Shown: piece by piece, positions 1-36,052 of the stretch | Position numbering within the stretch: position 1 is the first letter of the stretch | Layout: each line of letters begins with the position of its first letter | Source of the DNA: a virus | DNA: 36,052 nucleotides | Direction: 5' to 3' (one strand) | IMG/VR virus record: IMGVR_UViG_3300037042_003768 | Span: 1-36,052 of that record | The notes under the pieces: model-generated | Told to the model about the DNA's origin: nothing | What the model saw: the letters and a program-made list of their open reading frames with translations, nothing else | The model's database searches: none | Program-made: the position numbers and the translations under genes

Positions 1-127
1 GCCTTAACAGTAGTCGTCCCAGTCCCGCCCTGATTCTTGATCTTCAGATGTTTCGCGTCCGCAGCCGACACAGTTCCGACAAGCGAGATAGTGTCCCCGA
101 CTGCATCCCCTGCCGTAAACACGCTCG
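1..127. repeat. 127-bp terminal direct repeat, left copy
   Basis: Bases 1-127 are identical to 35926-36052. The repeat lies inside the fibre coding frame, and that frame continues correctly across the joint, so the contig is a closed circle of 35,925 bp. A length of exactly 127 equals a common maximum assembler k-mer. It is therefore better read as an assembly overlap than as a biological terminal repeat. Confidence 0.95.
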
Positions 128-1802
128 ATGTCGAAAGCCCCACGCCCGAAATCGCATCGTCGCACGATATCGTACCGTTTACCGTCAACCGATCCAGCGC
201 CCCAGAACTCCCGACCTTCAGCCGATGCGCAAACAACCCGCCGCCGTGCGAATACAGCGTGTCGTCACTGGCCACATAGTTGCCCGTTCCAGAACTAAAC
301 CCGTACAGCGCTTGTACCGAGCCAGCACCCAGAATGACATCCATGTCCGCGTTGATCTGCCCGTTGACATGCAGAGTCTTTGTGAGCGTCACCGGACTGG
401 TCTCGTTCTCCGTTACCAGATTCGTTGTGTCGTCCACGGCTCCCCACGCCCACCCATCGCCCGTGGATTTTGGGGCGTAGCCGGACGTGGCTGTCCCGCC
501 GATCGAAAAGTCCGATCTGGCCAAAGCACCGGCCGCAACCTTCGACGAGTCCACGCTACCGGCCCCAAGGTCAGCCAGCTTGACCTGGCCGTCAAGTATG
601 GTAGACGACCCGACGATACCCGCGCCCAGCTTCGCAGAGTCGGCAATCGCCAGGGCGGTTAGCTTTGCAGCGGTGACGGCGAGCGCCTCAAGGTCTGCGT
701 TCTTGACCTGGCCATCAACGATCTTGGCCGACGTGACGACTCCAGCCCGCAGGCGCGACGAGTCCGGCAGAGCCCCGGCTATGTCACCCCAGGCAAGCGT
801 TCCTGCCACGAATATGGCGGAGTCGGGCGCGGTCCAGTGAGTGTGACCCGCTCCCTGGTTTACAGGGACGTTTCCAGCGGATCCGAGTGCACTCCCGAAC
901 CCAACACTATCAAAATAAGCTTGATGGGTTACGTACAAGTTATCCTGTAGGTAAAGATTACCGTTCCCAGCATACCGGAGCACCTGTGTCGAATCCGGGT
1001 AATCCCACGCTGCCCTTGTAGAGCTCAAAGCCACAAGGGTCCTTCCAACTGAACGCGACCCAAGGATGTTTAGATCGCTCAGCGACAGGGCTCCAGCGGG
1101 AACATTGCTTGAATCTATAGCGGTATCCGCAAGTTTCGCATGTGTTACCGCTCCCGAAGCAATCCGAGTTTGTGTCACGGCCGACGCTGCGATCTTTGAC
1201 GAGTCGCCCACGGCACCCGCCGCAAGCTTCCCGCTCGTGATCGTGAGGTTCTGAATATCAGCCGCCTTGACCTGTCCGTCTATGATGTCGCTGGACGCAA
1301 TTGCAGATACTTTCGATGAGTCCACAGCATCGGCAGCGATTCGGGCCGTCGTCACCGACAACAACTTCAGAGCTGCCGTGCTGACACACGTATCGCCGAA
1401 CGCCCGATATGTCGAGATAAACCCCTCCGGCGCTCCCACAATCGTGTTCCACACCAGCACCGAGTCCATACCGAGCACAACGGAATCAATCCCGGTTGTC
1501 TCATAGAACTTGAACACGTCCGTCGAATCGACCTGCAGCCCGAATAGCTTTCGGCTGGTCCCGATGTAGTAACAATCGGTCCCCGCCCCGGTCGTGTCCT
1601 CTCCGATCGGGTATGCGCGAATCCGTTTAGACCCGTCCATGTAGGTGGTCACCCCGCCGGCCGTCACATAGGTCGCGTTGAACCTGTAGACGACCGGCTT
1701 TTCATTCGTTTTCAGCGTGTCGCCCATGGCCAACACATAGACACCCGCCAAGCACACAATGGCCACGACGGCCCGCAACGTTCCGAACCGCTTCTTGATC
1801 AT
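1..1802 (-). CDS. Tail fibre/adhesin, N-terminal 600 codons (gene continues across the circle junction)
   Basis: An open frame runs from ATG at 1802-1800 to the window edge without a stop. On the circle it continues to the TAG at 35660-35658, giving 689 aa. GGAGG lies 9 nt before the ATG, which overlaps the previous stop (ATGA). Residues 1-26 begin MIKKRFGTLR and form a positively charged hydrophobic segment like a signal anchor, odd for a virion protein. The middle carries imperfect repeats built on DSSK-(I/V)-A-A-G-A and on I(I/V/L)DGQVK-x-ADL, the Ser/Ala/Asp-rich pattern known in phage and bacterial surface fibres. Domains with a late 'DDTTNLVTENETSPVTL' stretch precede a beta-rich C-terminus. 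Role in host binding is inferred from composition and place. Confidence 0.75.
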   Translation of the reverse strand, partial: MIKKRFGTLRAVVAIVCLAGVYVLAMGDTLKTNEKPVVYRFNATYVTAGGVTTYMDGSKRIRAYPIGEDTTGAGTDCYYIGTSRKLFGLQVDSTDVFKFYETTGIDSVVLGMDSVLVWNTIVGAPEGFISTYRAFGDTCVSTAALKLLSVTTARIAADAVDSSKVSAIASSDIIDGQVKAADIQNLTITSGKLAAGAVGDSSKIAASAVTQTRIASGAVTHAKLADTAIDSSNVPAGALSLSDLNILGSRSVGRTLVALSSTRAAWDYPDSTQVLRYAGNGNLYLQDNLYVTHQAYFDSVGFGSALGSAGNVPVNQGAGHTHWTAPDSAIFVAGTLAWGDIAGALPDSSRLRAGVVTSAKIVDGQVKNADLEALAVTAAKLTALAIADSAKLGAGIVGSSTILDGQVKLADLGAGSVDSSKVAAGALARSDFSIGGTATSGYAPKSTGDGWAWGAVDDTTNLVTENETSPVTLTKTLHVNGQINADMDVILGAGSVQALYGFSSGTGNYVASDDTLYSHGGGLFAHRLKVGSSGALDRLTVNGTISCDDAISGVGLSTSSVFTAGDAVGDTISLVGTVSAADAKHLKIKNQGGTGTTTVK

Positions 1803-2086
1803 ACCGGCAATCCTCCAAAGGTGTCATCCGACACCACCCCGCCCTCCGCATCGTAGAAATGCGGGTCATAGAACTCCTCCGGCACGACGTGTTTCGGAAG
1901 AGGATCGAACACCTCGGGAACCGTGATTGGCTGCCCGGGAACATAGGGTGTCACACCAAATTCATCTTGAATAATCAGGTCGTACACCCATTGCGGAACC
2001 TCGGTCGGGACGTTGAGTGGAACCAGAACATCCCCCAGCGGCCCGGTGAAGCGACGGCCGTACAGCGTACTGATTACCCACGGCAT
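1799..2086 (-). CDS. Small tail-region protein of unknown function (95 aa)
   Basis: Starts at ATG 2086 behind a strong AAGGAGG ribosome site and ends in an ATGA overlap with the fibre gene. The protein starts MPWVISTLYGRRFTG and is rich in Pro, Val and acidic residues, with no membrane segment. It sits directly before the fibre, so a fibre-attachment or assembly role is possible but unproven. I recognise no family. Confidence 0.7.
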   Translation of the reverse strand: MPWVISTLYGRRFTGPLGDVLVPLNVPTEVPQWVYDLIIQDEFGVTPYVPGQPITVPEVFDPLPKHVVPEEFYDPHFYDAEGGVVSDDTFGGLPV

Positions 2087-2098
2087 ACCAGCCTCCTT

Positions 2099-2254
2099 CT
2101 AGGGAATGACGTCGAAACCGACGTCGCCCTTTTGTACCGCGACCGGACGCTCCGGGGGCGCGTGCTTACGGGTGAAGTGGTGCACGGCCGCGAGGGCAGC
2201 TACCGACAGCGCCACCGCGACCACCAACGCATTTATCTTCATGTGCTTCCTCAT
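2099..2254 (-). CDS. Small single-pass membrane protein (51 aa)
   Basis: ATG 2254 overlaps the stop of the 171-aa gene (ATGA); a second in-frame ATG lies 4 codons later. Residues 8-24 (NALVVAVALSVAALAAV) form one hydrophobic helix, followed by a basic HHFTRKH stretch and a short polar tail ending in GFDVIP. A membrane protein between tape measure and fibre genes is unusual. The next gene's ribosome site begins at its stop codon. Confidence 0.6.
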   Translation of the reverse strand: MRKHMKINALVVAVALSVAALAAVHHFTRKHAPPERPVAVQKGDVGFDVIP

Positions 2255-2766
2255 ATCGGCATGTCATCCGTGAGCGGTTCCCCGCCTTCCATCGTAGAAA
2301 GGAAACCGCCGACCGACTCGTTGTTGACTGCGGAGACAAAGACCGCCGTGCCCGCGTAACCGATCAACTGCCCACGCGGCGCCATGACACGACGCGCAGA
2401 CAGGCTTTCGATATCCACAGGCACGGCAGATGTATTCAGGTCCTCGGTGCCGATCTCCTTGATCATCGGGTACAGATGAATCGCGCTGGGGGTGAGCGAC
2501 GACGTTCCCTTGTTCCAATCCCGCATTGTCCAAAGCTGGTTGACGTAGAAGAACGGCATCTTGTCGAAGGACCAGGTCCACCGCCAGGGATGCCACCCGG
2601 TGGTAGTGGTGTAAATCTTCCGCGTCCCGTTGGCCAGCCGGTAGGAGGACTCGATTTCCAACGGTTCCCGCATCATGACCCCGCCAGGCCAGAGCGGACG
2701 TTTGGCGGAATCCGCCTCGGTGAGCTGTTTCACGCACGGGGTCCATGTCATCAGTGCCCACGCCAC
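2251..2766 (-). CDS. Tail-tip protein of unknown function (171 aa)
   Basis: GTG at 2766 shares one base with the tape measure stop (TAGTG); an in-frame ATG at 2751 is an alternative start. The protein is beta-rich with many aromatic residues (YTTTTGWHPWRWTWSFDKM near residues 52-70) and a Thr/Val/Gly-rich C-terminus. Its place just after the tape measure is where distal-tail proteins usually lie, so a tail-tip role is a positional guess only. Confidence 0.7.
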   Translation of the reverse strand: MAWALMTWTPCVKQLTEADSAKRPLWPGGVMMREPLEIESSYRLANGTRKIYTTTTGWHPWRWTWSFDKMPFFYVNQLWTMRDWNKGTSSLTPSAIHLYPMIKEIGTEDLNTSAVPVDIESLSARRVMAPRGQLIGYAGTAVFVSAVNNESVGGFLSTMEGGEPLTDDMPI

Positions 2767-4391
2767 TAGAATCTCCGCCCGAGGCGCTTGTTACGCGCCT
2801 CCCACGCGGGCATGTTCTCGTCTAGGAACTGCTGGGCGGATCGGAGCGAGAGGCCAATCTTGTCCGCGGGGGCGTCGCCGTGCACCGCGAGATTGATCGT
2901 CGGTGCGAACGCGCCCCCGGATACGCTGTAGCTCCCGCCGGCCAGGGCGGAGGCGCGCGTTGCCGGGTCGAAACCGGGAGTGAGGATGGTGGGGCCGGTG
3001 GGGGCGGATCCGCCGCCGGTGGATCCCGCAGCCTCTCCCGTTCTGTTCAGATCGGCCACGGCCTTAGATGCAACCGCGTTGACGGCCACGATGCTGGCCG
3101 CGTAGAGGGCGGCCAGGGCCGGGTTGACAAAGGCGTACTTGGCTGCCTGAATCGCCAGCCACTTCGTCGCCTCGGCCGCGGCAATCTGAATCGACTGCAC
3201 AGCCGCCTGCTTCCACGCCTTGGTGTTCCCAGCCGCCGTCTCTCCCACCGCCGCGCCGATAATGGACATGCTCTGGGCGATGTAGGCGGCCCGACGTTGC
3301 TCGGACGCCTTCTCTTCCGCATCGGACTTGGCGCGGTTCGCCTTGATCTCCGCCTCGGCCTTGTTGTGCAGATCCTTCAGGCGCTTCTGGAGGCGGATCT
3401 CGATCAGCTCGATCTGCAAAGCCTTGTTCTTCGCATTCTCCACGCTCATCTCGACGGCCTGGCGTTCCAGGTTCGCCGCTTGCTGCATGGCCAGGGCGGT
3501 CAGCACAAGACCCTCGATGGTCAGGTCGTCGGCGTTCGTCTGTGCCTCGACCTTCTCGCGCAAGAGCCCGAGGTACTCGATCTGTGCGGCCTTCTCCGCC
3601 TTCTGCGCCTGCTCAATGGCCTGCTTGCGTCTTTCCGCCGCAGTAGCGGCTGCGTCCATCGCCTTGCTGCCGCCGCGAAGGGCGAGAATCTCTGCATCCA
3701 GTTCCGTGTTCAATTCACGAATGCGCAGGGCGAGTTCCCCCTGCTTGGCAGCCAAGGCGGTAGCGCGGATCGTGGTGTCGCCGAAGATCTCCCGCACCTT
3801 CTGCCAGAACCCAAGACTGATCTTCCCGGCCTCAACGGCCGTCAACTCCGCTTCTGCCTTGGCCAGCAGAGATCGGGTAGACGCCTGGTGAACGATGATC
3901 ATCTGCCGCTCGGTCTCATTCGCCACGCCACTCTCTTTCGCCATGGCGATCAAGGCATCGGCGTTGTCATCGATCGCCTTCTTGAGCTTCTTCTTCGCGT
4001 TCACCAGAGCGATCGCAATGGCGACGGCAGCCCCGATCGCCGCAATCACCAACCCGATCGGACCGAGCATTCCAGTCATAGCGTCGGCCGCCACGCTCAC
4101 ACCTCGGGCGACCCCCTTGTTGCTGACCCCGAGCGCCTCCATCTGCCCGGTACAGATCGAAGCCGCCATGCCGTACTTGACGACCTTCTCGCCCGACATG
4201 GAGAACGATCCGCCGGCCTTCGTCGCCGCGGATGCAGCCGCCCGCTCCTGCTCGCTGAGCTGGTTCCCCGCGGCCTGTACCTTCCGCAGATCGGCGATGT
4301 ACTTCTGAATGTTTCCGGAGAATTCATCAAGAGCCGACAGGATGACTCCCGCCCGCTCCATTCCTCCGGCCGCACCAGTCTCAGAAGCCAT
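2766..4391 (-). CDS. Tail tape measure protein, short form (541 aa)
   Basis: The protein is almost wholly helical and rich in Ala, Lys, Glu and Gln. Residues 107-130 form a hydrophobic segment (PIGLVIAAIGAAVAIAIALV), followed by long coiled coil to about 360, then Gly/Ser-rich sequence. It follows the G/GT frameshift genes and overlaps the GT stop by 11 nt, the standard place for the tape measure. At the usual ~1.5 angstrom per residue it would specify a tail near 80 nm, short for a siphovirus. No lytic transglycosylase or peptidase motif is visible. Confidence 0.9.
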   Translation of the reverse strand: MASETGAAGGMERAGVILSALDEFSGNIQKYIADLRKVQAAGNQLSEQERAAASAATKAGGSFSMSGEKVVKYGMAASICTGQMEALGVSNKGVARGVSVAADAMTGMLGPIGLVIAAIGAAVAIAIALVNAKKKLKKAIDDNADALIAMAKESGVANETERQMIIVHQASTRSLLAKAEAELTAVEAGKISLGFWQKVREIFGDTTIRATALAAKQGELALRIRELNTELDAEILALRGGSKAMDAAATAAERRKQAIEQAQKAEKAAQIEYLGLLREKVEAQTNADDLTIEGLVLTALAMQQAANLERQAVEMSVENAKNKALQIELIEIRLQKRLKDLHNKAEAEIKANRAKSDAEEKASEQRRAAYIAQSMSIIGAAVGETAAGNTKAWKQAAVQSIQIAAAEATKWLAIQAAKYAFVNPALAALYAASIVAVNAVASKAVADLNRTGEAAGSTGGGSAPTGPTILTPGFDPATRASALAGGSYSVSGGAFAPTINLAVHGDAPADKIGLSLRSAQQFLDENMPAWEARNKRLGRRF

Positions 4392-4662
4392 CGCCGTCTA
4401 TCTCCTGCACGGGCCGAGCCCGCTCCGCTTCCTCGTATTCGATCTCCGCGAGCAGCTCCAGTTCCCGCACGTCCTCCGGTTCCAGCGGGAACTCGGTCCG
4501 AATCGTCACCACCGGAAACACCCGGCGGATCCAACGGAGCCAACGCGGCCACTCGATATCGACGTGGTGGAGAGTTCCCCGCTCAAGCTCCGATGGAATC
4601 CGCCCTGCATCTCGACAGATCCTCAGGAAGCTGCGCCGGCTGTAATCACCGGCTAGCTTTCT
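4381..4662 (-). CDS. T extension of the G-T frameshift fusion (93 codons after the slip)
   Basis: The frame is open from 4662 to TGA 4383-4381 and has no ATG near its beginning, so it can only sensibly be read by -1 frameshifting from the G-like gene. The fusion would be 114 + 93 = 207 aa. The extension is rich in Arg and Glu (for example EPEDVRELELLAEIEYEEAE) and overlaps the tape measure start by 11 nt. This is the lambda gpGT arrangement. Confidence 0.8.
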   Translation of the reverse strand, partial: RKLAGDYSRRSFLRICRDAGRIPSELERGTLHHVDIEWPRWLRWIRRVFPVVTIRTEFPLEPEDVRELELLAEIEYEEAERARPVQEIDGDGF

Positions 4663-5003
4663 TTTCCCTCTTGGTGCGCCTTCACCCCAAGGTCATTCAG
4701 CGCCAGCACCGCCTGCACGAGCTTGTCCATCTCGGCGCCGTCAGACTGGAGCAGCATCTCCAGGTCGGTGCGCTCGAACACGGGTTGCCCGTCTTCGTCC
4801 TGGGCCGACATGACGATCATAGCGAGAAGGTGCTGCGTCGCGTCGAAGACCTCTCCCTTCATGCCGCCGGCCCGGGCCTCTTGCAGCTCCGCGTAGCTCA
4901 GCTTGTGCAGGACGAAGTCAGCTCCGAACGCAGAGGCGGAGACCGTCTTCGGCTTCCCGGATCCGTAGCTGGTGACTGCACCCCTGATCTGGTCCCTCTT
5001 CAT
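4653..5003 (-). CDS. Tail assembly chaperone, G-like (116 aa)
   Basis: ATG 5003 follows GAGGA at a good distance and ends at TAG 4655-4653. Acidic helical protein starting MKRDQIRGAVTSYGSG, the size of lambda gpG-type chaperones. It lies between the major tail protein and the tape measure. Just before its stop is the slippery heptamer G-GGA-AAA, so some ribosomes should slip -1 and continue into the GT extension. Function: holds the tape measure before tail tube polymerisation (family knowledge). Confidence 0.85.
   Translation of the reverse strand: MKRDQIRGAVTSYGSGKPKTVSASAFGADFVLHKLSYAELQEARAGGMKGEVFDATQHLLAMIVMSAQDEDGQPVFERTDLEMLLQSDGAEMDKLVQAVLALNDLGVKAHQEGKES
4662..4668 (-). promoter_or_regulatory. 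-1 ribosomal frameshift site G-GGA-AAA
   Basis: The minus strand reads GGGAAAA with the zero frame split as G GGA AAA, the X-XXY-YYZ pattern. The zero-frame stop follows two codons later. Slipping -1 enters the only open frame leading to the tape measure. Confidence 0.85.
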
Positions 5004-5016
5004 GTATTCCTCTTTG

Positions 5017-5691
5017 TTACGAAGCTGCGTAAAGCAGCGGCCCGACGCCCTTGAACGAAACGGACTGTTCCAGAGCCCCGCCCTTCGGGACCTTTATTCC
5101 CCAGTCCACAAACGCGGTGCCGTACCAGTATTCCGTGCCGATGCCCTTCGCCGGGTAGAACCGCATCAGCGTCGGAGCTTCCGTGGTGTTGCCGCCCGGA
5201 CCACGAAGCCACCAGTCGGTCGCCTTGTAGAAGATCGTCGCGGAACCAGACCAGGAGCGGACTGTGGCCACAGTCTTTTCCCACGTCTGCATCTGCGACG
5301 TGATGTCGGCGGTTCCTTGCTTGCAGTCGATCGAGAAGTCACTGGAATCGCCGCACGGAAGCATGATGCAGGTTGCGATGGTCCCCAGCGTGAGGGTGTT
5401 TGAACTGCCCATGGCAGGAGTCGTGATGAACTTGCCACGGAGCCAGTCTATTTCTGTGGTCCACGCCGCGGGAGTTGATCCGCCCCCCCACGTCAGCAAC
5501 GCTCCCGTTGCCTCGTCAAGTGGCGGCACGGTCGTTGAGATTGTGAAGACCGAGTAAGCGTCGTAGGAAATCCCGTCGACTATCTCGGCCACGCTGTTCT
5601 TGGTTGTAACTTGCGAAGCAACCGCCATCGTGCCGTTCTGCAACCAGATCTGGCCGTACTTCCCGGATATTCGCTTGGTGATGTTCGCCAT
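5017..5691 (-). CDS. Major tail (tube) protein (224 aa)
   Basis: ATG 5691 follows AAGGAGGAGAACC, one of the best ribosome sites in the window, as expected for an abundant protein. The sequence is beta-rich throughout (MANITKRISGKYGQIWLQNG at the start) and of usual length for a tail tube subunit. It lies between the tail terminator-like gene and the G/GT chaperones, the canonical position. Its leader (5712-5761) is nearly the same as that of the major capsid gene, suggesting shared control of the two most abundant virion proteins. Confidence 0.85.
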   Translation of the reverse strand: MANITKRISGKYGQIWLQNGTMAVASQVTTKNSVAEIVDGISYDAYSVFTISTTVPPLDEATGALLTWGGGSTPAAWTTEIDWLRGKFITTPAMGSSNTLTLGTIATCIMLPCGDSSDFSIDCKQGTADITSQMQTWEKTVATVRSWSGSATIFYKATDWWLRGPGGNTTEAPTLMRFYPAKGIGTEYWYGTAFVDWGIKVPKGGALEQSVSFKGVGPLLYAAS

Positions 5692-5711
5692 GGTTCTCCT
5701 CCTTGTCGATC

Positions 5712-5761
5712 ACTGGGGAGAACCGGGAAGCTAGGGCCGGCTGGCCTGCTACGATCTCCTG
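5712..5761 (-). promoter_or_regulatory. Duplicated structured leader upstream of the major tail gene
   Basis: A 50-nt stretch matches 10480-10529, upstream of the major capsid gene, at about 42 of 50 positions without gaps. Read on the minus strand it has nested pairing: an outer GGAGA/TCTCC stem and an inner GGCC-AGCC-GGCC hairpin, with CCCTAGCTT to the 3' side. It lies between the previous stop (5771) and the ribosome site. Could be a promoter, RNA-processing site or mRNA-stabilising hairpin. Confidence 0.7.
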
Positions 5762-5770
5762 TCGGTTACT

Positions 5771-6874
5771 TCACGTCAGCGCGTCTTGCACCGCGTGGAA
5801 TTGCGTGTCGGACTCCAGTATCAGATAGGCGTTGTGCCGGTGAAGGATCTGCGCGGGCGATTCGATACCGGCCCGTACCGATCCCTTGACGATGAAATCG
5901 AAGACGCCGCAGGTGAAGTCGGCGCGCACATCGGCCGTGTGGGATGTCCCGGTAAGCAGCACGCGACCGCGCCATGGGTCGGTCTGTGTAGCGGCGGTGA
6001 TTACGCCGCCTACGCGCACGACGGGGGCGGGTGACGCGAACCACCCCTTCTGCCCGCTCGACCACCAGTCGCCACCGGAGATGTTCGCCAGCGGATAGCG
6101 CAATCCGCGCAGGGGGATCCCCGGGTACAGCGTCCCGGCAGAGTCGGGGGACAGCGCAGCGTCCAGGATCATCTTGGCCCAGTGAGTGTGGCGGTCGAGC
6201 TGATCCTCGCTGGCGCAGTGCAGGCCAATGATCGCGGAGAGGCGGTCCTGTCGGGTCAGATTCCCCAGCTCTCCCACGTCGTAGTTCTGGGCCGTGTCGC
6301 CAATGGTGATCAGGGGGATGGCAACGTCCGCGTCGGTTAGGTCCAGGTCGGGATGCAGGACATAGAACCCGCCATCGCCAAAGTCGCTCGGGGCTGGTTC
6401 GATGCGCAGGTCATCATACGCGCCGAGTTCCGAGCACCGCATCGCCGCATCGTTACCGCCGGACACGTACTGCACCCGCACACCGTCGATAGCCTGCGAC
6501 ACCGTGAAGCGAATCGTGTTCCAGCCGACCGCAAGCGCGACGGCGGTTGACCCCGTGATGTCTAACCAGGTCACGCCCACGCGGCCCCGCACCTTGACCG
6601 TGGGAGCTGTCGCCCCGGCGGGCCAGTAGTAGCGGATCCCGTCGACGTTCTTCGCAGCAGACCAGGTCAACTCCACGTAGGCACTTGACGTCGTGGTCAC
6701 AATCGCCGCGCTCGTCTCAGAGTCTACGAGCATCCCCACGGATCCCGAGGCGATGGCCGATGATCCCGGAGTTGCTCCCGCACCTAGGCTTGGCATGCAA
6801 GGCGTTGAGGCGAAGACATCGAACGAGGTCGTTGCTTCGAGGTACGCGGCGATGCTCTTCAGTACGTGCAACAT
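5771..6874 (-). CDS. Tail terminator-like protein with a discoidin-like insertion (367 aa)
   Basis: ATG 6874 shares one base with the preceding stop (TGATG); the frame is open further upstream, but that part overlaps the gp10-like gene. Residues 1-18 (MLHVLKSIAAYLEATTSF) and the region after ~165 look like one tail-completion protein. Between them, about residues 25-160, is a beta-rich block with VELTWSAAKNVDGIRYYWP and GWNTIRFT...IDGVRVQYVSGG, resembling F5/8-type (discoidin) carbohydrate-binding domains. Position between the gp10-like gene and major tail protein fits a terminator at the head-tail junction. The usual family is ~130-200 aa, so the extra domain is notable. Domain naming is by eye. 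Confidence 0.65.
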   Translation of the reverse strand: MLHVLKSIAAYLEATTSFDVFASTPCMPSLGAGATPGSSAIASGSVGMLVDSETSAAIVTTTSSAYVELTWSAAKNVDGIRYYWPAGATAPTVKVRGRVGVTWLDITGSTAVALAVGWNTIRFTVSQAIDGVRVQYVSGGNDAAMRCSELGAYDDLRIEPAPSDFGDGGFYVLHPDLDLTDADVAIPLITIGDTAQNYDVGELGNLTRQDRLSAIIGLHCASEDQLDRHTHWAKMILDAALSPDSAGTLYPGIPLRGLRYPLANISGGDWWSSGQKGWFASPAPVVRVGGVITAATQTDPWRGRVLLTGTSHTADVRADFTCGVFDFIVKGSVRAGIESPAQILHRHNAYLILESDTQFHAVQDALT

Positions 6875-7380
6875 CACGCGTACCCCTTCATCCCGTTGAC
6901 CAGGGCCTTGCGGCACTGCTCGACGTGCTTCGGGGCCTCGGCCTTGAGCGACTTGCGGAAGAAGCCCCACTCGCCGATGGTGTGGTGGAGGGTCGTGTCA
7001 TACTCCATGCGCATCGGGTACGAGTAGCCTGAGGCGATGCTGCACTTCCACGGGCCGGTCTTGTAGCCTCCCTTCGGCACGCGCGCCTTGAACGGCCGCT
7101 TGCGCCCACCGAAGATGGGGCGCTCGGTCCCGGGCGGGGGAGCAACCACGTTGGTGCCGATGCTCAGCTCGAGGCCGACATCGTCCAGCTTCACGATGTT
7201 GATGGACTGCTTCATCCAGCCGAACATGACCGGGGAGCGGACCTTGGCCCCGCTCTGAATCCGAACCGCCGAGACCATGTTCGCCCGCGCCACTCGCCGC
7301 TGGATGTCCGGCCGCTTCTCCAAAAGGCTCTTGATCCCCGGCGTTGCGAACGCCTTGGCTGCCGTCGCCAGCGCGGGCAT
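6874..7380 (-). CDS. HK97 gp10-like tail completion/neck protein (168 aa)
   Basis: ATG 7380 shares a base with the upstream TAA (TAATG). The basic protein starts with a helical section (MPALATAAKAFATPGIKSLL), has VSAVRIQSGAKVRSPVMFGWM around residues 36-56, and is of normal length for HK97 gp10-like proteins. It lies between the head-closure-like gene and the tail terminator-like gene, the conserved order in HK97-type phages. Confidence 0.75.
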   Translation of the reverse strand: MPALATAAKAFATPGIKSLLEKRPDIQRRVARANMVSAVRIQSGAKVRSPVMFGWMKQSINIVKLDDVGLELSIGTNVVAPPPGTERPIFGGRKRPFKARVPKGGYKTGPWKCSIASGYSYPMRMEYDTTLHHTIGEWGFFRKSLKAEAPKHVEQCRKALVNGMKGYA

Positions 7381-7760
7381 TACTGCCCCCCCTCGCGCAA
7401 GCGCAGGTAGACGACTACCCGGTTGTGCCGGGGATCCTCAGCGATGGCGTAGGGTGTCCAGGTCAGTCCCCCGCGGGTCACGACCACGTCCGGCTTGATC
7501 CATGCGGACCAGGTCGCGTCTTCTTCGGGCACGTTTCCCGGTTCGTAGAGGAGCTGCGCCTCGCCGGCCTGGATCACGCCGTGCACCACGCCTTGATTCG
7601 CGTCGTAACGCAGCTCCCGGCGCGGAGCGGTCACCCACACCACCGGGACCGAGTAGGTGAGCGCCGCCCCGCCCGAGAGCGTCTCGCCGGTGTGCGGATC
7701 GGTGTTGATCGCCGCGGTCGGGACCGAGACCGTCACTGTTTCCTGCGTCGAATTGAGCAT
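7380..7760 (-). CDS. Head closure / head-tail joining protein (126 aa)
   Basis: ATG 7760 lies 2 nt after the connector stop. The small beta protein MLNSTQETVTVSVPTA... contains WIKPDVVVTRGGLTWTPYAI and ends RVVVYLRLREGGQ, consistent with SPP1 gp16/HK97 gp9-type stoppers. The frame extends upstream to 7949, but that part overlaps the connector gene and looks like noise. Confidence 0.65.
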   Translation of the reverse strand: MLNSTQETVTVSVPTAAINTDPHTGETLSGGAALTYSVPVVWVTAPRRELRYDANQGVVHGVIQAGEAQLLYEPGNVPEEDATWSAWIKPDVVVTRGGLTWTPYAIAEDPRHNRVVVYLRLREGGQ

Positions 7761-7762
7761 GG

Positions 7763-8713
7763 TCAGACCTGCCGCCGGTACGGCTGCAAGAGCCCCTTGG
7801 CCTCGGTCTGCATCTCTTTGATCTGCCCGGCATACTGCATCTCGCCGTAGTCCTCTTTGAACGGCCCGGCCGAGACACTCACGGCCCCGCCGGCGGATCC
7901 AGGGTGGTCCTTGGTGCCCTTGTGCGAGAGAACGCTCCCCGCGGCCCATTCGACAGCCGCCCCTCCGATCGCCGCGGGCACGTAAGCGAACAGGTAGGTT
8001 GCCATCGCGGAGTAGCTCGCAGTCGGTATGCTCAGGCTTCGGCTATCGATCATCGTCCAGTTGGCCGAATCGTCGACACCGTTCTTGAGCATGGCGAGCG
8101 GTGGGCGGGTGCTGAGAAGTGCCCCCTCGTTACAGTTCGCGTACGGTTCCGCACAGGTAAACACCTTCGCCGAGGAAACGGTCGTGATGGTCCCGATCCG
8201 TTGCACCCCCAGGGTAGCTAGAACGGCCAGCCCGACGTTGTCCCCGACCTGGACGAACCCGGAGCGGTACTGCACGACGATGTTGTGATCGCCCGTAGCG
8301 AAAGCTCGCTGGTACTGATTGATCGATCCGCCCATCGGCCCCTGCACGGCAAAGGACGGCCGCAGCGAGATGATCCCAGTCTCCTGGTCCACCCGCAGCG
8401 CGTCCGGGCCGAAGGTGGTTCCACTCGACAGCGGGTCATACTTCACGTCGACCTGGAGGATGTCGATGATCGGGAAGTGCTTGAGCATGAGCCGCGGCCT
8501 GCCCTTGCCCGAAATCACGTCCATGCGCTTGGCCAGCGGCGTAAAGTCGCGCCCGGTGTACTGGTCCACCCACGCCTCGGCGCCATCGAGATCCGCCGTC
8601 AGCAGCCGGTCCAGGTTGGCCGTGCTGCCACCCCAGCGGGTGTCAGTGAGCACGTCGAGGCGAACCCCGTGCAGGCGCGCCTTCAGCTCGTTGACATGAG
8701 CGTAGCGCGGCAC
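7763..8713 (-). CDS. Head-tail connector (gp6-like adaptor) with internal insertion (316 aa)
   Basis: GTG 8713 directly follows the preceding TAG. The N-terminal ~100 residues are helical and end in YTGRDFTPLAKRMDVISGKG, typical of gp6-like adaptors. The C-terminus (KEMQTEAKGLLQPYRR) resembles the end of the same family. The middle is longer than the usual ~110-200 aa family and carries a beta-rich block (residues ~100-230). Neighbours on both sides are head-tail joining genes. Confidence 0.7.
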   Translation of the reverse strand: MPRYAHVNELKARLHGVRLDVLTDTRWGGSTANLDRLLTADLDGAEAWVDQYTGRDFTPLAKRMDVISGKGRPRLMLKHFPIIDILQVDVKYDPLSSGTTFGPDALRVDQETGIISLRPSFAVQGPMGGSINQYQRAFATGDHNIVVQYRSGFVQVGDNVGLAVLATLGVQRIGTITTVSSAKVFTCAEPYANCNEGALLSTRPPLAMLKNGVDDSANWTMIDSRSLSIPTASYSAMATYLFAYVPAAIGGAAVEWAAGSVLSHKGTKDHPGSAGGAVSVSAGPFKEDYGEMQYAGQIKEMQTEAKGLLQPYRRQV

Positions 8714-8962
8714 CTACGCCTCGGGCGCCGGGGGCGTGTCGGTGTCTTCGGGCTCACCAAGGATGAACTGATTCGGGTTCGCTAGGTAGACAGCCTGCTC
8801 CCGAGTCACCCACGCCTTGTCCGTCTTCGTGAAGTCGACCTCGGTCCCGTCGCTTAGGTGCACCCTGCACGGGCACACCAAGCACCGGCACAGAACCAGG
8901 TTCGGGTCCCGCAGTTTCGCCGCGATCGACACGTCTGCGGTCTTGATGACTTCCTTGACCAT
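8714..8962 (-). CDS. Small cysteine-rich protein downstream of the capsid gene (82 aa)
   Basis: ATG 8962 has AGGAG 5 nt upstream; an earlier ATG at 8995 lies in the intergenic hairpin region and is less likely. The protein has a tight CRCLVCPC motif near residues 24-31 (possible metal site), an HLSDGTEVDF stretch and an acidic Pro-rich tail. Small proteins at this position are often head accessory proteins, but I recognise no family. Confidence 0.65.
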   Translation of the reverse strand: MVKEVIKTADVSIAAKLRDPNLVLCRCLVCPCRVHLSDGTEVDFTKTDKAWVTREQAVYLANPNQFILGEPEDTDTPPAPEA

Positions 8963-8976
8963 GTTCGCTCCTGTCT

Positions 8977-9047
8977 GGAAGGTCGGCGGGGGCAAGCCCC
9001 AGAGGATTCGGCAAGGCTCACAAAGCCCGCCCCCGCCCCCGCCTTCC
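8977..9047 (-). terminator. G/C-rich hairpin between the capsid gene and the next gene
   Basis: The 87-bp gap after the capsid stop holds an inverted repeat: GGAAGG plus CGGGGGC near 9047-9035 pairs with GCCCCCG and CCTTCC near 8993-8977. A GGGGGCGGGGGCGGG tract lies on the coding strand. There is no U-run, so it is more likely an attenuator or RNA-stability element than a simple terminator. Confidence 0.45.
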
Positions 9048-9049
9048 GT

Positions 9050-10462
9050 CTACGCCGTGTTCCGGACCCGGGCGATCCGGGTCAACGCCTGCTCGATGCA
9101 GATCAGGCAGTAGTACCCGGCCACCAGGAACCACTTCTTGTCGCTGATCGTGGCGAGTTCCATGTAGCTCAGATCGCGGAGCGTCGGCATGTGCAGGGTG
9201 TTCCCCTCAATGCCGGGCACGCTGGTGGTGCAGAGCCAGATGTCCTCTTCAGCGGTCAGAAGTTCGTCCACGACGGCGGAAGCTGCCGTGAACTCCGTGC
9301 CAACGGGCGTGTAGGCCGCGCCGGTGACGACGGATGTGGCCGTGGTCTGAAGCGTGCGGACACCCGTGTCGATCCAGCTTGACACGTCCGTTGCGGTCAG
9401 GAAGCCGAAAGCGTCTGCCGTGTAGTTGGTGCCAGGGATCACCGTGTAGAGCGATTCTGACCCGGCACCACCCGCAGCCGCCGAGCGGTAGATCTTGTAG
9501 AGGCGGACGGACCCGGTTGCCGTCGGAGCGGTCCAGGCGAGGGTGACTTTTCCGTTACCACCACCACCGGAAACGGTCCCGGTGACGGTGGAACAGGGAA
9601 GGGTCTCGCCCGTGAGCAGGACCGCGGAGACGAAGTAACGGTAGGCACCATCGGCGACGGACCCGCCCGATGTCGCGGGCGTCGCGGTCACCGTGCTGCC
9701 CGGCCACGCCTGGTCAGACTGGATCATCGAGGTGCAGAAGATCGGGATGTTCCGGTAGCTCTTGAACCGGAACCCGCCCGGAACCTCGACCATGTCGTTC
9801 CACCTCTGCCCCGACGACTGCTGCAACGCGGAGATCCGCGACAGCATCTTGTGAGACATAATGAAGAACGAGTTATTGGGATCCAGGATCGTGCCGATGC
9901 GGTTCTGCTGCGTGTCGATGGCAGTGTCCAGATAGGACGTCGCCACTGCCGCACCACCGCCGGAAACGATGTTCGCGTTGCCCGTCTGGCTCCACTGCTC
10001 CAACCCCGAAAACATGTACGGATCGGCGTACTTGTTCCCGTAGAGGATCATGCACGCCTCTTCGTTCGCACAGGAGATCGTGGAACCGGCCACTTCCTTC
10101 TGGAGCGCGTCCACGAGTTCCTGCGAGGCGGCCTGCATGAACCCGGTGACGCCGCCCTTCCCCTGCATGATCTTCAGGGGCTCCTGGAAGCGCGCGTAGG
10201 TGCTCTGCGTCTCGGGCGCGGAAGTGCCGTCACCCACCATGCGGGCGCGGCCGAGCGCTGTACGCCTGTTCTTGTCGTAGGTGCCCGACTTCCACGGCGT
10301 GCGAGGGATGAGTTGCCGGAACGGGCTGTACTGTAGGGCAAGCTCTGAGATGTAGGGGTCTACGAGCTGCGGGATGAGCGCCTGCCCCGACGCGGTCGTC
10401 GAGTCCAGGGCCTTGTTGATCAAGTCTTCCGGGCTCCACGGCCCGGCACCAAGCTGGAACAT
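9050..10462 (-). CDS. Major capsid protein, HK97-fold, with an Ig/FN3-like insertion (470 aa)
   Basis: ATG 10462 follows GGGGAGG. Residues 1-245 and 396-470 form the capsid core: early ALIPQLVDPYISELALQ, then a QEPLKIMQGKGGVTGFMQAA beta/E-loop region, NSFFIMSHKMLSRI, and a hydrophobic C-terminus. Between them, about residues 252-395, is a Gly/Thr/Ser-rich beta domain (TLAWTAPTATGSVRLYKIYR), like an Ig or fibronectin-III module. Such insertions are known to decorate capsid surfaces. It follows the protease-scaffold gene, as expected, and has its own structured leader. Confidence 0.9.
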   Translation of the reverse strand: MFQLGAGPWSPEDLINKALDSTTASGQALIPQLVDPYISELALQYSPFRQLIPRTPWKSGTYDKNRRTALGRARMVGDGTSAPETQSTYARFQEPLKIMQGKGGVTGFMQAASQELVDALQKEVAGSTISCANEEACMILYGNKYADPYMFSGLEQWSQTGNANIVSGGGAAVATSYLDTAIDTQQNRIGTILDPNNSFFIMSHKMLSRISALQQSSGQRWNDMVEVPGGFRFKSYRNIPIFCTSMIQSDQAWPGSTVTATPATSGGSVADGAYRYFVSAVLLTGETLPCSTVTGTVSGGGGNGKVTLAWTAPTATGSVRLYKIYRSAAAGGAGSESLYTVIPGTNYTADAFGFLTATDVSSWIDTGVRTLQTTATSVVTGAAYTPVGTEFTAASAVVDELLTAEEDIWLCTTSVPGIEGNTLHMPTLRDLSYMELATISDKKWFLVAGYYCLICIEQALTRIARVRNTA

Positions 10463-10479
10463 TGTGAACCTCCCCTTGG

Positions 10480-10529
10480 AGTGGGGAGATCCGGAAAGCT
10501 AGGGCCTACTGGCCTGCGTCGGTCTCCTG
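10480..10529 (-). promoter_or_regulatory. Duplicated structured leader upstream of the major capsid gene
   Basis: Counterpart of 5712-5761. On the minus strand it carries GGAGA...TCTCC outer pairing and an inner GGCC-AGTA-GGCC hairpin; the loop changes from AGCC to AGTA between copies while the stems are kept. It lies between the protease-scaffold stop (10542) and the capsid start (10462). No other copy was seen in the window. Confidence 0.7.
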
Positions 10530-10541
10530 GTCATAGTCTCG

Positions 10542-11048
10542 TCAGCGGGAAGTTCCCGCCTTCTGCATCGCCTCGGCCAGCATCCCCTGTCGGGCGCCGG
10601 GGCTCGCGGCCTTGTACGCATCGGTCTGGCTCAGGGCCTCGATGTAGTTCCCGATCGTCGCCGGGGGTGCGCCGGTCCCGTCCGCGTGAATGCCCTTGCG
10701 CTCGCCCTTGAGCGCGTCGTTGTTGGCCTTCAAGGCTTCGTTGGCCTTGCCCAGCGCGTCAATCTTCTGGTTAGTTTCGGCCAGCGCCTTGAGGATCTTG
10801 TCGGCCTGCTCGTCGGTCATGTCCTTCGCTCCTTGCTCCGGCGCCGTGGGCTGCACGTCCTCAGACGGCGGCGGGTTCTGCTCCTGCATGCTCTTGACCC
10901 AGACGTGGTCGGTCTCGGTGACTTCCTTGACGCCACACCACCGGCCGCCCTTCCACTGCTCTTCGTCCGGCTTGTCCTCCGAGGGGGGAGGATCCTGGGC
11001 CGGGGGCGGAGGCGGCGGGGGCGGATCGGCCTTGTTCAGAATCGACAT
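10542..11048 (-). CDS. Nested scaffold from an internal start (168 aa)
   Basis: Inside the protease-scaffold frame, ATG 11048 (MSILNKADPP) follows AGGAGG with a 7-nt spacer, a better site than that of the full gene. It would make scaffold without protease, as lambda Nu3 is made within gene C. A second in-frame ATG at 10820 also has AGGAG upstream and would yield 92 aa. Expression is inferred. Confidence 0.5.
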   Translation of the reverse strand: MSILNKADPPPPPPPPAQDPPPSEDKPDEEQWKGGRWCGVKEVTETDHVWVKSMQEQNPPPSEDVQPTAPEQGAKDMTDEQADKILKALAETNQKIDALGKANEALKANNDALKGERKGIHADGTGAPPATIGNYIEALSQTDAYKAASPGARQGMLAEAMQKAGTSR

Positions 11049-11726
11049 ATCGGTTCCTCCTGCTTCGGTTCCTTCGTCGGCATCGGGGGTGACGGGGTTC
11101 CCTTCGGGATTCGCCGCCCGGCGCCAGTCAACGGCCTTGCTGATATCTGCGAGCCAGTTCCTTGCGAACTGCCTTGATTTCACTTCCATCCCGTCGATCG
11201 TCGCCCCGGGATAGGCCGGGCACGAGGTCACGGCGACATGTTCAAGCTCAATGGCGTCGATAACGCGCGTGGTGTTACCGTCCGGACCCGGCTCCACGAA
11301 CCAGCCGCCTTCCAGCAGCCGGCCACCGATCGACAGGCCGAGCTTGCGCGGGGCAATCCCCTTCGCAGGGTCTCCGTCGAGTCTCCGCTTGAGCGTCTGG
11401 CAGTAGGGCATCTCCTTGTCCAGCCAGACGCGGATCTCCAGCTCGCCCGATGGGTCGATCGTGCCGTCGCGCAGGAAGCCCATCTCCTCATCCCAGTCCC
11501 CCCAATGCGACTTGCGAAGCGGAACCTGCCCGGATTGAATCTGCGCAACCATCGAGGCAATGCACCGATCAGAGACGCGCTCCCCTTGCAGGTCCAGCCG
11601 CGGGCCGGACGCGACACCCACTAGCCACCAGTCTCCCCGGTCGTCAACTTGCGCTTTGGCCAGGTAGGTAGTGATTTTGAACCGGTTCCGCATGTCCACC
11701 GCTGGCCGATCCATCGTCTCAGGCAT
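10542..11726 (-). CDS. Prohead protease fused to scaffolding domain (394 aa)
   Basis: ATG 11726 is favoured because GGAGG sits 4 nt upstream; an ATG one codon earlier is too close. The N-terminal ~185 residues are a U35/S78-type prohead protease: His in RKSHWGDW (~74), Ser in LGLSIGG (~132) and Glu in ELEHVAVTSCPAYPGA (~162). A proline-rich linker (~232-300) follows, then a coiled coil (MTDEQADKILKALAETNQKI) typical of scaffolds. The protease should cut scaffold and capsid N-termini during maturation. Strong internal starts suggest free scaffold is also made. Confidence 0.85.
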   Translation of the reverse strand: MPETMDRPAVDMRNRFKITTYLAKAQVDDRGDWWLVGVASGPRLDLQGERVSDRCIASMVAQIQSGQVPLRKSHWGDWDEEMGFLRDGTIDPSGELEIRVWLDKEMPYCQTLKRRLDGDPAKGIAPRKLGLSIGGRLLEGGWFVEPGPDGNTTRVIDAIELEHVAVTSCPAYPGATIDGMEVKSRQFARNWLADISKAVDWRRAANPEGNPVTPDADEGTEAGGTDMSILNKADPPPPPPPPAQDPPPSEDKPDEEQWKGGRWCGVKEVTETDHVWVKSMQEQNPPPSEDVQPTAPEQGAKDMTDEQADKILKALAETNQKIDALGKANEALKANNDALKGERKGIHADGTGAPPATIGNYIEALSQTDAYKAASPGARQGMLAEAMQKAGTSR

Positions 11727-12613
11727 CATTCCTCCGCGTCGGCAACGTCGTAGACAAAGTCACCGCGGCAGTTGGGGTGAAAGTCCTCTGCCTGGGCCTG
11801 CTGCATCGTGAGGGGGTCGGCCTCCGTCTCCGCAGCCCGCTGTAAGCACGCATCGCAGGCGTCTGCCGCCTCGCTGCGCACAACCCCATCAACCTTGACC
11901 CCGAGTTCGTCCACGGCCGCCTGCGTCGTGGCAAGGTTGCCGTACCGGCACGACATGGCGATTTCCGTTCGGGCAATGCGCAGCGTCTCCCAGTCTTCGA
12001 GGTCGTCGAAGAGGTGCCCCATGTTGTTGCGGGCCTCGACGAAGGTGTGCCCGTCTTCGATCTCTCGCTGGAGAGCCTGACCGACAAGGTCCTTGGTGGT
12101 TGCGGAGATGTCCACGAGCACGCCCTTGTCATAGGCGTGAACGCGCTGGAAGTCGGCCGCGATCCGGCTATACATGGATTCATCAAACGACATCCCAAAC
12201 TGGGCCATGACGGCCTTAGCCCGGGCCCGCAGGGACCGCTCCACGTGGTCATTGATCCCGCCACGATCCGAGAGATCTTCGGCAAGGTTCCCGGTGATGT
12301 ATCCCGATAGATCATTGAGCCACTTCACATCCGCCGGACTCATGTCCTTGGCGGACCCCTCCGGAATCGGCCACCGGTGCGCATGTTCCGCAAGCGCATC
12401 CATGCCCCGCTTTCGCAGAGCCCGGAACACGGTGCGCAGTTGTTTGCGCAAGCTCGCTTCTAGTTTTCTCCCAACGGGCGAGCGCGGACCGCTGCGGATT
12501 CGGATGCGGGCTCGGTTGTCGCCGGCCCCCCGGTCCGGACTTGTTCGTCCGGGCCAAGAACGGCCAGCCTGTACCTCCCTCCGGTTTTGATCCGCCAAGA
12601 AGGGCACCACCAC
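11726..12613 (-). CDS. Minor head protein, phage Mu F-like (up to 295 aa; start uncertain)
   Basis: The C-terminal half is a MuF/SPP1 gp7-type domain: WETLRIARTEIAM, then ADACDACLQRA and DFHPNCRGDF, a likely zinc site. Helical sequence RKLEASLRKQLRTVFRALRKRG marks the probable true N-terminal region. The open frame begins at GTG 12613, but its first ~35 codons look like noise while the portal frame there looks coding. Real coding seems to pass from portal to MuF near the six-G run at 12526-12531. Either a start lies inside the portal's 3' end (GTG 12433 or ATG 12403), or the two genes were one fusion with an indel. The role, head assembly and possibly DNA ejection, is family knowledge. Confidence 0.75.
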   Translation of the reverse strand: MVVPFLADQNRREVQAGRSWPGRTSPDRGAGDNRARIRIRSGPRSPVGRKLEASLRKQLRTVFRALRKRGMDALAEHAHRWPIPEGSAKDMSPADVKWLNDLSGYITGNLAEDLSDRGGINDHVERSLRARAKAVMAQFGMSFDESMYSRIAADFQRVHAYDKGVLVDISATTKDLVGQALQREIEDGHTFVEARNNMGHLFDDLEDWETLRIARTEIAMSCRYGNLATTQAAVDELGVKVDGVVRSEAADACDACLQRAAETEADPLTMQQAQAEDFHPNCRGDFVYDVADAEE

Positions 12614-14090
12614 CGATGCCGCCGCCCGTGCCTGAATTCATCGGGAAGGGCCAGGCGCCTTGCAGCGCAGCAGTAGCGACTGTGCTAGCCCCTCCCGACA
12701 CATCGAGCCCAAGGATCTGCCCCGTCTGCATGTTGAGCGGGTAGTCGTAGACACAAACCTCGTCCCCGTTGTCGAGGATCACCGTCGGTTGCGTGAAAGG
12801 CTCCAGTCCCCGCTCCCGACGCAGTTCATTCAGCGGGCGACCCGATCCGGCGAACGTCGCCCAAACCTGAGCCTCTTCCAACTCGTCCGTCTTGCTCTTC
12901 TCGGTGAACAAAAACTCAAGATCGGGGCTGAACTCGGACACCACATGCTGCGTCAGCTTGTGCGCGATGATCGCCAGCTCGGGGCCGGTTCCCTTGTCCG
13001 CGTGAATCTCCCGCTGCGATTCCCCGGCCGCGCGCGTGAGGTGCGCCTGTAGTTGGATGATCTCATCGGCCGAGGTCTGGTACACCGCGCAGATCCGTTG
13101 AAACACCCACTGCTCGAACTGCTGAAACTCCATGTCGCGATTGGTTGACTTGAGCGTGAAGAGCTTGGCCCCGGCCCCGCCGTCTTCCACGTCCTTGATG
13201 ATCGGAAGCTGCCAGCCTCGGCCCTTGATCGCCTCGAAAGCCTCGTTCATGCGCTCCAGAACCGCGGCGCCGGCCCGGCCCATGATCAGAAGGTGGTCCG
13301 CGAGGTTCCCGTCCGTGAACGCCGAGATGTTGTGCTGCATCCCGAAAACGTCGGCGCCGATCTCAAGCGACAGCGACTCCAGGGGGGAGAATCCCCAGAG
13401 CTTCCGCGTGGAGGGGTTGGCCCGGAAGTAGATCAAGTCGCGCGGGCCGAACTCGGCGGTGAGCTCCTTCCCGTCGCGTTGCTTCACGACCTGCCGATAC
13501 CCGGTCAGGCGCCCGTGCGTATCGGCGAACGGAATGATGGTCGATCCGTCCAGGGGGACCAGCTCCACGAGTCGTGCGTCTGCCGTGCGAACCTTCTCGA
13601 TTGCACCGGCATCGAGCACGAAGATGTCTCGCAGCACCGACAGCCAGAACTCCGTCCACGAATCGCCGTTGCTGTTCGGCCGGTTCAGGAGCCGCTTGAC
13701 GCGCGCCTTGGCGAAGGGATCAGAGACCGTGTCTTCGTCCGGCGGGTTCACGTCCCATTCCAGCCCCGCGATCTGCCGACACTTGGTGTCGACCACGGCC
13801 CGAACGAGCGCGTTCTGCTCATAGACTCGGTTCATCGAATCAAAGCTGAGCACGCCCCGCCGGTGCGCGTCCGGAGACGACTGCTGAAACGCGCCCGCGC
13901 CCTCGATGTCGGATCGGATTCCACGAGCCTCGCCGACGTCAAGTAGGGGCGACCCGCCTTGCTTCTTCAACCAAGAGACCGCCCACAGAACGTCCCGCAG
14001 GTCTATCTCCTGCCCCGGGGTGGCCAGGGCAACCACCTCGTCGGGAACGGGCCGGCGGAACGCACGGCGGAGTCGGTCGCCGAGACCCAT
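12312..14090 (-). CDS. Portal protein (592 aa as open; last ~70 codons doubtful)
   Basis: ATG 14090 (MGLGDRLRRAFRRPVPDE) starts 1 nt after the previous stop. The HK97/SPP1-type portal core is clear: ALVRAVVDTKCRQIAGLEWDV, DPFAKARVKRLLNRPNSNGD, YFRANPSTRKLWGFSPLESL, and TSADEIIQLQAHLTRAAGES. After about residue 525 the sequence becomes Pro/Ser/Arg-rich and overlaps the better-coding MuF frame by 302 nt. The portal is the dodecameric DNA channel at the capsid vertex, next to TerL and MuF as usual. Confidence 0.88.
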   Translation of the reverse strand: MGLGDRLRRAFRRPVPDEVVALATPGQEIDLRDVLWAVSWLKKQGGSPLLDVGEARGIRSDIEGAGAFQQSSPDAHRRGVLSFDSMNRVYEQNALVRAVVDTKCRQIAGLEWDVNPPDEDTVSDPFAKARVKRLLNRPNSNGDSWTEFWLSVLRDIFVLDAGAIEKVRTADARLVELVPLDGSTIIPFADTHGRLTGYRQVVKQRDGKELTAEFGPRDLIYFRANPSTRKLWGFSPLESLSLEIGADVFGMQHNISAFTDGNLADHLLIMGRAGAAVLERMNEAFEAIKGRGWQLPIIKDVEDGGAGAKLFTLKSTNRDMEFQQFEQWVFQRICAVYQTSADEIIQLQAHLTRAAGESQREIHADKGTGPELAIIAHKLTQHVVSEFSPDLEFLFTEKSKTDELEEAQVWATFAGSGRPLNELRRERGLEPFTQPTVILDNGDEVCVYDYPLNMQTGQILGLDVSGGASTVATAALQGAWPFPMNSGTGGGIGGGALLGGSKPEGGTGWPFLARTNKSGPGGRRQPSPHPNPQRSALARWEKTRSELAQTTAHRVPGSAKAGHGCACGTCAPVADSGGVRQGHESGGCEVAQ

Positions 14091-14091
14091 G

Positions 14092-14475
14092 TCAGTGCTT
14101 CCGCCCGAACATGCCGCGCATCCCCTCGACCACACCCAGCCCTCTCCTGCCGTTGCCCTTGAGCGCGGCGTTGGCAATCTGCTCATTGATCGCCGCTTCC
14201 TGCGCTTGCTGTTGCGCGCGGGAGAATGCGGCCATGGTCGCCGCTGCCTGTAGGTCCGATTGCAGCTTGGCCTCGACGTCCGCGAGGATGGCACGGATGT
14301 CTGTCGCGGTGGCGACTCGCTCCACGTAGTCCTGCTCGGGCGTGAGAGGGTGAATCATCACGCCCGCGCCGTTCGGCTTGAGGAAGAAGACCACACCACA
14401 GACGGCGCGCGGAGACGCGGGTTGTTCTGGTGTCGGCTGCTCGGTCGTTTCCTGTTCAATCGGTTCATCGGTCAT
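14092..14475 (-). CDS. Conserved-position phage protein between terminase and portal (127 aa)
   Basis: ATG 14475 overlaps the TerL stop (ATGA) and has GGAGG 9 nt upstream. N-terminus is acidic and Pro/Gln-rich (EQETTEQPTPEQPASP). The middle is a predicted helix AKLQSDLQAAATMAAFSRAQ, and the C-terminus is basic. No family recognised; small proteins in this slot are common in HK97-like modules. Confidence 0.65.
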   Translation of the reverse strand: MTDEPIEQETTEQPTPEQPASPRAVCGVVFFLKPNGAGVMIHPLTPEQDYVERVATATDIRAILADVEAKLQSDLQAAATMAAFSRAQQQAQEAAINEQIANAALKGNGRRGLGVVEGMRGMFGRKH

Positions 14476-16019
14476 CGTGTCAATCCTCCGATCAGAGATC
14501 CCCGCAGAGCGTTTCCCAGATGCCGCCGGTCCCGGTCGGCGTCCGTCTCTGCGGCTGGGTGAAGCAGGTCCACCTGCGGCCCACGAAACGAGAGCGTTGA
14601 GAAGCTAGCGCCCGGTTTGGCGAACAGCGACGCAGCCAGCGACCCCGCCACAATCGAGTCCGGCGGGTGCCCGGCCCCGTACAGGTCGTCATGCGTGCAG
14701 CGCTTGTGCTCCTTGTACGCCCACTCGATGAACGGGGCCTCGAACTTCCCCGCTTCGATGGCGAGCACGTACCCGGAGAACAGCTCTTGCCGCACCTTGC
14801 CAGCCAGCCAGACGCCTTCGGCCCGAACCTGCAAGAACTGGTCAATCACGTCGCCCAGCCCCGTGCCGTCGTGCTTGGCTCGGCCCCCGAAGCGGCGTTG
14901 CCGATCATCGAGCAGCGCGGTCAGGTCCGGCCAGTCGGTGCGCCCCCGCCGCTCGAACGCGACCAGGCGAGCCGGGGAAACGTCGGTGCGGAACGTCCAG
15001 ATGATGCACCAGTCCGTGCGCCGGCCCCAGTCAGCCCCGTGCGCGTAGTCCGCGTTGGGCTGCGGCCCCTCGATTTCGATGTACTCGCCGTTGTCGCCTT
15101 TGAACTCGCCCAGGTCGCGGCGGAACATGCGATCGACGGCGGCTCCCGAGATCGCCCGCGCTTCCGCGTTCGGGCGTTGAAGCTCTACCTCGACATTCCA
15201 CGACTCCGCGCTCATGGTCGCCCGCTTGCGCTCTTTCACGGCCTCGGTGAGCCACGCGTCCGGACCGGCCATGGACTCCTTGGCGCACCACTCATGCACA
15301 GGCCATCCCTCGCGCTCGGCTTCGTCGAGGATCGCGGTCATCGTCCCGTCTTCGTACTGGTGCGTGCTGCTGAGCACGGTCTGGCAGAGGATCCCTCGGC
15401 TGTCTTGCGGCATTCCCCGCGCGGCCTCGAAGATGTCCCACTCCATTTCATCGCACTCATCCGCGCGGAACCTCTGCGGGTGTGGGCCGCGCACGGACGC
15501 CTGCGAGGCAAGCAGTGCCTCGATGCGCGCGCCGTTCGAGAGGCGGGTCGATCTCCCGGTCGGGTCGGATTCGAGAAGCTCCCGTGGGGCGAGCGGCTGC
15601 CACCAGAATCCCTGCATCGCCTCATGCACGCGCTTGGCCTGCTCGCCCGATCCGCCAAGGATCTTCACGTCGGCACCCAGGGCCGCAGCCTCGACCAGTC
15701 CGAGCGCGGCGAGCAGGTAGCTCTTGCCACCCAACCCGCGGCTTGCCTTCCAGACCGACACCGGGACACGGGCGAAGAACGCTTCGGCGAACGCGCGCCA
15801 CGGCGTCGAGTGGTTCGGGCAGACCTGCACGTCCGGGATGCGCACCCCGAAACGCTGGAGCATGTAGGCGCGGAGCTGGTCTTCGGTTTCGAGGGGGAGA
15901 GGAACCAGGTCGACCTGCTGCGGGGCGCGCCGGCGAGCGAAGACTTCGGCGAGCGCCTGCGTTGCGTTGCCCGTCGCCCGCTTCAGTGCGGGGCGCTCTT
16001 CCATGAAGACGGGAATCAC
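14472..16019 (-). CDS. Terminase large subunit (515 aa)
   Basis: GTG 16019 overlaps the TerS stop (GTGA) with GGAG upstream; ATG 16004 is an alternative. ATPase motifs: a variant Walker A KASRGLGGKS at 91-100 and Walker B with FRADECDE at 184-191. Nuclease motifs: Asp330 (HGADWGRRTD), Asp384 in AKHDGTGLGD, and Asp454 in GHPPDSIVAGS. It pumps DNA into proheads and cuts the concatemer. It is followed by portal and preceded by TerS in one chain. Confidence 0.92.
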   Translation of the reverse strand: MIPVFMEERPALKRATGNATQALAEVFARRRAPQQVDLVPLPLETEDQLRAYMLQRFGVRIPDVQVCPNHSTPWRAFAEAFFARVPVSVWKASRGLGGKSYLLAALGLVEAAALGADVKILGGSGEQAKRVHEAMQGFWWQPLAPRELLESDPTGRSTRLSNGARIEALLASQASVRGPHPQRFRADECDEMEWDIFEAARGMPQDSRGILCQTVLSSTHQYEDGTMTAILDEAEREGWPVHEWCAKESMAGPDAWLTEAVKERKRATMSAESWNVEVELQRPNAEARAISGAAVDRMFRRDLGEFKGDNGEYIEIEGPQPNADYAHGADWGRRTDWCIIWTFRTDVSPARLVAFERRGRTDWPDLTALLDDRQRRFGGRAKHDGTGLGDVIDQFLQVRAEGVWLAGKVRQELFSGYVLAIEAGKFEAPFIEWAYKEHKRCTHDDLYGAGHPPDSIVAGSLAASLFAKPGASFSTLSFRGPQVDLLHPAAETDADRDRRHLGNALRGSLIGGLTR

Positions 16020-16471
16020 TTGGACAGCTCCGCCGCGCGGTCGCCTACCGCTGCGATCTCTTCGGGCGTCACGCCCGCCATGCGCGCGGCTGCCTCGGCG
16101 ATCGATCGGGCAAGCCCGACTACGTCAATGCGGGTGGGCGCATCCAACCCGAGCAGCCTCGCCTCACGGTCCAGGAGCATGCGGACTTCGGAGAGATCGC
16201 CAGCAGACCATGCAGCTTGCTTCAGGGCTTCGATCTCGGCGAGCTGCCGGCCGCGTAGTTCGGCGATGTCGGCCTTGGCATCGGCTGTCCATTGGGCCTT
16301 GAGGTGTCGCATGTCTCGTCCCACCGAATCGCGCGAGTAAGGCTTGCCGGTCTTGGGATGCGCAAAGTGCCCCACGATCCCCGCCGTGATCGCGTCCATG
16401 TGGTGCCCCCGCAGCATCAGGCTCGCAACCATGCGGCGTCGGGCTTCGATGTCGGGGCGGGCGGGGGTCAT
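16016..16471 (-). CDS. Terminase small subunit (151 aa)
   Basis: ATG 16471 overlaps the ParB-like gene's stop (ATGA). The N-terminal part (IEARRRMVASLMLRGHHMDA, then YSRDSVGRDMRHLKAQW) reads as an HTH, followed by a helical oligomerisation region (LAEIEALKQAAWSAGDLSEV). Size and place before TerL fit a TerS that recognises the packaging site. Confidence 0.75.
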   Translation of the reverse strand: MTPARPDIEARRRMVASLMLRGHHMDAITAGIVGHFAHPKTGKPYSRDSVGRDMRHLKAQWTADAKADIAELRGRQLAEIEALKQAAWSAGDLSEVRMLLDREARLLGLDAPTRIDVVGLARSIAEAAARMAGVTPEEIAAVGDRAAELSK

Positions 16472-16806
16472 GCGGTGCCTGCAAACTGGAGCGCCGTCGC
16501 CAGCACGATCGCCTCTTCCCGCTCGTCGAGCTCGACGAAGTCCACCGGCACGGTCGCCACCTTCGCACGAATCGCCTCCTCTACGCGGAGGTGCCCGTCG
16601 ATCATCCGGCCGGTGCGGCGGTTCACGAGCACGCGCGCGACCCAGCCGACATCGGTGAGCACGCCGTTGATCGCGGCTCGCTGGTTGGGTGGGTGCGTGC
16701 GCCAGTTGTGGGGGTTGGCTACGAGAGTCGCGGGGTCAACGTCCGCGGATCCGACGATCCGGGATCGCCATGTTGCGGCCTTGGGTTGCATCGCGGGCTT
16801 CGCCAT
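16468..16806 (-). CDS. ParB/sulfiredoxin-fold protein (112 aa)
   Basis: Contains LVANPHNWRTHPPNQRAAIN and VNRRTGRMIDGHLRVEEAI, the ParB-like nuclease-fold pattern, which in phages is usually the N-terminal part of a DNA methyltransferase. Here it ends after the domain with no methylase, so it is a stand-alone version. ATG 16806 lies in a small GCGGGC/GCCCGC hairpin. Adjacent to TerS; role unknown, possibly DNA binding linked to packaging. Confidence 0.7.
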   Translation of the reverse strand: MAKPAMQPKAATWRSRIVGSADVDPATLVANPHNWRTHPPNQRAAINGVLTDVGWVARVLVNRRTGRMIDGHLRVEEAIRAKVATVPVDFVELDEREEAIVLATALQFAGTA

Positions 16807-16872
16807 GCCCGCATTGAGCGCACGTCCCCGCTGATACTTCGTCTGGCAACTTGGCCCAGCTTGCCCAAATCG

Positions 16873-17160
16873 TCACCGCCCACCATGCTCAGGATCCATC
16901 CTAGGCGGCCTAATCGCGCGCCTGTCGACGATCCGGGCCACGGTCCGGGGGTGGAGTCGGATCCTCCGCGCAACGCGCACACAGGCGCCCCAGCGCGTTC
17001 TGCCGTAGGTGTCGACCTCGGTCAGGACCGCGGCGAGGATCTCCACCTCGGGAATGTGCTCCCGCTTGGGGACGCGGATGCGCAGGCCGGGCCAGCGGCG
17101 GATCAGCTCGGCGAAGAGTTCCCGGTCGGTTGCGCTGCGGAGGGTGGGCAGAGCGGGCAT
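16873..17160 (-). CDS. Putative HTH DNA-binding protein (95 aa)
   Basis: ATG 17160 is chosen because AAAGGAG lies 8 nt upstream. The second half, RWGACVRVARRIRLHPRTVA, reads as a helix-turn-helix and the protein is strongly basic. It stands alone between the repeat cluster (17189-17320) and the packaging genes, with a 66-bp gap after it, so it may regulate one of these. No family recognised. Confidence 0.65.
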   Translation of the reverse strand: MPALPTLRSATDRELFAELIRRWPGLRIRVPKREHIPEVEILAAVLTEVDTYGRTRWGACVRVARRIRLHPRTVARIVDRRAIRPPRMDPEHGGR

Positions 17161-17188
17161 CGCTGGTCTCCTTTCGTGCCCTCCGTTT

Positions 17189-17240
17189 CGTTTCATTCCA
17201 TTCACCCTCCCCCTTAAGGGGGGAAGGGTGGAATGAAACG
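17189..17240. repeat. Large imperfect palindrome
   Basis: Arms 17189-17215 and 17216-17240 are near-perfect inverted copies centred on CTTAAG: CGTTTCATTCCA...CCCCCTT against AAGGGGGG...TGGAATGAAACG. The only differences are a 3-nt insert and small shifts in the C-tract. It could form a hairpin in RNA of either strand (terminator-like for the helicase gene) or a cruciform. Confidence 0.75.
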
Positions 17241-17320
17241 AAAGGACATGCTGAAATGAAATGGTCCGTGGAATGAAAGGCCGATCCGTTGAAATCTATA
17301 GAGATATACATTTCATTCCA
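17191..17320. repeat. Iteron-like cluster of TTTCATTCCA (four exact copies)
   Basis: The 10-mer TTTCATTCCA occurs at 17191-17200 and 17311-17320 on the plus strand and as TGGAATGAAA at 17229-17238 and 17269-17278. Degenerate copies (AAATGAAATGG at ~17254, CGAAATGAAAC at ~17341) surround it. The region between the helicase stop (17323) and the HTH gene (17160) is noncoding and includes the AT-rich GAAATCTATAGAGATATACA. It looks like a replication origin or operator array. Confidence 0.65.
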
Positions 17321-17322
17321 CC

Positions 17323-18759
17323 CTAGAACTCGTTTTGGGACGAAATGAAACCGTCTGGCTGGATCGACCACTCGGACGAGCGGGTTTCGCCCCGGGTGAC
17401 GGCCCCCATGAGCCGCAAATAGCGAAACAGGGTAGTGTGGGCGATGCCGGTCGCGGTCTCAATTTCCTTTGATCTGTACCACAGGCCCGGGGTCATGAAC
17501 TCGGCAATCTTGGCGCGGACAGCCCCCGCCTTCGCCGCGGCCATCTCCTCCGGCGGCTCCACCTCGTACAGCACCCCCGTCTCGGAATCCTTGGCCAGCC
17601 ATGTCGTCTCGGGCGTCTTCCCGTGCCGGACCTTGGGCCAGCACATGCACAGCTTGCCGCGGGTTTCCTTGAGGCGGATGAGGGTGCCCGCCAGGTCTCC
17701 GAGGATCCCGGCGCCCCGAAGCGCCTTTAGGTCGTCCGTGATCGGCTCGTCTCCAGGCTTGGCCTCGTGGTGGGCAAGTAGGGGGGACGCCCCCGACCGC
17801 CCGGGAAACTCCCGGAGAAACCTGACGATCGGCGAGAGGTCCTCTTGCGTCTCCCGGCCGCGGTGTGCGATCGCCAGGGGATCGATCACGAGCAGACTGA
17901 GCCCCTCACCCCGACACCACGCCGCAAGGTTCTCCTGATCGCGCGGAGCAGCCAGGTCGAGCAGTGTGCGGAGCCGGTCGCACGGGATCACCACCACGTC
18001 CGCTGGCGGTAGGCGCTGGCCGCAGATTGCCACGAGGCGCCGCTGCAGGTAGTAGGACGAGAGCTCGAGGGAGATCACCCCGACGCGGCAGTGCGTGGTC
18101 GTCTCGCCGAAAAACGGGGCGCCCTCCGCGATGGCGATGGCGAGCTGCAGGAGTAGGTAGGATTTTCCTAGCCCGGGCCGGCCGTAGAGCACGGTGTACT
18201 CGGTGGCTGTGATGATTCCCTCGCCTAGGATTCCCGCCGGCCGATCGATCGGTTCTGCCGCGAGGTCGCGGGCCGTCACGCCAGCGGATCGGTATCGGTT
18301 TGGTGCGGCCATGTCCGGCTGGGCCAAGTAGTCGTTGGCATCGGCCACGGAGTCATCGAGGGTTGCCGGGTCGTCCTCGATCCGCTTGGCTGCAGCCCGC
18401 AGGATGGACGCGGCAGCCCGGGCCCTGTGCTGCTCGTGGACAATGCGGGCGAGATGCTCGATCGAGTCTGCCCGCTGCCCCCATCCGAGCTCGGCCAGAT
18501 CGCCGAGGAAGGCGGCCGGGGAGCTGTCGGTTATCGCCCGGATTGTCGCCCCTGCTTGGTCGTAGCCCCCCAGTCGCTCGATGATTGTCCCGGTATCAGC
18601 CGCGGAATCGGTAGGGTGTACGGCGCGGTAGACCAGGCGGAGGGGCGTATCGAGAGCCGCCCCCCCGTTCAGGATTGCTTCCACCACCGGGATGAGGTCC
18701 GGCCGGGCGATGACACCGCCGACCAGGCGCCGTTGGGTTGTGAGTACGTCGTCACTCAC
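17323..18759 (-). CDS. Replicative helicase/initiator: DnaB N-domain + RepA-like ATPase + C-terminal HTH (478 aa)
   Basis: GTG 18759 overlaps the 33-codon ORF stop. Residues ~6-110 resemble the DnaB N-terminal domain (TQRRLVGGVIARPDLIPVVE). Walker A is GRPGLGKS at 193-200, Walker B LSLLVIDPL at ~287-295, followed by PLLAHHEAK. The C-terminus (~415-460, YRSKEIETATGIAHTTLFRY) is a winged HTH. This mix is typical of phage AAA_25/RepA-type helicases that unwind DNA at the origin. The repeat cluster at its 3' end may be its target. Confidence 0.85.
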   Translation of the reverse strand: MSDDVLTTQRRLVGGVIARPDLIPVVEAILNGGAALDTPLRLVYRAVHPTDSAADTGTIIERLGGYDQAGATIRAITDSSPAAFLGDLAELGWGQRADSIEHLARIVHEQHRARAAASILRAAAKRIEDDPATLDDSVADANDYLAQPDMAAPNRYRSAGVTARDLAAEPIDRPAGILGEGIITATEYTVLYGRPGLGKSYLLLQLAIAIAEGAPFFGETTTHCRVGVISLELSSYYLQRRLVAICGQRLPPADVVVIPCDRLRTLLDLAAPRDQENLAAWCRGEGLSLLVIDPLAIAHRGRETQEDLSPIVRFLREFPGRSGASPLLAHHEAKPGDEPITDDLKALRGAGILGDLAGTLIRLKETRGKLCMCWPKVRHGKTPETTWLAKDSETGVLYEVEPPEEMAAAKAGAVRAKIAEFMTPGLWYRSKEIETATGIAHTTLFRYLRLMGAVTRGETRSSEWSIQPDGFISSQNEF

Positions 18760-18857
18760 GGGGCGCCCGGTCCGGGAGCGCGACCAGCTCCCTCAGTTCG
18801 GCGGGTGTCCTCGTGCCCGGTTAGGTCTCGGGCGATGCCCTCGATGGTGACTGTCAC
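18756..18857 (-). CDS. Possible 33-aa ORF coupled to the helicase
   Basis: GTG 18857 to TGA 18758-18756, ending in a GTGA overlap with the helicase start. Encodes MTVTIEGIARDLTGHEDTRR plus a Gly/Pro-rich tail. The overlap supports it, but there is no good ribosome site and no homology I can name. It fills the 114-bp gap. Confidence 0.35.
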   Translation of the reverse strand: MTVTIEGIARDLTGHEDTRRTEGAGRAPGPGAP

Positions 18858-18873
18858 GGCAGCATCTTGGGGA

Positions 18874-19143
18874 TCATGCCCGCTTCTTCTCCGGGTTCGT
18901 CCTCAATAGAGACAGTGCGCCCAGCGGGGGCGCCACGGACATGGGATCAAGGTCCCGAGTAACACGAGCAGACTTGATCTCTGCATATAGTCCCTCGTTG
19001 ACCTGTTGGGCCATCTTGATAATCTTCGACGCCTGGTCTATGTCCATCTCCCCAAGGCGTACCCATTCCATGGCCTTGAGGAGATATTCCCGGAGTTCCC
19101 CAGTCGTTGTTATCACCGCGCGAACTACATTCTTATCAGTCAT
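18874..19143 (-). CDS. Small helical protein before the helicase (89 aa)
   Basis: ATG 19143 overlaps the upstream stop (ATGA). Predicted helices include TGELREYLLKAMEWVRLGEM and DIDQASKIIKMAQQVNEGLY, a pattern common in small phage proteins coded next to replication genes. The C-terminal 25 residues are probably disordered. Function unknown. Confidence 0.7.
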   Translation of the reverse strand: MTDKNVVRAVITTTGELREYLLKAMEWVRLGEMDIDQASKIIKMAQQVNEGLYAEIKSARVTRDLDPMSVAPPLGALSLLRTNPEKKRA

Positions 19144-19640
19144 GCCGTCCTCCTTTGCAGTTTCTCTTTACATGCCTCGATGGCGTGCCTAGTTTGGATT
19201 ACCTCCCTGTAGGCAATCCGCAACGGGTCTCTTCGATCGCGTTGATCTATTTCCCTGATCCGTGCGCGCGGCAGATCCGCATTCCGCCGATTTCGATAGT
19301 ATTCGTTCAATTGGTCCTTGTGTGAGTGTCGCCAGTTTCTGTTCAACTCACACGACCGTTCATGGTGCAGGTAGTGTTGCTTCATCCGGTATTTTGAGCG
19401 AGCATTCCTGTTTTTCTTCTCCCATTCCCTCAGCTTCGCACGAACAGTCTCCGGATGTTTCGCGCGATACATTGCGCTCCTCTCTCTCGCCCGTTTTCTT
19501 TTCTCGTCTTCTGTCAAGACCGTACGCGGGTGAGGTACGTACGTGCGAAGACGGAAATCCTTCATTTGCGCCAGGTGCTTCTCTCGATTGCGTTCGTGGT
19601 ATTCCTTCCAGTATTTGCGTTTGGCTGATTCGTCTCTCAT
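19140..19640 (-). CDS. Very basic repeat protein in a lower-GC island (166 aa)
   Basis: Built from several ~20-25 residue repeats of the form Y-x(2)-N/H-x(2)-K-x-L/R...KxxR (KEYHERNREKHLAQMKDFRL; MYRAKHPETVRAKLREWEKK; YYRNRRN). This Tyr/Lys/Arg-rich pattern is often found N-terminal to HNH endonucleases, but no HNH motif is present. It could be a truncated homing nuclease or a nucleic-acid-binding protein. Visibly less GC-rich than its neighbours, suggesting recent transfer. Confidence 0.65.
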   Translation of the reverse strand: MRDESAKRKYWKEYHERNREKHLAQMKDFRLRTYVPHPRTVLTEDEKRKRARERSAMYRAKHPETVRAKLREWEKKNRNARSKYRMKQHYLHHERSCELNRNWRHSHKDQLNEYYRNRRNADLPRARIREIDQRDRRDPLRIAYREVIQTRHAIEACKEKLQRRTA

Positions 19641-19671
19641 CCCCCGACCTCCTCAACCTCGACCTCCGCGC

Positions 19672-20121
19672 CTAGATCGCCTGGTTGTCCGGTAACTGCG
19701 ATAACTCCCCCGTGAACACATCCCCCACGCACCGCGCCAGAATCGCCACGCCCCCATTGCCCGCGACGGTCCGCAGGAACGCTGCCTGTTGTTCCGTCGC
19801 GTTGCCACCCCCGGGAGCCTTGCACTCGACCGCGAGAAACCGCCCGTCCTTCGTCTGCCCGATGATGTCGCTGAGCCCCGGGAACCCGTACCGGATGAAC
19901 CGCTCGCCATCCTTGTACGAGCCCGTGTTCATGCGTGCGGCCCACGCCACGCGCGGGTGTAGACGCAGCGCTGCGAGCACCACGTGGATGACGGTGCCCT
20001 CCGGCGTCGGCCCGGACCGTTTCGCCCGCGGTGTCGTCACGGGGTGCAGGCGGTCAAGCTGCTCGCGCGAGGCACCGTAGAGCTGATGCGCGGCTCGGAG
20101 TTCGCGGGCGGTGGGCCTCAT
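19672..20121 (-). CDS. VRR-NUC domain nuclease (149 aa)
   Basis: The VRR-NUC signature is plain: WAARMNTGSYKDGERFIRYG, FPGLSDIIGQTKDGRFLAVE with catalytic Asp85 and Glu99-Cys-Lys101, and TEQQAAFL with Gln111. A stand-alone phage form of this Holliday-junction-resolvase-like PD-(D/E)XK fold, thought to cut branched DNA. ATG 20121 overlaps the stop of the methyltransferase remnant (ATGA), showing that the remnant was once the adjacent gene's true 3' end. Confidence 0.85.
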   Translation of the reverse strand: MRPTARELRAAHQLYGASREQLDRLHPVTTPRAKRSGPTPEGTVIHVVLAALRLHPRVAWAARMNTGSYKDGERFIRYGFPGLSDIIGQTKDGRFLAVECKAPGGGNATEQQAAFLRTVAGNGGVAILARCVGDVFTGELSQLPDNQAI

Positions 20122-20162
20122 AACGGCAGCACCTCCTGCAGCATCCGCTTCGCCGCGATCTC
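20118..20162 (-). pseudogene. Remnant 3' end of a DNA methyltransferase
   Basis: Downstream of the HNH gene the minus strand encodes EIAAKRMLQEVLPL and then TGA, overlapping the VRR-NUC start. The methyltransferase upstream of the HNH gene has the equivalent AIAAKRMQQECLPL at its end. The two copies match in protein but differ at many silent positions. The downstream copy is GC-rich like the rest of the phage, so it is probably the native 3' end left by an HNH-linked replacement. Confidence 0.7.
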
Positions 20163-20164
20163 GT

Positions 20165-20632
20165 CTATAAGTGTCTCCATGCCTTCCGACGCACTACGAG
20201 ACTTACCAGCGAAGCGCTGACTCCGAGTTCTGCCGCGATGTCTTTTTGTTTCGCTCCCGAAGCGACTTCTTTCCGAATTCGCAATACATCCTCGTTTGTC
20301 AGCTTCGATTCCCCATGCTCCGAGCCCCTCAGTGTCGGTACTCGCTCCCTCCCCTTCGCGGCCATGTCCTGAGAGTTTTCCCGTTTGGTCCCGAGGAACA
20401 GATGATCTGGATTCACACATTTCCGGTTGTCGCATCGGTGCAGCACGCAAAGCCCTCGCGGAATTGTGCCGTTGTGAATTTCCCAGGAATAGCGATGGGT
20501 TAGGCGCAGGCGTCCACCCGCGTAGATGTTGCCGTACCCCGTACTCGACAGGCATCCGGTCCATTCCCAGCACCCCCTACTCTTCGCAACTGCCGCCCAA
20601 AAGCGGTCCTCTGGAGCCTTCCATCGTGGCAT
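20165..20632 (-). CDS. HNH homing endonuclease (155 aa)
   Basis: ATG 20632 (MPRWKAPEDRFW) follows GGGAGGGATCAA, so the upstream extension to 20665 is not used. Residues ~20-100 are an HNH_3-type domain: GCWEWTG, YSWEIHNGTIPRGLCVLHRC, and CDNRKCVNPDHLFLGTKREN. The C-terminus (~115-150), KLTNEDVLRIRKE and KQKDIAAELGVSASLVS, is a NUMOD/HTH DNA-binding module. It lies between the two copies of the methyltransferase end and is lower in GC than the flanks, as expected of a mobile homing gene. Confidence 0.85.
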   Translation of the reverse strand: MPRWKAPEDRFWAAVAKSRGCWEWTGCLSSTGYGNIYAGGRLRLTHRYSWEIHNGTIPRGLCVLHRCDNRKCVNPDHLFLGTKRENSQDMAAKGRERVPTLRGSEHGESKLTNEDVLRIRKEVASGAKQKDIAAELGVSASLVSLVVRRKAWRHL

Positions 20633-21353
20633 TTGATCCCTCCCATAATTCAGGTACAGGATCAACTCTACTGATTTCGCTATTACTCGTCAACGGCAAA
20701 CACTCTTGCTGCATTCTTTTCGCAGCTATGGCGCAGTACCGCTCTTCGATTTCGATACCGATAGCCTTGCGGCCTAGATCCTTGGCAGCGCGGAGGGTTG
20801 TGCCGCTGCCCATGAATGGGTCGAGGATGGTATCGCCTGCAACGCTACCCAAGCGTACGAGCTTCGACACGATCCGAAACGGTTTCTTGTTGGGATGCTC
20901 TGTCGTCTTGTCTCCGCAAGGGTGAAGCATGAATGACGATTTAAGGGCCATGGTTCCAAACAGTCTCCCGGTGGAAAACGAGTGGACTACGTACTCAACG
21001 TCGGGGAGGTATTTGTTGCTGCACGTCGGAACCGGGTTCGGCTTGCACCAAGTAAGCAGATTCCACCGATCGTTCTTTGTCGCTATCGAAAGCACCTGTT
21101 GAAGCTGCAAGCGCGAACAAAAGCAAAACCAGTCTGAGAAGCCGAGCAGGAACGCGAAGTCACACCCTACATCAGTAAAGCCCCCGGTTTTGACAAGATG
21201 ATCCCGCCTACCAAAGCATCCACCGCCCGCCCCCGCGTAAATCTCATACGGCGGATCCGTCAACACCAGATCCACCTTCGGCAGCCCCGGCAGAATCTCC
21301 CGACAGTCCCCGTGATAGATCGTAACCGCGCCGTCTTGGTAGTAGGGTTTCAT
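20577..21353 (-). CDS. DNA methyltransferase (N6-adenine/N4-cytosine type), C-terminus altered by HNH insertion (258 aa)
   Basis: Motif IV TDPPY at 32-36 precedes motif I DPFMGSGTTL at 178-187, the beta-class order; EHPNKKPFRIVSKLV precedes motif I. The natural end ...AIAAKRMQQECLPL is at ~221. The frame then runs on for 37 codons of non-homologous sequence into the HNH gene, overlapping its start by 56 nt. Codons 1-45 are GC-rich, the rest is near 50% GC (30/60 in 21061-21120 and 20881-20940 against 36/60 in 21241-21300), pointing to a mosaic gene. It may protect phage DNA from host restriction. Confidence 0.85.
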   Translation of the reverse strand: MKPYYQDGAVTIYHGDCREILPGLPKVDLVLTDPPYEIYAGAGGGCFGRRDHLVKTGGFTDVGCDFAFLLGFSDWFCFCSRLQLQQVLSIATKNDRWNLLTWCKPNPVPTCSNKYLPDVEYVVHSFSTGRLFGTMALKSSFMLHPCGDKTTEHPNKKPFRIVSKLVRLGSVAGDTILDPFMGSGTTLRAAKDLGRKAIGIEIEERYCAIAAKRMQQECLPLTSNSEISRVDPVPELWEGSNATMEGSRGPLLGGSCEE

Positions 21354-21381
21354 GCCGCCCCGCCGGGGTTTTCGCCAGGAG

Positions 21382-21567
21382 TCATCGCCCCACCACCCGC
21401 AGCCTCGGCTTCGTCTCGACGACCACCGGCGCCGTCAGTTCGTTGACCCTAGCCAGCCACCGGCGCCGTTCCTCACCCCACGCGATTGCTTGCGCGAGGT
21501 GGTGCCGCTCGTACTCGGAGGCGCGGCGGAGCTCGTGGCAGGCCCATGCGAGGCGGAGGCGGGTCAC
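21382..21567 (-). CDS. Small basic helical protein (61 aa)
   Basis: GTG 21567 overlaps the previous stop (GTGA) with GGGAG 8 nt upstream. The sequence MTRLRLAWACHELRRASEYE is helical and Arg/Ala-rich, ending in TKPRLRVVGR. Unknown function; the coupling supports translation. Confidence 0.55.
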   Translation of the reverse strand: MTRLRLAWACHELRRASEYERHHLAQAIAWGEERRRWLARVNELTAPVVVETKPRLRVVGR

Positions 21568-22172
21568 GAGCGCATCTCCCGGTCCAGCTTCGTACAGACG
21601 GCCAAGAAATCCGCCCTGCCGCTGTCACAGGTGCTGTCCCAGTCGCTGGCCCTGGCCCAGGCGCTGTCCCAGGCGCTGTCGCAGGCGCTAGCCCAGGCGC
21701 TGTCGCAGGCGCTGGCCCAGGCGCTGGCCCAGGGGCTGTCCCTGGCGCTGGCCCTGGCGCTGGCCAGCTCTTCTTCCGTAGCCTCCCCGCGCGCGAATCG
21801 CTCCGCCACGACAATGACGGCCTCCGACCCCGGGGCCAAGTGCATCACCTTCCGGACCTGTTGACAGGCGTACAGCCGCAGCTCGCGCGAGATATCACGC
21901 CGCCAGAGTATCTCCCGGTGCCGCGAAGCGAGTTTGTCTACTGGATTGCCGTGATACACCACCTCGCCCCACTGGCGCACCCGGCACAGCACCGGCCCGG
22001 ACGCGTACTGGAGCGCGTCCATCGGATGCTCCGACCCGTGCAGCCCAGACTGGCACGGGATAATCTCCGGCTCGTCCGTGGTGTAGATGTAGCCCGGCTC
22101 CGAGTCCGCGCAGAATTGCGTGGTCCCGTCTTTGCGGCAGAACCACCAGGACAGGATCTTTTTCTCTCTCAT
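21564..22172 (-). CDS. DUF7666-like protein with C-terminal Ala-Ser-Ala-Trp repeats (202 aa)
   Basis: ATG 22172 (MREKKILSWWFCRKDG) is preceded by GGGAGGCGATCAG; the frame upstream of it overlaps other genes and is not used. The N-terminal ~120 residues (SGLHGSEHPMDALQYASGPV, LCRVRQWGEVVYHGNPVDKL, REILWRRDISRELRLYACQQ) resemble a phage/bacterial family (DUF7666-type, from memory) whose members often end in Ala/Trp/Arg tandem repeats. Here residues ~142-190 are (A/D)-S-A-(W/C/R) tetrapeptides from a 12-bp DNA repeat. Biochemical role unknown. Confidence 0.7.
   Translation of the reverse strand: MREKKILSWWFCRKDGTTQFCADSEPGYIYTTDEPEIIPCQSGLHGSEHPMDALQYASGPVLCRVRQWGEVVYHGNPVDKLASRHREILWRRDISRELRLYACQQVRKVMHLAPGSEAVIVVAERFARGEATEEELASARASARDSPWASAWASACDSAWASACDSAWDSAWARASDWDSTCDSGRADFLAVCTKLDREMRS
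21621..21768. repeat. 12-bp tandem repeat (about 12 copies) inside the DUF7666-like gene
   Basis: The plus strand repeats GCGCTGTCCCAG/GCGCTGGCCCAG with variation (GCAGGCGCT, CTGGCGCTG). On the coding strand each unit gives four codons, (G[A/C]C)(AGC)(GCC)(TGG/TGC/AGG). Unit length is a multiple of three, so copy number can change without breaking the frame. Confidence 0.85.
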
Positions 22173-22197
22173 CTGATCGCCTCCCGGACCGCCGCGA

Positions 22198-22608
22198 TCA
22201 TTCGTCCCTCCACATGGGCTCCGTGGGCCACGACTGTTGTTTGCCGCACACGGAACAATGTCGATAGCGCACGCCCATGACTGCCGGATCAATATAGGCA
22301 TTCCCGATTGACTCCGTACCGGGCTTCCACTGGTGCCCGTACCGATCGCAGATCGCGCCCTGTACCGCTAGAAACCTCAGCAATTCGTCGAGTTTGCCCT
22401 CTCGCTGGAGTTTGCCCACGAGGCGCTCGATGTCTGTCCTTGGCGGTAGAAAACAGAGAGAAACATCGGTACTGTCTGTTGCTGTCCACACCGGCGGCGA
22501 CTCCGCCCTGGCCACACGACACGCGAGGGCGATGATCGCCCACCAGAGCAGTCCGCTTATCACACACCCGAGTACCAGACCTTGCAGCGAGGTCCAGCGG
22601 CGGGTCAC
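22198..22608 (-). CDS. Membrane-anchored zinc-ribbon protein (136 aa)
   Basis: GTG 22608 overlaps the upstream stop (GTGA). A hydrophobic segment at ~9-31 (LVLGCVISGLLWWAIIALAC) is followed by a soluble part with ICDRYGHQW and YRHCSVCGKQQ, a possible Cys/His metal site. Function unknown. It is the last gene before the DUF7666-like gene in the small-gene chain. Confidence 0.6.
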   Translation of the reverse strand: MTRRWTSLQGLVLGCVISGLLWWAIIALACRVARAESPPVWTATDSTDVSLCFLPPRTDIERLVGKLQREGKLDELLRFLAVQGAICDRYGHQWKPGTESIGNAYIDPAVMGVRYRHCSVCGKQQSWPTEPMWRDE

Positions 22609-23006
22609 GACTGTGCCTCGAAGAGCTGGCACTTAGAGTGTGACCCCGACCAGCACGGCGATGCGATCGGCCACGTCACCTTCCAGCCACACCCGCCATA
22701 CACCGCTGGCAGCACCGGCCAGACCACCGGATACTCACACTTCCCGGGCAACGACCGCAGCACCCGGCCCGTTTCTGGGTTGCATGTCGGGGCGTAGTGC
22801 TTACAGTTACCGCAGCATGGTTCGGTCATGGCTGCGTCTCCTCTTCGTAGTCCGCAGCTCGGGCAGGTGATCGGCGGATCGCAGGCGGCGAGGGCAGCAA
22901 GGGCGTGGGCTAGACCCTCTGTCAGCCGTGCAACCTCGGCGCGGAGATGGTCTCGTTCTCTCGACAGCTCCCACCTAAGTTCGCGTTCGTCGTCCGCTTC
23001 GTTCAT
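22605..23006 (-). CDS. Coiled coil plus cysteine-rich protein (133 aa; may be two fused genes)
   Basis: ATG 23006 overlaps the upstream stop (ATGA). Residues 1-45 form a coiled coil (ELRWELSRERDHLRAEVARL). Then CPSCGLRRGD and CCGNCKHYAPTC are zinc-ribbon-like. An internal in-frame ATG (MTEPCCGNCKHY) has GAGGAG 9-10 nt upstream, so a shorter Cys-rich protein may also be made, or two genes have fused. Confidence 0.6.
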   Translation of the reverse strand: MNEADDERELRWELSRERDHLRAEVARLTEGLAHALAALAACDPPITCPSCGLRRGDAAMTEPCCGNCKHYAPTCNPETGRVLRSLPGKCEYPVVWPVLPAVYGGCGWKVTWPIASPCWSGSHSKCQLFEAQS

Positions 23007-23473
23007 CTCGCCGCCACCCCCACCGGCGCCTCGACAGCCCACGCCTTGCACGCGTCGAGAGAAAACGTGATCATTCCAGGTCCGGTCTGAACGTCAGTGA
23101 CGACGGTGCTTCTCGCTCGATTTTGCAGATATGCTTGAACGTCTCCGTCGAGCGTCACGACAACCCTAAGCCTGGCGTTGGAACTCGCCTTTCCGTGGTT
23201 TTGGGACAGCACGACACCGGAAAGGCCGCTCGTCAGTTTGATCGCCCCGCGAGTTCTGTTTAGTCCAAGCCGAACCCGGTCCCCCACAGACAGCCCCGCC
23301 TTATTGGCCAGACCGCGTGAAAGACTGAGAACAAATGTCGGCCTACGGGTCTTGCCTGAACTCGGAACGTAGACTGACGCTGTAAGGTCTGGCGCGTGAA
23401 GTCCATACGATCCAGGACTGCTGCGTCTCTCCATCCACACGAAGTCTTCGTCTTCCCGGTCTGATCCACTCAT
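23003..23473 (-). CDS. Phage protein of unknown function (156 aa)
   Basis: ATG 23473 (MSGSDREDEDFVWMERR) overlaps the upstream stop (ATGA). It contains VLSLSRGLANKAGLSVGDRV followed by alternating beta strands, a little like a small beta-barrel or AbrB-type region. It ends in AVEAPVGVAAR, nearly the same end as the upstream neighbour (IEAPVGVER). That sequence doubles as the G-rich ribosome site of the next gene. Confidence 0.6.
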   Translation of the reverse strand: MSGSDREDEDFVWMERRSSPGSYGLHAPDLTASVYVPSSGKTRRPTFVLSLSRGLANKAGLSVGDRVRLGLNRTRGAIKLTSGLSGVVLSQNHGKASSNARLRVVVTLDGDVQAYLQNRARSTVVTDVQTGPGMITFSLDACKAWAVEAPVGVAAR

Positions 23474-23742
23474 CTCTCCACCCCCACCGGCGCCTCGATG
23501 CGCCGCACCGTTCCATCCTCGACCCAGAACGAGGCGCGCCCCGGCCCGCTCGGCGCGCCCGGCGCATCCGCCGTGGCGATCACGATGACCGTCTCGATCT
23601 CCGCTACGTGCTGATTCTCCAGTGTTTGCGCGGTGTTTCGCTCTGCTACCCATCCTGTGCCACTGTGGTACTCGTCCATGATCGAGGCGCAACACTCATC
23701 CACATGCCACGTCCCATCGTCTCGTTTCAAGCATTCGCACAT
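23470..23742 (-). CDS. Cysteine-containing phage protein (90 aa)
   Basis: ATG 23742 (MCECLKRDDGTWHVDECCAS) follows GGGGAGCAAA. The N-terminus carries CEC and ECC cysteines; the C-terminal half has VAEIETVIVIATADAPGAP and SFWVEDGTVRRIEAPVGVER. Unknown function. The long upstream extension to 23943 overlaps the 79-aa gene and is not coding. Confidence 0.6.
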   Translation of the reverse strand: MCECLKRDDGTWHVDECCASIMDEYHSGTGWVAERNTAQTLENQHVAEIETVIVIATADAPGAPSGPGRASFWVEDGTVRRIEAPVGVER

Positions 23743-23776
23743 TTTGCTCCCCTCATCTCCACCGGCTTCGCGGCGG

Positions 23777-24016
23777 TCACGGCCTGGTCTCCTGAATGTG
23801 CCAGTGCACACCCTCGCCGGTCCCGATTTCGCATCCCTCTGCCGTGCCGTCGCAGGTCCGTTTGTAGCCCGGTGAACATCTCGCCCCTTCGCAGCAGCAC
23901 GGAAACGGGTCGCTGGTATTACAGGCGCACCCACCATCCTCATTGTAGAGCCCGTCGTACCCGTGTTCCGTCAGGTACGCCTTGACGATGTCTTTGACGG
24001 TAATTCTTTTGGTCAT
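23777..24016 (-). CDS. Cysteine-rich small phage protein (79 aa)
   Basis: ATG 24016 (MTKRITVKDIVKAYLTEHGY) has GGAGG 10 nt upstream and overlaps the previous stop (ATGA). The motif YLTEHGYDGLYNEDGGCACN is a recurring small-phage-protein pattern. Six or more cysteines follow (CCCEGARCSPGY, TCDGTAEGCE), likely binding metal. Function unknown. Confidence 0.7.
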   Translation of the reverse strand: MTKRITVKDIVKAYLTEHGYDGLYNEDGGCACNTSDPFPCCCEGARCSPGYKRTCDGTAEGCEIGTGEGVHWHIQETRP

Positions 24017-24178
24017 GGCGTTCTTACCTCCATGGTCATAGCCATCACGACGCCCCACATCTCGGCCTCGGAGTACAGTAGAAACAAGTTGCCGCCCTTG
24101 TCCGTTGACACCCGATACGCCGCATCAAAGAGCGGAGCGAACCGGCTTGACGATGTCCCATGTGGGCTTCGCGGTCAT
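24013..24178 (-). pseudogene. Small gene with an apparent +1 frameshift
   Basis: ATG 24178 has a strong GGAGG 8 nt upstream and reads MTAKPTWDIVKPVRSAL before TGA at 24127-24125. The next frame is open through this point, reads RFAPLFDAAYRVSTDKGGNL and on to TGA 24015-24013, and overlaps the next ATG (ATGA). Together they would make one ~55-aa protein if one base were removed near GTCAAGCCGG. Alternatively the second part starts at GTG 24111 (32 aa). Confidence 0.4.
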
Positions 24179-24180
24179 GG

Positions 24181-24405
24181 CTACGGCCTCCTGTCAACGG
24201 GCGGCGTGGGCTTGCACAGCTTGGCCTCCGCGTGCTTCCTCAGCACCCTCTCCGCCTCATCTCGGTCCATGTCCTCGGGGGCAAGGAGGAGGCGACGGCA
24301 AATCTCCACGACACACTTGATGCCGCATTTGCCACAGCTCACCCAGCCAAACCCTAGGTCCAGCATCGTACACACCGGGCACGGATCCGGCTCTCGCTGT
24401 GTCAT
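24181..24405 (-). CDS. Zinc-ribbon microprotein (74 aa)
   Basis: ATG 24405 overlaps the previous stop (ATGA) with GGGGGTGAA as ribosome site. CPVCTML at ~9-15 and CGKCGIKC at ~24-31 form a CxxC...CxxC zinc ribbon. A helix follows (EDMDRDEAERVLRKHAEAKL). Probably a nucleic-acid or protein-binding accessory protein. Confidence 0.65.
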   Translation of the reverse strand: MTQREPDPCPVCTMLDLGFGWVSCGKCGIKCVVEICRRLLLAPEDMDRDEAERVLRKHAEAKLCKPTPPVDRRP

Positions 24406-24530
24406 TTCACCCCCATTCCCACCGGCTTCGTCAACCTCTTATGGCACGCCCCGCAGACGTGGATCACCCGCCCGTTGTGGGTTATGTGATACGGCGCTGG
24501 GTTGCCGCAGGAGCAACGGTCTGTGGTCAC
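24402..24530 (-). CDS. Zinc-ribbon microprotein (42 aa)
   Basis: GTG 24530 follows ACGGAGGAAAC. The peptide MTTDRCSCGNPAPYHITHNG continues through VIHVCGACHKRLTKPVGMGVK: CxC and CxxC separated by 19 residues, a compact zinc ribbon. It ends in an ATGA overlap with the 74-aa gene. Confidence 0.65.
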   Translation of the reverse strand: MTTDRCSCGNPAPYHITHNGRVIHVCGACHKRLTKPVGMGVK

Positions 24531-24570
24531 GTTTCCTCCGTTTGTGTAAGTATTAGGGCAAGGAATGCAC

Positions 24571-24711
24571 TTACCCCGACCGCGACCGCGACCACGACCG
24601 CGACCACGACCCCGACCACGACCCCGACCGCGACCGCGACCACGACCCCGACCACGACCCCGACCACGACCGCGACCACGACCGCGACTCCACGAACAGC
24701 GTCGATATCAT
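24571..24711 (-). CDS. Ser-Arg/Trp/Gly repeat protein (46 aa)
   Basis: ATG 24711 overlaps the stop of the 113-aa gene (ATGA). After MISTLFVE comes 19 dipeptides Ser-X with X = Arg, Trp or Gly, coded by hexamers TCGNGG, then TAA. The overlapping start favours this frame. A competing frame through the same repeat gives a Val/Ala/Gly hydrophobic peptide ending in LALILTQTEET at 24527, in GTGA overlap with the next gene, and cannot be excluded. Confidence 0.45.
   Translation of the reverse strand: MISTLFVESRSWSRSWSGSWSGSWSRSRSGSWSGSWSRSWSRSRSG
24574..24687. repeat. Hexanucleotide tandem repeat TCGNGG x19
   Basis: The minus strand is 19 uninterrupted copies of TCGNGG (N = C, T or G), seen on the plus strand as CCNCGA repeats. 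All three frames stay open because the unit is 6 bp without stops, so the choice of frame rests on the flanking starts and stops. Confidence 0.9.
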
Positions 24712-25049
24712 TTCTGGACCATCGGGAGCGCGTGCGCCCACGGGAACACATCTACTACCGTGTCAGTGTTGAGCCACATACACCCCACGGGCTCAACTTC
24801 GCTGAGAGCGCCGTCGCGGATCGCCTGCGTGAACCGGCCCGAATCCGCGATCCATGACGCGTCTACTATCAGGACCCACCTACCGCGCACCTCGGACACC
24901 CGCCCTACGCAGTGGTAGGTCACGGTGCGGATGAATACAGACGATCCGACCACGAACACGGCAGACTCGTCGCCGTCACCGCTAGCGGTCTCGTGTTTTT
25001 CATTGCCGATCAATTCCTCGATCAGTGCCAGCACCATTTCCTTTTTCAT
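24708..25049 (-). CDS. Conserved phage protein next to the SGYGDG repeat gene (113 aa)
   Basis: ATG 25049 has GGAGGAG upstream (ATG 25052 is too close to it). After an N-terminal helix (MKKEMVLALIEELIGNEKHE) comes a beta-rich core VFIRTVTYHCVGRV, GRWVLIVDASWIADSGRFTQ and VEPVGCMWLNTDTVVDVFPW. I recall this pattern from other phages, found near the QRGWV protein and Gly/Tyr repeat proteins. Function unknown. The frame is open far upstream through the repeat, but that part is not coding. Confidence 0.7.
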   Translation of the reverse strand: MKKEMVLALIEELIGNEKHETASGDGDESAVFVVGSSVFIRTVTYHCVGRVSEVRGRWVLIVDASWIADSGRFTQAIRDGALSEVEPVGCMWLNTDTVVDVFPWAHALPMVQK

Positions 25050-25060
25050 CATCTCCTCCG

Positions 25061-25082
25061 TTTGTGTAACCGGGGCGGGCCG
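25061..25082 (-). repeat. 22-bp leader repeat, copy 1
   Basis: TTTGTGTAACCGGGGCGGGCCG (plus strand; first 20 bases shown by position) is identical to 25627-25648. It lies just upstream of the ribosome site of the 113-aa gene, so in the mRNA sense it ends TTACACAAAC followed by GGAGG. A shorter copy, CCTCCGTTTGTGTAA, is at ~24535-24549. Confidence 0.75.
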
Positions 25083-25144
25083 TCCACGGGCGTGAACCGG
25101 ACGATTACCCGCCATCCAGACGGCGGCACCCGCCCCGGAATCGG

Positions 25145-25345
25145 TCAAATCCCGTCCCCGTACCCCGACCCGTCCCCGTGCCCGTCCCCGTACCCCGACA
25201 CGACCCCGTCCCCGTACCCCGACCCGACCCCGTCCCCGTACCCCGACCCGTCCCCGCCCCCCGACCCGTCCCCCGACCAGTACCCGTACCCGCACCCGTA
25301 CCCCGACCCAACCGATAGCTGTGCATCCTCGCCGAGAGATGCCAT
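25145..25345 (-). CDS. Ser-Gly-Tyr-Gly-Asp-Gly repeat protein (66 aa)
   Basis: ATG 25345 shares a base with the upstream stop (TGATG), which fixes the frame among three open ones. After [12 protein letters not shown] the protein is 53 residues of Gly at every second position with Ser, Tyr, Asp, Cys or Val between, including four SGYGDG units (18-bp DNA unit). Such Gly/Tyr/Asp repeats occur in small phage proteins of unknown role. They may be disordered, adhesive or metal binding; no assignment is made. Confidence 0.6.
25151..25309. repeat. 6/18-bp tandem repeat coding SGYGDG
   Basis: Coding-strand units GGGNNN combine into 18-bp TCGGGGTACGGGGACGGG (SGYGDG), present four times with degenerate units between. 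As at 24574 and 21621, unit length keeps the frame. Confidence 0.85.
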
Positions 25346-25608
25346 CACGCGGGGCATACCGCATTCCATCCGGCGTCAGACGCCTCGATAGACATGATCT
25401 CTCCGAGGATGTGAAAGCGAACGGTTCCGCACGGATCACAGATGGTATCCTTCAGCGGCCCGGTAATGATCTCTCCGAGGCCCTTCTGCGTACCCCACCG
25501 GCGGATCACGGACGCCTTGCGCAGCTCGCAGTTGTCACCGCTTCTCCAGTATTCACCGACCAAAACCCATCCGCGCTGTAGCACCACAATGCGTATATCT
25601 CGGACCAT
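25345..25608 (-). CDS. Conserved phage 'QRGWV' protein (87 aa)
   Basis: ATG 25608 follows GAGGAGGACGAG. Sequence MVRDIRIVVLQRGWVLVGEY, then RKASVIRRWGTQKGLGEI and PCGTVRFHILGEIMSIEASD: a small beta protein I recall from many phages, usually near other small accessory genes. It ends in a TGATG overlap with the SGYGDG repeat gene, making a fixed pair with it and the 113-aa protein downstream. Function unknown. Confidence 0.75.
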   Translation of the reverse strand: MVRDIRIVVLQRGWVLVGEYWRSGDNCELRKASVIRRWGTQKGLGEIITGPLKDTICDPCGTVRFHILGEIMSIEASDAGWNAVCPA

Positions 25609-25626
25609 CTCGTCCTCCTCGTTTTG

Positions 25627-25648
25627 TTTGTGTAACCGGGGCGGGCCG
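25627..25648 (-). repeat. 22-bp leader repeat, copy 2
   Basis: Identical to 25061-25082. Located upstream of the QRGWV gene ribosome site, immediately after the 25655-25716 inverted repeat. Both copies precede a gene not overlapped by its upstream neighbour, which suggests a promoter, processing site or translational enhancer. Confidence 0.75.
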
Positions 25649-25654
25649 CTGTCC

Positions 25655-25716
25655 TATGCCGACTCCGCCGCGGAATTCCGTGCTCCGAGTATTTCTAGGA
25701 CGGCGGAGTCGGCATA
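25655..25716. repeat. Perfect 16-bp inverted repeat with 30-nt loop
   Basis: Arms TATGCCGACTCCGCCG (25655-25670) and CGGCGGAGTCGGCATA (25701-25716) are perfectly complementary. The loop contains a second palindrome, CGGAATTCCG (25671-25680). It sits between the 91-aa gene stop (25724-25722) and the QRGWV leader. No U-tract follows, so it is not a standard terminator. Confidence 0.85.
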
Positions 25717-25721
25717 TCGTT

Positions 25722-25997
25722 CTAGGCCAACGGGTTATCGGCCCGCGCTTCCAGCACCTTGACCCGTCGCTCCAGATCCGACCGCCACGAGCTGCGCGAC
25801 ACCCGCGCGGGCGTCACCGGCTCGATGCCGAGCAGGAGCAGGTGCCGCTTGGCAGTCGCGGTGCTGATGACGATGCCCAACAATTCCGCAGCCGCGGCCA
25901 CGTCCACGGGTGCGAGTCCTGCGGCGGCCTCGCGGTTGTCCATGATCCATTTCGTGAGCTGCGCCCGCTCGGCCGTGGTGAGTTTCTTTCCGGTCAT
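25722..25997 (-). CDS. Putative helical DNA-binding protein (91 aa)
   Basis: ATG 25997 follows AGGAGGGACCG. Helical and Ala/Arg-rich: TTAERAQLTKWIMDNREAAA, DVAAAAELLGIVISTATAKR, RSDLERRVKVLEARADNPLA. The middle resembles an HTH (AAAAELLGIVISTATAKRHL) and the end a coiled coil. Could be a transcription regulator; unproven. Confidence 0.65.
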   Translation of the reverse strand: MTGKKLTTAERAQLTKWIMDNREAAAGLAPVDVAAAAELLGIVISTATAKRHLLLLGIEPVTPARVSRSSWRSDLERRVKVLEARADNPLA

Positions 25998-26022
25998 CGG
26001 TCCCTCCTCAGTCTGTGAAAGC

Positions 26023-26049
26023 TCCGCTCCGCCAAATCGACGGAGCGGA
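26023..26049 (-). terminator. Hairpin after the SSB-like gene
   Basis: A 9-bp stem TCCGCTCCG/CGGAGCGGA with a 9-nt loop lies 6 nt after the SSB-like stop, followed on the minus strand by GCTTTCAC. The U-run is poor, so it is at best a weak terminator or attenuator. Confidence 0.45.
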
Positions 26050-26054
26050 CATGG

Positions 26055-26585
26055 TTAGAACGGCAGTCCGTCTTGTGGCTCGGCCGCCGTTGGCGCAACC
26101 TTTGTGGCGTCCTTCGGCTTCCGTACCGCCCCAGCCGCTGCACGTAGCAACGATCCAAACTGTGCGCTGATCTGCTTCACCTGCTCCGGCGTCGCCGAGA
26201 CGATGCTGCCCTGGTAGTCCACCGGGTTCAGCCACTGGACCTTGAGCGAGGTCTTACCGTTGTAGGTGTCCTCGGCGACCGTGATCTGCACGGGGATGTC
26301 GGGCGGGTCGCCGCCGATGGTCTCCGGGTTTCCGTCCCAGTCGATTACCTCGGCGAGATTCTCGACAACGCGGGTATTGACAGATCCGTCTTTCTTGACG
26401 ATGTAGAAGTACCCTACGATGGATTGGTCCTCGTATCCGCCCCAGTCCGTCCATGCGTCGCCCTCTTGCTGAGCGGTGACCTGGAACTCAATCCACACCG
26501 CGATAGCATTGGATTCCTTCGCGTTCTGGAGTCCCATCGCAACCGGCCGGGCTTTGAATACGCCGGTCCTGTCCAAGCGGTTCAT
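26055..26585 (-). CDS. SSB-like single-strand DNA-binding/recombination mediator (176 aa)
   Basis: ATG 26585 (MNRLDRTGVFKARPVAMGLQ) overlaps the upstream stop (ATGA). The body is beta-rich (AIAVWIEFQVTAQQ, YFYIVKKDGSVNTRVVENLA, VQITVAEDTYNGKTSLKVQW). The C-terminus is disordered and ends in PQDGLPF, like the tail tip of SSB proteins that recruits partners. It follows a Sak4-like ATPase and a RecB-like nuclease, the usual recombination cluster. It is not a classical OB-fold SSB by eye; a DUF669-type relation is possible. Confidence 0.65.
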   Translation of the reverse strand: MNRLDRTGVFKARPVAMGLQNAKESNAIAVWIEFQVTAQQEGDAWTDWGGYEDQSIVGYFYIVKKDGSVNTRVVENLAEVIDWDGNPETIGGDPPDIPVQITVAEDTYNGKTSLKVQWLNPVDYQGSIVSATPEQVKQISAQFGSLLRAAAGAVRKPKDATKVAPTAAEPQDGLPF

Positions 26586-27397
26586 CTCGCACCCCCAAAG
26601 ATGAGATCCCAAATCGCCCCGTCCTCGGGGCCGGTGAACGGCAGCGCCGCGTGGACCGAGCGTGACTTCGCAATGTGATCCGGCAACTCATCCGTGAAAA
26701 TGGTTCGCGTCCCGGCGCCGCGCCCCTTGCCGTCCTTCGCAATCACGTCGTAGCCGATGAAGAGAACATGATCCGCCCACTGAATGACGCGGTTGCGCGT
26801 GGACGCCTTGCCGGACTTCGGGCTCTGAAGGTGCGGCTCGTACCGGATGAAGTCGTCACCCACGGGGTTCGGAACATCGGCCGTGCAGTCGTGGCACAGA
26901 AGGATCACGTTGCGCCCGCGGCGGACCTGCGAATCGAGATCCGACAGGAGAAGGATCATCGTGTCATACACGTGCTGCAGACCCTTGCCGAACCCGTAGC
27001 CTTCGATGCTCGTAACGAACTGGCCCTTTTCGTGCGGCACCGTCTTGAGCGTATGCGCCACGGCCATCTCTTCGGCCTTGGTCATGGTGTCGACGACCAC
27101 CGTTTTGAAGCCGTCCAGTGCGGACGATTGGAGCGCCGCGCGGAGATCCGCGAACGTGTCGATCTCTCCCGCGCGGCATACGTCGAACTCGTGCGTCCCG
27201 TGTTCCACGTCCAGGAAGACGGGCTTCGGAGCCAACGCCGCGATGCTCGACTTGCCGATGCCTCCCGGCCCGTAAATCACGATCCGTTGCGGGCCGGAAA
27301 TGCGTCCGCTCGTGATTGCAAACTCACGCGTCATTGCTAGTGTAGGAGCCGCTCCGTTCCTCGCGGGTGGTGGCGGTAGTTTCGTGGTCGGTTGCAT
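26582..27397 (-). CDS. Sak4-like RecA-fold ATPase (271 aa)
   Basis: ATG 27397 (MQPTTKLPPPPARNGA) follows AGGAGGGATCT; upstream sequence is not coding. Walker A GPGGIGKSS at 43-51, KPVFLDVEHG, Walker B-like FKTVVVDTMTKAEEM and a later NVILLCHDC. This is the phage AAA_24 (Sak4) group of single-strand annealing/recombinase ATPases that work with an SSB; the SSB-like gene overlaps its stop. Confidence 0.85.
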   Translation of the reverse strand: MQPTTKLPPPPARNGAAPTLAMTREFAITSGRISGPQRIVIYGPGGIGKSSIAALAPKPVFLDVEHGTHEFDVCRAGEIDTFADLRAALQSSALDGFKTVVVDTMTKAEEMAVAHTLKTVPHEKGQFVTSIEGYGFGKGLQHVYDTMILLLSDLDSQVRRGRNVILLCHDCTADVPNPVGDDFIRYEPHLQSPKSGKASTRNRVIQWADHVLFIGYDVIAKDGKGRGAGTRTIFTDELPDHIAKSRSVHAALPFTGPEDGAIWDLIFGGAR

Positions 27398-27440
27398 AGA
27401 TCCCTCCTTGCCCGGCTTGCCCCGGGCGGGCGTGAGCGAG

Positions 27441-28400
27441 CTAACCCTCGCTCGTGGCACACTCCAATTCGGGGTGTACATTCTCGGAGCGCACGAACCC
27501 GGCGGGCGTGGTCCCGCTGAGGTCCCGGCTCAAACAGATGGGCAGGTACTCGCAGCCGCCGTTGTTGGAAAAGCACGCGCCGGGGTTGCGATACCAAAAG
27601 CCCGTGCGCTGCATCTCACGGATAGCCTGCTGCTGCTGCCACAGCTCGGATGCGGTGTCGTCAAGGTCTTGGTCCAGTCGAGCAATCTCCACGCGAGTGA
27701 AGTAGTAGTCCGGCCGTTCGGCGATGTCTGTCGCCACGCGCGCCGCGTACTCCGCCGGCGTCTCGTCTGTCTCGCGCTGCGCGGCGTAGAGCGTGCCGTC
27801 CTTGGTGTACTTCCTCTTGTCTGGTGGGGTCGCCTTGAGAGGCCGCAGCATCGGCCGGCGGGTCACATCGTAGAGAATCGTCGAGACATCGAACCCCAGC
27901 CGGCGGGCGGCGATGACGTAGAGGGATAGCTGCTGGTCTAGATGCAGCATCAGCCAATAGTCCGCACCCGGCGCAAAGTCGCGGGAGGTTGTCTTGTACT
28001 CCATGAGCGCGAGACGACCATCTGGCAGGCGGACGATCCTGTCCATCTTCCCGCCGAAGGTCCAGACGGTGGACGGATGGCCTGTCTCTGGGTTGACGAG
28101 CGGCAGATCGAATGTCTGTTCCGTCGCCACGATCTCCAGGCCAGCACCCTCGTATCGGCGGGCGTGCCCGTCATACATCGCGGCCACGAGCTCCAGGTCG
28201 AACGGATCGGAGACCGCCGCCTCCATCGCGCCGTCGATGTCGAGACCGTGGTCCGCGGCTTCGAGCGCCGCGTGGAACGCGGACCCGACGCGCAGAGCGA
28301 AACCGGTTTCCTCCGGCCGGATGCCCAGCTCGTAGCGAATCGCGTGCTTGCGCGGGCAGGAGCGGAAGCAGGATAGGCGCGAGTGAGTTAGGGTTTGCAT
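27441..28400 (-). CDS. PD-(D/E)XK nuclease with Fe-S cluster, RecB/Cas4-like (319 aa)
   Basis: ATG 28400 overlaps the 52-aa gene end. N-terminal SCFRSCPRKHAIRYELG holds Cys15. The catalytic part is WTFGGKMDRIVRLPDGRLAL followed by MEYKTT (Asp, Glu and Lys). C-terminal cysteines in GACFSNNGGCEYLPIC complete a likely [4Fe-4S] site, as in Cas4 and AddB. The role is DNA end processing with the Sak4-like ATPase. No CRISPR array or other cas gene is present, so it is not part of an adaptation module. Confidence 0.85.
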   Translation of the reverse strand: MQTLTHSRLSCFRSCPRKHAIRYELGIRPEETGFALRVGSAFHAALEAADHGLDIDGAMEAAVSDPFDLELVAAMYDGHARRYEGAGLEIVATEQTFDLPLVNPETGHPSTVWTFGGKMDRIVRLPDGRLALMEYKTTSRDFAPGADYWLMLHLDQQLSLYVIAARRLGFDVSTILYDVTRRPMLRPLKATPPDKRKYTKDGTLYAAQRETDETPAEYAARVATDIAERPDYYFTRVEIARLDQDLDDTASELWQQQQAIREMQRTGFWYRNPGACFSNNGGCEYLPICLSRDLSGTTPAGFVRSENVHPELECATSEG

Positions 28401-28546
28401 GGCTCGGCCCCCTCTTCCTGTTCGAGTTGATCTTGGCAGTCTTGGCAGAACTCCTCGTCATCCGGGCACGGGTCGCCACAGTTGACGCAAACTTGGTCCG
28501 CGTTCGCTGGGTCCTGGTGGGAGTCGGTCATCTCGGAGGTGCTCAT
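28388..28546 (-). CDS. Zinc-ribbon microprotein (52 aa)
   Basis: ATG 28546 overlaps the upstream stop (ATGA). The peptide has CVNCGDPCPDDEEFCQDCQD, a CxxC...CxxC ribbon, in a very acidic background. Its end overlaps the nuclease start by 13 nt, so translation is coupled. Confidence 0.7.
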   Translation of the reverse strand: MSTSEMTDSHQDPANADQVCVNCGDPCPDDEEFCQDCQDQLEQEEGAEPCKP

Positions 28547-28653
28547 AGCCACCTCCGCCCGCGGTCCGGCGTCCCGCGCCCCTGGAGCAGCCCCAGGATG
28601 AGCGCGACGACGCAGGCGCCGATCGCACAGACGAGGTACTGGTGCGGGGTCAT
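28543..28653 (-). CDS. Tiny membrane protein (36 aa)
   Basis: ATG 28653 overlaps the upstream stop and the gene ends in another ATGA overlap. MTPHQYLVCAIGACVVALIL is a single membrane helix followed by a basic tail (GRGTPDRGRRWL). Confidence 0.6.
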   Translation of the reverse strand: MTPHQYLVCAIGACVVALILGLLQGRGTPDRGRRWL

Positions 28654-28892
28654 GGCTGCCTCAGCATCGGACCGGCCGCGGCCTTCCAGGCCTTCGCCCG
28701 CTGCTCGATCTCGACTTCGAGCTTCAGCAGCCGAACGTGAGCACTCACCGATGCGATCAGGATGCAGAGCGCCGCCTGCGCGACGCCCAGAGCCTCGGCG
28801 GGGTAGACTTGACGAGAGGCGCACAGGTCCTCGTTGGCGCGACGGCAGGCGTCGCCGATTTCATCGAGGTGGGGGAGTAGGTGCGCGGTCAT
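28650..28892 (-). CDS. Small helical protein (80 aa)
   Basis: ATG 28892 overlaps the stop of the 43-aa gene. Helical with MTAHLLPHLDEIGDACRRAN and QAALCILIASVSAHVRLLKL; may be a soluble helical hairpin. Unknown. Confidence 0.6.
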   Translation of the reverse strand: MTAHLLPHLDEIGDACRRANEDLCASRQVYPAEALGVAQAALCILIASVSAHVRLLKLEVEIEQRAKAWKAAAGPMLRQP

Positions 28893-29020
28893 GGCCGCAC
28901 CACCGTGTAGTTGACATCCCAAACGTGCCCGCACGGGCAGACGAAAACCACTGTGTTGGCGCACCGGATCACCTTGTAGCCCGCGTGGTCGCAAGCTGGC
29001 TTGGTGGTCGTGTCTTTCAT
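28889..29020 (-). CDS. Zinc-ribbon microprotein (43 aa)
   Basis: ATG 29020 follows GGAGGGATCC. MKDTTTKPACDHAGYKVIRC followed by VFVCPCGHVWDV gives Cys/His pairs for a zinc ribbon. First of four coupled small genes after the regulator. Confidence 0.65.
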   Translation of the reverse strand: MKDTTTKPACDHAGYKVIRCANTVVFVCPCGHVWDVNYTVVRP

Positions 29021-29060
29021 GGATCCCTCCGCCGGCCGTGGTAGCTCACGGCACGGAAGG

Positions 29061-29303
29061 CTACGTTGAGGGAAGGGGCGACGGCCCAGCTACAGACCGC
29101 CGCCCCCCGGGTGAGTCCGCCAACGGGGAGGCCTCCGAAGGGGACTCGGCAACACGCACGCGGGTCGCAGACAGCAAAAGGCGCACCCGTGCCCAGTCTG
29201 CCGGGTCCAGTCCCTCCCGCCGGGCCGCCGCGTAAATACGCCGCTTTTCGGCGAGAGTGAACCGAATGGACATCCGGTCGGATCGAGCAATCTTGGTACG
29301 CAT
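29061..29303 (-). CDS. Ribbon-helix-helix-like regulator, apparently leaderless (80 aa)
   Basis: MRTKIARSDRMSIRFTLAEK followed by RRIYAAARREGLDPADWARV is a strand-helix-helix layout like Arc/CopG/MobC-type proteins, with a disordered Ser/Pro tail. No ribosome site precedes ATG 29303. The promoter -10 (29310-29315) places +1 at about the A of the ATG, so the mRNA is leaderless, as for several phage repressors. It is the first gene of the early transcript and the tandem GGCGGACAG sites in the promoter are its likely operator. Confidence 0.65.
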   Translation of the reverse strand: MRTKIARSDRMSIRFTLAEKRRIYAAARREGLDPADWARVRLLLSATRVRVAESPSEASPLADSPGGRRSVAGPSPLPST

Positions 29304-29338
29304 GGGTAGAGTATCGGCGGACAGCGGCGGACAGTCAA
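29304..29338 (-). promoter_or_regulatory. Early promoter, sigma70-like
   Basis: Minus strand: -35 TTGACT at 29338-29333, exact 17-bp spacer, -10 GATACT at 29315-29310, +1 expected near 29303. It points toward the early genes and lies at the only real gap between the late (lysis) and early gene chains. Confidence 0.65.
29316..29334. promoter_or_regulatory. Tandem operator O1 in the promoter spacer
   Basis: Two direct copies of GGCGGACAG (plus strand) at 29316-29324 and 29326-29334, period 10 bp, filling the space between -10 and -35. Period and placement fit a dimer-of-dimers RHH protein. Confidence 0.6.
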
Positions 29339-29372
29339 GAATTATTTTCGACTCCCAAGAAAATACTTGCGC

Positions 29373-29390
29373 GGTGGACAGTGGCGGACG
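29373..29390. promoter_or_regulatory. Second tandem operator O2
   Basis: GGTGGACAG then TGGCGGACG, a degenerate repeat of O1. It is flanked on the plus strand by TTGCGC (29367-29372) and TAGAGT (29391-29396) with 18-bp spacing, a weak rightward promoter candidate. TAGAGTA also follows O1 in mirrored context. Confidence 0.5.
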
Positions 29391-29414
29391 TAGAGTAGGG
29401 ACAGCAAAGAAAGG

Positions 29415-29428
29415 AGGCCATATGGCCT
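29415..29428. terminator. 14-bp palindrome after the lysis genes
   Basis: AGGCCATATGGCCT is a perfect palindrome. On the minus strand it comes 27 nt after the last lysis gene stop and is followed by CCTTTCTTTG, so it may end the late transcript. On the plus strand the same bases hold an AAAGGAGG ribosome site and ATG (see the next entry). Confidence 0.45.
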
Positions 29429-29574
29429 ACGGGGAAGAGAGGGTGAGGCGGGCACTACCTCGCCACGCAGACGACGGCCGCGACCAGCCAGCCGACCACG
29501 AAGGCGATGAGGTCGATGACATCGCCGAAGGGCCAGGACCACCGCCACCACCGGGCCAGGACCGGCGTGGCTAG
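29422..29574 (+). CDS. Possible 50-aa plus-strand ORF, antisense to the last lysis gene
   Basis: ATG 29422 follows AAAGGAGG at ideal distance and lies after a weak rightward promoter candidate. It encodes a charged peptide starting MAYGEERVRRALPRHADDGR. It overlaps the opposite-strand membrane gene by 120 nt, and its composition could simply mirror that gene. It is the only plausible plus-strand gene. Confidence 0.25.
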   Translation: MAYGEERVRRALPRHADDGRDQPADHEGDEVDDIAEGPGPPPPPGQDRRG

Positions 29575-29736
29575 CTCCCACGCGACGGCACCCACGAGCA
29601 CTACGACCGACGCCCAGCCGATCCCGGGATAGCCCCACAGCGCGTGGGCGGCGATCGGGAGGACGAAGCCGATCCATGCGTGGATGAATCGTCCCATGCT
29701 CCACCACGGGCCGGCCTTGGCCCGCCAGACGGTCAC
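29455..29736 (-). CDS. Small multi-pass membrane protein of the lysis module (93 aa)
   Basis: ATG 29736 overlaps the holin-like stop (ATGA). Three hydrophobic segments: FIHAWIGFVLPIAAHALWGY, ASVVVLVGAVAWELATPVLA and GDVIDLIAFVVGWLVAAVVC. The pattern of acidic residues in the helices is a little like VanZ-type proteins. Could be a second holin or antiholin. Last gene of the late chain. Confidence 0.6.
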   Translation of the reverse strand: MTVWRAKAGPWWSMGRFIHAWIGFVLPIAAHALWGYPGIGWASVVVLVGAVAWELATPVLARWWRWSWPFGDVIDLIAFVVGWLVAAVVCVAR

Positions 29737-29948
29737 CGGAGCGGTCGGTTTGCCCTGGTTGCGTCCGTGTTCGCCTGGATGGCGTCCCTGGCCCCGAAGA
29801 TCGTGACCACGACGCCGATGATGGCGATGATCTGGGGCAGGACCTCACCCCACGGGATCGGCCCGCCGCTGGCAATCGCGTTGCCGATCGTCGCTGCGAT
29901 CCCGCCGAGTCCCGCGATGACCGCTCCCCACTTCGTCTTCGATATCAT
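29733..29948 (-). CDS. Holin-like protein (71 aa)
   Basis: ATG 29948 has GGGGAG upstream. Two membrane helices: WGAVIAGLGGIAATIGNAIA and VLPQIIAIIGVVVTIFGARD, with a polar, charged C-terminus, the size and layout of small class II/III holins. It directly follows the endolysin. A longer upstream frame overlaps the endolysin and is noise. Confidence 0.7.
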   Translation of the reverse strand: MISKTKWGAVIAGLGGIAATIGNAIASGGPIPWGEVLPQIIAIIGVVVTIFGARDAIQANTDATRANRPLR

Positions 29949-30006
29949 GGTCGTTTTCTCCCCGCGCTTGTACGCGCGCCAACACGTCCAGACCAGTCGC
30001 GCCCGG

Positions 30007-30498
30007 TCAAGCACCGGGCCACTCGTTTGCCGCCGGCATTTCCGGCCACGGATCGTGCACCGGGACGCCCTCGGCCCCGGATACATTGCGCTCCAGCCTC
30101 CACCCAGGCACCTGGAAGTGACACATGTCGCGGTGCTGCCCGAAGCAGCCCAGCCAATCTCCGCCCCACTCGATCCCGTATCGCTGCGCGATGCGACCGA
30201 GATGCTCAAACGGTGCGTGGCTCCAGTCACACGGCCCGGCCGCTGTGCGAAACGCCACGTCAACGGCCATCGCCGGGTTGCTGTTGTGCGGACTCTTCCC
30301 GGGCTCCGCCCAGGTCACGATCTTGCCCGGCGTCGTGCGCCCTTGCGCCCAGACCACGGCCTGCTGCGCGGGTGTCCGGTGCGTACAGGTCACGAACGCC
30401 CGAGGATCGTCCGGGTACTCGGCCCGGTGGTCTCGGATCGCGCACTGGATGCGGCGCCGAAGCTCCGAGTCCAGCAGATCAGGGTCACGGCTGCACAT
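30007..30498 (-). CDS. Endolysin, M15 peptidase (VanY/L-Ala-D-Glu type, 163 aa)
   Basis: Zinc peptidase motifs: SPHNSNPAMAVDVAF (S-x-H-x(6)-D, ~69-83) and GIEWGGDWLG followed by DMCHFQV (His ligand). HRTPAQQAVVWAQGR is also typical of M15 family phage lysins. Overlaps the spanin-like gene by 14 nt. Cleaves the peptide part of peptidoglycan at the end of infection. Confidence 0.85.
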   Translation of the reverse strand: MCSRDPDLLDSELRRRIQCAIRDHRAEYPDDPRAFVTCTHRTPAQQAVVWAQGRTTPGKIVTWAEPGKSPHNSNPAMAVDVAFRTAAGPCDWSHAPFEHLGRIAQRYGIEWGGDWLGCFGQHRDMCHFQVPGWRLERNVSGAEGVPVHDPWPEMPAANEWPGA

Positions 30499-30757
30499 GG
30501 CGAAGCTCCATTCTCAGCGAATCCACCTTTGCCTCAGCCTTCAAGCGGTCAAACCTCGTTACCATGACCACCTGATTCAGCGAGTCAAGCTTTGCGATCA
30601 CAGATTCGACCAGCTCTTGCCGAAGCTCCGTGCGGATGTCCAGCACCCGGAGGTTGACGGTTGCCGTACCCAAGATGAGCACGTACATGCCCACGGTGAG
30701 AAGCAAGCACGCGCCGGTGAGTGCCATCCACGCGATACGAGCGCGTGGGACGTTCAT
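30485..30757 (-). CDS. i-spanin-like membrane/coiled-coil protein (90 aa)
   Basis: N-terminal membrane helix (MALTGACLLLTVGMYVLILG) followed by a periplasmic coiled coil (RTELRQELVESVIAKLDSLN; LKAEAKVDSLRMEL). This is the Rz layout; no separate Rz1 lipoprotein lipobox is visible in or near it. Coupled to the XhlA-like gene by ATGA. Confidence 0.55.
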   Translation of the reverse strand: MNVPRARIAWMALTGACLLLTVGMYVLILGTATVNLRVLDIRTELRQELVESVIAKLDSLNQVVMVTRFDRLKAEAKVDSLRMELRHVQP

Positions 30758-30999
30758 TTGAGCAATCCTTTCATGGCCCCGAGGATCACCCCCACGCCGA
30801 TGGCTTGCGCGGCGGCGATGATGCCCGCGATCTGCCAGCGCATGTTTTCCAGCTTACGGATGCGATCCTCGTGATCCGACGTGACCTTGATCTGAGGGCA
30901 GATGAACGGATGCGTTTCAATCACCCCGATCCTGCGTTCGGCTTCGTCGAGTCGCGCTTCGGTCTTCCCTCGCCAGCCATTGCCGCTGTCTTCCGCCAC
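30754..30999 (-). CDS. XhlA-like holin/hemolysin protein (81 aa)
   Basis: GTG 30999 follows CGGAGGAACGCACCA. N-terminal coiled coil (TEARLDEAERRIGVIETH; RIRKLEN) and C-terminal membrane helix (WQIAGIIAAAQAIGVGVILG) followed by MKGLLK, the XhlA arrangement. Confidence 0.65.
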   Translation of the reverse strand: MAEDSGNGWRGKTEARLDEAERRIGVIETHPFICPQIKVTSDHEDRIRKLENMRWQIAGIIAAAQAIGVGVILGAMKGLLK

Positions 31000-31023
31000 T
31001 GGTGCGTTCCTCCGGCTGTATCG

Positions 31024-31155
31024 CTAGACCTCGCAGATGAGCACCGCCATCGCGCCCGTCCGAGCCTGCGGCGGCTCCGCGTCAAGCACGCCCGAGATCA
31101 CACCGGCCACGCCGAGCGCGACCAGAAATATCAGAGTCAGCATCCAATTCGGCAT
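31024..31155 (-). CDS. Small membrane protein (43 aa)
   Basis: ATG 31155 follows AAGGATGACCCG. One N-terminal helix (WMLTLIFLVALGVAGVISGV) then a short tail ending MAVLICEV. Unknown; part of the lysis cluster by place. Confidence 0.55.
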   Translation of the reverse strand: MPNWMLTLIFLVALGVAGVISGVLDAEPPQARTGAMAVLICEV

Positions 31156-31165
31156 CGGGTCATCC

Positions 31166-31879
31166 TTACTCCACGGGCAAAAGTCCAATAAGATCTACAG
31201 AGCCAGCATCCGGTACTGTGACAAGTGCAACGTCCGATACTTCGTCCGAAAACCGTACAAAGTACCGAGATCCAGCCGGTGTGAAGTCCGAGTTCGGCCG
31301 CAATCGCACCGAAAACGACCCGTCACTCGCCGTGGTTGTCTCGATTGAGATGCTGTCAACCACACGACCCGTCTCGGCAATCAGCATCGGAGACAGCGCG
31401 TCCCGCTCGGAGATGTTCGGCTCGTCCTCCAGCACCAGCGGGAAAGACACAACCACCCCGGCCCGGGCCACTCCCGCGGCGTCCACAAGTCGGCCAGTAA
31501 CCGTAACGAACTCAGCAACAGGCTCTGCGTACGAAAACACTTCCCCGGGCCACTCGTCGTGAGAACCAGGAATAGACAAAACATCATAGACAATGCTCAA
31601 ACCATCGGGAGAAACAAACTCACCGGAATAACCAACACCCAAAGCAACCCGTGCCAGATAGATCCGGCCAAGGGATAGATCTGGATCCGGTACTGCTTCG
31701 ACAGCGCCAGCTCGCGCCGAGAAAACGTCAAGCCGATACACCTCGCGGAGCGGGGCCGTTAGGTCACGAGAAAACCGGAACCACAGATCAGAATCTTCGC
31801 CCCACAAAACGGACGAGATGGAGAACGCTACCTCGCGGCCCGCCTGGAAGACATCGTCCCGTACTACAACCCGGCTCAT
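31166..31879 (-). CDS. Tail-associated protein with C-terminal beta-sandwich domain (237 aa)
   Basis: ATG 31879 follows GGGGGTGAA. Residues 1-122 are a unique beta-rich part. Residues ~124-237 (FVTVTGRLVDAAGVARAGVV, LEDEPNISERDALSP, TPAGSRYFVRFSDEV) match the 114-aa upstream protein along its whole length. The VxGxLVDAxGxxxxGVxVSF pattern is like carboxypeptidase-regulatory/Ig-like domains. Probably part of a surface appendage. Confidence 0.65.
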   Translation of the reverse strand: MSRVVVRDDVFQAGREVAFSISSVLWGEDSDLWFRFSRDLTAPLREVYRLDVFSARAGAVEAVPDPDLSLGRIYLARVALGVGYSGEFVSPDGLSIVYDVLSIPGSHDEWPGEVFSYAEPVAEFVTVTGRLVDAAGVARAGVVVSFPLVLEDEPNISERDALSPMLIAETGRVVDSISIETTTASDGSFSVRLRPNSDFTPAGSRYFVRFSDEVSDVALVTVPDAGSVDLIGLLPVE

Positions 31880-31902
31880 TTCACCCCCAGTTGGGCCACG
31901 AC

Positions 31903-32247
31903 CTATGTCGTCGGTAACAACGCAGAAATGTTCACCGGCCCAGTCGCCGGCACCGTGATCAGCGCCTCGTCCGCGGGCGAGTCAGAGAATGACACCAGGT
32001 AGCGAGACCCGACCGGAGTGATCTCCGTGTTGGGAGTCAGCGCCACCGTAAACGCCCCGCCGGTAGTCGTCACCACCACCACGGGCACACGCGAGACGAT
32101 ATTCGTCGACGTTGCCAATGGCCGCAGCGTCTCCTTCTCGGAGATGTTCGCCTCGTCCTCCAAGACGGGCGTGAACGAGATGGACACTCCCACGCGACCC
32201 GTCCCCGCCGAATCGACCAGGGTTCCTGTTACCGTTACCGCAGACAT
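31903..32247 (-). CDS. Single-domain beta-sandwich protein, paralogue of the 237-aa C-terminus (114 aa)
   Basis: ATG 32247 follows TAGGAGGATAG. It has VTVTGTLVDSAGTGRVGVSI, PVLEDEANISEKETLRPL and PVGSRYLVSFSDSPADEAL, aligned with the next gene's C-terminal domain including the final LLP. Either it forms a homopolymer or it caps the tail hub. Tandem paralogues imply duplication. Confidence 0.65.
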   Translation of the reverse strand: MSAVTVTGTLVDSAGTGRVGVSISFTPVLEDEANISEKETLRPLATSTNIVSRVPVVVVTTTGGAFTVALTPNTEITPVGSRYLVSFSDSPADEALITVPATGPVNISALLPTT

Positions 32248-32255
32248 CTATCCTC

Positions 32256-35200
32256 CTACGCCGGTTCCGCCGCGGGCAGCACCGGAATCGGCATCGCCTG
32301 CACGACCGGGAGAACCACCGCCGGCCACTCCCGAAGCGTGATCCGGGTCAGCCCTGCGTTCACGTTGTGATCTGAGTTCTTGACCACGAAGGTGGAGTCG
32401 AATCCGAGCCTGGTATTCCAGCAATCCGCAGTGAGAAGCGGCTGGTACATCGGGAACAGTTCCGACTCGACCTCGATTTCCAGCGACTCCGGCGACAGTT
32501 GCCCTAGCAGAAACTTGCATAGATCAGGCGCGCGGGCTGCCGTCATCAGCTGGTTGTCGACCTGGTAGGAACGCACACGCCGCAGGGCAATCGACACGGA
32601 ATCTTCCGCGAACGCCTTGGCGTCGGGCGCGTCTTCCATGGTAAGTCCGGGAAGGGTGATCTCGATGGAGTCCCCCGCCGTGAATCCTACCGGCCCCTCG
32701 GGACTGGGGGTGAGCTTCACGAGCAGGCCGAAATCATTAGTGGAGTCCTTCAGCGACCACCAGCCCGAGTTGCCGGACCCGTCTACCGGGTACTCGATGG
32801 CCGCTCCCCCGTTGAGATACTGCGGATTGGCCATCTGACAGTAGGCCCGCCAGTAGGTTCCATCCATGGTCGTAGACGTTGCGCCTCCGAACTCGTCGTA
32901 ATTTCCAGCGACGCAGATCAGCACCACCCGCCGGCAGTCCACCCCGACCTGCCGTACCTCAATGGTCCCATTGAACTCGACGGGATCCCCGGTCGCCTCG
33001 ACGTATCGGACCGGAACGTACTTCACGTCCGGCTTGCCCAGCGTCGGCACGCCCGCGCGACACTCCACTCTGTTGTAGAAACTCTTTCGATCACGTCGTT
33101 TGGTAACCTTCCGCGTGGTCGTGTCTCCATCAATCGTCACCGTCCCGGCCGATCCCGTGTCCGGCCGCTTCTGAAAGATGAATTGCCCGCTCTCATCGAA
33201 GCGTGTGACGAAGTCGGCCAGCTCGGCAATCTGCGTCAGCGCTTCGTACCGACTCAGCCCGGAGAAGTCAGCCAGGTCGATGCGGGGGGTGAGCCAAGGC
33301 GCGAACTGCCAGAGGTAGCACTTGCCGGTATCAGCCACGCCCGGACGAAGGTCGGGAATGTCGCCGCAGGAGACGCCCAGAACGCGAGGGTTCGTCTCAG
33401 TCGTGAACGCAATCTGTGAGGCGAGGGCCTTGTCGCCCGGGACCGTGACCCGATCGACTACGCGGCCGGTGACTCCGCCCTTCGTGGTCCAGAGCGTGTT
33501 GTAACCGTAGTGGACGAACCACGCCTGGCCCGTGGAAGCCTGGTTCGTGAAGCCAACCCAAGGGTTACGACTCACGTAGATGATGTTGGCTCCACTGTCG
33601 AAGTCGGTCCAGAACGCTGCTGCGCCAAGGTTCTTGACGAGAAGGAACTTCTTGTGATGCGGACTGCTAGCATACCAAGCGTCGTCCGGGTTCTGGGCGG
33701 CCATGATGCAGCCGACGGCCCCGAGCGCGGAATCGTAGGTTGCTCCGGTGAAGATGTAGCCCTCGTACCATCCGGTCCCGTTCGGAGACTGCCAGATCAC
33801 GGAATGCGCGGATCCATTGTGGCAGTGGCATGAGATCCGATTCTGGACATAACTCGTGTCTGAGCCGAAGGTATTTGTCACCCAGTACAGCGTCCCGCCC
33901 GTCTTCCATAGTGCGGCCGGGACCTCGTAAGACGACGTGTCGTAGAAGGTGCTGATGGCGTTCGTTGAGATGGTATACTTCCGCAGGATGAACCGGTCCG
34001 CGATGTACTCCCAATAATAGACGGCCCGGCCGTTCGTATCGTGCCAGAACTGATAACTCCCGCAAAGGTGCGTTGAGACATGCCAGGGCGTAGGATTCCA
34101 GGTCGAAGAAATGCGAACATAGGTCCACGGCAGCGTTGTGCTGATGGTGTACGGAGCCACCGCCGGAACCGGGATGTCGGGGTCAGCCGTCGGTGCGTGG
34201 AGGTATTTCGCCTTGCAGTAAATCCCGCTCACGAGCGGAACGTTCCCAAAGAAGTAGAGATCCTGCGGAGCGAACGCCACAGCGTTGATCTGGCCAGTAG
34301 GATGCCCGACGTAGCGGCCATACATGCTCGACTGGTGACCGCGCCGAAACAGCCGATCCCCGGGGAAGAGCGTCGAGAGCGTCGCCGCAGCGTCATCCGT
34401 CGTCCAGAGTTGCCCTGGCATCGTCGCCCCCGACACTTTGAACATATAGCCAACAACGGTGGCCGACGTCGTGTCCGTGGCCCAGGCAATGAAACAGACA
34501 TACCCACCCGTCGCATCGTAGAATGCCCGCCGCGTAATCAGCGTCGCCGGAAGCTCTACCACCAGCGTGTACGTGTCCGTCGTCACGTCGTGCCGGTAGA
34601 TCTTGTTTTCGACTCCCAGCCACGTATACGTCCCGTCGTGCGCGAGCGCCCGCGTGAGCCCGACTGACCCGTCCTCGGGAGGGCGCCCCCAGATCGACAG
34701 ATCCCAGCGACCGTCTTGCGTCGGAATCTGCCGCACCGGATCGATGGTCGCCCCGGAGATCTCATTGATGCCGGACGATACCAGGAACGGATGACAGTAC
34801 CCGGTGACGACGCAGGTCTCTCCAATCTCGATGCCTTCGGAGGTGGGAACGAAGAGGGCGAGCGTGGCCACTGACGTAGACGAGCCGTTTTCCACGCTAC
34901 TGGAAATCGTGGCAACCTTTCCGGCTCCGGACCCAGTTCGGATCACCAGACAATAGCCGGCCAGGACTCCGTTGGTGTGCAAACCAGATAGGTCTGGAGA
35001 CCACACGCCCATATACCGCTGCACCGTAATCGTCGTAGCGCTCCTGGCCGAGATATAGCAGAGGACGTCACCCGAATAGATCGGTGCCCATCGGTCCTTT
35101 TGGGTCAGAAGCAAGCGCACCGCCCGATTGATGCTGATCTGGGAGTACCACGAGTCCCCGAGCTTCACGTCCTCGGCCGACTCGCCGGCCAAGAACGACC

Positions 35201-35654
35201 CGAACCCGAGCACCGACATCTGCGCTTGTCCGGTGTCGTTGTCGGTCACCAGCTCGTCTACCAGGCCCGTGAAGAGCGGATACCACGCTCCCCACGAGCC
35301 GTCTGCCTCCTGGGCCGAGACCGACACCCGGGTGAGGATGTCCTCTACCGGGGAGACATCGTGCAGCGCATCGGCCGGTGCCGTGTGATCGCCATCCCAG
35401 AATCCGTGTTCGTTCCACGTCGCCGGCTGGTTGTCCAGGGTCAGAGTCAGATCGGTTGCCGTGAAGCTGTGCAGCGTGGTCTCAGACGCCTGCTGAATCG
35501 GCCCGTGCTCGATCAGCTTGTCGGTGTAGTCCTTGGCCAGCACCGCCTGCCACACCATGGCCAACCGGCCGGTGGCGCCGTAGCGGGCGTTGCACAGCTC
35601 CAGCTTTGACCGGAGGGCAACGTGGGCATTGCGCAGTTGGGCGGATAGAGACAT
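32256..35654 (-). CDS. Large tail hub/tip protein with a long inserted domain (1132 aa)
   Basis: The N-terminus is a hub domain: AKDYTDKLIEHGPIQQASET and TLHSFTATDLTLTLDNQPAT, as in phage tail-tip attachment proteins. Residues ~330-740 form a long region rich in Trp, Tyr and short beta strands (DGTYTWLGVENKIYRH, GQLWTTDDAAATLSTLFPG, KFLLVKNLGAAAFWTDFDSG), perhaps a beta-propeller. The C-terminal third resumes hub-like sequence (YEALTQIAELADFVTRFDES; FYNRVECRAG). It follows the fibre rather than preceding it, which is not the common order. The role in baseplate assembly and host contact is inferred. Confidence 0.75.
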   Translation of the reverse strand: MSLSAQLRNAHVALRSKLELCNARYGATGRLAMVWQAVLAKDYTDKLIEHGPIQQASETTLHSFTATDLTLTLDNQPATWNEHGFWDGDHTAPADALHDVSPVEDILTRVSVSAQEADGSWGAWYPLFTGLVDELVTDNDTGQAQMSVLGFGSFLAGESAEDVKLGDSWYSQISINRAVRLLLTQKDRWAPIYSGDVLCYISARSATTITVQRYMGVWSPDLSGLHTNGVLAGYCLVIRTGSGAGKVATISSSVENGSSTSVATLALFVPTSEGIEIGETCVVTGYCHPFLVSSGINEISGATIDPVRQIPTQDGRWDLSIWGRPPEDGSVGLTRALAHDGTYTWLGVENKIYRHDVTTDTYTLVVELPATLITRRAFYDATGGYVCFIAWATDTTSATVVGYMFKVSGATMPGQLWTTDDAAATLSTLFPGDRLFRRGHQSSMYGRYVGHPTGQINAVAFAPQDLYFFGNVPLVSGIYCKAKYLHAPTADPDIPVPAVAPYTISTTLPWTYVRISSTWNPTPWHVSTHLCGSYQFWHDTNGRAVYYWEYIADRFILRKYTISTNAISTFYDTSSYEVPAALWKTGGTLYWVTNTFGSDTSYVQNRISCHCHNGSAHSVIWQSPNGTGWYEGYIFTGATYDSALGAVGCIMAAQNPDDAWYASSPHHKKFLLVKNLGAAAFWTDFDSGANIIYVSRNPWVGFTNQASTGQAWFVHYGYNTLWTTKGGVTGRVVDRVTVPGDKALASQIAFTTETNPRVLGVSCGDIPDLRPGVADTGKCYLWQFAPWLTPRIDLADFSGLSRYEALTQIAELADFVTRFDESGQFIFQKRPDTGSAGTVTIDGDTTTRKVTKRRDRKSFYNRVECRAGVPTLGKPDVKYVPVRYVEATGDPVEFNGTIEVRQVGVDCRRVVLICVAGNYDEFGGATSTTMDGTYWRAYCQMANPQYLNGGAAIEYPVDGSGNSGWWSLKDSTNDFGLLVKLTPSPEGPVGFTAGDSIEITLPGLTMEDAPDAKAFAEDSVSIALRRVRSYQVDNQLMTAARAPDLCKFLLGQLSPESLEIEVESELFPMYQPLLTADCWNTRLGFDSTFVVKNSDHNVNAGLTRITLREWPAVVLPVVQAMPIPVLPAAEPA

Positions 35655-35657
35655 TGG

Positions 35658-36052
35658 CTATGGCATCCAATACAGATATGAGACACTGCCTGCCCACGGA
35701 ACAGCACTTCCCTCATCAAGTTTCTGCATGAATATGCGCACGCTGTCAGTCATGCAATACCCAAGCTGCGACACAAAGTCTGCAGGAGAGCTTAAGTGTG
35801 GCGTTACTACGATGTTCCCGGATCCAGTCATCCCCGGAACATACAGAGACCACTTCCCCTCTGCATCTATAGTTGCCCGACCGCCCACGGGCAAGACGCA
35901 TGTCGGTGACCCGGTGAGCCGAGAAGCCTTAACAGTAGTCGTCCCAGTCCCGCCCTGATTCTTGATCTTCAGATGTTTCGCGTCCGCAGCCGACACAGTT
36001 CCGACAAGCGAGATAGTGTCCCCGACTGCATCCCCTGCCGTAAACACGCTCG
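35658..36052 (-). CDS. Tail fibre/adhesin, C-terminal part (continuation of the gene at 1-1802)
   Basis: This is the last ~130 codons of the 689-aa fibre, in the same frame as 1802-1 once the circle is closed. It begins inside the stretch ...FTAGDAVGDTISLVGT... and ends ...SVSYLYWMP. The composition is beta-rich (Thr, Val, Gly), as expected for a fibre tip. The stop lies 3 nt before the start of the 1132-aa tail hub gene, so the two are co-transcribed. An ATG at 36047 is internal and not a true start. Confidence 0.75.
   Translation of the reverse strand, partial: SVFTAGDAVGDTISLVGTVSAADAKHLKIKNQGGTGTTTVKASRLTGSPTCVLPVGGRATIDAEGKWSLYVPGMTGSGNIVVTPHLSSPADFVSQLGYCMTDSVRIFMQKLDEGSAVPWAGSVSYLYWMP
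35926..36052. repeat. 127-bp terminal direct repeat, right copy
   Basis: Exact copy of bases 1-127. The minus-strand fibre frame entering here is the same frame that leaves the window at base 1, so position p is equivalent to p+35925. Confidence 0.95.

Follow-up and report, generated by a model that had tools for sequence, protein, structure and literature searches.

In phage T7, the leader of gene 10, which encodes the major capsid protein, and the RNase III sites are structured or processed leaders that raise capsid expression in the late polycistronic mRNA. These have no known sequence relation to the repeat described here; the T7 sites are longer duplexes and are not common to tail genes in this way. 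In phage T4, genes e, soc, 49, and I-TevI have leaders that sequester the Shine-Dalgarno sequence (PMC3014915). In leaders of this type, the sequestering helix forms in the longer transcript, and a late promoter located within the structure yields short transcripts that are translated well. In Cluster K mycobacteriophages, a 13-bp sequence designated SAS (GGGATAGGAGCCC) is located at the ribosome site of many genes, with 11-19 copies per genome, and its extended form, ESAS, contains 17-bp inverted repeats (PMC3203893).

Here, we analyzed a repeat in a DNA stretch of 36,052 nucleotides from IMG/VR (IMGVR_UViG_3300037042_003768; the whole stretch is referred to as the window). SAS/ESAS is the closest described arrangement: in both cases, a repeat with inverted repeats lies just before the start codon of some genes but not others, with nearly all sharing one orientation (PMC3203893). 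By contrast, the window repeat differs in sequence and is present in only two copies, confined to the major capsid protein (MCP) gene and the major tail protein gene, and the 13-bp SAS sequence is absent from both full leaders. The T4 leaders resemble those of the window in belonging to phage mRNAs and in having their ribosome site hidden by a helix formed with an upstream strand, which in the window is a prediction; soc is a capsid protein gene (PMC3014915). Unlike the T4 leaders, the window has a second, mutually exclusive stem predicted to use the same strand, a leader duplicated on two genes, and no late promoter of the sigma-70 type visible inside it. No report of leaders common to MCP and major tail or sheath genes was found in the open-access literature.

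Results

A duplicated element precedes the MCP and major tail genes

The record represents an uncultured tailed phage with a 127-bp end repeat, and its late genes are located on the minus strand. The genes and elements concerned are as follows.

14472-16019, minus strand: terminase
12312-14294, minus strand: portal
10542-11729, minus strand: head maturation protease gene (phrog_1028, 2e-7; phrog_80, 2e-6), ending 12 nt before copy 1
10482-10529, minus strand: leader element copy 1, upstream of the MCP gene (41/48 identity to copy 2; covariance model R1, 75 bits)
9050-10462, minus strand: MCP gene, 470 aa (phrog_212, 2e-16; phrog_752, 1e-14; major head protein families)
5771-6970, minus strand: open reading frame upstream of the major tail gene, ending 9 nt before copy 2
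5714-5761, minus strand: leader element copy 2, upstream of the major tail gene (41/48 identity to copy 1; covariance model R1, 74 bits)
5017-5691, minus strand: major tail protein gene, 224 aa (phrog_1407, 4e-7; major tail protein family)

The intergenic gaps before the MCP gene and the major tail gene were exactly 79 nt each, and the late genes elsewhere mostly overlap or abut. Of two larger apparent gaps, the one before the portal gene probably reflects a start codon that is uncertain, and the one before the presumed tape measure gene a frameshifted tail chaperone, which is likely encoded after the major tail gene. The MCP and major tail genes each have their own strong, well-spaced Shine-Dalgarno sequence, and a split ribosome site, as in T4 genes 25/38, was rejected on this basis.

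A preliminary description of the DNA had reported a match of ~42/50 positions between two noncoding gaps, each shortly before the ribosome site of one of these two genes and of no others. The match was recovered as a core of 48 positions, 41 of which (85%) are identical. Both copies are noncoding and are located 9-12 nt past the upstream stop codon and ~20 nt ahead of the start codon. Within this genome, the element precedes only these two genes, and no third copy was found at the presumed tape measure gene. A third covariance model match in the window (15921-15959) was rejected, being inside the terminase gene and lacking the inner hairpin. Since the genes downstream of it are encoded on the minus strand, that is the strand on which the element has to be read.

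When the 127-bp end repeat and simple tandem arrays were removed, the two copies ranked first in similarity among 48-nt pairs of the window, and dinucleotide shuffles (n = 30) reached at most 34/48. Allowing gaps in a local alignment lengthened the similar region to 69 nt, with 78% identity and an E value of 5e-10 within the window. The pattern GGAGA-N5-14-GGCCN4GGCCCTAGC occurred exactly twice in the window and in none of 100 shuffles. Two copies this much alike in one genome, with none in the other genomes searched, are what a recent copy or gene-conversion remnant without a function of its own would leave. Such an origin is nevertheless very improbable, given that the similarity ends sharply, that the copies occupy equivalent places between stop and start codon, in equally long gaps before two particular genes, and that the substitutions avoid paired positions.

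Both copies are predicted to fold into the same bulged stem-loop

When each core alone was folded on the minus strand, essentially one and the same minimum free energy (MFE) structure was obtained (-18.1 kcal/mol for copy 1 and -17.8 kcal/mol for copy 2). Its parts are located as follows.

10520-10527, minus strand: copy 1 outer stem, 5' arm GGAGACCG, pairing with 10485-10493 with a bulge at 10490 (MFE fold)
10485-10493, minus strand: copy 1 outer stem, 3' arm CGG-A-UCUCC (MFE fold)
10503-10514, minus strand: copy 1 inner hairpin GGCC-AGUA-GGCC (predicted fold)
5752-5759, minus strand: copy 2 outer stem, 5' arm GGAGAUCG, with a U-G wobble in place of C-G (MFE fold)
5717-5725, minus strand: copy 2 outer stem, 3' arm CGG-U-UCUCC (MFE fold)
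5735-5746, minus strand: copy 2 inner hairpin GGCC-AGCC-GGCC (predicted fold)

The predicted structure has an outer stem of 8 bp interrupted by a 1-nt bulge, followed by a GC step of 2 bp (3 bp in the tail copy) and a GGCC-AGNN-GGCC hairpin. The inner hairpin agrees with the preliminary description. The outer stem, described there as 5 bp of GGAGA/TCTCC, had to be corrected to GGAGAYCG paired with CGG-N-UCUCC, with one bulged base. Of the seven differences within the 43-nt core, one turns a C-G pair of the outer stem into U-G, two each lie in the internal loop and the tetraloop, one lies in the 3' internal loop, and the last is at the bulge. None of the 14 pairs is broken, an outcome equaled by random placement of seven substitutions at P ~0.005, a value that must be read in the light of the structure having come from these two sequences themselves; moreover, two copies give no true covariation. 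The only in-stem change is tolerated in the minus-strand RNA but produces a mismatch in the opposite strand. Relative to their own shuffles, the predicted stability of the full leaders was greater in the sense orientation (z scores of -2.0 and -1.9) than in the antisense orientation (-0.6 and -1.1). The selection on RNA structure proposed in the preliminary description is partly supported: on the two copies, the structure is conserved, and the stem-neutral substitutions support, rather than prove, this conservation.

The repeat could instead act at the DNA level, as an internal late promoter or a binding site for a phage transcription factor, with the inverted repeats serving as protein contacts. 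Identity is high in the stems and in the single-stranded parts alike (CTAGCTT, AGGAGA), similarity extends weakly upstream to CGCTGACG, and additional promoters would benefit the two products made in greatest amount. However, no sigma-70-type promoter was detected near either copy in a scan that covers this type, as opposed to phage- or host-specific promoters. In addition, a one-base insertion shifts the outer arms out of register, the base change in one copy spoils the DNA symmetry while giving a U-G pair in RNA, and relatives have different hairpins instead, close to the start codon. We consider a DNA-level role unlikely. An RNA leader is favored over a DNA site by the stem-neutral substitutions, including the U-G change that is neutral only in sense RNA, by its location after the stop codon and ahead of the ribosome site, and by the replacement with unrelated hairpins in relatives. 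No terminator-like site (a G+C-rich stem followed by a T run) was detected at either copy, and the sequence therefore argues against an intrinsic terminator or attenuator.

The 3' arm of the element can pair with the Shine-Dalgarno sequence

The preliminary description had listed a processing site, stabilizer, promoter, or protein-binding site as candidate functions. Pairing of the 3' arm of the element with the ribosome-binding site is additional to these. In the MFE structure of each full leader, the inner hairpin was kept and the outer stem was opened, with its 3' arm (UCUCCCC) paired with the Shine-Dalgarno sequence.

10466-10492, minus strand: copy 1 alternative hairpin GGAUCUCCCC/GGGGAGGUUC, burying the MCP Shine-Dalgarno sequence (full-leader MFE; -17.3 kcal/mol)
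5692-5724, minus strand: copy 2 alternative hairpin GGUUCUCCCC/GGAGGAGAACC, burying the tail-gene Shine-Dalgarno sequence (full-leader MFE; -15.1 kcal/mol)

Part of this pairing is expected because UCUCC is complementary to any strong Shine-Dalgarno sequence. Against shuffled downstream sequence, the MCP hairpin gave P values of 0.0005 with the GGAGG core fixed and 0.07 with GGGGAGG fixed; the corresponding values for the tail hairpin were 0.03 with the GGAGG core fixed and 0.05 when the entire purine run was kept constant. Although the sequences downstream of the element are not the same in the two leaders, the pairing extends past the Shine-Dalgarno sequence in each, with an A-U pair in one exchanged for U-A in the other. 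These predictions suggest that the leader has two mutually exclusive folds.

The stem-loop might alternatively be an mRNA processing or stabilizing hairpin: the long late transcript would be cut within or close to the element, the stem-loop would protect the new 5' end, and the capsid and tail mRNAs would outlive the rest without any switching. A compact bulged stem-loop 9-12 nt past a stop codon suits this role, and AGNN-type loops with interrupted stems resemble RNase III-type substrates. On the other hand, the paired region (8+2+4 bp with internal loops) is short for a classical RNase III site, and the Shine-Dalgarno complementarity in both leaders is left unexplained. We regard stabilization as the sole role as doubtful.

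Searches for the element in other sequences

No Rfam (release 15) family was detected in the window at the gathering threshold; the matches were at chance level, to unrelated eukaryotic or viral families (E ≥ 0.12). The leaders of distant relatives also gave no match to Rfam. No close MCP relatives were found in the collections, the nearest sharing 27-37% MCP identity; among cultured phages, Leptospira phage LE3 has the nearest MCP (~32%). An alignment including the LE3 MCP retrieved 42 IMG/VR loci, and a nine-sequence alignment retrieved 55, mostly at 29-37% identity. The window element was not detected in these relatives, either by BLAST of the MCP leaders or with a covariance model of the two copies run over 59 loci, nearly all of them from MCP relatives.

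Exact and relaxed DNA patterns in IMG/VR gave two matches, which were rejected as lying inside coding sequence without the outer stem. A further 71 IMG/VR pattern stretches were rejected on inspection as coding-like or chance-like; an apparent 43-nt cluster among them was largely one repeatedly sampled sequence. In the phage collection, the element gave only coding-sequence matches with E above 1, and no relatives of the major tail protein were found. Among genome contigs, no MCP relatives were found; the element pattern had a single match there, in an archaeal MAG.

Some distant relatives have unrelated leaders before equivalent genes

One relative, a contig of 31,969 bases (L098), has exactly three copies of a hairpin with the motif ATGTGYCTRG along its full length, and all are on the same strand.

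L098:7959: hairpin before the MCP gene
L098:12142: hairpin before the major tail gene (phrog_117, 1e-10)
L098:16590: hairpin before the tape measure gene (phrog_1533, 7e-62)

The MCP and tail copies have differing but complementary stems, and the hairpin of the tape measure copy is reduced to a shorter one. Another contig, L097, is a fragment of an L098 relative.

In a second type of leader, present in a myovirus group (L083, L140/L141, L149, and L153/L154/L162), the first hairpin varies, whereas the second, AACGUC-loop-GACGU, is almost invariant and is directly followed by the Shine-Dalgarno sequence AAAGGA. A collection scan for this AACGUC type identified 17 stretches, of which at least three look like chance. 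Where a contig contains both genes (L141, L153, and L162), the leader precedes the MCP and tail sheath genes, ~6.1 kb apart; the L154 sheath gene runs off the contig, and fragment contigs have the leader before the MCP gene alone or the sheath gene alone. In L083, it is present before the MCP gene and absent before the sheath gene. The presumed sheath protein of L141 had no family match of its own, and the sheath assignment in this group rests on the analogy of equivalent position and length to the L083 sheath (phrog_23, 2e-15). The AACGUC-type motif was also detected before an SU10-type MCP gene (L155; PF17236, 6e-94) and before a P22-coat-like MCP gene (L167; phrog_283, 3e-5, on a 48-residue first exon).

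Like the window, the L098 type and the L083/L141/L153 type have structured leaders common to MCP genes and major tail, sheath, or tape measure genes. They differ from the window in having neither sequence nor structural identity with its element and no clear predicted Shine-Dalgarno sequestration: in these leaders the Shine-Dalgarno sequence is mostly free, and no two-state switch as in the window element was predicted. Hairpins upstream of a mostly free Shine-Dalgarno sequence are what would be expected of a 5' stabilizer. In four cultured controls (lambda, HK97, TM4, and phiC31), the MCP and major tail leaders were not alike; such sharing thus recurs but is not general. In the groups described here, a leader is common to these genes within one lineage and unrelated between lineages. 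Independent leaders of differing sequence before the same genes point to a function tied to those genes.

Discussion

Our preferred reading, to which we assign a probability of roughly 0.4, is that the repeat is an intercistronic RNA leader that would set the translation of the two most abundant virion proteins and perhaps also mRNA stability. The leader would set expression of the MCP and major tail cistrons apart from that of their late-operon neighbors, mainly at translation initiation. With the bulged stem-loop folded, the ribosome site would be free and the cistron heavily translated, and with the 3' arm of the element on the Shine-Dalgarno sequence, the cistron would be shut. The balance between the two folds would depend on the order of folding, on ribosomes upstream, on cleavage, or on a bound protein. 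Initiation is favored over mRNA stability because both leaders keep the Shine-Dalgarno pairing, although the relatives are without this feature.

The unrelated leaders before equivalent genes in relatives suggest built-in RNA control for the most-needed proteins. A broader and less probable reading is that tailed phages have repeatedly and independently acquired short RNA leaders marking a stoichiometry regulon, consisting of the MCP gene and major tail, sheath, or tape measure genes. Such leaders would be read by a common host factor or act as a transferable RNA, rather than being read by the capsid protein, since AACGUC-GNGA-GACGUAAAGGA precedes three MCP families without evident sequence relation.

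Capsid and tail-tube proteins are needed in hundreds of copies and their operon neighbors in few, and the means of setting this ratio are known for few phages. A leader confined to these genes, to which other lineages have unrelated counterparts, provides a directly testable cis-element for this ratio, and repeats common to MCP and major tail leaders provide a marker for finding more such elements.

Additional features of the window and related loci

The following features were located in the window.

10545-10559, GCGGGAA-G-TTCCCGC, an inverted repeat with perfectly matched 7-bp arms, located where the protease gene ends (its 3' end)
4653-5003, minus strand, small ORF between the major tail gene and the presumed tape measure gene, with a slip site at ~4663-4670
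21609-21783, 24573-24692 and 25151-25333, arrays of degenerate ~12-bp repeats in the non-structural region

The inverted repeat immediately precedes the leader copy upstream of the MCP gene and was absent ahead of the copy upstream of the major tail gene. The small ORF ends in the slip sequence G-GGA-AAA-G, beyond which the -1 frame is open for 93 codons; it is likely a tail assembly chaperone produced by programmed frameshifting.

Other contigs carried the features below.

L098:14896-14969 and L098:15281-15354, minus strand, two tRNA genes within the tail region, both opposite to the late genes of this contig
L167:3038-3372, probable group I intron matching RF00028, identical in sequence in L156

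The RF00028 match (E 4.8e-10, score slightly below gathering) lies in the P22-coat-like MCP gene of L167, which, as in L156, is broken after 48 codons by this candidate. 

A leader of the form AACGUC-loop-GACGUAAAGGA was found upstream of MCP and tail sheath genes (L153/L154/L162, L141, L083, L149, L165, L155 and L167). In some copies, a terminator-like T-rich stretch lies 3' of the first hairpin. The leader precedes three MCP families with no evident sequence relation among them.

Follow-up and report, generated by a model that had tools for sequence, protein, structure and literature searches.

Two methyltransferase ends, one on each side of a free-standing phage HNH endonuclease gene, and similar layouts beside related HNH genes

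In a virus record of 36,052 bases, which was analysed at its full length and is called the window here, a DNA methyltransferase (MTase) gene is followed by a free-standing HNH endonuclease gene and then by a second, differently coded MTase end. Sequence comparison makes it probable that this block was left by an HNH homing endonuclease gene that moves as one piece with a diverged version of its target gene's end. The low-GC working end and the adjoining HNH gene fit a single unit inserted within coding sequence.

Two methyltransferase ends

The features of the block are listed below, with the MTase end that is still part of a complete gene called the working tail and the one behind the HNH gene the orphan end.

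20577..21353, minus strand: N6_N4_Mtase ORF, the working MTase (258 aa; PF01555, E 1.2e-25)
20691..20732, minus strand: working (divergent) MTase tail AIAAKRMQQECLPL, without a stop codon (tail profile 33.5 bits)
20165..20632, minus strand: free-standing HNH endonuclease gene, first in-frame ATG at 20632 (PF13392, E 3.8e-15; PF05551; weak HTH_38)
20118..20162, minus strand: orphan native MTase 3' end EIAAKRMLQEVLPL-stop, matching the tails of MTase relatives (tail profile 47.1 bits)
19672..20121, minus strand: VRR-NUC-like gene (PF08774, E 0.001, 19.6 bits, below the cut-off of 23.8)

Transcription thus runs from the MTase ORF through the HNH ORF and the orphan MTase tail with its stop to the VRR-NUC-like ORF, which is 50% identical to an ORF of a related phage (L162). 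The first-pass annotation of this DNA had the MTase gene end in its tail and then run into the HNH gene. The tail is present, but there is no stop codon at that point and the ORF continues for 37 codons beyond AIAAKRMQQECLPL into the HNH region, in a different frame from the HNH gene, whose start lies within the MTase ORF. The other part of that description, a second and differently coded tail with a stop behind the HNH gene, overlapping the start of the next gene, was borne out. The 14 codons of the orphan tail occupy 20162-20121 and the stop extends to 20118; the first base lies 2 bases past the HNH stop codon, and the orphan TGA and the ATG of the VRR-NUC-like gene (20121) overlap by 4 bases.

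A position matrix for the tail was derived from 63 distinct tails, taken from the MTase relatives that matched the tail motif (76 of 80), and all stop-free 14-residue peptides in the six frames of the window (n = 55,183) were scanned with it. The orphan end took rank 1 (47.1 bits) and the working tail rank 2 (33.5 bits), and the peptide at rank 3 scored 1.2 bits. The presence of two real MTase ends was confirmed and chance is excluded; the orphan, with 47.1 against 33.5 bits, is the better family tail of the two. The two tails are identical at 11 of 14 residues, 7 of these 11 being encoded by different codons.

The HNH protein contains an HNH_3 core (PF13392, E 3.8e-15, profile positions 2-45 of 46) with an intact catalytic motif, the residues of which were read from the sequence. 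A helix-turn-helix was found at its C-terminus by a weak match under the Pfam cut-off (HTH_38, E 0.00039), and no solved structure was matched at E 0.01.

The orphan end and the junction in relatives without the HNH gene

Comparison with HNH-less relatives, which the first-pass annotation had suggested, gave three distinct loci (L031, L061 and L254) in which the MTase end is joined straight to a VRR-NUC gene. In each of them the MTase stop overlaps the VRR_NUC start by 4 bases, as at the orphan end, and the VRR_NUC call (PF08774) is above the Pfam cut-off; another locus, L259, equals L254 over 3,788 bases and was not counted separately. All three are distant, with MTases ~37-41% identical to that of the window and VRR-NUC genes that are no close relatives of the window's. 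Since these relatives share the junction with its 4-base overlap, the orphan end is best taken as the 3' end native to this gene, now displaced by an HNH gene together with a divergent working copy. The earlier description of the orphan peptide as the original end of the MTase, cut off from the rest of the gene by an HNH gene with a differently coded tail, is supported.

A related HNH gene stood directly behind the MTase in none of the 80 MTase loci; the nearest one downstream was ~0.7 kb away (L014). The closest phage relative of the window, L162, was found by a terminase search. Its VRR-NUC gene has no MTase in front, so this locus is not an empty site. Close relatives of the window VRR-NUC gene were found neither in viral contigs nor in genome contigs, a two-sequence VRR-NUC profile returned the L162 contig again and nothing else, and a comparison with phages gave five weak matches. 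Among the relatives examined, of which L031, L061 and L254 are distant and L162 is without the MTase, no true empty site for this phage was found.

Composition and edges of the block

The best two-level GC model set off a low-GC block at 20155-21220, with 54.6% GC against 67.3% outside. A low-GC block between the tails had been noted before and is real, but its value is nearer 55% than the 50% given then. GC3 was 0.63 in the MTase gene and 0.61 in the HNH gene; the ten other large window genes that were measured gave 0.77-0.87. The lower-coordinate edge of the block coincides with the HNH/orphan junction. What had been proposed as a right crossover near the 3' end of the MTase gene is not a crossover in the ordinary sense: lying 2 bases beyond the HNH stop, it suggests the boundary of the HNH gene itself.

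At the other edge, the log-likelihood was -1736.3 for a start at 21220 and -1736.5 for a start at 21353, where the MTase gene begins, a difference of 0.2 log units. MTase codons 1-45 have 60.7% GC and codons 46-221 have 53.8%, and the GC3 change point inside the gene was not significant (permutation p = 0.74). Because of this p value, and because a block from 21353 fits as well as one from 21220, the proposed left crossover near TDPPY is without support. For most of the MTase gene, or for all of it, the composition is not that of the phage, and the whole MTase may be foreign. Nearest relatives differed between segments of the MTase, the middle segment (residues 46-168) being at most 33% identical to any of the 80 relatives, which is too low to decide. 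Taken together, the first-pass annotation was right in its observation, and its interpretation of the block as HNH-driven gene conversion by a foreign allele is supported in part.

Just past the VRR-NUC gene, two further ORFs on the minus strand, 19140-19640 and 18874-19143, have 51.5% and 54.4% GC and GC3 values of 0.59 and 0.63, respectively. The former is very rich in Lys and Arg, and both are likely to be other recent arrivals at the same spot.

Duplicated gene ends beside related HNH genes

Relatives of the window HNH gene were collected from viral contigs, bacterial genomes and phage records, giving 166 HNH places in 114 loci after removal of the duplicate or overlapping loci L081, L163, L164 and L166; 159 places had enough flank. 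The translated flanks on the two sides of each HNH gene were compared with each other, and flanks swapped between loci served as the control. Besides the window, four cases were found among the 159 places. Two of them, L112 and L172, exceeded the 99.9th percentile of the cross-locus control by protein and DNA score alike, and the other two, L173 and L088, lay between the 95th and 99th percentiles by protein score and were recognised by eye. Two earlier versions of the survey had yielded L112 and the window; L172 and L173 entered with the genome-contig loci. The rate of 4 in 159 is only indicative, since the sample consists of relatives of one HNH gene and includes near-duplicates. Most HNH places surveyed are without a duplicated end, so the layout is a minority arrangement; none stood out in the 12 phage-record loci (T7, Abp1 and ten others). 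Several GC-rich loci (L168, L110, L116, L078, L157 and others) gave weak scores near or inside the control range, which look like composition noise, and were left uncounted.

In L112, a small gene before the terminase runs on through a divergent tail into the HNH gene, and an orphan end (...SHCSKITAQCDRVKHSLQL...) lies behind the HNH gene with its stop just ahead of the terminase. Searches for relatives by the HNH, terminase and upstream genes returned this locus itself and one other HNH locus, and no HNH-less relative. In L172, a contig of Hymenobacter lapidarius, a 176-residue gene ending in FPKSALKAARRTPWKVAQPANVRQIWIDSKG... is followed by an antisense HNH gene and then by the orphan end FPKSALKAARRTSWKVAQPANVRRVWLDGTG.... 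The target gene was present in 13 of 120 genomes of the genus Hymenobacter, the other 12 having a single tail in the loci that were read, and from these HNH-less relatives we take the single tail to be the ancestral state. DNA identities to relatives hardly differ between the working tail (0.66, 0.65) and the orphan tail (0.68, 0.67). Two tRNA genes of the same contig (163-249 and 332-416), ~3.5 kb away from the HNH gene, may mark a site of prophage attachment.

The remaining cases concern the 5' end. L173, a contig of Sutterella wadsworthensis, is a mirror image of the window: an orphan 5' end MSWAYWKQVLIALDQ, with the orphan start MSWAYWKQVLIALDQVLNALLCGYADG, lies ahead of the HNH gene; the gene that begins 2 bases past the HNH stop is complete and has a divergent start. 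Among 67 genomes of the family, the HNH-less locus L243 aligned with L173 at 72.9% over 251 bases, from the end of the upstream gene through MSWAYWKQVLIAFD, and the orphan 5' end MSWAYWKQVLIALDQ is colinear with the gene start in L243. Since this alignment continues into MSWAYWKQVLIAFD, the orphan start is native. In L243 the middle of the L173-type target gene is missing, at ~1482-1630 (MSWAYWKQVLIAFDH...FFDGNHCRTSYESELERTQLPPSMRG), possibly as a scar of a cut or of the loss of the HNH gene. In L088, the HNH ORF starts with MKLPYAES and the gene behind it with MKLPYAER; 7 of the 8 residues are equal and 4 of these 7 are encoded by another codon. Relatives of this target gene were not found in phages, and L088 is a probable mirror-image (5' end) case.

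The working end had a lower GC content than the orphan end in five of five cases, as given here (working end against orphan end):

Window tail: 50% against 61%
L172: 52.0% against 62.6%
L112: 43.3% against 59.9%
L173: 42.1% against 52.4%
L088: 8 of 24 bases against 11 of 24 bases

The remainder of the working gene is at the higher level of the orphan end in L112 (58.6% GC), L172 (63.3%) and L173 (53.8%), which points to a short foreign piece, limited to the HNH-side end. In every case (the window, L112, L172, L173 and L088) the working end adjoins or overlaps the HNH gene. A divergent end in phase with the resident gene, an endonuclease ORF next to it and the native end on the opposite side are therefore present in the window and in four further places. 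What is seen in the window thus appears to have happened beside related HNH genes in unrelated target genes as well, with HNH-less relatives at hand for two of them (L172 and L173).

A proposed course of events and its alternatives

On the reading that we favour, the MTase gene of the ancestral phage would have had EIAAKRMLQEVLPL as its end, with a 4-base overlap into the VRR-NUC gene. A cassette of foreign DNA, comprising the HNH gene and, attached to it, either the 3' portion of an MTase or a complete one, would have entered at the 3' end of the native MTase gene. The incoming copy would have taken over the reading frame, which would leave the phage with one full-length MTase and strand the last 14 native codons behind the HNH gene. 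We infer that the HNH enzyme was the driver of this event. Its cut would fall in the native end, at the EERYCEIAAKRM codons or close to them, whereas the divergent working end would presumably resist cutting, and repair would copy the cassette from a coinfecting, HNH-bearing phage. Homology flanking the cassette, within the gene at one border and within the orphan end at the other, could guide such repair, and the recipient would retain a functional gene. The orphan end may now be the right-hand arm of homology for another round.

The same order of the two ends would also be left by a tandem duplication, if the HNH gene had entered between two MTase genes and the second had eroded to its last 14 codons, and tandem MTases do occur in phages such as TripleJ, where two MTase genes lie under one match. 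Taken alone, the window is compatible with a tandem pair eroded to a stub; the sister cases do not fit it. Only end pieces were found in all five cases, in unrelated genes, and the HNH-less relatives of L172 and L173 have one copy. The window orphan, moreover, begins 2 bases after the HNH stop, and it is the working end, not the orphan, that has the odd composition, so that a duplication of this kind is quite improbable. Under ordinary intronless homing or mosaic recombination, a foreign MTase-HNH block would have replaced the resident by a homologous crossover on the left and an illegitimate one on the right, and the duplicated end would be an accidental scar without a role. Phage mosaicism is common, free-standing phage homing endonucleases are known to co-convert flanking genes (as covered in the available part of PMC2988022), and the left edge of the foreign block fits 21220 or 21353 about equally. 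Against an accidental scar stands the recurrence of the same compact layout, in which the working end is next to the HNH gene with the native end opposite, in five unrelated places and at both 3' and 5' ends, and we hold this reading to be unlikely.

Group I introns often house HNH genes and the orphan end sits in a readable frame, as would suit a self-splicing intron or intein-like element with the orphan end as its downstream exon. However, a full tail is present in the MTase ahead of the HNH gene, and the orphan is a repeat of it. Rfam searches returned no group I or group II intron in 19600-21500 of the window on the relevant strand (E up to 1), by which the HNH gene is judged not to lie inside a self-splicing intron. 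The four sister loci likewise gave no intron match when gathering thresholds were applied. Such an element is therefore very improbable indeed.

Relation to known systems

The closest architecture is that of the fungal mitochondrial mobile ORFs with a foreign carboxy-terminus, described for Allomyces atp6 and for Glomus atp6, atp9, cox2 and nad3, in which a divergent end stands in phase, an endonuclease ORF comes next and the native end is stranded downstream (available part of PMC3630166). Those elements are mitochondrial, encode LAGLIDADG or GIY-YIG enzymes and, in that part of the paper, are described for 3' ends only. The cases described here, in contrast, have HNH enzymes of phages and prophages and concern 5' ends too. 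The Seg and Mob genes of T4 are likewise stand-alone endonuclease genes beside their targets, several of them overlapping an upstream ORF, and spread by break repair with co-conversion of the flanks. There, however, the cut site is described as lying hundreds of bases from where the gene is inserted, and the available text of the source (PMC2988022) describes no stranded native end and has no wording of the kind "remnant", "duplicat" or "truncat". Lactococcal Skunavirus HNH genes resemble the window in being free-standing and I-HmuI-like, with linked sequence change in neighbouring genes, but the accessible portion of that report describes no duplicated target end and does not use the wording "duplicat" (PMC12724721). 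Like the T4 review and the Skunavirus study, a survey of nuclease genes at phage exchange boundaries deals with intronless homing and co-conversion and, in the part available, describes no stranded end (PMC10448857). The engineered home-and-rescue drive HomeR also places an endonuclease cassette at the 3' end of the target gene, where a re-coded end restores the gene; as a synthetic Cas9 system in flies it offers an analogy only (PMC7968924, from the available text).

A phage report of an HNH cassette with a target-gene end was not found among open-access papers. What appears to be new here is a free-standing HNH homing-type gene with an attached target-gene end in phages, at both 3' and 5' ends, the fungal mitochondrial architecture being already known. 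The four other cases suggest that some phage homing enzymes may spread carrying the repair piece for the gene that they break. More tentatively, and with somewhat less than even confidence, phages and prophages might hold a class of HNH cassettes that are natural home-and-rescue drives: equipped with a divergent, cut-resistant 3' or 5' end of the target gene, they would invade coding sequence free of intron or intein and preserve the function of the gene, and the native end stranded in this way would supply a homology arm for further spread. Beside introns and inteins, a spare end would then give homing endonucleases a third way of occupying a gene without destroying it. Such a class would connect the free-standing homing endonucleases of phages to the gene-end-carrying mobile ORFs of mitochondria, would explain some odd gene-end remnants and chimaeric genes beside HNH genes, and would allow the cut site of each enzyme to be predicted from the border between working and orphan ends.

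Further observations

The sole Rfam match in 19600-21500 of the window was to a human microRNA family (mir-4526; 19990-20079, plus strand) inside the VRR-NUC gene, at 32.7 bits against a gathering score of 100, and is surely due to chance. Elsewhere in the window, a degenerate short repeat (ASACDSAWASA-like peptides) was seen at 21564-21800 (minus strand) in a DUF7666 ORF, and low-complexity repeats of a dipeptide-like kind (PRPRPR / VVVGVVVA), with several frames of both strands open, at 24527-24800 and 25200-25440. In Acinetobacter phage Abp1 (L222, 11152-13886), the DNA polymerase gene is annotated as two ORFs, split by an HNH gene that overlaps both halves.

Follow-up and report, generated by a model that had tools for sequence, protein, structure and literature searches.

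A common phage module that couples a predicted Sm-like protein to an in-frame dipeptide-repeat protein

Three tandem arrays lie in three small genes of one virus, which raises the question of whether they are translated in the frames in which they appear to be, and whether the genes that carry them form one system. An earlier note on this DNA, made from the sequence alone, had described the arrays as in-frame repeats, had named a frame for each, and had proposed that their products share a function (as phase-separating, adhesive or decoy proteins) or a mutational mechanism. The window analyzed here is the whole IMG/VR record IMGVR_UViG_3300037042_003768 (36,052 nt, or ~36 kb, with a GC content of 63%), and all genes of the block are carried by the minus strand. 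The three arrays are real: TRF scored them at 180, 204 and 150, versus a top score of 63 in 50 dinucleotide shuffles of the window, i.e. they are far beyond chance expectation. The score of 204 was obtained with a 36-bp unit, and the same array can be described as 19.3 copies of a 6-bp unit; the third array comprises units of 18, 24 and 30 bp with indels, and in the window it is degenerate, with C, W, V and H units present. The features of the block are as follows:

21564..22172, minus strand: gene 1, DUF7666 protein of 202 aa (Pfam match; GGGAGG ribosome site before the start; a longer ORF reaches 22301)
21648..21765, minus strand: array 1, 12/36-bp units, (A/D)-S-A-(W/C/R), in the C-terminal part of gene 1 (TRF score 180)
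24571..24711, minus strand: gene 2, 46 aa, leader MISTLFVE followed by (S-R/W/G)n (frame statistics in relatives, sequence)
24573..24688, minus strand: array 2, 19.3 hexamers TCGNGG (TRF score 204)
24708..25052, minus strand: FIRTVT gene, predicted Sm/LSm fold, partner of gene 2 (384 IMG/VR relatives, AlphaFold, Foldseek, VIA)
25145..25345, minus strand: gene 3, 66 aa, leader followed by degenerate (G-Y/D/S)n (leader common to relatives, sequence)
25151..25309, minus strand: array 3, 18/24/30-bp units (TRF scores 112-150)
25345..25608, minus strand: RGWV gene, DUF6948 relative, predicted Sm/LSm fold, partner of gene 3 (267 relatives, hhalign, AlphaFold)

An open frame alone proves nothing here, because a GC-rich array leaves several frames open. 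At least 120 viral stretches carry six TCGNGG units, and 109 such arrays with flanks were used for a frame test. For the frame that encodes alternating Ser and a variable residue (S-X), 73 of the 109 arrays have an in-frame ATG no more than 60 nt upstream (6-18 in the other five frames), 63 have an ATG that overlaps the upstream stop (0-13), 65 have a stop no more than 12 nt past the array (7-16), and 51 have both an ATG and a stop just past the array (0-2); Fisher's test of the S-X frame versus the next best one gives P of 2e-16, with the arrays treated as independent. The (RG)n frame, in which the variable base is synonymous, was rejected: it is startless in the window, and coupled ATGs were found for it in 13 of the 109 arrays versus 63 for S-X. 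Judging by these arrays from other viruses, the frames named in the earlier note are right. The ATG of gene 2 overlaps the stop of the FIRTVT gene (AATGA), whose own start is preceded by GGAGG; the ATG of gene 3 overlaps the stop of the RGWV gene (GTGATGG); and gene 1 possesses the ribosome site listed above. The product of gene 2 is MISTLFVESRSWSRSWSG...RSG, and that of gene 3 ends with GYGDGI. Leaders recur among the SX genes (MNxAILRxGFD, MIATIGNVNTLWW, M..SKQKYRS and others). In existing annotations some of these genes are misread, e.g. in the wrong frame as MAMAMAL in phage CV-1-33, and others are mislabelled as lamprin.

The genes upstream of SX arrays belong mostly to the FIRTVT family, characterized by ...YFIRTVTHHHTGRL...AAWIADTGRF...EVEPF..., or to the related LFC family with the motif ...LFCANYIYTGKL..., a third partner family whose homology to FIRTVT was detected by hhalign (95.8%, E 8e-9). 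An analogous scan for (GX)n arrays revealed upstream genes of DUF6948 or its relative, RGWV. As a control for bias, loci were fetched by the profile of the small gene alone, and not by the array. The FIRTVT profile matched 384 stretches in IMG/VR and 12 stretches, all of them MAG contigs, in ~85,000 bacterial and archaeal genomes, and relatives of RGWV were found in 267 IMG/VR stretches; these searches needed alignments, as single-query scans with the RGWV protein alone and with a late-region protein (9050-10462) gave no relative. An (SX)n array lies directly downstream in 59 of the 76 FIRTVT loci with enough sequence, and a (GX)n array in 69 of 76 RGWV loci, which leaves 17 and 7 small genes, respectively, with no array downstream. 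The GX genes of the RGWV loci have leaders such as SLGEDAQ and NFEDSQNS, which resemble the leader of gene 3 in the window. Cross-pairing was not observed in these two sets of 76 loci, i.e. GX alone was never seen behind a FIRTVT gene, nor SX behind an RGWV gene. Five FIRTVT loci were called as both types; we read their arrays as GS-rich SX. In the reverse test, with arrays collected by DNA pattern alone, a matching gene is present within 700 nt upstream of 68 of 90 SX and 74 of 99 GX arrays; about a tenth to a quarter of the small genes or arrays have no partner. In one locus (L234) the DUF6948 domain and a GX array are fused in one open frame, a single fusion among 350 Sm-like open frames.

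Genes 2 and 3 are thus, with good support, copies of a common two-gene phage module, which comprises an Sm-like protein of about 85-115 aa and an array protein of 45-90 aa. It is carried by hundreds of environmental phages and by cultured phages of Rheinheimera, Rhodobacter, Pectobacterium, Iodobacter, Vibrio and green sulfur bacteria. That the module is protein-coding, phage-borne and coupled, with strict pairing and with in-frame drift of its arrays (see below), we regard as very nearly certain.

The small proteins exhibit no Pfam match and no significant relevant PDB match that would relate them to Sm/LSm proteins by sequence, and the Sm fold is accordingly a prediction rather than a proven assignment. 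The AlphaFold model of the FIRTVT protein (pLDDT 87.9) comprises an N-terminal helix followed by a five-stranded bent barrel; its best 50 PDB matches in Foldseek and VIA are all Sm/LSm or snRNP chains, with a top structural match in VIA at Z up to 9.8 over 71 residues with 2.3 A. An Sm/LSm fold is therefore predicted for this protein. For the RGWV protein we make the same prediction more cautiously, as the Z-scores are middling (8.5 at best): its model (pLDDT 92.9) is a five-stranded Sm barrel, Foldseek matches have a probability of 1.00 and E-values of 3e-3 to 2e-2, and the nearest structure in VIA is 3by7 (Z 8.5, 73 residues, 2.8 A), followed mostly by Sm/LSm chains. In profile comparisons the RGWV family matches DUF6948 sequences (hhalign 95.7%, E 8e-9), and the RGWV protein of the window gives no hit to DUF6948 (PF22253) at the gathering threshold; it appears to be a DUF6948 relative, not a member by that cut-off. 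DUF6948 was not detected for the FIRTVT family, and sequence homology between the FIRTVT and RGWV classes was not detected either (hhalign 1.3% and 4%), so that the predicted fold alone is common to them. A shared Sm fold is not in itself proof of a shared function.

Gene 1 is different. Its product contains ...ASARASARDSPWASAWASACDSAW... and matches DUF7666 (PF24703) with 31 bits (E 3.7e-7, residues 68-137 of the long ORF), above the gathering threshold of 27 bits, which makes it a member of that family; it is not Sm-like by any test applied, and its array sits inside the same protein as the domain. Relatives with DUF7666 carry ASAW/DSAR tetrapeptide arrays (loci L002 and L003) or a GX array (L254), so these array types are common to unrelated domains, which supports a common repertoire over a common complex. 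The idea of a common basis for the three genes consequently holds in part: genes 2 and 3 have one architecture (an Sm-like gene, an overlapping start, a leader and a dipeptide array), and gene 1 falls outside it. The idea of a joint function is weakened further by the distribution of the module, since phages that carry one Sm-like class possess the other in just 0/50, 2/50 and 2/50 cases. The window is exceptional in having both classes in one phage, and since the classes seldom occur together, they would not generally be expected to act jointly. The opposite charges of the products and the proximity of the genes in the window would be in agreement with three array genes that act together, e.g. 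with co-condensation of basic S-R/W and acidic G-Y/D chains, yet in view of the rare co-occurrence we consider this highly improbable.

The composition of the arrays suggests what has been conserved in them. Each array uses one dominant Ser codon almost throughout (mean 96%), and this codon is TCG, TCT, AGC, TCA or AGT, depending on the phage. Because this anchor codon differs between phages while the residue stays constant, the peptide and not the DNA is conserved, and a DNA-level element was ruled out on the same grounds. X is drawn mostly from three residues: in SX arrays these are W, G and usually R, with a single Arg codon (AGG or CGG; Lys in one case), and in GX arrays Y, D and N or S; the net charge per residue is +0.16 and -0.13, respectively. 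One-step neighbours of TGG and TAC have been chosen selectively (R, G and D, N, S), and units with His, Cys, Phe or Leu are rare despite being equally reachable by mutation, which points to selection on amino acids. The homogeneity within arrays and their repeated words reflect recent duplication.

The comparison of repeat counts among related phages that the earlier note had called for shows that the counts vary and the frame is kept, and the suggestion that copy number can change without loss of frame is now documented for near-identical phages. Rheinheimera phages that show 0-1 differences among their RGWV-type genes, and are identical in the gene that comes next, have repeat genes of 210, 216, 240 or 252 bp (the paper describing these phages does not mention the repeats); in Pectobacterium phages with 0-1 differences in the DUF6948 gene it has 222, 204 or 258 bp; and in one pair of loci (L160 and L164) with identical flanks on both sides the array gene has 306 versus 186 bp. 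Close relatives differ in length by multiples of 3 in every case, and the nearest ones by multiples of 6.

Taken together, these comparisons show a module in which a small gene is followed by an overlapping or short-gap gene that encodes a leader of ~8-20 aa and a dipeptide array, with FIRTVT/LFC paired with (S-[R/W/G])n and RGWV/DUF6948 with (G-[Y/D/N/S])n. The small protein is predicted to be an Sm/LSm-type barrel, similar to those of ring-forming RNA-binding proteins. The array is kept at the amino-acid level as an alternation of a small spacer with one aromatic, one charged and one small residue, and the order and number of its units drift via in-frame duplication and loss. We infer that its product is a disordered, multivalent sticker-spacer chain that would work with the Sm-like protein in forming or altering a ribonucleoprotein assembly inside the infected host, much as RG-rich or Q/N-rich tails do with Sm/LSm proteins in RNA granules. 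The phase-separating role proposed earlier would fit such a low-complexity composition, and the module may have an RNA-binding or condensate function; however, given that SX and GX have opposite charges, it is doubtful that RNA or any other one ligand would serve the acidic GX chains as well. For the complete reading, i.e. an Sm-like protein with a disordered sticker-spacer partner in an RNP-like assembly, we estimate the chances as about even. A bolder version, to which we lend only tentative credence, is that phages have a widespread, undescribed RNP-type machinery of Sm-like rings and translationally coupled dipeptide-repeat partners from separate genes, with two classes of opposite charge (basic S-R/W/G and acidic G-Y/D/N) that would form condensate-like compartments or RNA/DNA sponges during infection.

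Other explanations of the same data have to be considered. The arrays could be slippage-prone microsatellites in dispensable genes, which persist because 6-bp units preserve the frame, with a repeat peptide that does nothing in itself; this would account for the uniformity inside arrays and for their extreme variability in length and order, as well as for the Sm-like genes that lack an array (17/76 and 7/76). However, slippage would not be expected to yield the same peptide via different Ser codons, to avoid H, C, F and L units, or to leave the leaders conserved and the pairing with one gene family strict, and we find it unlikely. Alternatively, the products could bind through variable surfaces, as decoy, receptor, adhesion or immune-evasion peptides, and gain from a fast change of unit order. 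The order and number of units do change between identical flanks (L160/L164, the Barba and the Pectobacterium phages), and small residues alternate with aromatic and charged ones, but the composition is conserved, the order is near-random apart from duplications, no export signal was seen by eye and the obligate Sm-like partner would be left unexplained. No evidence was found for the adhesive or decoy roles that had been suggested, and this explanation appears rather unlikely.

The SX gene might also act during its own translation, with arrays of NGG codons that slow or unload ribosomes and thereby tune the operon or trap tRNAs or ribosomes. NGG codons near a gene start cause peptidyl-tRNA drop-off (PMC12204400), and nearly every X codon of an SX array is NGG. 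This is trivial, though, as Trp has only the TGG codon and R and G are one step off; besides, the array begins past the sensitive first codons, and GX arrays exhibit the same architecture with no NGG among their X codons, all of which renders such a role improbable. The reading that we prefer remains the one in which the array protein works with the Sm-like protein.

The two-gene module is apparently undescribed. No significant family match was obtained in Pfam, PHROGs or NCBIfam for the repeat genes or for the FIRTVT and RGWV families; a match of gene 3 to TrAA12 is below the cut-off and reflects composition, and weak matches to ClfA, SURF1, Peptidase_S29 and similar families were judged to be due to low complexity or chance. 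PADLOC gave no match that would indicate a defence role. In the literature searched, most subscription journals being outside its scope, neither DUF6948 nor DUF7666 is mentioned, and searches of the same scope for Sm-like proteins of phages, and for phage genes with hexanucleotide or dipeptide repeats, returned no paper on the module. The immediate gain is in annotation, as the array genes are now read in wrong frames or mislabelled. Should the array product indeed work with the Sm-like protein, bacterial viruses would possess an equivalent of the Sm/LSm proteins that bear low-complexity tails, of a size that permits complete study, and the arrays would constitute a natural library of disordered sequences in a ternary alphabet, with which the requirements for chain composition and length could be probed.

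Several known systems resemble parts of the module. Bacterial contingency loci are likewise tandem repeats in genes with length polymorphism; however, they switch frame, whereas the units here, with lengths divisible by 3 bp, leave the frame intact. Repeat-number changes were never out of frame in close relatives, and because all length differences among these preserve the frame, the arrays do not act as an on/off switch. PDB 3by7, an Sm/LSm-like protein from a marine metagenome and a pentamer of putative cyanophage origin, is the best structural neighbour of the RGWV model, without a profile sequence match, and it is not known to have a repeat partner. DUF6948, for which Pfam states no function, is the upstream partner of many GX genes; like DUF7666, it is known by name only, and we are aware of no record of a coupled repeat gene or an Sm fold for it. 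A further likeness is with the eukaryotic proteins SmD1, SmD3, SmB and LSm4, which also combine a small Sm barrel with a low-complexity chain, rich in Arg/Gly or similar. Low-complexity tails of LSm-type granule proteins are described in two papers (PMC10530990, PMC6693564). The eukaryotic tails involved in granule assembly are fused to the barrel, whereas the phage chain is as a rule encoded by a separate, overlapping gene, and it is set apart from them also by its array types, (S-R/W/G)n and (G-Y/D/N/S)n.

Of 160 viral loci with Sm-like partner genes of either family (FIRTVT or RGWV, encoded upstream of the short dipeptide-array genes), 25 lie on an IMG/VR contig that ends no more than 400 nt from the Sm-like gene on its downstream side, against nine on its upstream side, as if the arrays were breaking the assemblies; the true frequency of the module in metagenomes is probably higher than that counted.

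Upstream of the RGWV gene, between its operon and the next upstream gene, a perfect 16-nt inverted repeat, TATGCCGACTCCGCCG (25655-25670 and 25701-25716, spacer 30 nt), is the sole one of at least 14 nt within 200 nt in the block. Elsewhere in the window, the neighbouring genes 31166-31879 (VTGRLVDAAG..ARAGVVVSF..) and 31903-32247 (VTGTLVDSAG..RVGVSISF..) look like paralogues when their sequences are compared by eye.

In loci L013, L016, L067 and L087, entire SX genes (leader and S-R/W/G array) are duplicated head-to-tail, in up to four copies. The GX array (G-Y/D/N/S) has been also found at the C-terminus of another small domain, TVVDVLDAGACxDGV... (L229, L242, L256, L262, L289, L292 and L298), and in L229 a DUF6948 protein is encoded upstream of that gene. 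Two GX genes are misannotated: that of phage CV-1-33 (L437, 1783-2028) as MAMAMAL..., apparently a different reading frame, and that of ctOK67 (L420, 2743-3057) as lamprin.

In a relative of the DUF7666 protein encoded by the tetrapeptide-array gene of the window (L003, 7566-8606), DSVWDSAW units give way midway along the array to ASIRASIYASID units, which indicates that the residue set of the tetrapeptide array can change.
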